Part shown: positions 1-64,000 of the stretch, one piece after another
Numbering within the stretch: position 1 is the stretch's first letter
How the letters are laid out: each line of letters begins with the position of its first letter
Source of the DNA: Siphonodentalium dalli
Taxonomy: Eukaryota; Mollusca; Scaphopoda; Gadilida; Siphonodentaliidae
Direction: 5' to 3'
DNA length: 64,000 bases
Assembly: GCA_032622095.1 (NCBI GenBank)
Contig: CP136064.1
Coordinates: forward strand, 263,355,863 to 263,419,862
Notes under the pieces: generated by a model
The model's input: only the letters and a program-made list of their open reading frames with translations
The model's database searches: none
Told to the model about the DNA's origin: nothing
Translations under genes and position numbers: made by a program

Positions 1-31
1 TAAAAAGTGTTAAAAAAAGTTTTTGTGTTAG

Positions 32-100
32 GCCAATGCATTGTCTTATATATGCGAGGCGACCTATGGTCGACTCGCATATATAAGAGAATGCATTGGC
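32..100. repeat. H2 hairpin (TGCATTCTCTTATATATGCG family)
   Basis: Near-perfect inverted repeat with arms beginning GGCCAATGCATT and a central CGACC-tat-GGTCG stem. It is preceded by the TGTTAAAAAAAGT tract that accompanies this family elsewhere. Confidence 0.85.
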
Positions 101-1295
101 ACAGGGCATAACTGTAACCATCACAATGTGGGCAATGAGCCGGTTCCAATGATATCCATATGTGTATGGTTTTATTGAGACAGACCCAAGATAATTTAGG
201 CTGTTGCAGCTTTATTTGGCCGTTTTTTGGCCGGTTTGTTGGGTAAAGGGTTAAATGTGAGACCTCAGAATGCTAATGTAAAAAAAAACACAATTATTTT
301 CCCTTTACATGTCTTCCTCAGCTTTTGCTGAAAACTGGTATTTCTTGTGATATGTCCAAGTTGCTAGGTGTGAGCTTTAATGCTTATATGTTATCACATC
401 AATTAAAAATGCATGTTTTTTTTATTTCAACTGACTCAACCATATTCATTAGATATGTATACGCTTGACTACACTTTTTACTAACACTTATATCAGATAG
501 TTAATTTTCATGTTTGACCATGAAAATCCATAGTATCATACACAATGTGTCGATGTAATATAAACATCCATATTGTTTTCTGTCCAGCTTCATGCATCGC
601 TCTTTAAACTTATGGTCTATATTTTGTGATAACTTATTTGAAATCAATGTTGCCCACACTGATTTTAGTCTGAATCTGTTAACATGATCAGATTCAGTTG
701 AAATTAATATTTATCCCGAGTAGCCCAGAAGAACAGTTTCAGAAGAATATTAATGTTGATTACAAAATTGGAAGAAACTAGTGCTGGGTGGTATTTGCCT
801 ATAAAACTACCAGAGTAATTCTAAAATCACACCATGGTATACATGTTACAGGAAAGCAGTTATTACTTGAATCACCGATCGTAGTCACCCGTAATCTGAA
901 AAAACTGATGTTGTACACAAAGCACCTGCTGGTAATAAATAGACAGAACCGCACAGCATGTGAATGTTATTGCGCAAATGTAATTTGTTGTGCCATTAGA
1001 AATAAAAATTGTAAAAAAAATAGATTCTAATAGTAAACAGAACAAAGCAATCAAATTAATTTAGCCACGACTACAATCATTGTTGGGCAGTCTACAACCA
1101 ATGTTTAGCAGACTACAACCATTGTTGAGCAATAACATGTGGTTTAACTGTTTTACCTTCAAAATATATATTCAATATACCACGACTTCAGTAAACCAAT
1201 TTAAAACAATATTGACTCTACATGTAATGGTGACGGCGTTGTAATTCTTCACCAATTATAATCGCTGTTCCAAAATATCGCCCGGGACAAGAAGC
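101..1295. other. Intron or upstream DNA, mostly featureless
   Basis: AT-rich sequence with many stops in all frames. The only structure noticed is a three-copy repeat of about 27 bases (actacaaccattgttgagca type) at about 1066-1133. No exon with P5B similarity was found here. Confidence 0.5.
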
Positions 1296-1673
1296 AAGCG
1301 TGGATATAGTTTGTATGACATTTGCAGAATGAGGTCCCCAGAGGGTGAATTTAGTGATGGCATCCCTCACAGCGGGCTAGCGGCACCAAACTTACACTCT
1401 GTAGACCTTATTCTGCTTAGGCATCATCTTCTGGGAAGTATATATATAGTCTCAAAGTAACATTGTTTTCAGTTACTTTTTTGCCTTCTGTTCAGTTTCT
1501 ATATCTCCTAATTTGTAGAAGATAAAATGCATAATCGAGGTGACTATAATGGGTGAACATCACCAACTTCAACTGGTGGACTTAAATCTGATCCTAGGTC
1601 TCCCATAGCAGTTGAGGCCTAAGCAGAATGAGAGTTCCCAGAGGGTGAATTTGGTGATGCTAGCCAGGCTTGG
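1296..1673. mobile_element. H1 MITE, long degraded copy
   Basis: Begins caagcgtggatatag followed by the core GAGGTCCCCAGAGGGTGAA. It contains the internal module gggtgaacatcaccaactt and ends with a partial second core near gctagccaggcttgg. Both arms have diverged. Confidence 0.75.
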
Positions 1674-1840
1674 GTGGAAGAAATATATATTTTCATGGAT
1701 TTTACTGTTTTCGTTGAATCACCATGGAAACATGTTTCTGCCTATCGTTCATTTATCGTGATTGAGCCAGTTCTAGTTTTTTCGTTGATTAACCTTGATA
1801 ACATGTTTCTGCCTATCGTTTGTTTATTTTATTTTTTCAG

Positions 1841-1975
1841 GGACTGAACCCATTTTACTGTTTCCAATGGTTCAGTATGTTTGTTTGGTTTGCAGAGGAT
1901 TATTGGGTCTATGCCATTTGTATAATCTTTATTTCGAACATTTCACTGATTGTGAAAGTATGGCAAATCAGACAG
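1841..1975 (+). CDS. ATP13A2: Exon 1a: alternative M1-M2 exon of the P5B ATPase
   Basis: 135 bases, 45 codons, phase 0 at both ends. The acceptor is tttttcag and the donor is cag/gttaga. The product begins GLNPFYCFQWFSMFVW and ends ISLIVKVWQIRQ. It matches the conserved NPFY-FQ segment that starts the first helix of the core membrane domain in P5B pumps, and the second hydrophobic stretch (YAICIIFISNISLIV). It has the same length and phase as the exon at 2856-2990, and both cannot fit in one protein without repeating the M1-M2 hairpin. It is therefore read as one member of a mutually exclusive pair. The open frame has no stop and keeps family-typical residues, which argues against a relic. 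Confidence 0.82.
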
Positions 1976-2049
1976 GTTAGAGCACCAGTCGTGTTATAAA
2001 CAGGTTCTCTGTATATCCTTTGTTTCTCGCAGGTTAGAGCACCAGTCAG

Positions 2050-2498
2050 AAGTCTGGAAATATTGTGTGTGACATTTGCAGAATGAGGTCCCCAGAGGGT
2101 GAATTTAATGATGCTACCCATACAGCATGCTAGCATCACCAAATTAACCCTCTGGGGACCTCATATTGCTTAGGCCTTATCTTCTTGGAAGTATTTATAT
2201 TCTCAAATTAACATTGTTTTTAGTTTTTTCCCCCTTTTGTTCTGTGACAGTTTCTATATCCCGTAATTTGCAGAAGATAAAAAATGCATAATCGAGGTGA
2301 CTAATTGGTGAACATCACCAACTTCAACTGGGGAACTTCAATCTGATCCTATGTCTCCATTGCAGTTGAGGACTATGCAGAACAAGGTTCCCAGAGGGTG
2401 AATTTGGTGATGCTAGCCCATAATGCGGGATAGTGTTACTAAATTCACCCTCTGGGGACCCCATTCTGCAAATGTCAGACACACTATTTCCAGGCTTG
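2050..2498. mobile_element. H1 MITE, long copy between exons 1a and 1b
   Basis: Starts with gtgtgacatttgcagaatg, about 75 bases after the exon 1a donor. It contains two palindromic core hairpins separated by the internal module and ends tttccaggcttg. It lies in the intron between the two alternative exons. Confidence 0.8.
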
Positions 2499-2599
2499 TC
2501 AGAAAAATATAAGGCTACTTTATCCTTTGTCTCTCGCATATATACATGTACCAGTACCTCTGTTCTTCATGTTATGTCATATAGGCTAGCCTACATGTA

Positions 2600-2812
2600 C
2601 AGTAATGCCCTAAGTAATCGACTCCTTAATCACAGCAGAATTATGGGTAACTGTTCAGGTTTTAGTTGGAAATATGGCTTGTTGCCATTCATCGGAAAGC
2701 TCTCAGTGAGAGCTTTCCGATAAATGGCAACAAGCCATATTTCCGACTAAATCCTGAAAAGTTACCCATAATTATGCTGTGGTTAAGGAGTCAATTATTT
2801 AGGGCATTACTG
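2600..2812. mobile_element. H3 fold-back MITE
   Basis: A 213-bp near-perfect palindrome with ends CAGTAATGCCCTAA, flanked by TA on both sides (2598-2599 and 2813-2814). The centre is gaaagctctcagtgagagctttc. TA target duplication suggests Tc1/mariner-type mobilisation. It ends 43 bases before exon 1b. Confidence 0.88.
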
Positions 2813-2855
2813 TATGTCCTTGTATTTATATGTTTTTCTTCCTCTACATTTCCAG

Positions 2856-2990
2856 GGACTCTCTCCTTTCTATGTCTTCCAAGTTTTCAGTATGATCGTT
2901 TGGTATATTGATGAATATGAAATTTATGCCACGTGTATCATCGTTATATCAGTGTTCTCCCTCGCGGCAACGGTGTGGCAAACAAGAGCT
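2856..2990 (+). CDS. ATP13A2: Exon 1b: alternative M1-M2 exon of the P5B ATPase
   Basis: 135 bases, phase 0 at both ends, with acceptor tttccag and a strong donor gct/gtaagt. The product begins GLSPFYVFQVFSMIVWYIDE and ends SLAATVWQTRA. It shares 26 of 45 residues with exon 1a. Differences cluster in the loop between the helices (AEDYW versus IDEYE) and at the end of M2. Joined to the next exon it gives TRA-MQRALRN, parallel to the TRK-containing segment after M2 in ATP13A2. A fold-back MITE (H3) ends 42 bases before the acceptor. A later degenerate copy at 3441-3900 derives from this exon rather than from 1a. Confidence 0.87.
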
Positions 2991-3169
2991 GTAAGTTCCG
3001 ATGTTGTAAAATTAATTTCATTTTGTTGTTAAAAAAGTCTTCATGATCAGTGTTGTGACTAACTAGTTTTAATCTAAAGCTTTTTGTTAATGTTTTAATT
3101 TTTCTGGGCTTTTAATAGTTTGCTTAACTTAGAACATTTGCCTTTGTCCTTTATATGTCCTTGATAGAA

Positions 3170-3437
3170 ACTATTTGGGGACCATTGAACTCACCGGTGT
3201 TCATCCGTCTGGCTGTCCGTCTGTCCTTGCATCCTTCTGTCCCAGATGGATTATAGATGATAACTATAGTTACAGTTATCCGATTGTTTTAAAAAATTTG
3301 GTATATGGATTACTCACATGAAATTACAGATCATGTTCGAATTTGGGTTTGGTCCCATCGTTTTTACTGGAGTTATGACTCTTGTTGACTTAGAATTTCC
3401 TGATTATTTTGGTATCCGGATGATAATGTCATAGACA
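3170..3437. repeat. Dispersed repeat V, copy 1
   Basis: Contains catccgtctggctgtccgtc and gatcatgttcgaatttggg. It is strongly similar to 5976-6245. It carries the GTCCGT-type motif that often begins repeated units in this window and is fused directly to the pseudo-exon that follows. Confidence 0.7.
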
Positions 3438-3440
3438 GAA

Positions 3441-3900
3441 TTTCTATGTCTTCCAAGTTTTAAGTATGATTGTTTAGTATATGTATGAATATGAAATTTA
3501 TGCCACGTGTATCATGGTTATATAGAGAATAATTACCTGATAGAACTAATTCTTGAGAGGCAGTGACATTGTACAAACACGAGAGCGCTCAAGTGTTTTA
3601 CAAGATAGTCCCTGCCTCGATTGAATTATTTCAAGTCACCAGTTCAATCAAATGGTTATTCTGTTTATTATATTCCATTATATTAAACATCTGATTAATT
3701 AGAAATCACTGTCATTATACCCATGATGCATACCTTTTGATAGCGCATATGAATACATAAGGTTATATTTAATTGACATATTTCACTAGTGAAATTATCG
3801 TTTATAATCTCTCGATAAATCAAGGTAAATGACATACAGGAATGTAATAAATCAGTGTTCTCCCTCTCGGCAATGGTGTGGCAAACGAGCTGTAAGTTCC
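3441..3900 (+). pseudogene. Broken third copy of the M1-M2 exon
   Basis: Positions 3441-3523 repeat most of exon 1b (FYVFQV at the start, EYEIYATCI later) but contain an in-frame stop (TAG after SMIV) and lack an acceptor. About 330 bases of unrelated sequence (roughly 3524-3850) then interrupt it. The exon end resumes at about 3851-3891 (tcagtgttctccctc) with a donor-like gtaagtt. About 150 bases of the following intron are also shared with the region after exon 1b, so a genomic segment rather than an mRNA was duplicated. It cannot be spliced as a functional exon. Confidence 0.8.
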
Positions 3901-4112
3901 AATGGTGTAAATCAATTTAATTTGTTTTGTTAAATAAGTGTTCATGATCAATGTTGTGAAAACTAGTTTTAATCTGTTGTTGTTTGTAGTTTTCAACCAA
4001 CAGATGTGTATTATGTTTTCTGCCTTTGTTGCATTGTGAAACTAAAATTAGCTTAATGGTCTTAACACATGCTGAATTTTGCATTTTGTGTTGTTCTGAA
4101 TGTCCCACTTAA

Positions 4113-5821
4113 AGATACGGGCGGCGTTGGCTGTGGGTATGCTGTTAAAATGTTCACCACCGTCAAAAACTGCCATAAACAGAAAGAATAGTAAAATATA
4201 GACAGAATATGTTCTTATACCAATCAGAAATATGGCATAGACAGTATGTTATTGTCAAATGTTATTGTCAAATGTTTTTCCTTTGTTATGTAAACAAAAG
4301 CAAATAAACGTTACGTTTCAGGCTTTTGTTTAGATCCGGATATGGTAAACATAAAGAGCATTATTTGTTACTGTTTCCTGATATGGAAATAATAAAGAGC
4401 ATTTATATCATTTGTGTGTGATTAACCAATAGAATGGACCTATCCATAGGTACCGCCCCAATTTCAATTATAGCCAATGAGCCGATAGCTTAAACCCGGA
4501 AGCGACATGTCCCTGCCTAGTGATATGAATCGCACCACAAGCGGTTCCCTAACTACCATTGTAAGCCATAGGGAATTTACGAACACGAGAGCAAAATAAG
4601 TGTTAAAAACCTAAAATGGCGTTGAAATGTACATGGGGGGAACATGTCCGGTTGACGAACGATATTTATACATGTTTTAGTTCGGTTTCCTAAATAAAAA
4701 AGTAACTAAGACATCTGTTTACGCTGGATTAAACAATGCCAACAACCACACTCGGATTCTAGTGTTATTTACGATTTACTGAATCCATTTGAGAATCTAA
4801 AGCTTCCTCCATATTAATGCGACAATGTACGTATAAATGAGAATCATCACTGATGTTTTCCAAGAGAATTACACGAAATTTCACACATTGCAGCTTCGCG
4901 GTGTATACACACAACCTTCACCGAACAAGTTCACTTTGTGCTATTGTTGCCTCATGGTAACATGTAAATGACTCCATGATAGTCGGCGTTTTCTTTAATG
5001 TACTTTAGTGACGGCAAAATAGGATGTGGAATTTTAAAAGGTCATTGTTTGATAATCCTTTACATCCGGTGACAGTCACCGGGGCTCATTCAGGACGCTC
5101 GTGGTAACTATTATGGTAAACTGATATTGTTATATTTATTTCAACAAAAGAGGGATTATAGATTAATTACCACATGCACACCTCCGTTTGGTTTATTTCA
5201 TCAAGGTTTGAACCATTAGCATAGCTTTGATATTAAGTTTGCTATTTGATATTGAAGTTTCATAATGGCTTCATTTACACAGTTTGATTCAACGTTAACA
5301 TCTATCTTTGTTGGTTATCGGAAGTGGCCTAACGATCACACCTGGTTTTTTGTTTAAAAACTGGTTCTATTTTTGTTTATTTCCAACGACAGTCACTTTT
5401 ACAAGATGCATATATACACACAAAGGTATCTTGAAAATTGTGATATTCAGAAAGGAGCTATATTATCGTGTTACATGGCGTTTAACAACACAGTCCTTTC
5501 TCATCGGAAGCCATTTTAGCACTGAGGAGATAGCGAAATTGAGATGGCTTGTGGTGCGTAGTAACAGTAACCATGCAGTCTACTGGTGGGTGGGACGTAC
5601 GGATAGGTCCATTGCACTGTGTTATGTAAACAGAAGCAAAATTTCTGTAACACGAGCAGGCTCTTGTTTACGTACACCATCGTACCTCTTGACGACAATA
5701 TACTATTTACACGCTGATTATGTTTGGCATATGAACAAAACTATATATTTTTTAACATTCCTTCTGTTGATGGCGATTTGAATAAATATGAATCTTTTTG
5801 CAACGAACGCCGCCCGTGCCT
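4113..5821. mobile_element. Non-autonomous TTAA element (piggyBac-like), 1.7 kb
   Basis: Flanked by TTAA at 4109-4112 and 5822-5825. The termini are AGATACGGGCGGCGTT and the inverse AACGCCGCCCGTGCCT. TTAA duplication with short inverted ends is the piggyBac pattern. The longest open frame inside (157 codons at 5308-5781) shows no transposase motif, so the element is probably non-autonomous. Confidence 0.8.
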
Positions 5822-5975
5822 TTAATAACCTTTTCTTTAATGAATGGATTCTCTCATTCTGTAATAAAAGTCTACATTGGAATGGTCTATTGTTCATTTG
5901 GAGGGATGTTCAGTAAATTATAAGTTGATGACAGGCAATAAAAGTGCAGAAAGAATTATTGGTGGGAAATCCATC

Positions 5976-6245
5976 TTTCTGTGCATGCGTCCGTCTGGCA
6001 GTCTGTGCATGCGTCCTTCTGCACCAGATGGTTTCCAGATGATAACTTTAGTTACAGTTATCCGATTGTTTTCAAATTTGGTATATTGATTACCTACAAG
6101 AAAATACAGATCATGTTCGAATTTGGGTTTGGTCCACTCATTTTTACCGGAGTTATGACCCTTGTTGTCTTAGAATTTCCTGATTATTTTGGTTTCCGGA
6201 TGATAACTTTATAGACCTAGAATTTACTGATTATTTTGGTTTCTA
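5976..6245. repeat. Dispersed repeat V, copy 2
   Basis: Matches 3170-3437 over the stretch ttagttacagttatccgatt and the following ggtttggtcc region. Internally it repeats a ttagaatttcctgattattt unit. Confidence 0.7.
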
Positions 6246-6391
6246 ATGGGACCTTTAATTAGTCAGTTATGAATCTTATAACATAAATTCTCAGATATTA
6301 CCAACAGATTAAATTGCACAACATGAATCGCTGAACAGGCGAGTGTTAGTGAGTACACATTTCTCTGCTAACTGTGTAAAACTTGTGGCGA

Positions 6392-6846
6392 AATATATGA
6401 AGATTGTGTATTATACTCACACGTGTATCCATGACATATACTCAACCAATGTACGAAGATTGTGTATTATACTCACACATGTATCCATGACATATACTCA
6501 ACCAATGTACGAAGATTGTGTATTATACTCACACATGTATCCATGACATATACTCAACCAATGTACGAAGATTGTGTATTATACTCACACATGTATCCAT
6601 GACATATACTCAACCAATGTACGAAGATTGTGTATTATACTCACACATGTATCCATGACATATACTCAACCAATGTATGAAGATAGTGTATTATACTCAC
6701 ACATGTATCCATGACATATACTCAACCAATGTACGAAGATTGTGTATTATACTCACACATGTATCCATGACATATACTCAACCAATGTATGAAGATTGTG
6801 TATTATACTCACACATGTATCCATGACATATACTCAACCAATGTAC
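6392..6846. repeat. 56-bp minisatellite, about 8 copies
   Basis: Head-to-tail unit containing gaagattgtgtattatactc and catgacatatactcaacca. Copies are almost identical, which implies recent expansion or homogenisation. Confidence 0.93.
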
Positions 6847-6865
6847 ATGAAGAGTATTGCTTGTT

Positions 6866-7560
6866 AGCTCAACAATACTTTGTAAAGTTTGAGCTATTAC
6901 CATGGATTGGTGTCCGTCGCCTGTGCATCCGTCAACAATTTCCTTTGGCTCACCCTACAGGCCACATCCCTCATCCTATCATCAACAAACTTTATATGGA
7001 GATTCGTGGTGACCTCTAGATGGGAGCCATCAATTTTTTTCCGAAATTCTTTAGAAAATATGGCCGCCAACAGCCATTTTGAATTTCAAATTTGAATCCA
7101 TCGACACACCCTGCAGCCAGCATTTATTGGAGATTTTACTCTTTGCATGACTAAATCCTTGCTCACCCTACAGACCACATCCCTCATCCGATCACCACCA
7201 AACTTTCTAAGGGTCTTCGGAGTGACCTCCAGATGGGAGCCATTGATTTTTCCCGAAATTCCATAAAAACATGGCGGCCAGCAGCCATCTTGGATTTTAC
7301 TCTTTGCATGACTAAATCTTTCGGCAAACCCTTCAGGCCACAACCTGGATCCAATCGTCACCAAACTTTATATGGATCTTCAGGGATTCCTCTAGATTGG
7401 AGCCATCGATTATTTCTGAAATTTGTTATAAACATGGCTGCCATCTTGGATTAAATTTTATCCATCTGCACACCCTGCAGCCCACATTTATTGGTGAAAT
7501 GTTTCAAATGAAAAAAGTTTCATCTACACAATACAAGACCTTTACTGTAACTTTTTATAC
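6866..7560. repeat. Dispersed repeat W, copy 1
   Basis: Begins gctcaacaatactttgtaaa and contains degenerate tandem units with ttttactctttgcatgacta and gatgggagccat. A related copy lies at about 34070-34740. There is no protein-coding potential beyond chance frames. Confidence 0.7.
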
Positions 7561-7605
7561 CCCCTTTTTTGTCCCCGACGTTTCCGTCGGAGGACTATAG
7601 AAATG

Positions 7606-7680
7606 ACCCTCGTCCGTCCGTCCGTCCGTCCGTCCGTGTGTCCGTCCGTCCGTCTGTGTGTCCGTGCGTCTGTCCGTCCG
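7606..7680. repeat. CCGT microsatellite
   Basis: Imperfect (CCGT)n with CTGT/GTGT variants. It directly precedes the 191-bp tandem units, which gives the arrangement a composite-element look. Confidence 0.93.
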
Positions 7681-8430
7681 AGATCGGGTACCTTCATGGT
7701 GTAATCAACTCCTCCTACAGTTTTAAACGTAGAGATTTGAAACTCTGGGATATTGTTCCTAACATGTTGGTGATTTGCAACATCTATATAGCTAATCAAA
7801 AATATCATTTTTTCCATATTTTTGGGAGGTTTTCGACTTAGAAAATTTGGAACATTTTTGCCTTTTGGATGAGATTGGGTACCTTAATGGTGTAATCAAC
7901 TCCTCCTACAGTTTTAAATGTAGAGATTTGAAACTCTGGGATATTGTTCCTAACATGTTGGTGATTTGCAACATCTATATAGCTAATAAAAAATATAATT
8001 TTTTCCATATTTTTGGGGGGTTTTCGACTTAGAAAATTTGGAACATTTTTGCCTTTTGGATGAGATTGGGTACCTTCATGGTGTAATCAACTCCTCCTAC
8101 AGTTTTAAATGTAGAGATTTTAAACTCTGGGATATTGTTCCTAACATGTTGGTGATTTGCAACATCTATATAGCTAATCAAAAATATCATTTTTTCCATA
8201 TTTTTGGGGGGTTTTCGACTTAGAAAATTTGGAACATTTTTGCCTTTTGGATGAGATTGGGTACCTTCATGGTGTAATCAACTCCTCCTACAGTTTTAAA
8301 TGTAGAGATTTGAAACTTTGGGATATTGTTCCTAACATGTTGGTGATTTGCAACATCTATATAGCTAATATTTTTTTTATGGAGTTATTAACCCTTTTCG
8401 ACTTAGAAAATTTCAACATTTTTTTTTAAT
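7678..8430. repeat. 191-bp tandem repeat, about 4 copies
   Basis: Units contain gattgggtaccttcatggtg and gggatattgttcctaacatg, with a spacing of 191 bases. The last copy is truncated. Each unit holds a 61-codon open frame, but 191 is not a multiple of three and each frame ends in a stop, so it is not read as coding. Confidence 0.92.
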
Positions 8431-8527
8431 TTCTTTAACAAAGCGGCATCGAATTGCCATGTTGTGGGGGGACACTGTGGTCTGCTGACCTTTTATTTTT
8501 TTTAAAGGGTGGGTATACTGTTTTGCA

Positions 8528-9420
8528 CCTGTCCGTCCGTACGTCCGTCCGATGTCTGTTCATGTCATAACTTGAACAGTAGTGCTCGGATCTCAATGAA
8601 ATTTTGTATGGCTGTTCATTACTATGAGGGCATTCAATAGACGGTTACATCGTTTTGTTCTGATTTTCCATTCTAGAGTTATTCATCTTTGTTTATCTTG
8701 AAATGTTGGATTTTTGGTCTGTCTGGTGTCTGTTCATGTCATAACTTCAACAGTTGTGCTGGGATCTCAATGAAATTTGGTATGGATGTTCACTACTATG
8801 AGGACATTAAAGAGAGGGTTCCATCGTTTTGTTCGGATTTTCCATTCTGGAGTTATTCATCTTCGTTTATCTGGAAATGTTGGCTTTTTGGTCCGTCTGG
8901 TGTCTGTTCATGTCGTAACTTCAACAGTTGTGCTGGGATCTCAATGAAATTTGGTATGGATGTTCACTACTATGAGAACATTAAAAAGAGGGTTCCATTG
9001 TTTTGTTCGGATTTTCCATTCTAGAGTTATACATCTTAGTTTATCTGGAAATGTTGGCTTTTTGGTCCGTCTGGTGTCTGTTCATGTCGTAACTTCAACA
9101 GTTGTGCTGGGATCTCAATGAAATTTGGTATGGATGTTCACTACTATGAGGACATTCAATAGAGGGTTCCATTGTTCTGTTCTGCTTTTCCATTCTAGAG
9201 TTATTCATCTTTGTTTATCTGGAAATGTTGGTTGTTTGGTCCATCCAATGTCTGTTCAGCTCATAACTTGAACAGTAATGCTCGGATCTCAATGAAATTT
9301 TGTATGGATGTTCACCACTATGAGGACATTTAATGGCACATTCAAATGTTTGTTTTGTTTTTATTGTTCTATAGTTACTCATCTTTGTTTATATGAAAAT
9401 GCTGGTGTTTGGGTCCATCT
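8528..9420. repeat. About 175-bp tandem repeat, 5 copies
   Basis: Units begin gtccgtctggtgtctgttca and contain gggatctcaatgaaatttgg and ccattctagagttattcatc. Outer copies are more diverged than inner ones. A GTCCGT-rich start is shared with the neighbouring CCGT array. Confidence 0.9.
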
Positions 9421-9799
9421 GTCTGAGTATAGCCCTCATAAGTTATAGATATGACCACACGAGGGGGTATGCACCGGACAACAGTCCATCTCTTGTTGGC
9501 TTTTCTTTCATTCTATACACTGCTCAGCAAAAAATAAGCTCCTTCCCAAGTTGAGCTACAGTGTCATTGAAAATTTCATGTATTGTGCCATAGTCCTTGT
9601 ATCCTCGACCTACCATTGTCTACTATGGGGTGATTGTTAGGTGTTAGGATCATCATTTGCAAACCTTGTGATATTATTGTCATTGAGGTTAACAGTTGGT
9701 TTTACTGAGTCAATGTTGGTGTTGGGTCACATTTGACATTTCATGAGAAAAAATGATAAAAATTGATGAGAGCTTCCTGAATTTTTGTGAAAACCCTAT
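9421..9799. other. Unannotated intronic DNA
   Basis: Holds the decayed end of the 175-bp array (ctcataagttatagatatga), a ctgctcagcaaaaaataagc motif that also occurs near 34758, and the left flank of the next H2 hairpin. No gene was seen. Confidence 0.5.
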
Positions 9800-9868
9800 G
9801 CCAATGCATTCTCTTATATATGTGAGTCGACCATAGGTCACCTCGCATATATAAGAGAATGCATTGGT
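9800..9868. repeat. H2 hairpin with associated A/T tract
   Basis: Arms GCCAATGCATTCTC and GAGAATGCATTGGT around a gtcgaccataggtcacctc centre. The left flank carries the longer H2 arm (agcttcctgaatttttgtga). A tract of TTGTTAAAGAATGTAAG units follows, split by two TTAA elements. Confidence 0.85.
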
Positions 9869-9905
9869 CTAACAAATTTTATCAATTATTTTTTATAATT
9901 GTTAA

Positions 9906-10488
9906 AGGGGTACTGTACGCCATTTTCATTAAATTTCCGGTGACAACAACGATCTAATATCGATAATATATAGAAACATAAGTAATTTGAGTCGAAGATG
10001 TATTCTGTAAACGCTCAGGTTAATAGGCTATCTTAAAATTTAATAATTTAAAAGTTAATAATTTGATATAAATTGAATTTATGACTGGAGCCATAAAATG
10101 GCGTCAATTAAATTACGGATTTCCGTAATCAAATAAAATAAATGAGGGATACTGGCTTGTTAAACCGATCGCACACACGATCGCTTAAAATATTATGATG
10201 ATACGGGGAGAACACACAAGCCACTCACTGACTAGCGACGATACAATAACTTAAATGATTATATGGGACTAGTATGCATATAATATAACTTTTATTTGAT
10301 TCATTTGGTTGAAAACTGTACAAAAATTACTCGACAACGACAATTTGTATTTTTGCATTCCGGTAAATTTGTCATCCGTAACACTACTTCGTACTCAACA
10401 GACTTTCAAATAATGAAAAAATTGTTACCTTATTCTCCGACTCCGAGACTATCAAAACCAACAACAACATTTGGCGTACAGTACCCCT
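9906..10488. mobile_element. TTAA element with GGGGTACTGTAC ends
   Basis: Termini AGGGGTACTGTACGCCA and TGGCGTACAGTACCCCT, flanked by TTAA at 9902-9905 and 10489-10492. It is inserted in the TTAA of a TTGTTAAAGAATGTAAG unit. Joining the flanks restores a normal unit. A short relative lies at 23842-24066. Confidence 0.88.
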
Positions 10489-10492
10489 TTAA

Positions 10493-10651
10493 AGAATGTA
10501 AGAAAAAATGAAACAAATGATAAAAAATTGTTGAAGAATGTAAGAAATAAAGATAAAAAATTATAAAAAATTTGTAAGAATGTAAGACAAAAATTATAAA
10601 AATTGTTATAGAATGTAAGAAAAAATTATAAAGAATGATAAAAATTGTTAA
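10493..10651. repeat. TTGTTAAAGAATGTAAG tandem tract
   Basis: Degenerate units of about 30 bases (gaatgtaagaaaaaatgata, aaaaattgtt). The same tract recurs next to H2 hairpins at 1-30, 12860-12917, 27595-27650 and 50967-51160, so it seems to be part of the H2 element. Confidence 0.8.
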
Positions 10652-12859
10652 AGGAATACGGTCCTGAAAAAACAATATTATTTTCTTTCAATATACCGAT
10701 AATATATATATAAAATGTCCATTGGGCGCATATAATCTAATATTCGGCCGCCAATCGTTATTTTTATAACGATTAAAAAAAATTCTGAAGTTAGCCGAAG
10801 ATTTTGTTGTAGACGAAGTCACATGATCATCAGCCCGATCACGTGATTGTCACATGTAAACAGAAGCATAGCACGTGATCGATCACGTGGTAACTCATTG
10901 ACAACGCATAGATGCGCGACGGCGGTATTTTAAGTTTGCATGTAGTCGATCGCGACCTTTGAAGATTGTCGCGTTATCACACTGCGAATGCAAAACTTCG
11001 CCGAAAACATCGCCTTTCTCGTAATTAAATGTCTTTATCGTGTTATTATTACTATTATTATATGTATCGCGATGTGTTGTTACTATAAAGCCATGCCCGC
11101 ATATTATTCAGTTTTGCGCGCATTTATCTATATAAACGCGTGCTCGTGTTTATATATTTTTTTTCGTTACCGGAACAGTCCCAAGTTATATTATATATGC
11201 ATATCAAGATTGCATTATATACGCGAAGACTTGCACAGTTATTAGGCAATTATCATCTCGTAAACATTCCAATTTCCAGATGCCATTAGTCGTGTGTCAA
11301 TAAAGAGTGTTTTGTTTTAATTTATCGTAACGCGGTAAAACAACACAAAATTGGTTTATTGCTGTCGGATTTAATCAATTATAATCAAGTCATTCATTAC
11401 CAATATGATATGATAAGTTCATTTTTCCTTGGTTATGAATCATGTATATATTTGGGCAATATGGTGTTTATATATATTTCGGAATATTGCTTCCCCCACC
11501 CCAAAACAATATTGCTTACTGTCACTGATGGAAATTCACTGCATCTATGCATGGTTATTGGCCTATAAAATTAGCACTCTAGCGATGCGGTCTATTGAAT
11601 ATCCAGGTCATAAATCGACCTATATGTGTCCATTACGCATAACAATAGGGTTATAAAATATATAAATGTTCGCCGTGGTTCGTTTAAACATCCAATCATA
11701 TATAACACTTTTTGAAGGAGGGATAATAATCCGGTTTAATATGGAATCACATATTCAAGTGCTCTTTATTCGCAATATATCGTAATAGTGAACGCTCTTT
11801 ATTGCGTCAAGGTAAAGGGACTCGACTTAGAACAGTTGTTCTAGTGATTGTTTACTGATTACAACAATACAGGCCAATACATGTACATGAACTTCCGATA
11901 TGCATGCTTTATATATCCTTCCATCATTGTCATAGCAATTTCCGCTTTATTAAACTCTTTTTATTCGTACCATATTAGGAAACTCTTAACATGGAACGCT
12001 CTTTATTGAGCCATGGTGAAGGAAATGGTGACTCGACTTAGAATAGTTGTCATCGTGAATTATTCATCAACATACTCCCCACTTTAATTGCAATTGTATG
12101 TATTTGTAACCATGACTGACTCGTCAAATTAAACGCTCTGTATTTGGTATATGTAATCGGTTTCTGATTTTGCGCAACAGGTTTCCCACAGAAATCCCGC
12201 CAAATGTCACGTAAACGAACATCGTTTGGAAATGAATACAGCATATGCCTAACTGAGAGTCACTAGACCGGCCACGGCCGAAAACACTGCGTTTATATGG
12301 CATTGTCACGAATGAATGATTGTAGATTCGGGGCATATATACGGAAAATTAAAACAACATCGCAAACACGCACCCGAATAAAGTTCACATGCCGGCTCGT
12401 GTTTTTTATAAGCTTTATACGAAAGTGTTATCTACCCCGCTCAATTGTCCCTCTATATTTTTTGTCAAAACAATACCGTAACTTTCCAAACAGCACTTAA
12501 GACAAATCACAAGTGAAGATAACTCACCGCGCGATGACAATTCACCATGTGTACACAATGCTATTGATATGCCCCGCAGTAATTCCATTACACTCACGCG
12601 CTGATGTCGATTCCGGATTTTCCATCGCCATATAGGTAGACATAATTAACTCCGACTCCAATTCCCTGTTTTTAATTAGTTTACCTCGCTTGACGTCATG
12701 CGAGGTTTAGCGACGGAGATAGCCGACAACCGGTGGTGGTATTATTTATTTATTTCTCGGCTTATTTATTACGCGATTTTTATGGGACTTGGATCATTGT
12801 GATCACAATAGGGGTGGCTTTCCGATAGAGTTTTGTTGTTTCATGAGGATAGTAATTCT
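10652..12859. mobile_element. 2.2-kb TTAA element (piggyBac-like, non-autonomous)
   Basis: Flanked by TTAA at 10648-10651 and 12860-12863. Ends are AGGAATACGGTCCTGAAAAA and the inverse of AGAATTACTATCCTCATGAA, an imperfect match. Joining the flanks restores attgTTAAagaatgtaag, the local tandem unit. Internal sequence has scattered CGATCACGTG-type palindromes and no recognisable transposase. Confidence 0.75.
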
Positions 12860-12917
12860 TTAAAGAATGTAAGAAAAAAATGATAAAAATTGTTAAAGAG
12901 TGTAAGAAAAATTGTTA

Positions 12918-12993
12918 GGCCGATGAATTCTCTTATACATGTATATGCGAGGCGAGTTATGGTCAACTCGCATATATAAGAGAATGCATTGGC
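12918..12993. repeat. H2 hairpin
   Basis: Arms GGCCGATGAATTCTC and GAGAATGCATTGGC with the centre gcgagttatggtcaactcgc. It lies directly after the A/T tandem tract that was split by the two TTAA elements. Confidence 0.82.
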
Positions 12994-13587
12994 ACATGGT
13001 CTTTATTGCAACAGATGGTCAATGGCAGAAATAGATAGACTCTCATTCCATTTTGGATTTTGCACATTATTTTTTGCTTTCAGCATTTTGGTTTCTGGTA
13101 TAGTTACATGTACGTAGACCTTATATACAGTCAATGAAACTGCGCCTGCATTCTAATCTCAAGGTCATGGCTTGCAGGCCTATAAGACAATGATTGTGTT
13201 ATTAACTGATATTGATGACCATCACCCAAAAACCAGGCATGACCATATACCAGCAATGTCTTGTCATTACAAAAGAACAAACAAGCTTTGCTTGTGAATA
13301 TCGCCATGGATACACATTTGTATAATACACAAGCTTTGTACATCTTGCCATTGTGTTCTCTTCTGTAAGTCTTTGTCGCTTCTTAACTTAATGTGCTTGG
13401 CTTTTGGTTCGTTGCATTCTCTTATCCTGCATATGTTTTCTTTAAAACTAATATGTTTATGATTTGTTATACACAATCTTTTTATATATAAAAACGATAA
13501 TGCTCATGCCTTGGCCTTCTTCACTATCTGCTCGTATTTCTAAATGGAAAATTTGAAATTACATTATTGATATTACACACTTAACTA
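12994..13587. other. Unannotated intronic DNA
   Basis: AT-rich, with no repeat family, exon or open frame of note seen on either strand. Confidence 0.5.
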
Positions 13588-13687
13588 CAGTAATGCCCTA
13601 ATTAATCGACTTCTTAACCGACTAAATCCTGAAAAGTTACCCATAATTCTGCTGTGGTTAAGAAGTCGATTAATTAGGGCATTACTG
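13588..13687. mobile_element. H3 MITE, short form
   Basis: Ends CAGTAATGCCCTAATTAATC and its inverse, flanked by TA. The central gaaagctctc part of longer copies is deleted, leaving about 100 bases. Confidence 0.88.
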
Positions 13688-14063
13688 TATGTAAAGTTAG
13701 GTAACAGAGCTCACCTATACCAATCCCAGGATTGCAGATCTTCGCTCTTTGATATTGATACATGTATATATCACTTTGTTCATGTTAATCTTTCATTCTT
13801 GCTCCATAAAACATTCTCTCAAACAACCGTTCAAAGTTTTCCGCGCTCTTCTTTCACTTCCTGTTGATCATCGTCTCCCGGTAGTGTCAAACACACTGTA
13901 TCATCTATTAACAAACTACAGATGATAATGACACTAAATTAATGTTGAAAAAATGTTATATGAAAGTTGCCGTTCTATGCTGGATCCTTGACAATGCTAT
14001 CATAACTTAAAATGAAGGTCCTACATTGTTGAGTTTAACCATGCAATCATGCAGCATTAAAGA
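13688..14063. other. Unannotated intronic DNA
   Basis: No gene, hairpin or tandem structure was recognised. Confidence 0.45.
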
Positions 14064-14281
14064 TCCAGTGCATTCTCTTATATTTGGGAGTCTCTCATAG
14101 GGAGCCTTGCATACATGTATGTAAGAATACACTGGCTTACAAGGTGAAGGTAAATATTGTTAGACCAATGTATTTTCTTATATATGCGAGGCTCCCCAAA
14201 GGGAGACTCATATATATAAGAGAATGCATTAGCACAGGGTTTTCGCAAAATTTCAGGAAGCTCAAGTCATGGAAAGGTTAA
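14064..14281. repeat. Two H2 hairpins with long right arm
   Basis: First hairpin about 14064-14135 (ccagtgcattctcttatatt / ataatacactggc type, decayed). Second 14163-14235 with stem CTCCC-caaag-GGGAG. The right arm continues gggttttcgcaaaatttcag and ggaaaggttaac, the inverse of the left arm seen at 24330 and 50849. Confidence 0.82.
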
Positions 14282-14282
14282 C

Positions 14283-14455
14283 ATTGAAACCAACACACTC
14301 ACATTTCCGTGGCTGACTTCCATATACACATTTCCTCCCTCACACGCCTCTCTGAGTTTGTGAATGGCGGTAAGAGAGAGAGGCTTCTGAGGGAGGTAAT
14401 GTGGATACAGAAGTTAGTTATGAGAGTGGATGAGGGGTGTTGGTTTCATTCAATG
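14283..14455. repeat. Imperfect fold-back repeat
   Basis: Left arm attgaaaccaacac...ccctcacacgcctctct, right arm agagaggcttctgagggagg...gtgttggtttcat. It is about 170 bases with a loop near tgtgaatggcgg and is not similar to H1-H3. Confidence 0.75.
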
Positions 14456-14850
14456 CTACATGTATTTTGAACCTTATCAATTGCATTATGTTACGAGAGT
14501 GGGTGGGTATATTGGTTTCAATGTTAAAGTCTTTTCAACCTGAACAATGGCATTATCATCTGTAGCTAAAGGGTGTAACTCCAATATAAATGTAATTTCC
14601 ATTTCGAAATACGAGCACTGAAGAACATTAAGGGTCGAAAGCTATGCTATAAATGAGTGTTATCGTTTTTATCTTGACAACTCTGTCCGTCCTTGGGACA
14701 GTGAACATTACTGAATCTTTGTATATGTTTATTGTTGCACCACTGCACTCACTAAATAATTTATTCTTTTGAAAAGATACCGTATACAATTAATGTGTAT
14801 TTGATATTAACTCCATTCATCGCAGCCAGTGATATATAGAATAATTATAA

Positions 14851-14870
14851 GGGGTGGGGGGGGGGGGGGG
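14851..14870 (+). repeat. Poly-G tract
   Basis: GGGGT followed by 15 G. Similar tracts occur at 20603-20617 and 21741-21766. Confidence 0.95.
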
Positions 14871-14934
14871 TGCAAATAAACAAGTATTTTACATCTTTGC
14901 AACAATTATGGAAAACTGTCAACACACTTTGAAG

Positions 14935-15977
14935 ATGGAAACCTTATTTCAGAATAAAGTAGATATTTAACACAATTGAGGCACGACATGATGTCTTAAA
15001 TCACTGTCTCTATGTTCTTTAATGTAGTTTTAATGAATGTTAGTGCATGAAACGTCTTTTTTATTCATTTAGACATTTTATCAATAGTTTCAAAGTTTAC
15101 CACGTGCCCTAGAAATTTAATCTCAATTTGTTCAAAAGTTTTATCACTTGTTTTTTCAGGAATAAACTAAAGTTAGTAATTACATCATATAAGTATACAC
15201 ATGAATAACCTAATGTTAGTAATCATATAAATATACTCACAAATTACCTAAAGTTACATGTAGTAGTTACATCATATGAATATATTCTCTTGAATAACCT
15301 AAACTGAATAATTACATCATACTAGTATAAATACATGTATATACATTGTACATGAATAACTTAAACTTAGTAATTACACCATATAAAATATTTCATAATT
15401 AACTTAAAGTTAGTTACATAATATAACATTGAGATTATAGAATTTTAAAGATGGATTATATCTTCATATAACAATTTTGAAATAGTTTAGTAGATAAAAA
15501 TAATAAATCTGAATTGAAGACCCATGCAAAGATATGCTTCTATCAATTAAAATGAGATGATAAAATGGGATACTTTATTGTTCTATTTTTAGAACTGACC
15601 ATTCTGGCGTTACCGTATATAAAGATCATTAGAGTGTCCCCATAGCTATACTCCGAACGTCAAATGTCCCAGATTGATAGTTTGTTAGCTAAACAACCAC
15701 ACATTTTCGACCAGAAAATGTTCGAAATATAATCAATATTAATCGTTAGAAGCACTTCCGGACAGGGGTCTTCGATTCATGTCTAATATTTTATACCCCG
15801 GTAACCATATAATACATGTTTACAAAGAGATAGACCATCTTTAAGATCTACTATTTTAGTATTGTTTATTATTCATAAAAATGAATTTTGGTGTTCTTAG
15901 GAATATTATATGTCTTATCATAAAAAATCCTAGAATTTTTAATGCAATCCACAGAATATGATTGACCATTTGTAGTA
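14935..15977. repeat. Duplicated block D1
   Basis: Matches 24752-25553 from accttatttcagaataaag to the shared ccctttgtagta-type end. It includes degenerate 45-bp units with aataacctaaagttagtaat. It carries an insertion at 15449-15840 that the other copy lacks. Confidence 0.85.
15449..15840. mobile_element. 392-bp TTAA element with an empty paralogous site
   Basis: Flanked by TTAA at 15445-15448 and 15841-15844, with termini AGATGGATTATATCTT and the inverse of AGATGGTCTATCTCTT. The duplicated block has a single TTAA at 25441-25444 with the same flanks (gaatt and gatcta), the expected pre-insertion site. Confidence 0.85.
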
Positions 15978-16575
15978 TATATCATTAGCACAAGTCAATT
16001 TAAATTTCTGTTTATAGATAATACTACGATATAAATTTTAACAACTGGAAATTGTTTTTGTTTTTTAAATTTTTTTTTTATTGTGAACAAAGAATAACAA
16101 AAGAGAAAAGACGTAATACACGCACTCACTCATGCTCTCGATCCAGGACATGGAAGAATGACCTGGCCTACTTTCGTACCAGTGACATGACTTTCGGAAA
16201 TATTGTGTTGGGACAATCTTTTTTTAGGCACCGTTCAACTTAACAGCAAGACGAAGCAGTGATGTTAGTTTCTACCTTGACATATCTTTGACAAAAAATT
16301 AGCTATTTTTAGCTAAAATAGTGATGATAAAAACAATAGACTATTTTGTTTCCTTCAGAATAACTTTGAATGTCCCGTATTAAAACAGCTAAAGTGGCTG
16401 ATGGTGTGTAATAAGTATTTCAGGTTTGCAGAATCAAAGTTCCAAACGGAAAAAAAATTCTTACTATGGTTTTCTTCAGGTAATGAAAATTTATATATTT
16501 TAAACTGAATTGTCATGTGAAATATTTATGTCATTTATAACTTATTTATTTCTCTGAGTTCTCTAAACTTCACAG
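15978..16575. other. Intron before exon 2
   Basis: AT-rich, with a T-run near 16055. A 63-codon open frame at 16052-16243 shows no family resemblance. No repeat family was recognised. Confidence 0.45.
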
Positions 16576-16642
16576 ATGCAGCGAGCCCTCAGGAATACTA
16601 TATCATGTTCCACGGTGGTGCCTGTATGCAGGGGTGATGATG
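16576..16642 (+). CDS. ATP13A2: Exon 2: M2-to-actuator linker
   Basis: 67 bases (22 codons plus one base). Acceptor cttcacag, donor gatg/gtgggt. The product is MQRALRNTIS, then CSTVVPVCRGDD. It follows phase 0 and its last base completes GAG (Glu) with the next exon, giving [12 protein letters not shown]. This fits the P5B segment that has a short amphipathic stretch, a beta strand ending in VCR, then an acidic turn before DL-PGD. It is too short to stand out alone. It is accepted because position, both splice sites, phases and sequence agree. An H1 MITE starts 47 bases downstream. Confidence 0.8.
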
Positions 16643-16688
16643 GTGGGTACTAATAGCAAATATAACTTTCTTTTCAATATTCTAAAAT

Positions 16689-16839
16689 CAAGCCTTGAAA
16701 TAGCGTGTCTGTCATTTGCAGAATGAGGTCCCCAGAGGGGAAATTTAGTGATGCTAGCCCACTATGCGGTGTAGCATCACTAAATTAACCCTCTGGGGAC
16801 CTCATTCTGCAAATGACAGACACGCTATTTCAAGGCTTG
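16689..16839. mobile_element. H1 MITE, minimal palindrome with 8-bp TSD
   Basis: 151 bases, ends CAAGCCTTGAAATAGCGTG and its inverse, with the central hairpin core GAGGTCCCCAGAGG. Direct repeats TCTAAAAT flank it at 16681-16688 and 16840-16847. An 8-bp duplication suggests hAT-type mobilisation. It starts 47 bases after exon 2. Confidence 0.92.
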
Positions 16840-17004
16840 TCTAAAATAGCAAGCACAGTTTGACTTGTCTGAAATGGGTCACAAATATTATTATACCAAC
16901 AGTGTATTTAACAAATGAATGTACATGTAGTTTGACTGTGTTTTATTGAAGGGTATATTGCACTTTGGTCGTTGGGCACTTTGTGTGAACCACTTAAATG
17001 TGCT

Positions 17005-18331
17005 TTAATGGCCATGGCCACATATACCCCTCAATAAAACACATTCAAACAACATTCATTACGACCACGGCCACATATACCCCTCAATAAAACACACTCA
17101 AACGACATTCATTATGACCACGGCCACATATACCCCTCAATAAAACACACTCAAACGACATTCATTACGACCACGGCCACATATACCCCTCAATAAAACA
17201 CATTCAAACGACATTCATTACGACCACGGCCACATATACCCCTCAATAAAACACACTCAAACGACATTCATTACAACCACGGCCACATATACCCCTCAAT
17301 AAAACACACTCAAACGACATTCATTACGACCACGGCCACATATACCCCTCAATAAAACACACTCAAACGACATTCATTACGACCATGGCCACATATACCC
17401 CTCAATAAAACACACTCAAACGACATTCATTACGACCACGGCCACATATACCCCTCAATAAAACACACTCAAACGACATTCATTACGACCACGGCCACAT
17501 ATACCCCTCAATAAAACACACTCAAACGACATTCATTACGACCACGGCCACATATACCCCTCAATAAAACACACTCAAACGACATTCATTACGACCACGG
17601 CCACATATACCCCTCAATAAAACACACTCAAACGACATTCATTACGGCCACGGCCACATATACCCCTCAATAAAACACACTCAAACGACATTCATTACGG
17701 CCACGGCCACATATACCCCTCAATAAAACACACTCAAACGACATTCATTACGACCACGGCCACATATACCCCTCAATAAAACACACTCAAACGACATTCA
17801 TTACGGCCACGGCCACATATACCCCTCAATAAAACACACTCAAACGACATTCATTACGGCCACGGCCACATATACCCCTCAATAAAACACACTCAAACGA
17901 CATTCATTACGACCACGGCCACATATACCCCTCAATAAAACACACTCAAACGACATTCATTACGACCACGGCCACATATACCCCTCAATAAAGCACACTC
18001 AAACGACATTCATTACGACCACGGCCACATATACCCCTCAATAAAACACACTCAAACGACATTCATTACGACCACGGCCACATATACCCCTCAATAAAAC
18101 ACACTCAAACGACATTCATTACGACCGCAGCCACATATACCCCTCAATAAAACACACTCAAACGACATTCATTACGGCCATGGCCACATATACCCCTCAA
18201 TAAAACACACTCAAACGACATTCATTACGACCACGGCCACATATACCCCTCAATAAAACACACTCAAACGACATTCATTACAGCCACGGCCACATATAGC
18301 CCTCAATAAAACACACTCAAACGACATTCAT
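17005..18331. repeat. 53-bp minisatellite, about 25 copies
   Basis: Unit holds ccacggccacatatacccct and caataaaacacactcaaacg. Copies are nearly identical, with occasional single-base variants (gaccac/ggccac). An inverted partial unit lies upstream at about 16915-16962 (gtttgactgtgttttattga), so the array sits on one arm of a hairpin element. Confidence 0.96.
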
Positions 18332-18623
18332 TTTCTTATAGTTATTTTGCTTTTTCTTATTAATTTCTACAAACTCAACTGAATTTGTTTTCTGAAATCT
18401 GTTTCCAGTTTGGATATTATGCTATGCACACTGTAAATTAATAGCCCAATGTTCTACCTGTGAATTATAAATCGTTTAGACTATGACAGTGCTCTCAAAA
18501 AAACACGCCCATTTATTCTATCTATCACATTTATTCATCTAGGTCAACAAGATGTGACATCAGTTCATGTTATGGTATGTTTTATTGGGATATGAAAAGC
18601 ATGACCCAATTGGTAGTTGGCCA

Positions 18624-18863
18624 CAAGCCTGCAAATAGCGTGTCTGTCATTTGCAGAATGAGGTCCCCAGAGGGTTAATTTAGTGACGCTATCCCGCAAA
18701 GTGGGCTAGCATCACTAAATTCACCATCTGGGGACCTCATTCTGCTTAGGCCATCAACTGCTATGGTAGTCCTAGGATCAGAATGAAGTTCCCAGTTGAA
18801 GTTGGTGATGTTCACCCATTGGGCACCTCGATTATGATTTTATCTTCTGCAAATTAGGGGATA
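18624..18863. mobile_element. H1 MITE, left part (split by insertion)
   Basis: Starts caagcctgcaaatagcgtg, has one full core hairpin, then the internal module up to aaattaggggata, where a large element interrupts it. The other part is 23398-23606. H1 elements elsewhere read ggggatatagaaact across this point. Confidence 0.88.
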
Positions 18864-21800
18864 TAGTCCAGGCACATTAGGCGTGAATGGGGAAAAGTAA
18901 GGAAATAAATCCGGGAAAGCTGATTTTTTAATATTATTTAGGCCATAACATCGCGGATGCGTCACGAAAAGTCCCCTAAAATCGGAGTTGAGCTTTCGGA
19001 GTTAACCAATTTTTTCCATAAAAAAATAAAAACTTTTTAAGTTTTTCACAATCATAGGAATAATGGGATGATATAACAATTTTTCAGCCGAAACATATAC
19101 CAAATGTACTCAATATTGTTCAATACACAATTCTCGAACCAGAGATACAAATTCAACGGGGGGATTTTAATGAATTTCGCGGATATGGATATAAAATAAC
19201 ATAATGACCCCAAAAAATGACGATTTTTTCAGACAAACTGTCCTATTCGATGTCAATTTTCTCGGGCTATTCATTACGTAGGCGCAAGCAATTTGTTTTA
19301 AAAACTGCACAGACATCACTCCTGCAATATAATATGCGGAATTAGCAACTATACTTATGATAAGTGGTCAATACTTGTAAAAACATAACCCTACCCCCTA
19401 AACTGGCTCTCGTCACATTTTGCTCTTCCGCTAGTACAAGTGCTTGTTGTAGAAAACACACCAACTGTGAAAAGGGCGATAAAAGCATGGAACTTGGCAC
19501 ATATGTTCCTTATACGCTACTGCTCATTTTCACATGTGGCGACATTTGCAACAGGCTCTTCTTTAGCAACGGTTGCTAGGCAACTACCCGGCATCGGATT
19601 AATGCATATGTCTGATATTATATGTGTTCTAACAAACTAAACTACGTCGTGTAGCATGTTTATGGTGAACATAATTGTTGTCAGTTTTGACCTGACTGAC
19701 AAATTACCATATTTCTTACTTACAAGGGTGACGGTTGCTAGGGACACACACACAATCTAAAAATGCACATATGACTGATATTATGGTAGCTTTAACAAAC
19801 TAAACCACACCTAATATCCCTTTTATGTTGAAAACAATTATAATAGTTGTTGTTAGTGTTGAGCTGGCTGAATAAAATACCATATAATTCTTACATATAT
19901 GAGTGGTAACTGTTGCCAGGGTCATACCCGAAAATCAAAAATGCACATATGACTGATATTATGGTAGTATTAACGTTTTTAGGTGAACACAATTATAAAT
20001 GTTGTTAGTGTGAGCCTAACCAGAATATGGGTACACTTATCCGTTATGCTCCATCAGTTTAGATATCGGGAATTCAAAGTGAGAGTTGAAAAGTTGTTGC
20101 TTATATTTAATGGGAGGCATGGCCATAATAGTTATATAAGCCAAAGACCCACACAGCTAGTTATATAATGTAAGACACGGACGCACTCTACTATATATGA
20201 AGAACATAGCTAGGATCAACCACCAATATGTTAGCCATGGCCCTAGCCTACAATAGTTAGGTTAGCAACACAGGCACATATATAGTCAAAGGACCCATGG
20301 CCATACATATAGACTATGGACGTAGGATATGTATATTCCATGAACCAGACCGCTTCATATAACCATGCATGTATGGTATCTATGACCATGACAATGACAC
20401 TGTTACATGGTGCAAATACCCAAGTGTCCGCAGATAGACCATGTACTAAGATACCATAGACCAAGTCCGATGCACAATACATTAGTGCACCATGGATTCA
20501 GGAAACTATATATGGTATGAACATAATTATCAGACAGTTTTATGACAGACCAACCTATATATAGATATTGGACCGATGCCACATATACGAAAGTTAGGGA
20601 TTGGGGGGGGGGGGGGGCTTATAAATAGCCCATACACATATGGCACTGTGGGTTGGCCATGGACACATACCCATACGTGTAGGCCATGGACCAAGGCCGA
20701 TATATGTATGCCATATTGCATTGTACCCAGGCATAAGCAGGTGTCTGTCTATATGTAGGATATGGACCCACCCCTTATACGTAATATATCTACACCAAAG
20801 ACCCAGGCAAGTTTAAATAGTGCTAATACACAGGTGAGTATAATGATGTATGCAGTGATACAGGTGCCTATATGTAGGATATGGACACGTGTCCCTAAAT
20901 AAAAGCTACGGCACCGGCGTTATTAATCATTTCATAGATTCACATATATGCTGGTAGGCAATGGACTGATCCACATATATAGGAGACACATGGACCCCAT
21001 GCCTACGGGTAAGTCGTGGACCAAAATGCATGTGCATGGATCCACGTCTCTCTATGAATACCATATACGTACGTCCGTTTTCAGCCATTCGACCAACGCC
21101 CTATAGGATGGAGGTCCCTGTCGATTGGCCGTGTGCACCACCATAGCTTGGCAATGGACCCAGGCTCGTATAGGTAGGAAATTGAGACGGGCCACTATGG
21201 ACAGCCCATGTATCCAGGCTGATTTAGTTATGACCTTATTACCAGACATTTATATGCAAGACATGAACCCACCCCATGAATGTACATGTTACATTACTAT
21301 CTAGGTTATAACCACAGACACGCATACGCTATGGACCCATATGAATACCACATGTAGTACAAATACACAGGTGTCTATAGTTATGAACTCATAACATGTA
21401 CCCAGGTCTATACGGCAAATCAATAGAACGAACCCTAAATAGTATAGCATCGGTCCAGGCCATGGACACAGTAGTTAAGACACGTCATTGGATGCTGTTC
21501 CGTAGTAACTGTGGGTTGGTAATGGGTTCATGGCTGCCCATGTAAATGGGTACTGGTCACCGTTTCCATCTGGTATCTCAGTCTGAAATATATAGGCCAC
21601 GCTCATGTGCGAGCTCCTATAAACTTGTAAATGACTCATGACCATGTATTGACATATATGTAGTTATGGCATGGATATGAAGGAACACAGTGTTCTGCAT
21701 GGATTCCATTGTCAAATGTAGTGCGAATGTCCTATTCCATGGGGGGGGGGGGGGGGGGGGGGGGGGTCAGGTGGTATCTACATAAATGTGGGTCAATATT

Positions 21801-23397
21801 TTTACATGTCTCATTAAAATGTATTCCAACAATCGATTGATGGAAGAAACAATAATAAACGCGTGATTCTGATAAAACTAACTGAATAGTCTGTCAGTTT
21901 AAAGAAGATGTGTCAATGGTAGGTGGTTACCTAGCAACAATGATACCTCAATACCTATTTGCCACACGAGAATCACACGAGAATGCAGCAGTACACAACA
22001 CAACAACCTTTAGTTATGCATTATTGTCAATATAAGCATAATATGTCATATTATGAAACAATTATATCATGCAAATTTCCCGAAACTCATACCATATTAT
22101 GAAACAGTTATATCAGTTAAATTACCAGAAACTCATACATATGGTATGCATTCAAAGGTGGATATGTCCATAGCAACCATTACACACCCGCTAGGTAACG
22201 AATGCGGCAACTTTACTGCCATGTTTACACTAACAATAATTATAGCAATTGTTTTCAATATAAAAATGTTACATGACGTAGTTTAGTTTGTTAAAACTAC
22301 CATAATATCAGCCATGTGTGCATTTTTCGATGTCTGGTATGTCCCTAGCAACCGTTACCATAAATATATAGTCATTTTTAAAGTCGAACCCACACTAACA
22401 ATAACTATTACAATTGTTTCACCATAAAATGATAATGACGTAGTTTATATTAGTTTGTCAAAACTACCATAATATCAGTCAGCTCGGCATTTTTCAATTT
22501 CGGGTATGTCCCTAGCAACCGTTACCACCCCTGTAAGTAAGAACTATGGTAATTTTCCAGCCAGATCCACTCGAACAACAACTAATATTATTTTCACCAT
22601 AAAAATGCTGCATGACGTAGGTTAGATTGTTAAAACTGCCATAATATCAGTCATATTTGTATTTCTTCGATGTGGGATAGTTGCCTAGCAACCGTTGCCA
22701 AGGAATGACCTGCCGCGACGTCTATACATCTGAAAATGATTAATAGGGTATAAGGAACATATGTGCCAAGTTTCATAGTGTTATCACCATTTTCGCAATT
22801 GTTATGTCAAACGCCAGGACTATTATGTGGTATTTTTGCCTTTCAGACACTCAAAGCCATGGCGTACGTTTTAGGGGGTAGTGTTATGTTTCCGGCTATA
22901 ACATCTTAAGGATGGTGATGGTTCGATATATCTCATCACCTTCCTGTTCTGAACTAACCACTGTTCTAGTATAATGGTTCATATTTTAGCTCATTGTCGT
23001 CTGAATATCTTTACTCGCCCTCTTTTGTTAGGAAAAGTTTGAATCACCATGCGATTTATATGCTCTCTTCGCCAATAAATGTCATCACAATTATGGAATA
23101 TCGACTGTTAGTAAGCTCTAGCATCAATTACGCATATCTATCGACACCTGCTTCATGGTGGACGGGTATGTGTGAAGTTGAGTCCATAAATTAGCCTACA
23201 TATGACTGCATTCGCATATGGTCTAATGGAATTTCGTCAGAATTTGCACCATTACGAAAAATCATGATATCTCAAAAAGCTCAACTCGGATTCAAGGGGA
23301 CTTTTGCCAAGTTGTTCATAAAAATGTTCTTATTAATCCCTGAAAAAATCAGCTTTCCCGGATTTTTTGCACTAGTGAAACCTAATGTGCCTGGACT
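18864..23397. mobile_element. 4.5-kb inverted-repeat element nested in H1
   Basis: Ends TAGTCCAGGCACATTAGG and its inverse. Inner ends share aatccgggaaagctgatttt. Long sub-terminal arms (about 19330-20000 and 22070-22900) are inverted copies with units such as atgactgatattatggtag and ctagcaaccgttacc. The centre (20100-21780) is a degenerate repeat of catggaccca/catatat words. Target duplication looks short (about 3 bases). No transposase was seen, so the superfamily is unassigned. Confidence 0.8.
20100..21780. repeat. Degenerate CATGGACC-rich core with poly-G tracts
   Basis: Words like ccatggacccagg, aggccatggaccaag and catatatagg recur every 30-60 bases with heavy decay. G runs of 15 (20603-20617) and 26 (21741-21766) interrupt it. 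It reads as an old tandem array inside the large element. Confidence 0.6.
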
Positions 23398-23606
23398 AAT
23401 ATAGAAACTTCCCAGAAGGGAAAAAGTAACTAAAACCAATGTTAATTTTATGCGATAGATACTTCCCAGAAGATGAGGCATAAGCAGAATGAGGTCTCCA
23501 GAGGGTGAATTTGGTGATGCTAGCCCGCTGTGCGGGATAGCCATCACTAAATTCACCCTCTGGGGACCTCATTCTGCAATTGACAGACATGCTATTTGCA
23601 GGCTTG
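23398..23606. mobile_element. H1 MITE, right part
   Basis: Continues the H1 internal module (tagaaacttcccagaaggga), then a core hairpin with gaatgaggtctccagag, and ends atgctatttgcaggcttg. It pairs with 18624-18863. Confidence 0.88.
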
Positions 23607-23841
23607 GTTGGCCTATTACTGAACAGGATTAGTCAAACACACACAGGCTATATAAATGTTTACAACCAGGTTCTATATGAACTACTTTTTTTGTAGACTT
23701 CTCTTGTGTATCTTAATGAATCAGAAATTCTTCCTCACTTATGGTTACAAAAATATCCTCCGTGTACACAAAAGTCACCTATATAATGTAATCTCAAGCA
23801 GGGACTACTGTGAAATTAATTATTAAGAATTTATAATTTAA

Positions 23842-24066
23842 AGGGGTACTGTGCATTAAATCCGGCCATTTATGGGACCATCTCCTTTTATACTCAACAT
23901 AATATATCGAGTCATAACTCATTTTCATTATAAATACCATGTTGTTTTCATAGTTCATGTATTTGCTCTAACCCATGGCTGAAATTCATTCATGTATTGC
24001 ATATATTATGTTGAGTATAAAAAGAGATGGTCCTATAAATGGCTGTATTTAGTGTACAGTACCCCT
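23842..24066. mobile_element. 225-bp TTAA fold-back element
   Basis: Ends AGGGGTACTGTGCATTAAAT and the inverse of AGGGGTACTGTACACTAAAT, flanked by TTAA (23838-23841 and 24067-24070). Inner arms ccatttatgggaccatctcc pair with the right half. It shares termini with 9906-10488. Confidence 0.9.
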
Positions 24067-24277
24067 TTAATCATAAGCAGTTAATTCATATAATAATGTG
24101 AAACAAATGCTTGTCACTTAATTAGCCATTAATGTTATTTCTCAATAACCTTAATCAGTGTCCATCACCCTCACAACAGCATGTAAGAAAATCTAACGTT
24201 TTTTTTACCAACACTGGGATTAAATTATAAGAATGAACTCGCTCATAGCGCGTAATATAATTTGTTATCAAACTTTT

Positions 24278-24745
24278 CAGTTATAACTGCATAACCTTAA
24301 TTGAAACAAGAGTTAATAACCCTTCCATGAATGGAACTTCCTGAAATTTTGCGAAAACCCTGTGCCAATGCATTCTCTTATATATGCGATAGGGCCCTGT
24401 GAATCGGGGATTTTCATTTTGAATCGAATCGAATAGGGTAATAGATTCGAATCTCGAATCAAATTGTTATATCAAGTAAATCAATAGTGAAGAGGTGGAA
24501 CAGTTTGGGAAACACTTAAATTGGTAGCTGTTACGATCCGAAAACCTATTAATAACTGATCACCAGTGGATTGTATATTACCTAACAATATTAATGCGTC
24601 TTCTGCACAATATGCATGCATCTCATTTTCCTCATAAATACTGATGGATGTGAATCATGGAATGCGGTGAGTGGTGGGTGGGGAGTAAATCTTTATAATG
24701 TGCTTTTCAAAATTGTCGCTGCCATTTGAATTGTATCATGGCAGT
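24278..24745. repeat. Duplicated block D3, copy 1
   Basis: Repeats at 25555-26606. Contains a truncated H2 left arm (24330-24390) joined to a hAT-like AT-rich end (tagggccctgtgaatcgggg). The right part, cttctgcacaatatgc, is the undisturbed equivalent of the insertion site at 25911. Confidence 0.88.
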
Positions 24746-24751
24746 ATACTA

Positions 24752-25553
24752 TGAAACCTTATTTCAGAATAAAGTGGATATTTAACACAATTGAGGCACA
24801 ACATCACATCTTAAATCACTGTCTCTATGTTCTTTAATGTAGTTTTAATGAATATTAGTGCATGAAACGTCTTTTTTATTCAATTATACATTTTATCACA
24901 AGTTTTAAAGTTTACCACGTGCCCTAGAAATTTAATCTCAATTTGTTCAAAAGTTTTGTCACTTGTTTTTTCAGGAATAAACTAAAGTTAGTAATTACAT
25001 CGTATAAATATACACATGAATAACCTAATGTTAGTAATTACATGTACATCCTATAATATTCTCATTACTAAACTAAAGTTAGTAACTTAATCATTTAAAT
25101 ATACACATGAATAACCTAAAGTTTGTAATTACATGTACATCCTATAATATTCTCATTACTAAACTAAAGTTAGTAACTTAATCATTTAAATATACACATG
25201 AATAACCTAAAGATAGTATTTACAGCATATATATATATACTCACAAATAACCTAAAGTTGATGTCTACTACATTATTGCATCATATGAATATATTCTCTT
25301 GAATAACCTAAACTTAATATTTACATCATACTAGTATAAATATACACATGAATAACCTAAACTTAGTAATTACACCATATAAATATTTTCATAATTAACT
25401 TAAAGTTAGTTACATAATATAACGTTGAGATTATTGAATTTTAAGATCTATATTTTTAGTATTGTTTACTATTCATAAAAATAAATTTTGGTGTTCATAA
25501 GAATATCATGTCATATCCTATAATTTTGAATGCAATCCATGACCCTTTGTAGT
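24752..25553. repeat. Duplicated block D2
   Basis: Second copy of the D1 block (14935-15977), without the TTAA insertion. It lies between the two D3 copies. Confidence 0.85.
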
Positions 25554-25554
25554 A

Positions 25555-26606
25555 ACTTTTCAGTTATAACTGCATAACCTCAATTGAAACACGAGTTATT
25601 AACCCTTCCATGACTGGAGCTTCATGAAATTTTGCGAAAACCCTGTGCCAATGCATTCTCTTATATATGCGATATGGCCCTGTGAATCGGGGATTTTCAT
25701 TTTGAATCGAATCACGAATCGAATTGGGTAATAGATTCGAAAATGCATCGAATCTCGTATCAAATTGTTATATCAAGTAAATCAATAGTGAAGAGGTGGA
25801 ACAGTTTGGGAAACACTTAAATTGGTAGCTGTTACGATCCGAAAACCTATTAATAACTGATCGCAAGTGGATTGTATATTACCTAACCATATTAATGCAT
25901 CTTCTGCACAGGGACCAGCCGAGGGGGGCGACATAATAATAGTTATAGTATAATATAGGACCATGACATAGGGTATACATTTGGCACTTAGAATGCCATA
26001 TGATGAATATATTGTCCAACTTGGTTTTGTCTTAATTAGTGTATTGACACCTGTTATTCAATCCATTAATGGCCATAGTGGGGCCCTAGTTATCACAACT
26101 GTGTACCATGGACACTCCAAGGTAGATTGTTATGAAATTAAACACACAAGTCAGTATATGTCACACCTACTGAAGCCTGTTGTATTGCTGGTGGATTAAG
26201 CTGAGAGTTTATTTGGTGGTGTAAATGATCATAATATAGGATCAATACTTATTTTGCTATAATCAATAATTTTGTGTTTACTATTACAAATTATTTACTA
26301 AACAGCCTAGTTTTAACCCCCAAAAAAGAAAACAATCCGGTAATATAATTGATAATTGAGACTTTGAGTCTCCCCACTTCTCCCTATTTTCCCCTGACTT
26401 CTCCCTAAAATCTCCAGAGGGAGAAGTCACTTCTCCCTAAAATTTGACCCCTGGCTGGTCCCTGCTTCTGCACAATATGCATGCATCTCATTTTCCTCAT
26501 AAATACTGATGGACGTGAATCATGGAATGCGGTGAGTGGTGGATGGGGAGTAACTCTTTATAATGTGCTTTCAAAATTGTCGCTGCCATTTGAATTGTAT
26601 CATGCT
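25555..26606. repeat. Duplicated block D3, copy 2 (interrupted)
   Basis: Matches 24278-24745 but is split at 25918/26465 by a hAT-like element. It carries the same truncated H2 arm, so the H2 truncation predates the duplication. Confidence 0.87.
25919..26464. mobile_element. 546-bp hAT-like element with perfect TSD
   Basis: Ends CAGGGACCAGCC and GGCTGGTCCCTG, flanked by the 8-bp direct repeat CTTCTGCA (25911-25918 and 26465-26472). The D3 copy near 24600 shows the uninterrupted site. Internal sequence has a ttctccctaaaat-type repeat near the right end and no transposase. Confidence 0.93.
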
Positions 26607-26648
26607 GAACTTCTTGACCAATGGCATGGGATGGAGACTTTTATCTAT

Positions 26649-27169
26649 TAATAGACCTCCATATTATTTAATTAATTATAATCTCAGTAAGAATGATGTA
26701 AACCAAGCATGACTCCGGGATTTCAGGCATTGAATGTCACAAGGGAATTACAGCCAAACTCATTCGGCAAACCTCACAAGCAAGCCTTGAAATAGTGTGT
26801 CTGTCATTTGCAGAATGAGGTCCCCAGAGGGTGAATTTAGTGATGCTACCCATCGCATAGTGGGCTAGCATTACCAAATTCACCCTCTGGGAACCTCATT
26901 CTGCTTACACCTCAGCAGAATGAAGTTCCCAGAGGGTGAATTTGGTGATGCTAGCCCGCTATGCGGGGGTAGCATCACTAAATTCACCCTCTGGGGACCT
27001 CATTCTGCAAATGACAGACACACTATTTCAAGGCTTGCTTGTGAGGTTTGCCGAATGAGTTTGGCTGTAATTCCCTTGTGACATTCAATGCCTGAAATCC
27101 CGGAGTCATGCTTGGTTTACGTCATTCTTACTGAGATTATAATTAATTAAATAATATGGAGGTCTATTA
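26649..27169. repeat. 521-bp near-perfect palindrome centred on H1
   Basis: Outer arms of 132 bases each (26649-26780 and 27038-27169) are inverse complements, e.g. taatagacctccatattatt. Between them is a complete H1 element. The flanks of the MITE are therefore themselves inverted, which an ordinary insertion would not produce. Confidence 0.92.
26781..27037. mobile_element. H1 MITE, double-core copy
   Basis: Ends CAAGCCTTGAAATAGTGTG and inverse, with two core hairpins joined by cttacacctcagcagaatg. It sits exactly at the centre of a longer palindrome. Confidence 0.92.
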
Positions 27170-27402
27170 TTATATCATTTGCAGTGTTATCTGTATATGC
27201 ATGCCGGACTCCAATGAAACCTCCCGTATTACCATGTATATACTTTTCCGATATCATTATATTTGTATTATAGTCGCCTTATATGCTGCTTGCAAATTTC
27301 TAAGAATGAAATATTGAATATATAAATGTATAAGTGCATAAATTTCGCAAACACGTGCGACTAATTATGCATGTTTTTATCGTTCATCTGTTGTGTTTTC
27401 AG

Positions 27403-27534
27403 AGTATGAAGACATTCCATCCGAGGATCTGTCTCCAGGTGACATCATCGAGATTCCGAGATACGGCTGTGTGATGCAATGTGATGCCGTGCTCATAACC
27501 GGGAACTGTATTGTCAACGAAAGCATGCTTACAG
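27403..27534 (+). CDS. ATP13A2: Exon 3: actuator domain, first part
   Basis: 132 bases, phase 1 in and phase 1 out. Acceptor gtgttttcag, donor acag/gtttgt. It encodes [18 protein letters not shown], then CDAVLITG and NESMLTG. This is the actuator-domain core of P-type ATPases (L-PGD, CDA-L--G, NES-LTG). The intron interrupts the conserved TGES loop within its Gly codon. Rapid intron decay follows: a Leu-poor tandem A/T stretch and an H2 hairpin begin within about 120 bases. Confidence 0.95.
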
Positions 27535-27594
27535 GTTTGTTAACCCTTTGAGTGCCAGGGGCCGATCTCATCGTCCCTAAACCTACAAAATAAG

Positions 27595-27721
27595 TCTGTT
27601 AAAGAATATAAGAATAAATTATTAAAATTGTAAAAAAAAAAAAAATTGTTAGGCCAATGCATTCTCTTATATATGCGAGGCGACCTATGGTCGACTCACA
27701 TATATAAGAGAATGCATTGGC
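27595..27721. repeat. H2 hairpin with A/T tract
   Basis: Tandem-like ctgttaaagaatataag tract, then a hairpin at 27652-27721 with the CGACC-tat-GGTCG centre, 60-190 bases after exon 3. Confidence 0.85.
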
Positions 27722-27837
27722 ACAGGGCCGTTCTGTTGGGTAAAGGGTTAACGTCATTGGTTGATTATGCCGGTTGACGTTGTGGCTCACCAGTTAGACC
27801 CAAGCTGTTATAAGCTCCCAACATTATTAGAGATAGA

Positions 27838-28284
27838 CAAGCCTTGTAATAGTGCGTCTGTCATTTGCAGAATGAGACCCCCAGATGGTGAATTTTGTGA
27901 TGCTATACAGCACAGAGGGCTAGCATCACCAAATTCACTCTCTGGGGACCTCATTCTGCTTAGGCCTCAACTGCTATGGGAGAACTGAGATCAGATTGAA
28001 GTTCCCCAGTTGAAGGTGGTGATGTTCACCCATTATAATTAGTCACCTCAATTATACAGTTTATCTTTTACAAATTAGGGGACATAGAAACTGGACAAAA
28101 GGGAAAAAGTAACTAAAAACAATGTTAATTTGAGACTATAGATATTTCCCAGAAGATGAGGCCTAAGCAGAATGATGTCCTCTGATGGTGAATTTGGTGA
28201 TGGTAGCCCATTTTGCAGGGCAGCATCACTAAGTTCACCCTCTGGGGACCTCATTCCAAAAATGACAGACACTATTTAAAGGCT
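27838..28284. mobile_element. H1 MITE, long form
   Basis: Starts caagccttgtaatagtgcg, then a core hairpin, the internal module (gttgaaggtggtgatgttca), a second core and the end actatttaaaggctg. It is a near full-length example of the long form. Confidence 0.88.
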
Positions 28285-28340
28285 GCATGTAATTGTTGAT
28301 GAAGCAACTTGCTTACCAAACAATTGAGGATATTAGTCTA

Positions 28341-28450
28341 CAGTAATGCTCTAAGTAATCGACTTCTTAACCACAGCAGAATTATAGGTAACTTTTCAGG
28401 ATTTGGTCGGAAATATGGCTTGTTGACATTCATCGGAAAGCTCTCCCAGC
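28341..28450. mobile_element. H3 MITE, left half only
   Basis: Begins CAGTAATGCTCTAAGTAATC after TA and stops at the central ggaaagctctc, where unrelated agcttttattcctac sequence joins. The right half is missing. Confidence 0.83.
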
Positions 28451-29134
28451 TTTTATTCCTACAATTTTTGGTCAATGTTTTTTAATCTTGGCACTGATAT
28501 TTAGTACCATGGGAACCTGTGCACCTGCGATTATGATGTCTGTCCGACTTTTTTTTTGTGGAGTTATTCCCCTTTTTCGACTTAGAACATTTTCGCAACA
28601 TGCATAATTTTGTCCGAGCTTTTATTCCTACGTTTTTTTTTTTTTTATTATTATTGTATATTTTTTTATTTTTTTTAGTAGTGGTATGTTATCTGAGAAG
28701 CTCATTTTCGGTCAGAAACTCCAGCAACTGTGATTGAACAACATAATTATTCATTATTCTTGTTGTGTTTTTCCAACTATTAAATTTTTAATTTGTTATC
28801 AAATTAATCCCTGACTATTTATTAATATTGATATCCTCGGCCTGCACCATGGAGGGGAGGGACCCTTGGTATGCCATTCCACATTGCAAAAAAAAAAAAA
28901 AAATCCCTACCTACCTACCCACCTGAAAATTTTTGGGTAGAGGTGTTGACAAACAATTTATTAATTTTGGCCTGAGGGAGGGAGGCTATATATTTTGATT
29001 TTTTCTCCAAATCTGGAAAACATACTTCAGAAACAAACAAATTCATTTTCGTTGTTCAAATCCAATATTTCTAACAAAATATTTTAAAAAATGTTAGACA
29101 AGGTTTCCTCAAGTTGTCATACTGTTAATTTTAG
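28451..29134. other. Intron between exons 3 and 4, dispersed repeat
   Basis: Contains a repeat with gagcttttattcctac and cttggcactgatatttagta, related to 44865-45175, plus T-rich and A-rich runs. No gene was seen. Confidence 0.55.
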
Positions 29135-29308
29135 GTGAGAGCGTTCCTGTTACGAAGACTCCACTGCCAAACCCAAAGCTTTCCAATCTACCAGATAAGG
29201 CACTACACATGAAAGAACATGCAAAGAATATACTGTTCTGCGGAACCCATGTCATACAGACCCGTTACTATGGTAACCAGAAAGTCAAGGCTGTTGTATT
29301 GCGAACAG
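29135..29308 (+). CDS. ATP13A2: Exon 4: actuator domain, TGES loop onward
   Basis: 174 bases, phase 1 to phase 1. Acceptor aattttag, donor acag/gtatgt. It starts with GESVPVTKTPLPNP, completing TGES, whose Glu drives dephosphorylation in P-type ATPases. It continues with HAKNILFCGTHVIQTRYYG and KAVVLRTG, the strands that close the actuator domain. LFCGT--IQ-R is characteristic of P5B pumps. Confidence 0.96.
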
Positions 29309-30155
29309 GTATGTTATCTTTTTTTTAAAGGGACATGAGGCAGTGGGTAATTGTGAAATATCAAATAGGTTTGTAAAATCATCATAAAAGATGCATAATC
29401 CGATTAAGTGCCCCTCAATTTCTATTATTTTTCACCATCAAGAATTATTAGTGGCCCAGTAAAAAGTCGACGAGCTGATTGTCTCAGACAAAATTGCGGA
29501 TGAAGATGGATAACTCTAAAATAAAGAGGCTTTGTGTTGACAATAAGGCCAAATTTCGTCAGACCACATGTTGATAAATAACACGTTTCTGGAAATTTTA
29601 TACTATAGTTGACACAGGTTAGCATTATTTTTGGGCAATTAATCGATTCTGATAACTGAAGCGTCATTTCTAAAAATTGTTGTGTTGGAATCTGATTATA
29701 TGGGGACCATCAAATTCAGATTGAGTACCTTTAAGAAGAACATTGAAATATAGATAGACCTTGTTCTTCCATTTATTAGTTATAACTATCTAGTGACAAG
29801 ATTTCTCATGTTGAAACCATTGTCATGTAAACATTACTGTTGCAGTGAAAGACATTTTATCAGCAAACATCGCCAAATGCATATCAAATGTTTAGTTGAA
29901 ATTCTGTGTTGTACAAACGCAATACTTTTGATACTAACTATAATAGCAATTTAAATGCTCATTCAGTTGTGATTTTAGCTTGGTTTTCGGATTAAAAAAA
30001 ATATATAGAGTATAGTATATATTTATTATCCAATTTCAATTATAAGAATGTGACACACAGGAACAAATTCCAGACTTAAAATAAGTCTTGAAGATTTTAT
30101 GTCTCTCCGTGTTGTTCTAGAATATAACGCTTGAAATGTTTTTCTCTTTTTTCAG
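29309..30155. other. Intron between exons 4 and 5
   Basis: AT-rich single-copy-looking DNA. It has none of the repeat families and no credible open frame. Confidence 0.5.
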
Positions 30156-30301
30156 GATTTTCCACGTTGAAAGGTGATTTGGTTCGGGCAATTATGTTTC
30201 CGAAGCCTGTGGACTTTAAGTTTAACAGAGATACATACTTCTTCATTCTCATCTTGGCGGGAATCGCTTTTCTCGGCTTCATCTACACTATTGTGCTCAT
30301 G
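30156..30301 (+). CDS. ATP13A2: Exon 5: end of actuator domain and M3
   Basis: 146 bases, entering in phase 1 and ending on a whole codon. Acceptor tcttttttcag, donor atg/gttagt. It encodes GFSTLKGDLVRAIMFPKPVD, then a strongly hydrophobic helix (FFILILAGIAFLGFIYTIVL), which is M3. The G-F-T-KG-LVR-I--P-P motif is a P5 hallmark. The reading frame meets a stop soon after the donor, supporting this exon end. Confidence 0.95.
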
Positions 30302-30973
30302 GTTAGTTAGATTGTAATAGCTTTAATTTAGACTTTAGTCATGAAGTTAAATAGTCTCCACAAAGACAAATGCCAAAATTCTAGTTGTCAGTCCTGTACT
30401 AGTCCTATAACTTAACCAAATTATGCCATACTAGTCCATTATTGTGTCAATCAACGCGTCTGTCGGTAGACACAACTTTTTTCCGAGCTTGTATTTCTTT
30501 ATTTTATCATCAATTCCTTTGAAATTTGACACAGATCCCGAAGAGAATATGGCCATGCGAATCAATTTCAAAATAGTTTGTCTGCAGGATTCCAGGAGTT
30601 GCAGGTCACAAGGGAATTTCATACACAATCACTTTATGAACCTTGCCAGCTTCCACTTTGTATAGTACCACAAGTCAGAGTTCAAAATTATACAAAAAGG
30701 TAGATTTTAGTATACAGTATGGAAACGGACGAAGCTTGCAGAAAATGTAAATTTGGATTAACGTTAAACATAGTTGCTCCCCATCCACCATTCTCTGCTG
30801 TTGTCCATCTGTAGTTATGACGAAAAATAGGATCTCTTTAATATCTGCATGATGTTTTTGGTTCGCTACACAATTATGATTATGATCGGAAGATTGTTTT
30901 ATTTTATTACCCCAATTTGCAGGGTTTTGCTATTTGCTTTGTATATTATTAGTATTATATAACTAATTAATTA
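30302..30973. other. Intron between exons 5 and 6
   Basis: Low complexity, with no conserved exon. A possible decayed relative of the 28451 repeat (tttttccgagcttgtatttc) lies near 30480. Confidence 0.5.
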
Positions 30974-31147
30974 CATTAATATCCTAAATAATCAACTCCT
31001 TAACCACTGCTGAATTATGAGTAACTTTTCAGGATTTCAGTGAGGACTTTCCGATGAATGGCAACAAGCCATATTTCTGACTAAATCCTGAAAAGTTACC
31101 CATAATTCTATTGTGGTTAAGGAGTCGATTATTTAGGACATTACTGT
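30974..31147. mobile_element. H3 MITE, degraded left end
   Basis: Right end agggac-type attactgt and arms gtaacttttcaggatt and inverse are clear. The left TA end has diverged (taatatcctaaataatc). It ends 36 bases before exon 6, so part of the acceptor region may derive from it. Confidence 0.82.
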
Positions 31148-31182
31148 GTGCTCAGGCAAGCCTCAAATTTGGTTTCTTGCAG

Positions 31183-31383
31183 CTGCAGGATGAACGAACT
31201 ATCGGCGTTATCATCATTCGCTCCCTTGATCTCATCACCATCACTGTACCTCCTGCGCTTCCGGCTGCTCTCACTGTTGGAATAGTGTTTGCTCAGCGTC
31301 GTCTCAGAAAGAATCTAATATATTGTATCAGTCCACGGTGTATAAACATCTGTGGATCTATAAATGCTGTCTGTTTTGATAAG
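31183..31383 (+). CDS. ATP13A2: Exon 6: M4 with PPALP, and phosphorylation Asp
   Basis: 201 bases, 67 codons, phase 0 to phase 0. It encodes [20 protein letters not shown], then [13 protein letters not shown] (M4, the P5B substrate-site motif), [20 protein letters not shown] and AVCFDK. The phosphorylated Asp codon is 31378-31380, followed only by Lys before the donor (aag/gtgag). The start at 31183 keeps the usual spacing between M3 and the RSLD segment. A second AG six bases on (cagctgcag) could remove Leu-Gln. H3 ends 36 bases upstream and a hAT-like terminus starts 5 bases after the exon. Confidence 0.95.
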
Positions 31384-31388
31384 GTGAG

Positions 31389-32045
31389 TAGGGGCCTGTG
31401 AAGCTTTGAGTATTCGATTTGATTCGAAATCATCACAAAGCTTCGATTCGATACGATTTGATATCGTTGTATTTAAAATTATGAATACTGGGGTTTGGTT
31501 TTCAAATGAAATATGTGCAAGAGTATATTTCGCGCTAACAAACGCAGATGGCTACAAATCGCGACACTTCCGGATCTCGCACAAATTCGAAGTCTAAAAC
31601 ATACAAAGTTAATGTCATACCACATCAGGGGCACCTCTCGTCCTCAACTTAACACCACCATAATAAAGAATAATAAAATGTAGACATATTTTGTTCTTAT
31701 AGTGACTCATGTCTATCATAAATATTGCGTAGATAGCATGCTATCGCCAAGAGCTGCACAGTGTTATGTAAACAAAAGGCAATGTATGTTACATACTTTG
31801 GTGTTTTATTTAATATTACATAACACAGCATAGATCTTGAAGATAACATGCTATTTAGGCGATATTTTTGATTGGTATAGGGCACTGTAGGCATATTTTC
31901 TATATTTCTATATTTTAACATTCTTTCTGCTTACTAGACACAAGTATCATGGTTTCATCGATTGTTTATATATTTACAGAATTACCCAGTATTCGATTTG
32001 AATTTGGTTCGAACATTTTGGTTTCAAAATCATTCAAATATTTTG
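31389..32045. mobile_element. hAT-like AT-rich element fragment
   Basis: Begins TAGGGGCCTGTGAAG five bases after exon 6, followed by attcgatttgattcg, like the ends of the 39210-40437 element. It includes a region similar to the inside of the 4113-5821 element (tagacatattttgttcttat). The right end merges into the 26-bp minisatellite. The preceding aaggtgag could be a target duplication with the aaggtgac of the array, which is uncertain. Confidence 0.55.
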
Positions 32046-32969
32046 AAGGTGACAACTAGGTATTGTAATCGAAGGTGACAGCTAGGTATTGTAATCGAAG
32101 GTGACAGCTAGGTATTGTAATCGAAGGTGACAGCTATGTATTGTAACTGCTGTCCTACCATTCTCAGTGAAGGTGACCGCTAGGTATTGTAACTGCTGTC
32201 CTGCCATTCTCAGTGAAGGTGACAGCTAGGTATTGTAATCGAAGGTGACAGCTAGGTATTGTAATCGAAGGTGACCGCTAGGTATTGTAACTGCTGTCCT
32301 GCCATTCTCAGTGAAGGTGACAGCTAGGTATTGTAATCGAAGGTGACAGCTAGGTATTGTAATCGAAGGTGACAGCTAGGTATTGTAATCGAAGGTGACA
32401 GCTAGGTATTGTAATCGAAGGTGACAGCTAGGTATTGTAATCGAAGGTGACAACTAGGTATTGTAATCAAAGGTGACAGCTAGGTATTGTAATCGAAGGT
32501 GATAGCTAGGTATTGTAATCGAAGGTGACAGCTAGGTATTGTAATCGAAGGTGACCGCTAGGTATTGTAATCGAAGGTGACAGCTAGGTATTGTAACTGC
32601 TGTCCTACCATTCTCAGTGAAGGTGACAGCTAGGTATTGTAATCGAAGGTGACAGCTAGGTATTGTAATCGAAGGTGACAGCTAGGTATTGTAACTGCTG
32701 TCCTACCATTCTCAGTGAAGGTGACAGCTAGGTATTGTAATCGAAGGTGACAGCTAGGTATTGTAATCGAAGGTGACAGCTAGGTATTGTAATCGAAGGT
32801 GACAACTAGGTATTGTAATCAAAGGTGACAGCTAGGTATTGTAATCGAAGGTGACAGCTAGGTATTGTAATCGAAGTTGACAGCTAGGTATTGTAATCGA
32901 AGGTGACAGCTAGGTGTTGTAATATTTCGAAGGTGACAGGGGCCGGTGACAGCTAGGTATTGTAACTGC
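32046..32969. repeat. 26-bp minisatellite with 46-bp higher-order variant
   Basis: Basic unit gaaggtgacagctaggtattgtaatc type, about 26 bases. Some units are replaced by a longer form containing aactgctgtcctaccattct. The pattern of long and short units repeats, implying higher-order duplication. Confidence 0.93.
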
Positions 32970-33397
32970 TCTTCTACCATTCTCAGTTCATATTTCGAAT
33001 ACATTATGCCCCGATTCAGAAACTGATTGCAGGTAAAGTGAACTTGAGAATTGTGAAATAATTTCTGTGAATTCACTGAATTGTTGCCTTTTAAACCGCG
33101 CTGGTAATGGGCGAGAATTGCACCTAGGAGAGAGGAGAATAAGGATATGGGTATATCCATATAATTCTTGGCCACATGTACCGACTAGTCGACTTCAACT
33201 CGACTTTTGGGAGTCGACTCCAGAATCCTAGAGTCGTTTCAACACTAAGTTTAAGTTGGATTAATTGCAGAGATTAACCACCCAGCCAGCGATATAGACT
33301 TTGGCGAACTAGACTAATATATAATTCATTCAGTCAGACAACCACATGCTCCACCTATATAGCTGAAGACAGCATTGATTTATCATGGTCTCATTGG

Positions 33398-33601
33398 CAA
33401 GCCTTGAAATAGGGTGTCTGTCATTTGCAGAATGAGGTCCCCAGAGGGTGAATTTAGTGATGCTACCCCGCATAGACCTCAGCAGAATGAGGTTCCCAGA
33501 GGGTAAATTTGGTGATGCTAGCCCACTATGCGGGGTAGCATCACTAAATTCACCCTCTGGGGACCTCATTCTGCAAATGACAGACACTATTTCAAGGCTT
33601 G
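33398..33601. mobile_element. H1 MITE with long flanking direct repeat
   Basis: Ends CAAGCCTTGAAATAGGGTG and inverse. Flanks are catggtctcattgg on the left and catggtctcatttgg on the right, a 14-15 base direct repeat, longer than the 8 bases of other copies. Confidence 0.9.
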
Positions 33602-33616
33602 CATGGTCTCATTTGG

Positions 33617-34069
33617 AAGTTATGTCCTACATCTCATGCAATACTCATGCATTTACTCAGCAATACACATGAAAAAACAGCATGTCACATTCCTTAATAT
33701 GCAAACAACTTGATTTAAAAATAAAGTTGTTTGGAGTTCTGGAGTTGACTTAGAATCAGTCTAAGTAAACTTAGCGTACATTTGCTCCCAGATTCGTGCA
33801 CGGTATGAGCGCGTTTAGCAATTGTACTTCGAAATTCATTTACGACTGACTTAGAATGTGTTTTCCGATTATTTCCCCATTCGGCAAACCTTGCCAGTCT
33901 CTGTACCATATACTGTAGTACTTTACCATAAGGTCACGGGTCGATGAGTTCATGTTCATACATCTAAAACTACATGTTGACACAAGAGTGTGTCCGACAG
34001 CTTACATAGTGAGAAAGTAATCAAACAACGAGAACGAGGTGAGGGTATATTTTATTGATGTATTGTTTT
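33617..34069. other. Unannotated intronic DNA
   Basis: No repeat family or exon recognised. Confidence 0.45.
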
Positions 34070-34740
34070 TAGCTCAACTTGACAAAGTCAAGTTTCAGCT
34101 ATTGCCATGGGTTGTTGTCTGTCCGTGCATCTGTCCATCAATAATTTCCTTTGGTACACCCTACAGGCCACATCCCTTATCTGATCATCACCAAACTTCA
34201 TATGGTTCTTCGAGCCATCTTGAATTTCAAATTTGAATCCATCGGCACACCCTGCAGCCAGCACTTATCGGAGAAATGTTTTGAAAATTTACAGGCATAT
34301 TTTGGACCACCTAGATTGGAGCTATCGAATTTGAATGATCTTTAATGAAAAACATGGCCCCGGTAGCGATCTTGAGTTTTACTCTTTGTATGACTAAATC
34401 CTTTGACACAACCTGCAGTCTACATCTTTCATCCGATCATCACCAAACTGTATATGGATCTTCTGGGTGATCACTAGAATGTAACCATCAAATGTTACCA
34501 AACATGACTGCCAGTGGCCTTCTTGGATTTTACTCTTATCATGACTAAATCCATTGGCTCACCCTACATACCATATCACTCATCCGATCGTCACCAAACA
34601 TCATATGATTCTTCAGGGTGACCACTAGATGGGAGCTATCCAAATTATCCAGCAGCCATCTTGGATTTCACATTTGAAATGAAAATAATTTCATCTGCAC
34701 AATACAATCCCTTTACTAAAACCTTTTGACTTTCCTTCTT
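34070..34740. repeat. Dispersed repeat W, copy 2
   Basis: Begins agctcaacttgacaaagtc and follows 6866-7560 closely, with the same internal units (ttttactctttgtatgacta) and end (catctgcacaatacaat). Confidence 0.7.
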
Positions 34741-35451
34741 CTTCATCAATCTATTGACTGCTCAGCATAAAATGAACGCCTCCCCAAATTGAGCTAAGTG
34801 TCATTAACACTTTCATTTTATTAAATCGCCAGTTGCCAGTTGTCACTATTTCCACGAATCATGCGCAATAATTCCCACTTTGAAACTGCACTTAGTTATA
34901 TACTTTCTTGATTTGCCCGGTCTTTGGTTTATGTTTTATTCAATATTCGTTCAATTTGCTAACATTAATGCGTATTCAGTTCGAACAGAAACGAAATGTC
35001 AGCAGGATCCTATTTTCATGTTTACTGTGTGATTAAAAGTTTTGAAGAGGAATTGTCTCATCCTTATCCTGAGTCGTCGTATCTCACACCTTTATTATAT
35101 TCGGTTAGCCGGACTCTGTCTTATGCGCCGACGGCATAAAATTACATAAAACTTCCATTAACTTAACTTTTAATCGGCCAAATTGCACCAAACTTCACAT
35201 ATCACTAGCTTACATATACACAAACACCCCTACACAATTTAATTCTTATATTTCCTTCTTTTAACCTTTATTTTAACTTGTGTTCGGTTATGTTCGGTTG
35301 TGTTTTTACTTCTAGAATCATGTAAAATGTTGTATAACATCATACAATAACTTTTTTTCATCAACTAGCATGCATATGAATATGAAAGTTTTATCTTTTG
35401 TAACAACTGTGGTATAAAGGATTATTTTGCATAGTTTATTATTGGCAGATA
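34741..35451. other. Unannotated intronic DNA
   Basis: AT-rich, with a ctgctcagcataaaatgaac motif shared with 9518. No exon or structured repeat was seen. Confidence 0.45.
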
Positions 35452-35567
35452 CAGTAATGCCCTAAGCTTTCCGATGAATGGCAACAAGCCATATATCCGA
35501 CTAAATCCTGAAAAGTTACCCATAATTCAGCTGTGGTTAAAGGAGTCGATTAATTAGGGCATTACTG
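35452..35567. mobile_element. H3 MITE, internally deleted
   Basis: Left CAGTAATGCCCTAAG, then gctttccgatgaatggc, so most of the left arm is lost. The right arm is complete and flanked by TA. Confidence 0.85.
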
Positions 35568-35657
35568 TACCTATTCTATTTCCAGAGATAAACAATTTTT
35601 TTTATCTCCTGTAATATTAATTTTTAGCAGATACAACATTTTAGAAGCCCACTTACA

Positions 35658-35722
35658 ATTTATACATGGTAGATCACCGACGATTTATACATGGTAGATC
35701 ACCGACGATTTATACATGGTAC
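35658..35722. repeat. 25-bp tandem repeat, 3 copies
   Basis: Unit atttatacatggtagatcac, 28 bases before exon 7. Confidence 0.9.
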
Positions 35723-35749
35723 ATCAATAGAATTTTTTGTACTTTTCAG

Positions 35750-35811
35750 ACGGGGACATTGACGGAAGACGGGCTGGATATGAAAGGTGTGGTCCTTGTC
35801 TCTGGTGGAAA
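35750..35811 (+). CDS. ATP13A2: Exon 7: TGTLTEDGLD
   Basis: 62 bases, phase 0 to phase 2. Acceptor acttttcag, donor gaaa/gtaagt. It encodes TGTLTEDGLDMKGVVLVSGG. Together with the preceding FDK it makes the DKTGTLTE signature. The split directly after DK places the catalytic loop on two exons 4.4 kb apart. GLD is typical of P5 pumps. Confidence 0.95.
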
Positions 35812-35884
35812 GTAAGTCACATGAATCAAGTCATTTCTTCTGTAGGTTACATGCATCAGTAATTTATCCTCTAAGTTACATGTA

Positions 35885-37285
35885 CCGTACTGACCCGCGT
35901 TTAGGCCCAGGGGGCCTTTGTTTTATTTGAGCTCAAAAATCCAAGTGGGCTTAAACCCAAATATGACCCTTTGCAAACCAAAAATCCCAAGAAATCGGGA
36001 CAGTAAAACTGAAGAAAAAATAAAGTCGATCCAGCAGAGTTTCGGTGAAATATACACGTCTTCCAGATTAAATAAAGTTAAGTATAAGTTACTTTGAGAA
36101 AGTATTTGTTTCATTTTTATGTGTATATTAAAATATTACTTGTTGTCTTGTTTTATTGCCCAAAATTCCCATAAATGACAGTTTGTAAGCATCATGATCC
36201 ATCATGGGTCATCGGATTTTTCTGCCATTTCAGACAGTTGGGTAAATCCACTATCTATAGTCTATATCTATAGTTATTATCTATAGTTTATATCAATGTT
36301 CAGATAATTAAAAAATGTCAGAAAATTGTACAGGGAAATATTATGCAACATATAAGAGAGCGACTTAATCCGATTAGGATAACAATGAACCCAGTTCTAT
36401 TCATGGCCCGTTGTCTACAAAGATGTTACAATACAATAGTGACCAATTTAACAAAGCCAGTGAGTCTAGTTAATTAACGAAATGACGTTGTAAATACGTA
36501 TACAAAAAAACACGTGTATTAATGTTTAGAGTCATCGCTCCCAAACCGTTGACACAGATTAATGTTTATACTATAGACTATAGTCTATACCGTAAAACGT
36601 GAAAAATAGCAGTTTAAAATTTTTAAATAATGATTATTATATACTAACCACCGGGTACCAATACGACATCGGTATCTCTTTTTTTGAAGGCATCTTGTGC
36701 TGTTGTTGTTGTTGAATGACAAGTGCCCCTTCTGCCCCATTATTATACCGACCGTGTGTTTACATAACCAGGGAATGAGTTCTTTTTGTGTTTGGCCACA
36801 TGTAGGAACATACCGACATACAAAGAATATGTTTTTACAGTACTGTTGTTGACATGTGTGCGATGCACGCACGTGATTCTTTGAAGTGATTGATGTTTAC
36901 CGCGTTCTCAGATATATGCCGTTAGCGAGTGGGTTTGATGTCTGTCGACGTTTGGTTTCCCCCAGGAAGTATAATTGAATAAACAAATGAGATTTTAAGA
37001 TTCACTTTATTTTATTTTATATATTATTATCACTTACCTACGAAGTATAACTTTCCATTTTTCGTGGCATTCTCGCCGTCACCGATCGTTTGTGAATATT
37101 CTTCCCGTTATATATTGGAATTATTTATTTGGGAAGTATCATTAGCAAATAATTACTTACCACCGCTGAAATTTAACAAAATATTGGGTGGGCTTAAACA
37201 CGAATATACCCCTGTGCATGGAATTTGGTCAAAAGATATGGGTGGGCTTAAACACGGGCATGGGCCTTGAGCCGGGTCAGTACGG
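35885..37285. mobile_element. 1.4-kb TA element with CCGTACTGACCCG ends
   Basis: Ends CCGTACTGACCCG and CGGGTCAGTACGG, each flanked by TA. Sub-terminal ggcttaaaccc/gggtgggcttaaacacg repeats. It shares the CCGTA start and TA target with 47884-49213. No transposase was recognised. Confidence 0.85.
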
Positions 37286-37302
37286 TATTAGTCATTTCCA
37301 AA

Positions 37303-37659
37303 CAAGCCTGGATATAGTGTGTCTGATGTTTGCAGAATGAGGTCCCTAGAGGGTGAATTTAGTGATGATACCCTGCACAGTGGGCTAGCATCACCAAATT
37401 CACCCTCTGGGGACATCATTCTGCTTAGGCTGCATCTTCTGGGAAGTATAGTCTCAAATTAACAGTTAATTATCAGTTACTTTTTCCCTTCAGTTCAGTT
37501 GCTATTTTGCCTAATTTTCCGAGGTATCAGACTAATGGGTGAACATCACCAACATCAACTGGGGAACTTCAATCTGATCCTGATGTGCGGGATAGCATCA
37601 CTAAAATCACCCTCTGTAGACCTCATTATGAAAATGTTAGACACACTATCCAGACTCGG
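37303..37659. mobile_element. H1 MITE, long form
   Basis: Begins caagcctggatatagtgtg. The core hairpin and internal module are present. The right end has decayed to tatccagactcgg and abuts the hAT transposase relic. Confidence 0.85.
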
Positions 37660-38761
37660 GTCCATAGATGGGATGATGGACGAGCAAGACACCCTTGCCT
37701 CTGACATTTCCCCCCGAGTCATCTGCTCAAATCTACGCAGGGTCTTTAGTAGCGTTTGGGCGATATTCCATTGATTTGATGTCATCACTGGTATATCATG
37801 ATCGCTTGAATATTCAACCAAGGCAAGTCGCTGCTCAACAATGCGATCCAAGATATAGTATGTACTATTCCACCTAGTAGAGACGTCCTGTATTATATGG
37901 TGCTCAGGTAACTCGTGTTTCTTCTGAAGTGGTTTTTGTGAAAGTTAGCCAGAGGCGACCGACTAAAATGTCCCGCAATCTTTCGACTAATTGCCAACAT
38001 ATCGATAACAGATCGGTGTACATTTATAGCATCATGAATTACGAGCTGCAGTGTGTGGGTAAAACATCCCAAATGATCGATCCCGGTCAATTGACGACCA
38101 GAAACTGCATTCGCAGCGTTGTCTCTCAGAATAACCAGCACTTTATCCTTTGGTATATCCCACTCAGATAACATCCTGCCAATTTCATCAGATATTGCCT
38201 CTCCTGTGTGGCTTCCTGGGAAGGATGACATATTGAGCACACACCGCTTCCTGTTGAAATTTAAGTTCTGTCATGTAGGAAGCTTACCTGTATATCTTGG
38301 CTTCAGTGCTGCCACGAACCTTTGGAAACCAACATGTTCAGTGATGCAGAAAGGTTCGAAGTCTATCTCGATCATTACGGAAGCTTCTGGTTTATACGTA
38401 CTGTCCGGCTATCTGTTTGCGGCCATGGGGTCATTTTGTTTACAGCATCAGATAATTTCATCTGGTGAACCCTATTGAGTTCTGATGATGTAGATGGTGC
38501 TTCGCCTTCTAAATTATTGTGCTTCCTTTTTTTTTGTTCTTCTTCGTGTTCCGTCTGTTTTGTTTCCATCAGTTTGTACTGGGTCGGATGGCATGCCTTT
38601 AAGTGGTGCCTCAGGTTGGTGGTTGTGTATGCTTTTGTTTTTTTTCCTCCCCGGGAAATTCAAACTTCGAAGACATCACATTTAGCTTTTTCATCTGCAA
38701 GGGACAATATAGAGAAATATTCCCAAATAGCACTCGTTTTCTTAGCTCCTCGAGACGCCAT
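37660..38761 (-). pseudogene. hAT transposase relic (ZBED type)
   Basis: Read on the minus strand from an ATG at 38761: MASRGAKKTSAIWEYFSI, then a BED-finger-like region (ADEKAKCDVF, a stop, then ISRGG-K and TTNLRHHLKACHPTQY). Next come DFEPFCITEHVGFQRFVA and LKPRYTGKLP. After a deletion come FNRKRCVLNMSSFPGSHTGE and VILRDNAANAV with LGCFTHTLQL. Finally DVSTRWNSTYYILDRI and NQWNIAQTLLKTL. Order and motifs match hAT transposases. Frameshifts, stops, an internal deletion and loss of the C-terminal dimerisation region (cut off at the H1 element) show it is dead. Confidence 0.88.
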
Positions 38762-39201
38762 TGTTATAGTGATTAATGAAATATGCTTAGCTCCACGTTG
38801 AATTTGGAGGCGGTCTTGCGGAACAAAAATTTAGTAGGCGGAACTATAAAATCTTCCCAGTTGTTAAAAGACAAAGGTGTGACCAATGGGAATTTGGGAA
38901 ATCTCAGACAAATGTGACAGCAATTATTATCCATCAATTTAAATTTATTAAATAACATCGCCATTCCATTTCCATACATTGTCGGAATTTACAAGTATTT
39001 AATCAAGACTTTTACACCGCGTGCAAATGTTCCACACACGGTCGTAACGTGACTTTGAGTCGGCACCTTTGATCTCTTTGTCAAAACAACTACCAGTATA
39101 CATCAAAGGCAGCACACAACCAACGTCGGCAGAAATACTTTCGCGACAGTGTGTATATATTTCTTTGATGTATTTGGCTTTGAAACTATGCAGGATAGGG
39201 A
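38762..39201. other. Probable remaining flank of the hAT relic
   Basis: No clear terminal repeat was found. Short open frames show no similarity. It ends at the target duplication of the next element. Confidence 0.4.
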
Positions 39202-39209
39202 GTGCATTG

Positions 39210-40437
39210 TAGGGATCTGCGAACCGGGGATTTTGCATCGAATCGAATCTCGATATCGAATCTCATTCCTGATATCGACATCGAATCGAATCAGCTAGTG
39301 ATTGACATTGTTTATCACTGTGTATTTAGGAGTCTCATGACAAAAACTGCAACATTCATTATATACTATATAACAATGTTAATCTCCTTAAACATCCTTT
39401 GGAACTTGTGTTTTTTTATAGGAAAATCATGACATAGACAAGTCACTCTCAGTCTCATGGAGGGTTTGGGATATGTTGCATTGAATTTCTATCTAGCTGT
39501 GTCATGGCGAACAAGAAGTGACATTAAGACACTTGAAGACAGTTCAATCAAGATATCACAAACCCCATGGAATGGAAGTCACTTGTCTACATTATTTAAT
39601 AAAGATGATTAAGATTTGACACAAGTGGACATTGGTACACCGTTCAGCTTTATAATTGTTGTAGACCGATACCAATGGTAGTTATCTGTTAAACTGTTCA
39701 CACCATAATAGATCAAACACCTACATCACATATTCAGTAGTTGTCTTCACAGAGGGCGTACCCGAAAACAGACACAAATTACAAGTGTTAAATGTTATCA
39801 ACAAGATTCAACGGATCGAAACTTGGTGCAACGTGCTCGATTCCCGGGAAACAGAAACTGAAAGTAGGAAATTTATATGAATTCTGCCGGCAGTGTCGCA
39901 GATAACTGGTCGCACATGATGACATCCATTTAAGAATGTAATAGACCGATTGTTCTAAGGTTTCTCACCATTTCTGTTCATTCCAAACTATGTTTGTCGC
40001 TCATAATGGCAACTGACATTGAATTTTATTCATATAATCTGAATTGGATATCTGATGTTCTAAACATAAGGTAATCAATTGAGTTCCGCATCTATAGCGA
40101 TCACGCACCGTGTAGACAATTTACATAGTGTCGATACAGATTACAAATATATGCGGCGATTGATCACCGTCACGGGTTGCGATCGAAGCACATAATTTGC
40201 ATAATACACGTCTATTTTGAACGGCATACATTCAAAATTACCTACGTTGGCAACCTTGTGCTTCAATTTTTGTGAGTTCAGGTCATTTGGCATGTGTTAT
40301 TTAGACGCAAAAAACGAGACTACACCAAAGTAACACCGATTCGAAAATATCCGAATCAGGGACCGTTTCGTTGTCAATCTCTAATCGGGTGCCCGATATT
40401 GACATCGAATCGAATCTCGAATATTCGCAGGTCCATA
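39210..40437. mobile_element. 1.2-kb non-autonomous hAT element
   Basis: Ends TAGGGATCTGCGAA and the inverse of TATGGACCTGCGAA, then catcgaatcgaatctcg on both sides. Perfect 8-bp direct repeat GTGCATTG at 39202-39209 and 40438-40445. No transposase inside. It may have been mobilised by a relative of the adjacent hAT relic. Confidence 0.92.
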
Positions 40438-40445
40438 GTGCATTG

Positions 40446-40812
40446 GGTGTATATAGGTCCATTATGGGAACAAACGCACAATATATATAAACATCGGAAT
40501 TGGAAATCGGCCAATTGTGCCTCCAGTTATCGGAAATCGGTCCGATGGGCTTTTTCATTATCGGAACATCACTAGCTGCAATGGGGGGTATCCTTATTCC
40601 CATTGAGATGGACCACCTCTAGTTTAATCCATAATTTATAAAATCGTAAATATAATTTATTCAATAAATACTGAAGGCTTCATAAGTATTACTTGGTTTC
40701 TGGTCTGGGAATTGCGGCCAGTATAATGCAGCAAGAAAAATTAAACATAACAATCTAGAGCCAAAAAAAAAAGGTATAATGGGGACAGTAATTCTGTTTT
40801 TATCTTTGGCAG
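40446..40812. other. Intron before exon 8
   Basis: AT-rich. Contains ggggggtatccttattcc, also present near 45135. No other structure was seen. Confidence 0.45.
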
Positions 40813-40957
40813 GTTTAATGAGGAAGAAGATAATATGAAACAGTTACCTGACGGACCAGCTCTCTATACACTAGCTACCTGTCATTCTCTCACGCTCATT
40901 GAGGGCAAAATCTGTGGCGACCCACTAGATCTCATTATGTTCGAGTCGATTGGCTGG
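40813..40957 (+). CDS. ATP13A2: Exon 8: start of N domain
   Basis: 145 bases, phase 2 to phase 0. Acceptor tttggcag, donor tgg/gtaagt. It encodes KFNEEEDNMKQLPDGP, then TLATCHSLTLIEG and GDPLDLIMFESIGW. ATCHSL--IEG---GDPLDL-MFE--GW is the conserved P5B stretch at the entry to the nucleotide-binding domain. Confidence 0.95.
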
Positions 40958-41061
40958 GTAAGTGATTACTAATTATTATCTCCCACAAACAAAGTGTGGC
41001 GGGCAATATAGAAATGGGATCCATCATCCACTGATCTGTCTGGGCATGCCTCTATCCAACT

Positions 41062-41312
41062 CAAGCCTTGAAATAGGGTGTCTTGTCATTTGCAGAATGA
41101 GGTCCCCAGAGGGTGAATTTAGTGATGCTACCCCACAGAGTGGGCTAGCATCACCAAATTTACCCTCTGGGGACCTCATTCTGCTTACACCTCAGCAGAA
41201 TGAGGTTCCCAGAGGGTGAATTTGGTGATGCTAGCCCGCTATGCGGGGTAGCATCACTAAATTCACCCTCTGGGGACCTCATTCTGCAAATGACACCCTA
41301 TTTCAAGGCTTG
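41062..41312. mobile_element. H1 MITE, double core, near-perfect 8-bp TSD
   Basis: Ends TCAAGCCTTGAAATAGGGTG and inverse. Flanks atccaact and atccatct (7 of 8). It is within about 105 bases of exon 8. Confidence 0.9.
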
Positions 41313-41328
41313 ATCCATCTGTAACAAT

Positions 41329-41765
41329 AAAGCCTGAGTTTAGTGTGCCTGTCATTTGCAGAATGAGGTCCCCAGAGGGTGAATTTAGTGATGCTATCCC
41401 GTATCACCCTATGGGGACCTCTCTCTGCTTAGGCCTCATCTTCTCTGGAAAGTTTCTTTATAATCAAATTTCTATAGAAACTTCTTTGCATATATTCTAT
41501 TTCTTTTTCAGTTTAGTTTCTCTATATCCCCAAATTGGCAAGCGACACATTGCATAATTGAGGTTCCCAATGGGTGTACATCACAATATTCACAATTGGG
41601 GAACTTCAATCTGAGTCTATGTCTCCCATAGCAGATGAGGCCATGCAGAATGAGGTCCCCAGAGGGTGAATTTGGTGATACTGGCCCGCTATGTGGGTTA
41701 GCGTCACTAAATTCACTCCCTGGGGACCTCATTCTGCAAATGACGACACGCTATAATCAGGCTTG
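41329..41765. mobile_element. H1 MITE, long form variant
   Basis: Starts aagcctgagtttagtgtgc, with internal module gttcccaatgggtgtacatc. A sister at 61196-61650 shares the same variant module (tctctggaaagtttcttta), defining a subfamily. Confidence 0.85.
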
Positions 41766-41861
41766 GTTGGAGCTCTCTATCTCAGTAGAATTATGACCTT
41801 TAGAGTCGTAAACTTTTTATCTCTGTATGTCTGTTATTGTAGCTCATGTTTCAAATATATT

Positions 41862-42240
41862 TAACCCTTTCTATACAAAACCTCATTGATGAGTAGTTAT
41901 CCCATAGGAAATGTTCAGATAATAAGTTTAACCCTTTCTATACAAAACCTCATTGATGAGTAGTTATCCCATAGGAAATGTTCAGATAATAAGTTTAACC
42001 CTTTCTATACAAAACCTCATTGATGAGTAGTTATCCCATAGGAAATGTTCAGATAATAAGTTTAACCCTTTCTATACTAAAGCATCATTGATGAGTAGTT
42101 ATCCCATAGGAAATGTTCAGATAATAAGTTTAACCCTTTCTATACAAAGCATCATTGATGAGTAGTTATCCCATAGGAAATGTTCAGATAATAAGTTTAA
42201 CCCTCTCTATACTAAAGCATCAATGATGAGTAGTTATATA
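41862..42240. repeat. 67-bp tandem repeat, 5-6 copies
   Basis: Unit with tttaaccctttctatac and gatgagtagttatcccatag. Copies vary at aaaacctc/aaagcatc. A single inverted partial unit follows at about 42330 (agtatagagagggttaa). Confidence 0.93.
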
Positions 42241-42661
42241 TGTTGTCTGCTTTTATCACATTAACATCCCTCCATATGAATAATAGATCATTCCAATGTA
42301 CACTTTTTACCTGACTGGGAGAATCCATTTAGTATAGAGAGGGTTAATATGCTGATCAGGCATCATGGAGACGAACAATACCCTTTTGCAACAGGTTTAT
42401 ATTTCTTCATGATAGATAACAAGTTTGTAAATTTCTCAAATGCATATATAACTCACATTTGGCACAGCGTTGTTATTATGTTCTAGCTGTGTTTTCAATG
42501 TCCTCCTAAAATGTAACAACCTGCATATACATAAAGCTGATGAAGGCCATGAAGCCGGAAGTTTCTTGCAAAGAAAGTGTTTTAATTCCTCCACCACAGA
42601 AAAAGTCCCTTCGGTCATACTTATGATAACGTATATATATATATGTTTGTATTTAATGCAG
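42241..42661. other. Intron before exon 9
   Basis: Short AT-rich stretch with an (AT)n run at 42630-42645. No gene was seen. Confidence 0.45.
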
Positions 42662-42772
42662 GATCTTGAAGAACCCGGCCACGAGGAGACCCGATTTGAT
42701 AAGATGGTGCCAACTGTTGTTAGACCAAAGACTCCAGATATCATCCGCAGCACATATGATTCTGGGGAACCG
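42662..42772 (+). CDS. ATP13A2: Exon 9: variable N-domain segment
   Basis: 111 bases, 37 codons, phase 0 to phase 0. Acceptor atttaatgcag, donor ccg/gtaggt. It encodes DLEEPGHEETRFDKMVPTVV, then RPKTPDIIRS and YDSGEP. The VVRP motif matches the low-conservation N-domain insert of P5B ATPases. An H1 MITE begins 29 bases after the exon. Confidence 0.88.
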
Positions 42773-42800
42773 GTAGGTATTAAAGAATGACCATGGGAAG

Positions 42801-43060
42801 AAGCTTGGATATAGTGTGTCTGACATTTGCAGAATGAGGTCCCCAGAGGGTGAATTTAGTAATGCTACCCCGCACAGAAAAATTCACACTCTGGGGACCT
42901 CATTCTGCTCAGGTCTTATCTTCTGGAAGTATCTATTATCTCAAATTAACATTGTTTTGAGTTACTTCATCCCTGCTGTTCAGTATCTATATCCCCTAAT
43001 TAGCAGAAAATAAAATGCATAATCAAACTGACTATTGGGTGAACATAAACAACTTCAAAA
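42801..43060. mobile_element. H1 MITE, right-truncated
   Basis: Starts aagcttggatatagtgtg 29 bases after exon 9. One shortened core hairpin, then the module ending gggtgaacataaacaactt. No right terminus was found. Confidence 0.82.
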
Positions 43061-43219
43061 TATTTTAACTTACTACACTAAATATTTGTTAACAAATCAC
43101 TGCAACAGTTTTGTTTACATACGTAATGTTACAACATCCGGAAAACTGTTTTAGGGGAGCTGTCAATAATAAATATAAGAACAAAGTTCTATATCTATTT
43201 CTCCATGTTCTTATTGCCT

Positions 43220-43512
43220 AATTGGTGATGTTTTTACAGACGTGTATATTTTTTGGACATTTACCTGCTATGGGTGCCTTGGGTCCCTTTAATAGTGGTG
43301 ATGTTTTAAAGACTTTTAAATCTTTTGCACATTTACCCCACTGTGGGTGTCTTGGGTCCCTTTAGTGGTGATGTTTTTACAGACTTTTATATATTTTGCA
43401 CATTTACCCACTGTAGGTGCCTTGGGTCCCGTTAATAATGGTGATGTTTTAAAGATTTTTAAATCTTTTGCTCATTTCCCCCACTGTGGGTGTCTTGGGT
43501 CCCTTTCAATGC
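43220..43512. repeat. About 76-bp tandem repeat, 4 copies
   Basis: Unit with ggtgatgttttaaagactt and actgtgggtgtcttgggtcc. It lies immediately before exon 10 and ends about 20 bases from its acceptor. Confidence 0.88.
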
Positions 43513-43531
43513 TTTGCTGTTTCTATTGAAG

Positions 43532-43688
43532 CCCCTGACGGTAGAGCTGGGAGTGATTCGACAGTTCACATTCTCATCAAGTCTCCAGCGGATGTCTGTG
43601 ATAGCACGAGCCCTCGATGGACAGAATTTTAATATCTACTGCAAAGGTGCTCCTGAGATGATCTCGTCCCTCTCCAAACCTGATACAA
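43532..43688 (+). CDS. ATP13A2: Exon 10: nucleotide-binding core (KGAPE)
   Basis: 157 bases, phase 0 to phase 1. Acceptor ttctattgaag, donor acaa/gtatgt. It encodes LGVIRQFTFSSSLQRMSVIA, then YCKGAPEMISSLSKPDT. F-FSS-LQRMSV and KGAPE are the nucleotide-binding motifs of the N domain. A 37-bp minisatellite derived from the end of an H2 element starts about 12 bases after the donor. Confidence 0.96.
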
Positions 43689-43696
43689 GTATGTAT

Positions 43697-44010
43697 GCTT
43701 AACCATTTCATGATGGGCGCTGTGCTAGTGCAGCATTAACACTTCCATGATGGGCGCTGTGCTAGTGCAGCATTAACACTTCCATGATGGGCGCTGCGCT
43801 GGTGCAGCATTAACACTTCCATGATGGGCGCTGCGCTGGTGCAGCATTAACACTTCCATGATGGGCGCTGCGCTGGTGCAGCATTAACACTTCCATGATG
43901 GGCGCTGCGCTGGTGCAGCATTAACACTTCCATGATGGGCGCTGCGCTGGTGCAGCATTAACACTTTCCATGATGGGCGCTGCGCTGGTGCAGCATTAAC
44001 ACTTCCATGA
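43697..44010. repeat. 37-bp minisatellite derived from an H2 terminus
   Basis: About eight units of ttccatgatgggcgctgcgc plus tggtgcagcattaacac. The unit equals the outer end of H2 elements (ttcatgatgggagctgcacg at 45507), so a transposon end has been amplified. It starts about 9 bases after exon 10. Confidence 0.92.
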
Positions 44011-44301
44011 TGGGAGCTTCCTGAAATTTTTAGAAAATGCTTCACCAGCACAGCTCCCATCATGAAAGGGTTAAAGATCCTATGCCAGTGCATTCTCTTA
44101 AATTTGCGAGTCTCTCATATGGAGCCTTGCATATACATGTATAAGAGAATGCACTCTCTTACAAGATCAACGTAAATATTGTTTGGCCAATGTATTCTCT
44201 TATATACACGAGGCTCCCTATGGAAAACGCGCATATATAAGAGAATGCAATGGCCCAGGGTTTTCGCAAAATTTCAGAAGCTCCAGTTATGGATGGGTTA
44301 A
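44011..44301. repeat. H2 element with two hairpins
   Basis: Hairpins at 44083-44160 and 44187-44257, with the outer right arm gggttttcgcaaaatttcag and atggatgggttaac. It is continuous with the 37-bp minisatellite on its left. Confidence 0.85.
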
Positions 44302-44502
44302 CAAAGTCTTTCTAGACAGTGTGGGACATGAAAGATTCGCATGATTTGGGTGGTAAGGGTGAATTATGCATCTTAGTGAATTCTGCCAGTGTTCATGTGC
44401 TAGTCTGAAATCCTGGAAATTATGGGAAAGTTTTTCTTAAAAATGCAATCCCTTTCAGCTGCCAGTCAAGTAAAGTCATGGAATTTCAAAATTACCTTTG
44501 AA

Positions 44503-44625
44503 TAACCCTTGAATTACTCTCAAATTACCCTCAAATTACCCTTGAATTACCCTTGAATTGCCCTTGAATTATCATTGAATTACCCTTGAACTACCCATGA
44601 ATTACCCTTGTATTACCCTTGGAAG
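44503..44625. repeat. ATTACCCTTGA short tandem repeat
   Basis: About ten degenerate copies of an 11-12 base unit (ttacccttgaa). Confidence 0.9.
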
Positions 44626-44859
44626 TTGAAGCCTGTGGGTAAAATGTCAATGTAACAGGATTCTTATGGTATATTGGAGGAAACGACTAATTTAACTGAC
44701 ATTACCGGTAAACCAAGATGTGAAGAAATATTAACTAGTTAAGTTCTGTCATACATTTCAAACATAGGATTATGGGTGTTTATGTGTTGCTCAAACTAAA
44801 CTTTGAAGAATAATATTGATATAGCATTATTAATAATCACGTCCATCCATACATAGATG

Positions 44860-45175
44860 CGACTTTGTCCGAGCTGTTATTCCTACATTTTTCAGTCAAT
44901 TTTTTAAAAACTTGGCACAGATATTTAGTACCATGGAAACCTGTGCTGAGGCTGTGTACCTGCAATTATGAGATCTGTCTGACTTTTTTTGTGGAGATTT
45001 CCCCATTTTTCGACATAAAATTGTTTGCAGCACTAAAATCAATATGTCGGTCTGTCCATCTATGTGTACATCTGAACCACCTTTCCAGAGCATAACTTGT
45101 GTGCGTAAGAGATTTCCGCCACTGGCTCCCATCGGGGATATCCTTAGTCCCATTGGGACAACCCACCTGTAGTTA
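44860..45175. repeat. Dispersed repeat related to 28451-28640
   Basis: Contains cttggcacagatatttagta and accatggaaacctgtgc, with gtcggtctgtccatct. It ends 20 bases before exon 11. Confidence 0.65.
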
Positions 45176-45196
45176 TTTCTATCTTTTCATTTTCAG

Positions 45197-45317
45197 TTCC
45201 ATACAACTTTCATGATATTCTCACTAAATACACTCAGCACGGGTACAGAGTTATTGGCCTTGCATGGAAGCCACTCTCATCAAAGATGAACTATGTAAAA
45301 ATCCAGCGAATTCAGAG
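45197..45317 (+). CDS. ATP13A2: Exon 11: late N domain
   Basis: 121 bases, phase 1 to phase 2. Acceptor cattttcag, donor cagag/gtttgt. It encodes IPYNFHDILTKYTQHGYRVI, then GLAWKPLSSKMNYVKIQRIQ. The pattern F---L--YT--GYRV--LA-K-L is the N-to-P domain return strand in ATP13A2-type pumps. Confidence 0.94.
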
Positions 45318-45497
45318 GTTTGTTGGATAATATCATGAAAGCAGTTTTTTAAATCTTATTATGAAGTAAAAAGTTGATGAAAATATTTTTAAAAATTGGG
45401 AATGTCAACTTTCAAATAATTTTAATAGATTTTAACAGTTATTATTGGGATATTCCACAAATTTAACAATTTAAGAAAATTATGGTTTGATCTGTTA

Positions 45498-45857
45498 TTA
45501 ACCCGTTCATGATGGGAGCTGCACGGGTGCAGCATTAAAGATCCTGTGCTAGTGCATTCTCTTATATATGTGAGTCTCCCACAGGGAGCCTCGCATATAC
45601 AAGTGAATGCACTGGCTTACAAGGTCAAGGTTAATATTGTTAGGCCAATGTATTCTCTTCTATATGTGAGGCTCCCTATGGGAGACTCACATATTTAAGA
45701 GTATGCACTGGCTTACAAGGTCAAGGTAAATACTGTTAGGCCAATGTATTCTCTTATATTACTGAGGCTCCCTATGGGAGACTCGCATATATAAGAGAAT
45801 GCATTGGCACAGGGTTTTTCGCAAAATTTCAGGAAGCTCCAGTCATGGAAGGGTTAA
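45498..45857. repeat. H2 element with three hairpins
   Basis: A complete H2: outer arm ttaacccgttcatgatggga, three successive TGCATTCTC-type hairpins (about 45546-45613, 45640-45705 and 45735-45806) and right arm gttttttcgcaaaatttcag to gaagggttaag. Stems are CTCCC/GGGAG type. Confidence 0.87.
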
Positions 45858-45929
45858 GAATAATATGGTGCCTGGTATAATATGTAGATTTTTTAATTTC
45901 CTCAGTAAATGCACTGTCCTTTAAAACAG

Positions 45930-46054
45930 GGAACAAGTGGAGAAAGATCTCATATTCCTTGGTCTCCTTGTGATGGAGAACAGACTGAAGCCAGAGACTA
46001 CTCCCGTCATAAACGAACTGAGAGAAGCGAACATCAAGACGATCATGATCACAG
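45930..46054 (+). CDS. ATP13A2: Exon 12: return to P domain
   Basis: 125 bases, phase 2 to phase 1. Acceptor ttaaaacag (weak pyrimidine tract), donor acag/gttagt. It encodes [20 protein letters not shown], then [19 protein letters not shown] and MITG. LGLL-M-N-LK--T-PVI-ELR-A-I-T-MITG is the P-domain helix-strand unit ending in the TGDN motif, which the next intron splits within its Gly codon. The last 71 bases are duplicated 85 bases downstream. Confidence 0.95.
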
Positions 46055-46069
46055 GTTAGTCATCAGTTA

Positions 46070-46140
46070 CTGAAACCAGAGACTACTCCCGTCATAAACA
46101 AGCTGAGAGAAGCGAACATCAAGACGATTATGATCACAGG
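46070..46140 (+). pseudogene. Partial tandem duplicate of the end of exon 12
   Basis: Seventy-one bases copy 45985-46055 with only four or five changes. They encode [19 protein letters not shown] and MITG, followed by a donor-like acag/gtttgt. Two differences are silent and one codon changes Glu to Lys. There is no acceptor in front of it. Reading through from exon 12 meets TAG immediately after the first donor, so it cannot simply extend the exon. It is probably a recent slippage or tandem-duplication product. Confidence 0.85.
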
Positions 46141-46783
46141 TTTGTTTTATAGGTTAACCAATACAGGTAAGTGGGTGCCTGACACGGTAACACATCTGCC
46201 CGGGTCAACGAAAATCACACCTAGCCCTCCGGAATGACAATAACAAGTCAGAATGGAGCACTGGCTGACGGACCTTACAGCCTTTCCGTTTGTCAACATA
46301 AGTAGAGTGAAAGAAATAATGGCTTACAACCTATCCGTCATATAATTTCCCCACATAATGAAGGTGGTGCACAAATGTATGGATGTCAAAAGAAAGGGGA
46401 GGTTGTCTGCTATAGGCATATTACAGAAGAATCGAGGCTAAATGTGATGATGACCAAGGTCCCAATTTCTCGCAGACAAATTGCTCCTTGTTCTGATGAC
46501 ATGAATTTTGAGGTGGAAGCTGGACCCTGGAGCCTTTTCGTGTTTGGGATTCCTTATCGTATGCACACACTTTCCAATCAATTCATGGCCTCTCAGTGTT
46601 CTGCATGTAAAATTTGGCTTTGTTGATGAAATATAGGTACTTTTGCAGCAAAATTATCATGTGGATATATCTTAATAGTTTTTATTTTATCACTTAGAGG
46701 GATCATCTGGCGATATCCATTTCATCTGATGAATATAACGCATTTAAAGCAGAAAAATAGCATTCTGCAACTGTTTTCATGTT
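46141..46783. other. Intron after exon 12
   Basis: Single-copy-looking. An 83-codon open frame at 46375-46626 has no recognisable family and may be chance. Confidence 0.45.
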
Positions 46784-47262
46784 GAATTCCATGAGATGGG
46801 TTTAGAAAAACATCTTGAAGACCATATATTACCTTTAACGGTTTATTGCGGATGACTTGATCATATACGAAGTGACAAACAATCATACATCAACAAACAT
46901 ACAATACATGCAAGACAAAGATGACTAACATGCAAGACATATACATATACATACGGAACACATGCAATACCACTGACACACATGCAACTAATTTATCACA
47001 TCAAACAAGCATATGAATGCAAATGCACTGAGATCAAATCAAATAAGGAAACAGATTCAAGTCAAGTGTTTGTTTCCTACTTGCCCTAAATATAGAGCGT
47101 TCAATAAAACTACTTCATAGGATTTAATTTAACTGTTCTCATTTTGTGTTAAACAATTAAGATTACTTCTTGAAAACCATTTACTACATGTTGTCAGAAC
47201 ATAGCTTAAATATTTAAAAGCAGTCAAGTTTTAGTTTAGATTTATACCTTTTTTGAACCGCT
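46784..47262. repeat. Segmental duplication X, copy 1
   Basis: Starts aattccatgagatgggttt and ends accttttttgaaccgc. Nearly identical to 47725-49532 after removal of a TA element there. It shows the empty site gacatatacatatacat. Confidence 0.93.
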
Positions 47263-47400
47263 GTAAATTTACATGAATCACTGTAAAATTCTCAAACGAT
47301 GGAGACATATATTCTACAGCAATAAACATGCTACTGAAATAACTGTTATTTCCTACTATTCTAATTCTTAAGAGGGTGGGTGGGTGGGTAAATTTTATAA

Positions 47401-47724
47401 CATTTATTGCTGCCACTTCGTAAGGCAGATCAAGACAAAGTAATTTTATTATAGCAATTTAGCGAGCGCGCCAAAATTGTAACTCACATTGTTAGCCAAT
47501 GAAAATAGATAACACATATAATGACGTCATGCAACCATGCCTATTATTAGAAAGCATAACCGATGTAATAGACTTATTTATAGATCACAAATAATGACGT
47601 CACGCCAACATGCATATTCATGAGAAGGCGCCACCAATGTAATAGTCTTTTATATAGAGTTATCTCGCTTAGATTAATATGAACCCTAGTCACGGAATTA
47701 CTCGATTTGTAGACAAATAGAATC
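47401..47724. repeat. Segmental duplication Y, copy 1
   Basis: From catttattgctgccactt to agacaaatagaatc. Copy 2 at 50127-50449 is almost identical. Contains two tgacgtca-like words. Confidence 0.93.
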
Positions 47725-49532
47725 AATTCCATGAGATGGGTTTAGAAAAACATCTTGAAGACCATATATTACCTTTAACGGTTTATTGCGGATGACTTGA
47801 TCATATACGAAGTGACAAACAATCATACATCAACAAACATACAATACATGCAAGACAAAGATGACTAACATGCAAGACATATACCGTATTATCGCAGGTA
47901 TAAGACCAGGGAGCCTAGGGAATAAATAGCTTGAAAAGGCATGGGTGGTCTTATACCCCGGAAAATTTAGCGTAATTATATAGAACATCTCATTTCTGCA
48001 TTTCGAGGTATAAATATAACGACAATTACAAGTAATTTTCATTGATAATTTATTAATAAAAGATAAAATAAAAACATAATACACAACAAATAACGACAAA
48101 GCAATAAATAAATGATTAATAAATGGTCACTAATAGTTCTATAATTCCGGAGTTTCGATGTTCGTTACGTAAACGTAACTTTACCAAAAAGCTGGGATTT
48201 CCCCACATTCAGTTTCGGTTTCGCACGTGGTCGATACAGAATTAACGTTGGAAATCTTACACAGAAAATATGCACAGAAACGAACAGTCAAAATAACACA
48301 TGTGATACATAACACAGTATAAGAATATATATAGGCATTGAAACGTATGTAAAACTTTGTCTAGATAAATTATTTGGGAATTACAATGGGAATTTATATT
48401 CCGGTAATCGTTTCGTAAACGAAGTCCTGCATTCCGTAAAATATTTAGTTCCTGTTGACATTAAAACAAGAATGTTGTGCTTCATATGTCAATCAATGGA
48501 AAGTGGGCGTTAAATTTAACTGAGAAATCCAATCGCTATTCAGAATGAGAAAACAATACAGCTTATGCGGTTACATAACTTCCCTGTGTACATCGATGCA
48601 TGAAAGGTGTTATATTGATTTATGGTAGGCCTTACTCATGGTAAATTTATGACATTGAATAATTAATTAGGGGAACAAAACAAATTTTAACGGCGTGTTG
48701 TTTCTTAATTTGGGCCGTTTTACCCTTGGATAGGGGTTTGAGTTTATCGTAATCGCGCTCCCAAGATCGAATCTGCTTCCGCGAAATTCCATTGATCTTT
48801 TCCGTTGTTTGAACGTCAGTAACACATACCTACCGGGTTAATAATTGAACACAAACAAGACACAATGTCACAAAAATCTTCTTTATTGTTTTCAAATTTC
48901 AAAAGTAATCGAACCTTGAATATATAGTTTCTTGTATTCATCTTTTCCATACACTCAGTACGACACCTGTCACCATCGATGAACGTCAATAATATAGGCC
49001 TACCAGCCAGTTATTAATTGAACACAAGAAACAAGACACAGTGTAACATAAATCATCTTTATTTTTCTCAAATACTGGTATATACACCCGTTTTGGAGGG
49101 GTTATGGTTAGGGCTAGGGAGGGGGTGGTCTTATACCCCGGAAAACTTACTTCTAGTGAAAATACTGGGGTGGTCTTATGCCCGAAAGTGGGCTTATACC
49201 CGCGAGAATACGGTACATATACATACGGAACACATGCAATACCACTGACACACATGCAACTAATTTATCACATCAAACAAGCATATGAATGCACATGCAC
49301 TGAGATCAAATCAAATAAGGAAACAGATTCAAGTCAAGTGTTTGTTTCCTACTTGCCCTAAATATAGAGCGTTCAATAAAACTATTTCATAGGATTTAAT
49401 TTAACTGTTCTCATTTTGTGTTAAACAATTAAGATTACTTCTTGAAAACCATTTACTACATGTTGTCAGAACATAGCTTAAATATTTAAAAGCAGTCAAG
49501 TTTTAGTTTAGATTTATACCTTTTTTGAACCG
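47725..49532. repeat. Segmental duplication X, copy 2 (interrupted)
   Basis: Second X copy, split at about 47882 by a TA element and resuming at 49216 with catatacatacggaacac. Confidence 0.92.
47884..49213. mobile_element. 1.3-kb TA element with CCGTATT ends
   Basis: Ends CCGTATTATCGCAGGTATAA and the inverse of CCGTATTCTCGCGGGTATAA, with TA on each side. The first X copy has a single TA at the same place, confirming a 2-base duplication as in Tc1/mariner-type transposition. Internal sub-terminal units carry ggtggtcttataccccg. No transposase. Confidence 0.92.
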
Positions 49533-50126
49533 CCAAGCCATAGGCCACCAAAAAAGGAAAGATCGGGAGGAAAAAACTGAAACATTAAACATGAAGTTGG
49601 GAGCAAATTCGGGCCCCTCTCTCTTCAATTGACCTATGATCGCAATGCCATCAAATGATCACATGCCTCAGCAATTACCTACCAATCTGATAACTAAACA
49701 TAAACGAACCATAAAAGTAATGCCACAAACAGACCAATAGTCGCAATGCCACTATTAAAGTTATCATGCCACCACTTTCCTAGTCGATACTTTTAAAGTA
49801 CTATGTATATAAATTGATTTATATCACCATCCATATACTGAAAACTATAATTATAAAATAGTATCCGAATTATAACAGAAATGACACAAACAGACCCACA
49901 GTCGCGCTGCCACTGCTCAAGTCACTGTCAAGCCTTCTATATTCCGTATATTACATTATATTGATGTTGCTAACTTTAGGAAATTAAGTTAATCTATTCA
50001 CCACTTGAATCATAAGAGATCTCATCCTCCTTGTCCCTTCATAATTCAAATGCAACTTATCCCCTGCATACAAATCTAGAATTGGAGCTCCTTTGGCAAT
50101 AAATACTCTATATTTAATCTATTCAC
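49533..50126. other. Intronic DNA between duplicated blocks
   Basis: No repeat family recognised. Repeated ccacaaacagacc-type words about 180 bases apart hint at an old duplication. Confidence 0.45.
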
Positions 50127-50449
50127 CATTTATTGCTGTCACTTCGTAAGGCAGATCAAGACAAAGTAATTTTATTATAGCAATTTAGCGAGCGCGCCAA
50201 AATTGTAACTCACATTGTTAGCCAATGAAAATAGATAACACATATAATGACGTCATGCAACCATGCCTATTATTAGAAAGCATAACCGATGTAATAGACT
50301 TATTTATAGATCACAAATAATGACGTCACGCCAACATGCATATTCATGAGAAGGCGCCACCAAGTAATAGTCTTTTATATAGAGTTATCTCGCTTATATT
50401 AATATGAACCCTAGTCACGGAATTACTCGATTTGTAGACAAATAGAATC
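50127..50449. repeat. Segmental duplication Y, copy 2
   Basis: Matches 47401-47724 with very few differences (caccaatgtaat shortened to caccaagtaat). Confidence 0.93.
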
Positions 50450-50495
50450 CATTTGGAAATTTAATTTAAAATATTTTAAAATATTTTATTCAAAG

Positions 50496-50739
50496 CAAGC
50501 CTTGAAATAGGATGTCTGTCATTTGCAGAATGAGGTCCCCAAAGGGTGAATTTAGTGATGCTACCCCGCATAGCGGGCTAGCATCACCAAATTCACCCTC
50601 TGGGGACCTCATTCTGCTTACACCTCAGCGGAATGAGGTTCCCAGAGGGTGAATTTGGTGATGCTAGCCCACTATGTGGGGTAGCATCACTAAATTCACC
50701 CTCTGGGGACCTCTTTCTGCAAATGACAGACACCCTATT
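50496..50739. mobile_element. H1 MITE with perfect 8-bp TSD
   Basis: Ends CAAGCCTTGAAATAGGATG and inverse. ATTCAAAG flanks both sides (50488-50495 and 50740-50747). Double-core form. Confidence 0.93.
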
Positions 50740-50848
50740 TAAAGGCTTGATTCAAAGGTGTATTTTGTATTCAACATTTTTCATAGGAACAAAGCTAAGA
50801 TGAAGTAAACTTGGTCTCAAAATATCTCCCATATTTGCTGATGCTGTG

Positions 50849-51160
50849 TTAACCCTTCCATGACTGGAGCTTCCTAAATTTTTGTGAAAACCCTGTGCCA
50901 ATGCATTCTCTTATATATACAAGTCGACCGTATGTTGCTTGGCATATATAAGAGAATGCATTGGCATTTTTTATTATTATTTTTTTATAACTGTTAAAAA
51001 ATTTAAGAATTTTTTTTTTTAAATTTAAGAAAATTGTTAAAAAATGTAACAAATAATGATAAAAAGGATAAAGTATGTAAGAAAAAATTATAAAAAAAAT
51101 TATAAAATTGTTAAAGAATGTAAGAAAAATTGATAAAAAATTATATAAAATTGTTATATA
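50849..51160. repeat. H2 hairpin plus A/T tandem tract
   Basis: Left outer arm ttaacccttccatgactgga, hairpin 50897-50966, then the TTGTTAAAGAATGTAAG-type tract to about 51160. Confidence 0.83.
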
Positions 51161-51270
51161 TGAGAATGTAGTTTCTTGCTGCTTCCTCAAGGTATTGTAA
51201 GGTTGTAGGGTCATCTGTTTCAATGACTTTTGTGCAGTCAAGCACCAGCTGAGTGAGTGCAGTGCAAGAA

Positions 51271-51383
51271 AATGCATTCTCTTATATATGCGAGGTGACC
51301 TATGGTCGACTCGCATAAATATGAGAATGCATTGGCACAGGGTCTTTAATGTTGCGCCAGCGCAGCTCCCGTCATGAAAGTGT
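51271..51383. repeat. H2 hairpin abutting exon 13
   Basis: Hairpin about 51271-51339, then outer arm gcgccagcgcagctcccgtc and atgaaagtgtaa. It ends about 13 bases before exon 13, so most of the acceptor region, probably including the branch point, is transposon-derived. Confidence 0.85.
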
Positions 51384-51396
51384 AATGACCTTGCAG

Positions 51397-51566
51397 GTGA
51401 TAACATACTGACAGCCCTCAGTGTTGCCAGAGAATCTGGGATGGTGGATCAAACTGATAAGATAATCATGGTGCAGGCGAGTCAGATCGACGACAATCCT
51501 GCTGAAATCGAGTTTATATACGCCGATAACAAAGACGAGAAGGTTGAAGAAGTCCATCAAAAACAT
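51397..51566 (+). CDS. ATP13A2: Exon 13: P domain after TGDN
   Basis: 170 bases, phase 1 to phase 0. Acceptor accttgcag, donor cat/gtgagt. It encodes GDNILTALSVARESGMV, then DKIIMVQASQIDDNPAEIEF and a charged tail ending HQKH. GDN--TA-SVAR--GM is the conserved hinge, and the Asn distinguishes the ATP13A2 pattern from TGDS. An H2 element runs to about 51383, leaving only about a dozen bases between the transposon end and the exon. Confidence 0.95.
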
Positions 51567-52453
51567 GTGAGTATTTTGCTTCCATTTGGTGATTAACGCC
51601 CTTTCAGATGGCAAAAGCGTTATTAAGCGGCCATTAAATAAAAAATGTTCGACAACAGTGCTTCCATATTTACATTGTCTCAGGAAGTCGCTCAACTTCT
51701 GAATAAGAAATTTGACAAATACTTGTCATTATTTTCCTTTGGTTTTGTATATTTCTAAGCTATAATAAATAATCAAATGTTCTTATGTGTTTTCATTACT
51801 TCATCTAATACAAGCTCCAAAACAGAGTTCAGTCCCCTTGCTACACGATGTCTGATCGCTGCTGGCTTGTGTATTTTCTTAGTTAAATCTAACATTTTAT
51901 ATTGAAGTGTTTTGTCAGTTACAATTCATTCTGGCTTGATCTAGACAATTTTCAAATGGAATATAGACAGTTCAGTTTCTCAGAATAATAAAGAATGGAT
52001 TGTAACCTACAAAAGTCTCAAATAGATAAACGTGCAAGTTCTTCACATTATGTGTAGGTGCTAGCAACGGTAAGTCCTGTGTAGGGGACTGAACTCTGCA
52101 TGGAGCTTGCATGTAATATGCCAGTTTGAAATACAGATGATCTGAGTGAAAACTGTGGAACTTGTCAATTTGGTCTTGGTCAAATTGCAATTTGCAAATC
52201 AACAGGTCAGAAAAATCTGAAAATGGAGAATTGGAGGCAGATGTTGTACCAAAAAGATGTTCGATCCAATATGATTATTAGACCATGTATTGTCGTTGAT
52301 CATTCGAATTTAGAATTTAGTACCCCTCAGGACTGAAGTAGTTCACTCCGCTCTGCATCGGGGAACTACATCCCTCCATTGGGGCTCTAAATTGGCATAG
52401 TCAACTCCAAACCAACTATTCATAAAGTAGAATTTCAGCATGATGATATGCTA
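51567..52453. other. Intron after exon 13
   Basis: Single-copy-looking AT-rich DNA. No exon or repeat was seen. Confidence 0.45.
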
Positions 52454-52733
52454 CAGTAATGCCCTAAATAATTGACTCCTTAACCACAGCATAATTATGG
52501 CTAACTTTTCAGGATTTAGTAGGAAATATGGCTTGCTGCCATTCATCTGAAAGCTCTCAGAGAGAGCTTTCCAATGAATGGGAACAAGCCTTATTTTCGA
52601 CTAATTCCTGAAAAGTTACTCATAATTCTGCTCGTGTGAGAGCTCAGTGAGAGCTTTTGGACGAATGGCAAGAAGCCATATTTCCGACTAAATCCTGCTG
52701 TGGTTAAGGAGTCGATTATTTAGGGCATTTCTG
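52454..52733. mobile_element. H3 MITE with internal duplication
   Basis: Ends CAGTAATGCCCTAAATAATT and inverse of the right end. The middle contains an extra gctttt-type arm segment (gtgagagcttttggacgaa). Confidence 0.83.
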
Positions 52734-52758
52734 TGAGTCACTCTTTGAGAGTTGTATA

Positions 52759-55044
52759 CAGTCAATTTCGCTTTATTGCATAGCGTCGGTGCATGGCTTT
52801 TCTTATGCAGTTAACCGATTATGCATAAAGCCGAAATCACGATAAAAAGAAGCATAAGCCGTTTTTCTATCACCAGCATCAGTCTAGAAATACAGTGAAT
52901 TGTTTATGTTTCGTTCATTCAATTTCATCATCAATTTAGTTTGTTTAAAAAAAATAATATCTAAAGAGCTTCATCTATATTAATTTAATGTTATTCCATA
53001 TTATATTATCATCTATGATTGTAAAATGTTCAAGAATAAAACGATGTTCTTGTCAGGAACGGCAACCCCCATTGATAATAAACTCACTATATACATGTTT
53101 ATATTTAAAATATATCCAATCAATCAGTTAGAAATGCATTACACACATGTAATATTAAACAAATAATCATTAACTACCCACCAAATATCAGTTAATAGCC
53201 ACCAAGAACTGGTAAGAAAAACGCCAACGTTTCCCGATAAAATTATAAAAATACTATTTTTGTTTGTTTCACGTTATGAGAAGGGGGATAATTCTATGTA
53301 CGGTAGTTGCCGTTTATTTTCTGTAATTTTGTTTGTTTCAAAATAAATAGGTATATGAAGAACCATCTATCCATGTAGCCAACTGGAAAAACTAACAAAA
53401 ATCAAATTGATTTCCCAATATATCATGCATATTTGGGAGCGCAATTTACAAAACTATATTGAACTATGGGAAGAGGCATAACTCTATTCATTAAATGAAA
53501 CATTAATTTTTGGGAAACAAAGTGTCTTCAAAAATTAAATAAAATCTGATCTGATAATTAATCAGTGCACATCACACCAAAACAATTGAGTAGCCACTGT
53601 CAAACGTAAATGTTTGCTGAATTGAGCCCCAATATAGTTTTAATTAAACACTGAAGCCCAACAGTGTATGACACCTTCTTTAATTGGTACGCTCACAAAT
53701 GACTCCAAGCAACATGACAGTTCAACAAAGGTTATTGTTTTGATAGCACGTGCTCCTAGCATTTCTTTAGTGACCTCATTGACATTGCTATGATTTCATT
53801 TTGTGCTGCGGCTGCAGTTAATGGAATTAGGTCAAATTCACACCTCAATGCATGCATATTTGCAGCGACTTGATTAATCTTTTGTTATCGCCACAGAAGC
53901 TGTTTTGTTTCCCAGAAGCCGGCGATTTCTAAGAAGTTGGAGCATGAATAAATATTGAAGACCTGTTAAATACGGGTTATTTAAATTTAGACAAAATAAA
54001 TCACTTTGTGTTGCGAAGACAATGATTTGATGATTTATTTCTGAACTATTTTCCGTAACCTCGCGTAATTAGAGCTACCCATGTCATTCGCGGAAAATCT
54101 TAGTTTCACTTTCGGTTTCAACACAAACTGACCGGGAAACTGGAATAATTGCGCAGGTGTTTACAAACTTGCATTTTCTGAAGCGGACACAATTCAACAG
54201 ATTCTGTTAATCTGATAGAATTCCTGGAAATATTATTTGATCTTTCAATAGGATTATCTGAATCTGACATAAATTCCAGGAATCAATTGCGCCGTTGATT
54301 ACAAAAGCCATGTGTTTAGTCAGCGTCTTGATACTTCATTGATGGAATTCCCGGAAACTTCCTTCCTTTCACTTATCGGAATTGCAACTGGAACTGCATG
54401 TGTTTACATACGTTTTTTAAAGGAAATAAGGAAGCATACAGGAAATGTTTGTGAACAGAAGCATGTTAGAAGAAATAGAAAGCACTTTCGGTTTAGTTGG
54501 CTTCCTTGTTGGGGAATTCCCGGAAATCTTCCTTTCACATTGAATTCTCAGAATTGCAACTGGAACTTCAGGTGTTTACAAACGTTTACAAACTCAACAA
54601 ACAACCAAATAAATATACAAATTTTAATAAATCATGCAATTCACAAATAAATATGGAAACATACAGGAAATGTGTGTCAACAGAAGCATGTTACTGAGAA
54701 GAGATAGAAAACCACGTGTGTTATGAAATTGAAAATTGCCGTCTTCGCTCTCGCGATGGTCATCTTCAACAACTTTGTATTAAGTTTTCCCATAAAATAC
54801 GTTTTTCAAGGTAAATATTTTTACAAATTGCTATAATTTCGACATCATGAGGTGACTTTTTACCCCTTCTCATCAACATTTTTGGCGATTTTCGTATGCA
54901 TAAAAACGGAATAGAGTCCGACCCTTATGCAAATAAATGATTAAAAAATAGTCTTTTTATGAGAAAATGGTTTGGTGCATGCATATTTTATGCAAATGAC
55001 CGAAATATGCATTTAAACGATATGCAATTAACTGAAATTGACTG
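52759..55044. mobile_element. 2.3-kb TA element, pogo/Tigger-like ends
   Basis: Ends CAGTCAATTTCGCTTTATTG and the inverse of CAGTCAATTTCAGTTAATTG, flanked by TA. The CAG start, TTATTGC-like terminus and TA target resemble pogo-group elements. Internal degenerate repeats with ggaattcccggaaa at 54340-54530. The 112-codon frame at 54312 shows no transposase motif. Confidence 0.78.
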
Positions 55045-55046
55045 TA

Positions 55047-55626
55047 TAGAGGATCTCTAATGAGTCGCATTCTATATAAAATTGATTAGCCGAGTGCACT
55101 AAATTCAAATCAAGCTGAGCTTTAGCGAATTTAGTGGATGAGCTTAATAAATTTTGTATATGAATTTGAGATCCATTTGATCACATAATCACATTTAGCA
55201 AGGAAAAACGATCTCAAAACGGCTGGGGTTAAAAAAAATTAATATTGATTTCCTTATCACAACAAAAGAGGAAGTAAAGACACCTTCAAGACAAAATATA
55301 GTTCCATTTTAAATGTGTCTTTACATGCTGACAGAATTGTTCAACCACCTTTATCACCCTTGTTTATCTCACAGTCAACACTAAATAACCCAACACAATT
55401 CAAAAATCATAATTATATTCTATTTAACATAATAATAAAGTTCCGGCATTGACATCGACATTGTGCTAAGCTCTTATGTCACTGCTCATGCCGATAATAC
55501 ACGTGTGTCTTACTAAAAATATGTTGCTCTGTTTAGGGGTTAATTATGTGATAAAACAATACCATGATGATTTAGTTTTATAGTTAAAATTCTGTATTGC
55601 ATCATGCATTAATTGGACTGTTTCAG
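55047..55626. other. Intron before exon 14
   Basis: AT-rich. No repeat family or exon was recognised. Confidence 0.45.
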
Positions 55627-55743
55627 GAAAAACAAGGCAACCTTACGATAGATATAGATGACGACAGCCTGCAGTTTCACTTTGCCATCACGGGCAAGTC
55701 ATGGGCTATAATTAGACATTCATTTCCGGACATTCTCGAGAAG
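55627..55743 (+). CDS. ATP13A2: Exon 14: P-domain variable segment
   Basis: 117 bases, 39 codons, phase 0. Acceptor actgtttcag, donor aag/gtcagt. It encodes EKQGNLTIDIDDDSLQFHFA, then ITGKSWAIIRHSFPDILEK. FA-TGKS---I--HFPD---K matches the P5B strand that precedes the VFARM motif. An H1 copy begins 18 bases after the exon. Confidence 0.92.
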
Positions 55744-55760
55744 GTCAGTACTGCCGTAAT

Positions 55761-55945
55761 CAAGCCTGGATATAGTGTGTCTGACATTTTCTGAATGAGG
55801 TCCCCTGACTGTTAATTTAGTGATGCTACACCGCACAGTGCGCTAGCATCACCAATTTCACCCTCCGGTAACCTCATTCTGCTTAGGCCTCAACTGCTAT
55901 GGGAAACCGAGGTTGAGATTGAAGTTCCCCAGTTGAAGTTGGTGA
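55761..55945. mobile_element. H1 MITE, right-truncated
   Basis: Begins caagcctggatatagtgtg 18 bases after exon 14. One core hairpin with several changes, then part of the internal module (gttccccagttgaagttgg). No right end. Confidence 0.85.
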
Positions 55946-56301
55946 GTGATATCTCCTAATGAATCAATACCAGAATAGGTATTAAAAAAACTACAAATGT
56001 CTTTAAAATAACCGTCGTCAAAGCATAAGAAAATATGTTCAATAGATACCTCAATTCAGGTCCGATACCAGTTGGCAACTTATAAAAAGTTTCAAAAATC
56101 TCTCAACACTCACACCACAAAACATAGCTTTATTGATTTGATCGTCTCTTTGTGTTCTTTCTTTTGATATATCCTGATTTAATTATTTAGCCCCTTATTA
56201 ACTTTGAAACAGACATGACCATTTAAATTTTTGTTATATCCAGATTTAATTATTTAACCCCATATAAGAGATATGACCATTTAAATTTTTCTTACGTCCA
56301 G
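55946..56301. other. Intron before exon 15
   Basis: A duplicated word of about 60 bases (tgatttaattatttag / agatttaattatttaac) at about 56170-56285. Nothing else was seen. Confidence 0.5.
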
Positions 56302-56381
56302 ATTGCAGTAAAAGGTGCTGTCTTTGCGAGAATGTCACCTGACCAGAAAGCTCAGCTAGTTGAAATCCTCCAGGATATCGG
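56302..56381 (+). CDS. ATP13A2: Exon 15: VFARMSPDQK
   Basis: 80 bases, phase 0 to phase 2. Acceptor cttacgtccag, donor tcgg/gtgagt. It encodes IAVKGAVFARMSPDQKAQL, then VEILQDIG. VFARM-PDQK--L was recognised directly and is near-universal in P5 pumps. Its exit phase joins to the YYVGMCGDG exon. Confidence 0.96.
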
Positions 56382-56524
56382 GTGAGTTATGATTAACAGC
56401 TGATTTGTGTATACTCAGGAAATAAACCCACTCTGTTGAGCTGAATATCCAACAATAATGGGACATTTAATTCACCAAAAAATTCAAAAGAAACTACATG
56501 AAAAGTACTTATCAGCAAAATTAT

Positions 56525-56905
56525 TATGTCAGTATGTGTTGAGATGGTGACATATTTTTTATTTTTTTTGCCGCTGTAACGTCGGTATGTGTGGAGATGG
56601 TGACATATTTATTATTTATTTATTGCCGCTGTAACGTCGGTATGTATGGAGATGGTGACATATTTTTTATTTTATTTTTTTTACAGCTATTATTTTGGTA
56701 TGTGTGGAGATGGTGACATATTTTTTATTTTATTTTTTGACAGCTATTATGTCGGTATGGGTGGAGATGGTCACGTATTTGTTTTGGGTTTTTTTTGACA
56801 ACTGTTATGTCCGTATGTTCAGAGATGGTGACATTTTTGTTGTGTTTTGGCAGCTATTATGTCAGTATGTGTGGAGATGGTACATATTCTTTTCATTCTT
56901 TTTGT
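56525..56905 (+). repeat. Tandem copies of the exon 16 start with acceptor-like ends
   Basis: Seven units of about 50-60 bases, each with a version of tattatgtcggtatgtgtgg and agatggtgacatatttt. The first part copies the first 26 bases of exon 16 (encoding YYVGMCGDG). Several units have a T-rich tract ending cag or acag directly before it, imitating a 3' splice site. All diverge from the exon right after agatgg. Confidence 0.9.
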
Positions 56906-56909
56906 GCAG

Positions 56910-57062
56910 ATATTATGTTGGTATGTGTGGAGATGGAGCTAATGATTGTGGTGCATTGAAAGCAGCCCACACCGGGATCTCCTTGTCTGAGGCTGAAGCG
57001 TCTGTAGCATCTCCATTTACGAGCAAAAAGGCCAATATAGAATGTGTTCCTACAGTCGTCAG
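56910..57062 (+). CDS. ATP13A2: Exon 16: GDGANDCG hinge
   Basis: 153 bases, phase 2 to phase 2. Acceptor tttgtgcag, donor tcag/gtaagt. It encodes [20 protein letters not shown], then [20 protein letters not shown] and [10 protein letters not shown]. The [11 protein letters not shown] hinge binds Mg2+ and positions the phosphorylated Asp, and [14 protein letters not shown] is P5B-specific. The intron in front carries several imitation copies of this exon's first 26 bases, which may challenge correct acceptor choice. Confidence 0.97.
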
Positions 57063-57212
57063 GTAAGTTCCTGTATAAACAAGCCAATATAGAGAGTGTT
57101 TATATGGGTGTCAAGAAAGTTCCAAACTACCCTATTTTCACCTGTTAACAACCCTGCACAGTGTAACTGAAAATCTGAGGCAGAGATTTATGTTCTGGCA
57201 AGTCAACATAGA

Positions 57213-57466
57213 CAAGCCTTGAAATAGTGTGTCTGTCATTTGCAGAATGAGGTCCCCAGAGGGTGAATTTAGTGATGCTACCCCACATAGCAGGCTAGCA
57301 TCACCAAATTTACCCTCTGGGGACCTCATTCTGCTGAGGTGTAAGCAGAATGAGGTCCCCAGAGGGTTAATTTGGTGATGCTAGCCCGCTATGCGGGGTA
57401 GCATCACTGAATTCACCCTCTGGGAACCTCATTCTGCAAATGACAGACACCCTATTTCAAGGCTTG
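57213..57466. mobile_element. H1 MITE, double core
   Basis: Ends CAAGCCTTGAAATAGTGTG and inverse. Inner joint is ctgctgaggtgtaagcag, the inverse orientation of the joint in other double-core copies. Flanks do not show an obvious direct repeat. Confidence 0.9.
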
Positions 57467-58170
57467 GTTGTCAAGTGAGTTTTTGAACAAACAGTGGTAG
57501 GATTCATACATCAGTCTGGATTCCTGGAAAGTTTTGGTATTATGAAATATTGCTCCCAGGCCTGATAAAGTTGTGGGAAAATGCACCCTTTTTCAGCTTA
57601 CTATGGACAAAAATCCATCATCTGACACTGCCGGTCTGGAAAGTCATGGAATTACAAATTATCATTGAATTACCTTGAATTTGAAGCACATTTGTAAAAT
57701 TTATATTCAATAATTGCTGCCATTAACAATTAAGCAGAGCAAAATTCCTCTTTACAACTGCCAACAAATTAACAATAATTTTACCAGAAGAGTTTTTTGT
57801 TAGTATTATAGTATTAAACAGTTATAACTTTTTCCAGTAGTTGGCAGACAATTAATTTTTTTTTAAAGTTAGCTATTCAAGATTCATCTCACATTAATTT
57901 GAAAGTCCCACCTTGCTAATTCTGGAAAGGTTTTCGATGAGTCATTGAATTTCATTGCTGCAAATTCATGGAAAATTCATCCCTGGATAGGTGTATGGAC
58001 CCTGAGTTGTCAAGTTGTCAAGTCTGAACAAGCAAGCAAATATAGAGCGTGTTCATTTTGAGGTCAATCTTGATATTTTTAGTTGGGATATGAACATTTT
58101 TCGCCAAAATTGGCTGTTACATTTCAATGAACTAAAACAGTTATTCCTTTAGCTAAGAAACATTAATGAT
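57467..58170. other. Intron after exon 16
   Basis: Single-copy-looking. The acaagccaatatagagagtg phrase at 57080 and again near 58035 echoes the exon 16 end (gccaatatagaatgtgt). Confidence 0.5.
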
Positions 58171-58171
58171 T

Positions 58172-58497
58172 AACGTAAACCTGACATTTCATGTGTACAG
58201 ACTTATGAACTCTCCAGTCTATAATATTGTATTTTATGCCTCATTTATTTTCTAATGGTTCACCGTACCGGAGTGTTTCACGTCACTTTAACGTAAACCT
58301 GACATTTCATGTGTACAGACTTATGAACTCTCCAGTCTATTATATTGTATTTTTGTGCCTCATTTATTTTCTAATGGTTCACCGTACCGGAGTGTTTCAC
58401 GTCACTTTAACGTAAACCTGACATTTCATGTGTATGGACTTATGAACTCTCCAGTCTATTATATTGTATTTTTGTGCCTCATTTATTTTCTAATGCG
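58172..58497. repeat. About 118-bp tandem repeat, nearly 3 copies
   Basis: Unit starts aacgtaaacctgacatttca and contains ttatgaactctccagtcta and accgtaccggagtgtttcac. The last copy is truncated. Confidence 0.93.
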
Positions 58498-58782
58498 ATT
58501 AATGTTATGTACTTCATGATTCATGAAAACAATCCAGTCATTTATGATAGAGGTGGATGTAGCTAATGATGTTTTACCTTTATATTGTTCACAATGGCCC
58601 TTGCCTATGTTACCTTAACGTTGAATTTATATGATCAAACCACCTATAAGGAGTGATAATACAACTGTCCCTTTTTACGTTAACCATATTCTTTTTAAAA
58701 TGCTCAATTGATCCATTGCCTTCATATATTGCCGATATCTTATGACAGCATATTAATAAATTATTTTCTTGACTTATTTCAG

Positions 58783-58879
58783 AGAAGGCCGATGTGCTCT
58801 CGTTACCTCATTTGGGATATTCAAGTACATGGCGTGCTACAGCTTGACGCAGTTTGTGTCTGTACTCATCTTATATTGG
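58783..58879 (+). CDS. ATP13A2: Exon 17: M5
   Basis: 97 bases, phase 2 to phase 0. Acceptor cttatttcag, donor tgg/gtgtgt. It encodes [20 protein letters not shown], then [34 protein letters not shown] is M5 of P5B pumps, with the TQF residues lining the polyamine path. An H1 copy begins about 51 bases later. Confidence 0.96.
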
Positions 58880-58929
58880 GTGTGTATCATGCATGATAGC
58901 CTCAAATTCCTCAATGTAACACTGTTCTC

Positions 58930-59336
58930 CAGCCTTCAAATAGTGTCTGTCATTTGAAGAATTAGGTTCCCAGAGGGTGAATTTAGTGACGCTATCCTGA
59001 ATAGTGGGCTAGCATCACCAAATTCACCTTCTGGGGACCTCATTCTGCTGAAGCCTCGACTGCTATATGGTTAAAGATGGTGATGTTCACCCATTAGTCA
59101 CCTTATGTATTTTATCTTCTGCAAATTAGGGGATATAGAAACTGAACAGAATGCAAAAAGGAATTAAAAACAATGTTAATTTGAGACTTCCCATAAGATG
59201 AGACCTAAGCAGAATGAGGTCTCCAGATGGTGAACTTATTGATGCTAGCCCCTTGTGCGAGGTAGCGTCACTAAATTCACCCTCTGGGGACCTCAAATGA
59301 CAGACAGACAAATGACACACACTATTTCAAGGCTTG
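58930..59336. mobile_element. H1 MITE, long form
   Basis: Begins cagccttcaaatagtgtctg 51 bases after exon 17. Two cores and the internal module are present. Ends actatttcaaggcttg. Confidence 0.88.
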
Positions 59337-59371
59337 ATTGTTCTCACAAATACTGTTTCATAAGTTGTATC

Positions 59372-60019
59372 TAGGGCTACAACAATTCAGACCCTCATGA
59401 TGCGATGCGAATCATGATTTTACTATCACGATGTGATGCGCATCGTGATGCAAATTTTTGGAAACTTGATGGCTGTGAAAACTAGATGAACCATTGATCA
59501 TTTTTCATATGTGTATTCTCATCAGTGTTCACATCAGCATATTAATTGAAGTAAATTACAAGACCTAATTAAAAATTACCAAAATGCATGGCCAGGTACA
59601 GTAATGCTCTAATTAATCGACCTCTTAACCAAAGCAGAATTATGGGTAACTTTTCAGGATTTAGTCGGAAATATGGCTTGTTGCCATTCATCGGAAAGCT
59701 CTCGGGGAGAGCTTTCCGATGAATGGCAACAAGCCATATTTCCGACTAAATCCTGAAAAGTTACCCATAATTCTGCTTTGGTTAAGAGGTCGATTAATTA
59801 GAGCATTACTGTATTAGAAGTAAGACTATAACAGCTAATACCGTCCTCAGATCTCCCAAGATGGAAAGTTTTGAGCGGAAAAGTTTGAATCTCTGACTAT
59901 TGATGATAACTGCATACATGAATTGTTTTGCATCGCCTCGTATCCTCCCAATATGATGCACTGCATTGTGAACTTTAAAACACGATGCATCGGAAACGCG
60001 ATGAATCATTGCAGCCCTA
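59372..60019. mobile_element. hAT-like element with a nested H3
   Basis: Ends TAGGGCTACAACAATTCA and the inverse of TAGGGCTGCAATGATTCA. Flanks GTTGTATC and GTTGCATC (7 of 8). Sub-terminal gcatcgtgatgcaa/cacgatgcatcg words. An H3 MITE sits inside at 59599-59811, so H3 moved later. Confidence 0.87.
59599..59811. mobile_element. H3 MITE, full-length palindrome
   Basis: 213 bases, ends CAGTAATGCTCTAATTAATC and inverse, TA on both sides. The two arms match almost base for base across gaaagctctcggggagagctttc. Confidence 0.93.
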
Positions 60020-60194
60020 GTTGCATCCAACCTAAGTCGCACAATCTTTGCCTGGCTCGATTATTCTGTATCTTCTAGCACATCCAACATGTGTTTGGTT
60101 TATACGTTGAGCCAGCTGTCACATGGCATAATCATATATTTAAAAAAGTCACTTTGATACAAATTGGGAAGGTCATGAAAATACGCTGACAATG

Positions 60195-60380
60195 AAGCCT
60201 GCAAATAGTGTGTCTGTCATTTGCAGAATGAGGTCCCCAGAGGGTGAATTTAGTGATGCTATACCCGCACAGCAGGCTAGCATCACCAAATTGATCATCT
60301 GGGGACCTCATTCTGATTAGGCCTTATCTTCTGGTAAGTATCTATGCTCTAAAATTAACATTGTTTTTGGTTAGTCTGAG
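60195..60380. mobile_element. H1 MITE, right-truncated
   Basis: Starts aagcctgcaaatagtgtgt, one core hairpin, then ttatcttctggtaagtatct and aaaattaacattgttttt, where it stops. About 180 bases before exon 18. Confidence 0.83.
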
Positions 60381-60562
60381 ACTCAAATAACTTCTTTTTT
60401 TTTGGCCTAACTTATGAATATTATTTGGATAGTTCCAACAGAAATATAGATCTTCTGAATTTCTTTTTCTTGAAAATAACATCAAAGTCTTCTGAAAATA
60501 ATAAGCATATTCAGTAAATTATATCTGAAAATCATTTAATTTTTTTAACTCATATTTTTCAG

Positions 60563-60635
60563 ATTGGTGCAAACCTGACTGACTTTGAATTCCTGTATAT
60601 TGATCTCTTCCTTCTCACAACACTGAGTGTCACAT
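60563..60635 (+). CDS. ATP13A2: Exon 18: M6
   Basis: 73 bases, phase 0 to phase 1. Acceptor tatttttcag, donor acat/gtaagt. It encodes IGANLTDFEFLYIDLFLLTT, then LSVT. NL-DF-FL-IDL is the M6 signature, where acidic residues help bind the cationic substrate. Confidence 0.94.
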
Positions 60636-60667
60636 GTAAGTAAAGATAGAGGATCAACAACTCATTT

Positions 60668-60769
60668 ATAGTGGAACTTACAAAACAAGTCCAGTAAATT
60701 AGGTCTGGACCGAGCCTTTGGTGAGGTTCAGACCTAATTTACTGGACAAGTTTGTAAATTCCGCTATAA
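60668..60769. repeat. 102-bp fold-back repeat
   Basis: Arms tatagtggaacttacaaaac / gtttgtaaattccgctata and agtccagtaaattaggtctg with its inverse. It is not related to H1-H3 and lies 33 bases after exon 18. Confidence 0.88.
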
Positions 60770-61195
60770 TTTATTTATTACATGATCCAAAACCTAGATA
60801 AAAATACCTAAAACAAATGGGACGTGAAACTAACATCGGCTTCAAAAAGACCTGCGATGATGTTTCACGTAACTGTTTTCCCAGGCAAAAGGAATAGTCC
60901 CAGATAGATAAAAACTTTTTGTTGTGGGGTATATTTCATGACATAACTTTTCAAACTCTTCATTCATTATAGTTTGTTGTAAAAATATTGGAAGCCATAG
61001 TATTTGGAGATGTGGTGTTCGGATGTCAACAGACGAAAAACTGGAAGTCAAAGGTCACATGGCACTATTTCCTGTTATTAAATGAACGTTTAATATCACA
61101 ATTTATGGGATGGGTTTATTGAATGGAATAAGGGTAGGATAATGTAATAGAGTTATGTATCATGTACAGATATAGAGCTCATGTAGGTTACAATC
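60770..61195. other. Unannotated intronic DNA
   Basis: No repeat family or exon recognised. Confidence 0.45.
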
Positions 61196-61650
61196 AGACC
61201 TGAGAATAAGGTGCCTGTCATTTGCAGAATGAGGTCCCCAGAGGGTGAATTTAGTGACACTATCCCGCATAGCGGGCTAGCATCACTAAATTCACCCTCT
61301 GTGGGACCTCATTCTGGTTAGGCCTCTTCTTCTCTGGAAAGTTTCTTTATTATCAAATTTCTATAGAAACTTTTTCACATAGATTCTATTTCTATTTTAG
61401 TTTAGTTTCTCTATATCCCCAAATTGGCAGATGAAACATTGCATAATCGAGGTTCCCAATGGGCGTACATCACGATATTCACCATTTGGGAACTTCAATC
61501 TGAGTCTATGTCTCCCATAGCAGATGAGGCCATGCAGAATGAGGTCACCAGAGGGTGAATTTGATGATGCTAGCCTGCTGTGGAGGATATCGTCACTAAA
61601 TTCACCCTCTTGGGACCTCATTCTGCAAATGACAGGCACACTAAACAATA
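61196..61650. mobile_element. H1 MITE, long form variant
   Basis: Starts gacctgagaataaggtgcc and ends gacaggcacactaaac. Shares the variant module with 41329-41765 (tctctggaaagtttcttta, gttcccaatgggcgtacatc). Confidence 0.85.
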
Positions 61651-62556
61651 TAATGATGTGAATGTTTTCCATAGGCCTCCTAGCAAACGTTTTATTTTGC
61701 ATACTGTTCTCGATATAATGCCAAGGTTCTGAATTTCTTAAAATCTGAAATATTGACGTTTGGAGAAACTTTTTATGCAAAATAAGATTATACATCACGA
61801 AGGGAATTCGCCTTTAAATATAGTTTTCATGACTAGGACAGAACCACACTAAAAAAATTCTTCCATTTTTCTGACAACACAAGAAAATTCGAACTTCACT
61901 GCAAAGAGTTAATTCCTGTGTCAATGTCTATTTTACGGGAATTTATAGTGAATAGGTGTACTGTATTTTTTATGTTAAAAAACAGACAAGGCTATTGACC
62001 AATCAGGGACCAGTATCTATTTTATTATCTCCTTAGTTACCACGGTAATACCACCCGCATCTGTTGGATGGGAACTTAAAATGACATTGGGATTATTATT
62101 TAAAGTGATGTGAAACACTCTGATAGGGTGATCAAATAGAAATTGAGAATAATCTTGCTCAAAGTAGTTATTTGTTACGAGTATTAATCCAAATTGACGA
62201 TACACACCATCATTCTTAAATATTAATTAAATGCAATGAGTCTCCATGGCGAAATCATTTGTGTTAGATTATCGCCGATAGTTGGGTCCCGAATCGTGAT
62301 GTAAATATTTACAATTTGGCGTAGTTCAGACGATGTTTTCTAATGAGTGGTGTGATCGATTTCTTTGAAATTTTCGGCGATGTTAGTAGAATGCTACATT
62401 CCCCAGGTTGGCATAGCTCCTGGGTACTAACTTATCAATTCCAAGTACCCGAACAAGTCCATAATATGTCTTTAACTACCCTCGTACCCATCACAAATCT
62501 CTGAGTGGTTTATCACCAATATTTGGTTGACCTTCTGTGATCTTATTCTATTTCAG
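61651..62556. other. Intron before exon 19
   Basis: AT-rich single-copy-looking DNA. No exon, repeat family or credible open frame. Confidence 0.45.
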
Positions 62557-62707
62557 TTGGATATACAGGGCCATATCCCGAGCTTTCCAAATCGACACCA
62601 CCCATAAGCCTAACAAGTCCGTCTCCTGTTATATCTCTCGTCGTCCAGATGCTGATAATAATCGGTGCTCAGGTGTTTGTTATGGAAAATATTATAGTGC
62701 AACCTTG
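62557..62707 (+). CDS. ATP13A2: Exon 19: M6-M7 loop and M7
   Basis: 151 bases, phase 1 to phase 2. Acceptor ctatttcag, donor ccttg/gtacgt. It encodes FGYTGPYPELSKSTPPISLT, then SPSPVISLVVQMLIIIGAQV and FVMENIIVQPW. TGP-P-L----PP-SL-S----SL--Q is the conserved loop leading into M7. QPWF, completed by the next exon, starts the lumenal segment. Confidence 0.94.
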
Positions 62708-63164
62708 GTACGTATTTGCGCTATGTAATTATTATATTACATTGGAAATATTATATTTGAATATGATCTAAAAAATTTAATATCTGGATCCTTTATCAAG
62801 CGATTTGATTTTCATGAGTTGCCATTTCTCACTTCGTGAATATTGAAAGAAACAAGTCTCAAAGGTTTATCAAAATATTGATATGAAAATGTTTTCAATT
62901 TATGTTATTTTATTTGAATGTTTTTTTTGTTTTTTTTTTATTGAGCCAGGAGAAAAAAAATCAAAAAGTTTTTTTTAATTAAAATGTTTAATATATCAAA
63001 ATGTGTACGAAGCCACATGCCCCTACATCACTGTATAAAGGCTTTCAAAGGGAGCCTATTTCAGCTAGTTATATTATTATCCAGGGCTTATTTTCAAAAA
63101 CATTGTAGGGTCATTTCCAGGCTGAAAATACAAAAGAGACATAACTGTTTCTTCTGTGTTACAG
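62708..63164. other. Intron before exon 20
   Basis: AT-rich with T and A runs near 62920-62980. Nothing else was seen. Confidence 0.5.
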
Positions 63165-63310
63165 GTTTGAGCCTTACGTTATCAATGAAGATGATGACTT
63201 CCAGAGTTATGAGAATACCTCAGTTTTTGTCATTTCTATGTACCAATACATAGTCTTAGCTATCACCTTCTCCAAAGGAGCCCCATTCAGGCGTACAATC
63301 TTCTCCAACT
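63165..63310 (+). CDS. ATP13A2: Exon 20: M7-M8 loop and M8 (last exon in window)
   Basis: 146 bases, phase 2 to phase 1. Acceptor gtgttacag, donor aact/gtgagt. It encodes WFEPYVINEDDDFQSYENTS, then VFVISMYQYIVLAITFSKG and APFRRTIFSN. YENT-VF-IS--QY--LA--FSKG-PFR is M8 and the following cytosolic loop. M9, M10 and the C-terminus must lie past 64000. An H3 MITE begins 19 bases after the exon. Confidence 0.95.
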
Positions 63311-63328
63311 GTGAGTAAACAAGAAGTA

Positions 63329-63498
63329 CAGTAATGCCCTAATTAATCGACTGCTTAACTACAGCAGAATTATGGGTAACTTTTCAGGATTTAGTCGGAA
63401 ATATGGCTTGTTGCCATTCATCAGAAAGCTCTCGGCATTCATCGGAATTACCCATAATTCTGCTGTAGTTAAGCAGTCGAGTAATTAGGGCATTACTG
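63329..63498. mobile_element. H3 MITE, shortened right arm
   Basis: Ends CAGTAATGCCCTAATTAATC and inverse, TA on both sides. The right arm has lost the gcaacaagccatatttc part. Starts 19 bases after exon 20. Confidence 0.9.
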
Positions 63499-63500
63499 TA

Positions 63501-64000
63501 GTAAATCTTTTCAAAAATATTAGATTCCCTCTGTGTTATCAAGCTCAATTTGTCAAGTAAACTCATAAACAGCATTTTAAATGTAAACATTAAAATATAA
63601 TAATGCAGTGCAAAAATATTTATTTGATTGAAAAACTTTGTTATTTTCGGGTCACAATTACAACAACATATTTGTTATAAATCGCAATTTTCTAGATTAC
63701 AAACAGCTATTTTTGTGTAAATTACAGATAAAACTGAAGATGGTGTATATTATTTGTCTATATAATAATATAGACACCAGGGATGTATACAGCGTGTGAA
63801 TATAAATAAGGAAATGGCGCAATATCGTGACTGCCAGGGATGAAGCGCTATACAAATGCTATATATTATTATTATTATAAAGGCATAATAAAGTGGTTTA
63901 TTTCGATCGTAATTAACAGGAAATTTCTTAGCTGATCTGCAGTTTTACTTGATAGAGGTTGCTAATTAGATAGAGTGCTTTCTCTTGGTTCGCTCCGAAC
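63501..64000. other. Intron after exon 20, to window end
   Basis: AT-rich, with a (TTA)n run near 63865. The next exons (M9-M10) are expected beyond the window. Confidence 0.5.

Follow-up and report, generated by a model that had tools for sequence, protein, structure and literature searches.

The P5B gene and its two hairpin exons

The window, a stretch of 64,000 nucleotides of a scaphopod chromosome (Siphonodentalium dalli, contig CP136064.1, positions 263,355,863 to 263,419,862), carries part of a gene for a P5B ATPase. We also examined the 30 kb upstream of the window (L005), where the gene has three more exons. The exons were found by a tblastn-type comparison with a second P5B gene of the same genome (the paralogue); repeated 13-mers were masked, as unmasked frames were swamped by repeats. 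The exons of the gene are as follows.

L005, upstream of the window: two earlier N-terminal exons
L005:8148-8220: upstream exon, ends ..LLVKE, phase 0
1841..1975, + strand: exon 1a, with M1, the luminal loop and most of M2, version a; GLNPFYCFQWFSMFVWFAEDYWVYAICIIFISNISLIVKVWQIRQ
2856..2990, + strand: exon 1b, with M1, the luminal loop and most of M2, version b; GLSPFYVFQVFSMIVWYIDEYEIYATCIIVISVFSLAATVWQTRA
16576..16642, + strand: next shared exon, 67 nt, entered in phase 0; aligned by position to the paralogue's exon at L007:7065
27403..27534, + strand: shared exon, A domain (..NESMLTG)
29135..29308, + strand: shared exon, A domain (ESVPVTKTPL..)
30156..30301, + strand: shared exon, around M3
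31189..31383, + strand: shared exon, M4 with PPALP, ends CFDK
35750..35811, + strand: shared exon, TGTLTEDGLD
40813..40957, + strand: shared exon, N domain
42662..42772, + strand: shared exon, N domain
43532..43688, + strand: shared exon, N domain with KGAPE
45197..45317, + strand: shared exon
45930..46054, + strand: shared exon, ends MITG
51397..51566, + strand: shared exon, begins (G)DN
56911..57063, + strand: later P-domain coding match, approximate edges

All 15 shared exons have AG before them and GT after them. When either 1a or 1b is joined to the three exons upstream and 12 exons downstream, the translation runs for 658 amino acids without a stop. (This is a partial protein; the gene's 5' start and 3' end lie outside the model.) Against TIGR01657, the P5B family model, the partial protein scores 740.7 bits with 1a and 745.4 bits with 1b, and the curated cut-off is 618.25 bits. 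For a 430-residue stretch of the protein with 1a, the best match is human ATP13A2 (371 bits), followed by a P5B ATPase from Chaetomium (298 bits); the best P5A-type chain scores 179 bits. The joined exons contain the catalytic motifs CFDKTGTLTEDGLD, LTGESVP, and YCKGAPE. Both modelled isoforms resemble ATP13A2 and other P5B ATPases in passing the family model and in having TGES, DKTGT, KGAPE, and, within the TVPPALPAA of M4, the PPALP that marks P5B. From its family alone, the protein is a putative polyamine transporter.

Exons 1a and 1b are neighbouring internal exons within one intron of this gene, and they share their flanking exons (L005:8148-8220 upstream and 16576-16642 downstream). Each is 135 nt long, has phase 0 at both ends, and is translated without a stop; 26 of their 45 residues and 83 of their 135 bases are identical. 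In the Protein Data Bank (PDB), both match P5B ATPases at the same place, which corresponds to residues 237-279 of human ATP13A2. The best E value for 1a is 6.6e-8; exon 1b has E = 1e-7 against Chaetomium P5B and 2.4e-6 against ATP13A2. A preliminary description of the window had reported two 135-nt exons in the same phase, with 26 of 45 residues identical, which encode the M1-M2 hairpin of a P5B pump. We confirmed the exons (at these coordinates, and open in phase 0), the identity of the hairpin, and the assignment of the pump.

AlphaFold modelled each 45-residue exon on its own as one long helix (mean pLDDT 91.0 for 1a and 93.1 for 1b). We take the single helices as an artefact of folding a fragment; at face value, the models do not support a hairpin. 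In their homology, reading frame, length, and GT-AG sites, 1a and 1b have the features by which mutually exclusive homologous exons are recognized. The two exons are a real and old tandem duplication, with both copies intact, in the gene for a putative polyamine pump.

Duplication, decay and selection of the hairpin exon

We searched the whole genome (G000; 2.23 Gb in nine contigs) for related genes. A model of type-V ATPases gave at least 10 matches (8 of 72 candidates were scored), which fall in three genes: the window gene, the second P5B gene, at a distance of 12 Mb on the same contig, and a gene on contig 9, of which we examined 20 kb and which we take, from its hairpin sequence, to be P5A. 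The two P5B genes are on G000:C4, near 251.1 Mb and 263.4 Mb. Most protostomes, in contrast, are described as having a single P5B gene (PMC5837089).

In the paralogue, the boundaries of the hairpin exon (L007:5742-5876) match those of 1a and 1b; we found a single copy of it in the 40 kb that we examined. When we searched the whole genome with exon 1a, accepting E values up to 10, we recovered only 1a, 1b, and the paralogue's exon (all seven candidates were scored). Within the window gene, we looked for tandem copies of 13 other exon segments; 12 have none, and the segment at 45925-46053 has a partial copy.

We also noticed a broken third copy of the hairpin exon, 1c, which the preliminary description did not mention:

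3441..3523, + strand: exon 1c, first piece; 77/83 identical to 1b; has an in-frame stop and lacks the exon start and the acceptor
3848..3975, + strand: exon 1c, second piece, which includes flanking intron; 115/132 identical to 1b; coding part has lost 2 nt

An insert of about 325 nt separates the two pieces. Exon 1c shows how fast unused copies decay here, and it shows that the hairpin exon was duplicated more than once. (Exon 1c may have been incomplete from the outset.) Since 1c is about 89% identical to 1b and yet is broken, an unconstrained copy as old as 1a and 1b would not be expected to be intact.

The differences between 1a and 1b are concentrated at third codon positions. Of the 52 differences in 135 bases, 12, 13, and 27 are at the first, second, and third positions (third versus first plus second, Fisher p = 3.7e-4, or 0.0004), so third positions differ in 27 of 45 codons. 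When we simulated 52 random substitutions under neutrality, starting from either exon, 26 identical residues were kept in 0 of 20,000 simulations. Human ATP13A2, Chaetomium P5B, and the paralogue all have the same residue in 20 of the 43 aligned columns; exon 1a retains 14 of these residues and exon 1b retains 15. The two exons agree at 17 of the 20 invariant columns and at 8 of the 23 others (p = 0.0016). Furthermore, six residues are common to 1a and 1b and occur in none of the other three proteins.

Bias across codon positions was not significant for either copy alone: with changes polarized by the paralogue, the counts are 3/7/9 for 1a (p = 0.19) and 6/5/8 for 1b (p = 0.43), and the polarization leaves too few changes per branch. 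We relied on codon-position counts instead of dN/dS because synonymous sites are near saturation. (For the three pairs of exons, NG86 gave no dS, LWL85 gave dN/dS of 1.13 and 1.35 for two pairs, and YN00 gave 0.77 for one pair.) Overall, the sequence comparisons point to a duplication within this gene, after its split from the paralogue, followed by protein-level selection that would have acted on the pair rather than demonstrably on each copy.

Splice sites, transposons and the proposed choice between 1a and 1b

We scored splice sites with a consensus matrix. Both acceptors are strong, with 7.2 bits for 1a and 8.5 bits for 1b (0.45-10.4 for nine other acceptors in the window). The donors are CAG/GTTAGA for 1a (2.9 bits) and GCT/GTAAGT for 1b (1.8 bits). 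The 15 other donors of the gene range from 0.68 to 8.29 bits with a median of 4.31; five of them are below the donor of 1a and three are below that of 1b. The paralogue's single-copy hairpin exon has a donor of 8.29 bits. The earlier claim that each exon has good splice sites stands for the acceptors, but the donors are weaker than it implied. Regulated exons usually have weak donors, and weak donors are also common elsewhere in the window gene. The donor of 1a is repeated 57 nt downstream with an equal score; its use would read into an in-frame TAA.

Several exon edges in these genes lie in short repeats. The 18 nt that span the donor of 1a (1973-1990) recur at 2030-2047, beside a transposon end, and a 57-nt direct repeat (82%; 1700-1756 and 1771-1827) covers the approach to the acceptor of 1a. 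At 46069-46138, the 3' half of the exon that ends at 46054 is tandemly repeated along with its donor (94% over 70 nt); this second donor, if used, would add 85 nt and shift the frame. The end of the paralogue's exon (..MITG/GTAAGT, at L009:1146) recurs 40 nt downstream, at L009:1186. The same exon edge, at MITG, is duplicated in both P5B genes.

About three quarters of the intron between 1a and 1b is transposon, in two elements:

2050..2498, no strand assigned: MITE-like transposon with inverted ends, between 1a and 1b; its family recurs across the genome and in this gene
2598..2814, no strand assigned: foldback transposon of 217 nt, with 108-nt arms that are 93% complementary and a 1-nt loop; ends 41 nt before 1b

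Both families recur many times in the introns of the window. The foldback stretch has a predicted folding energy of -178.9 kcal/mol (z = -25). Repeat arms of 135 nt, 79% complementary, flank 1a, and repeats have rearranged both of its flanks.

We think it likely that the M1-M2 exon was duplicated in tandem after the split from the paralogue and that 1a and 1b are now alternatives, with one of them in each mRNA. Judging from the sequence, we infer that each is spliced in to the exclusion of the other. The A domain of ATP13A2 is connected to TM1 and TM2, and Site1 lies among TM1, TM2, TM4a, TM5, and TM6 (PMC10082790). Given that M1-M2 both connects to the A domain and forms part of the lining of Site1, we would expect one hairpin per protein. 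With this architecture, a pump without M1-M2 would lack part of its substrate entrance along with the link to the A domain, which supports alternative use of the two exons.

Alternatively, a single copy may be in use, with the other an old duplicate that recently lost its role and has not yet decayed, so that the gene makes one pump. One copy may recently have lost its function: the branch-wise tests are not significant and are compatible with either copy having evolved neutrally for some of the time. Both donors score below the median for the gene, with 1b lower than 1a, the repeats have altered the surroundings of 1a, and the sibling copy 1c did die. Also, most human candidates for this kind of splicing were not verified: of 6,541 candidates, 1,399 were verified as mutually exclusive and 1,741 were undecided (PMC5740500). 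This rate lowers our confidence in any candidate that is judged without reads. However, in both 1a and 1b, the reading frame, the splice sites (all four), and most of the family-invariant residues are intact despite the divergence at 27 of 45 third positions. We consider single-copy use to be unlikely.

If 1a and 1b are mutually exclusive, what enforces it? Four mechanisms have been described: frame and NMD, U2/U12 incompatibility, RNA structure, and proximity of the 5' splice site to the branch point (PMC7969005). Frame and NMD would not act here, as mRNAs with both exons (703 residues in the modelled part) or with neither (613 residues) stay in frame and have no stop. All four splice sites are GT-AG with ordinary consensus, as judged by eye, so U2/U12 incompatibility looks absent too. 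Steric exclusion and exclusion by a distant branch point are disfavoured by the 880-nt length of the intron between 1a and 1b and by the short AG exclusion zones (just 51 nt for 1b, and 62 nt for 1a). With frame/NMD, short-intron, distant-branch-point, and minor-spliceosome mechanisms seemingly absent, trans-acting factors or RNA structure remain, and exclusive splicing of 1a and 1b, if real, would need one of these. Between non-repeat pieces of the introns, predicted duplexes were no better than shuffles for 10 of 10 pairs (all p > 0.15).

The RNA structure might instead come from the repeats: the choice of exon could be set by the foldback, with its predicted stability and its end 41 nt before 1b, or by the long complementary arms around 1a, which could loop it out. 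This sub-hypothesis concerns the regulator and is no rival to alternative use of 1a and 1b. Since the same families recur at many other intron places of this gene, we rank the foldback and the inverted arms low as switches; the non-repeat pieces, furthermore, show no special pairing. A repeat-derived switch is, in our view, very unlikely.

It is also very unlikely that 1a and 1b are alternative without being exclusive, so that some mRNAs have both and make a protein with two hairpins, or have neither: both forms are in frame, and our search found no mechanism that blocks joint inclusion, but we know of no P5B protein with a doubled hairpin. An extra or missing hairpin would be expected to disrupt the A-domain link and Site1. 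It has been argued that helix-encoding exons in pairs cannot act as cassettes, as this would move what follows to the other side of the membrane (PMC5740500). This argument does not apply to 1a and 1b because each encodes two helices: a doubled hairpin should add an even number of helices and keep the same membrane side.

What a hairpin swap might do

Under alternative use of 1a and 1b, the M1-M2 exon would have been duplicated in tandem inside a P5B gene after its split from the paralogue, and the two intact copies would be used one per mRNA. Each mRNA would encode a complete pump, and the differences would be confined to M1, the luminal M1-M2 loop, and most of M2. We propose that the swap would tune the capture of polyamines, or the kinetics, at the luminal entrance, and would not create a new pump or a new class of substrate.

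In ATP13A2, W251, Y256, and F963 close Site1, and D254 is among the acids at its mouth (PMC10082790). In our alignment, the equivalents of W251 and Y256 are identical in 1a and 1b, and so we predict a subtle functional change. At the position of D254, 1a has E and 1b has D; at that of human Y257, 1a has W and 1b has E. By exon position, the entrance residues are E19, D20, and W22 in 1a and D19, E20, and E22 in 1b, so that 1b has one acid more than 1a near the entrance. In all, 18 of the 43 aligned positions differ, and hydrophobic residues are changed in both helices. By analogy with ATP13A2, where W251, D254, and Y256 are at the luminal entrance, a tuning of substrate entry fits these differences. 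More tentatively, and with the odds against it, one P5B gene might make two pumps with different entrance chemistry, switched by tissue or stage.

PMCA belongs to another subfamily (P2B) than the window gene, and its duplicated exons sit elsewhere in the protein than M1-M2. Like the window gene, it is a P-type ATPase with a tandem exon duplication, and its copies are used as substitutions in vertebrates, arthropods, and nematodes (PMC9741552). More generally, 1a and 1b share with the described substitutions of tandemly duplicated exons (PMC9741552, PMC5740500) that they are adjacent, internal, and homologous, with equal length, equal phase, and GT-AG sites, in a membrane transport protein; they differ in being known from sequence, and our search found no enforcing mechanism for them. 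In NALCN, alternative pore exons change the ion-facing part in many invertebrates, so that one gene has two versions, as we propose here (PMC3557258). The NALCN exons change residues of the selectivity filter, whereas the matches to W251 and Y256 are unchanged between 1a and 1b. Exons 4a and 4b of OGDH are a mutually exclusive pair that tunes the response to an ion, which resembles the role that we propose for 1a and 1b (PMC7969005). In OGDH, exclusivity depends on distant branch points, which restrict the length of the intron and the insertion of transposons, whereas the window gene has a long intron made up largely of transposons and a short AG zone.

For human ATP13A2, 15 transcripts are described, some of which differ in a segment of exon 5, leave out exons 22 and 28, or skip exon 13; the available text mentions no M1-M2 swap, in contrast to the exon pair of the window gene (PMC4573652). 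The accessible part of PMC11767420 does not describe an M1-M2 exon swap in ATP13A genes either, and the changes described for Drosophila ATPalpha are in exon inclusion and are not a hairpin swap (PMC11765297). This type of event is already known in P-type ATPases, and its location may be what is new: among the literature matches listed, none reports an exon swap at M1-M2 of a P5B ATPase or of any P-type ATPase. These matches do not contradict the preliminary description, which knew of no such swap in this family.

If one gene does make two such switched pumps, then polyamine preference or affinity would be diversified by splicing in this gene, rather than by gene duplication, which is the route taken by the P5B genes of vertebrates. 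How polyamines are selected and admitted at the luminal entrance is still being worked out, and a natural pair of M1-M2 hairpins, with the rest of the pump unchanged, would amount to a ready-made swap experiment at this site. It would also add the P5 branch to the P-type ATPases that have been diversified by exon substitution.
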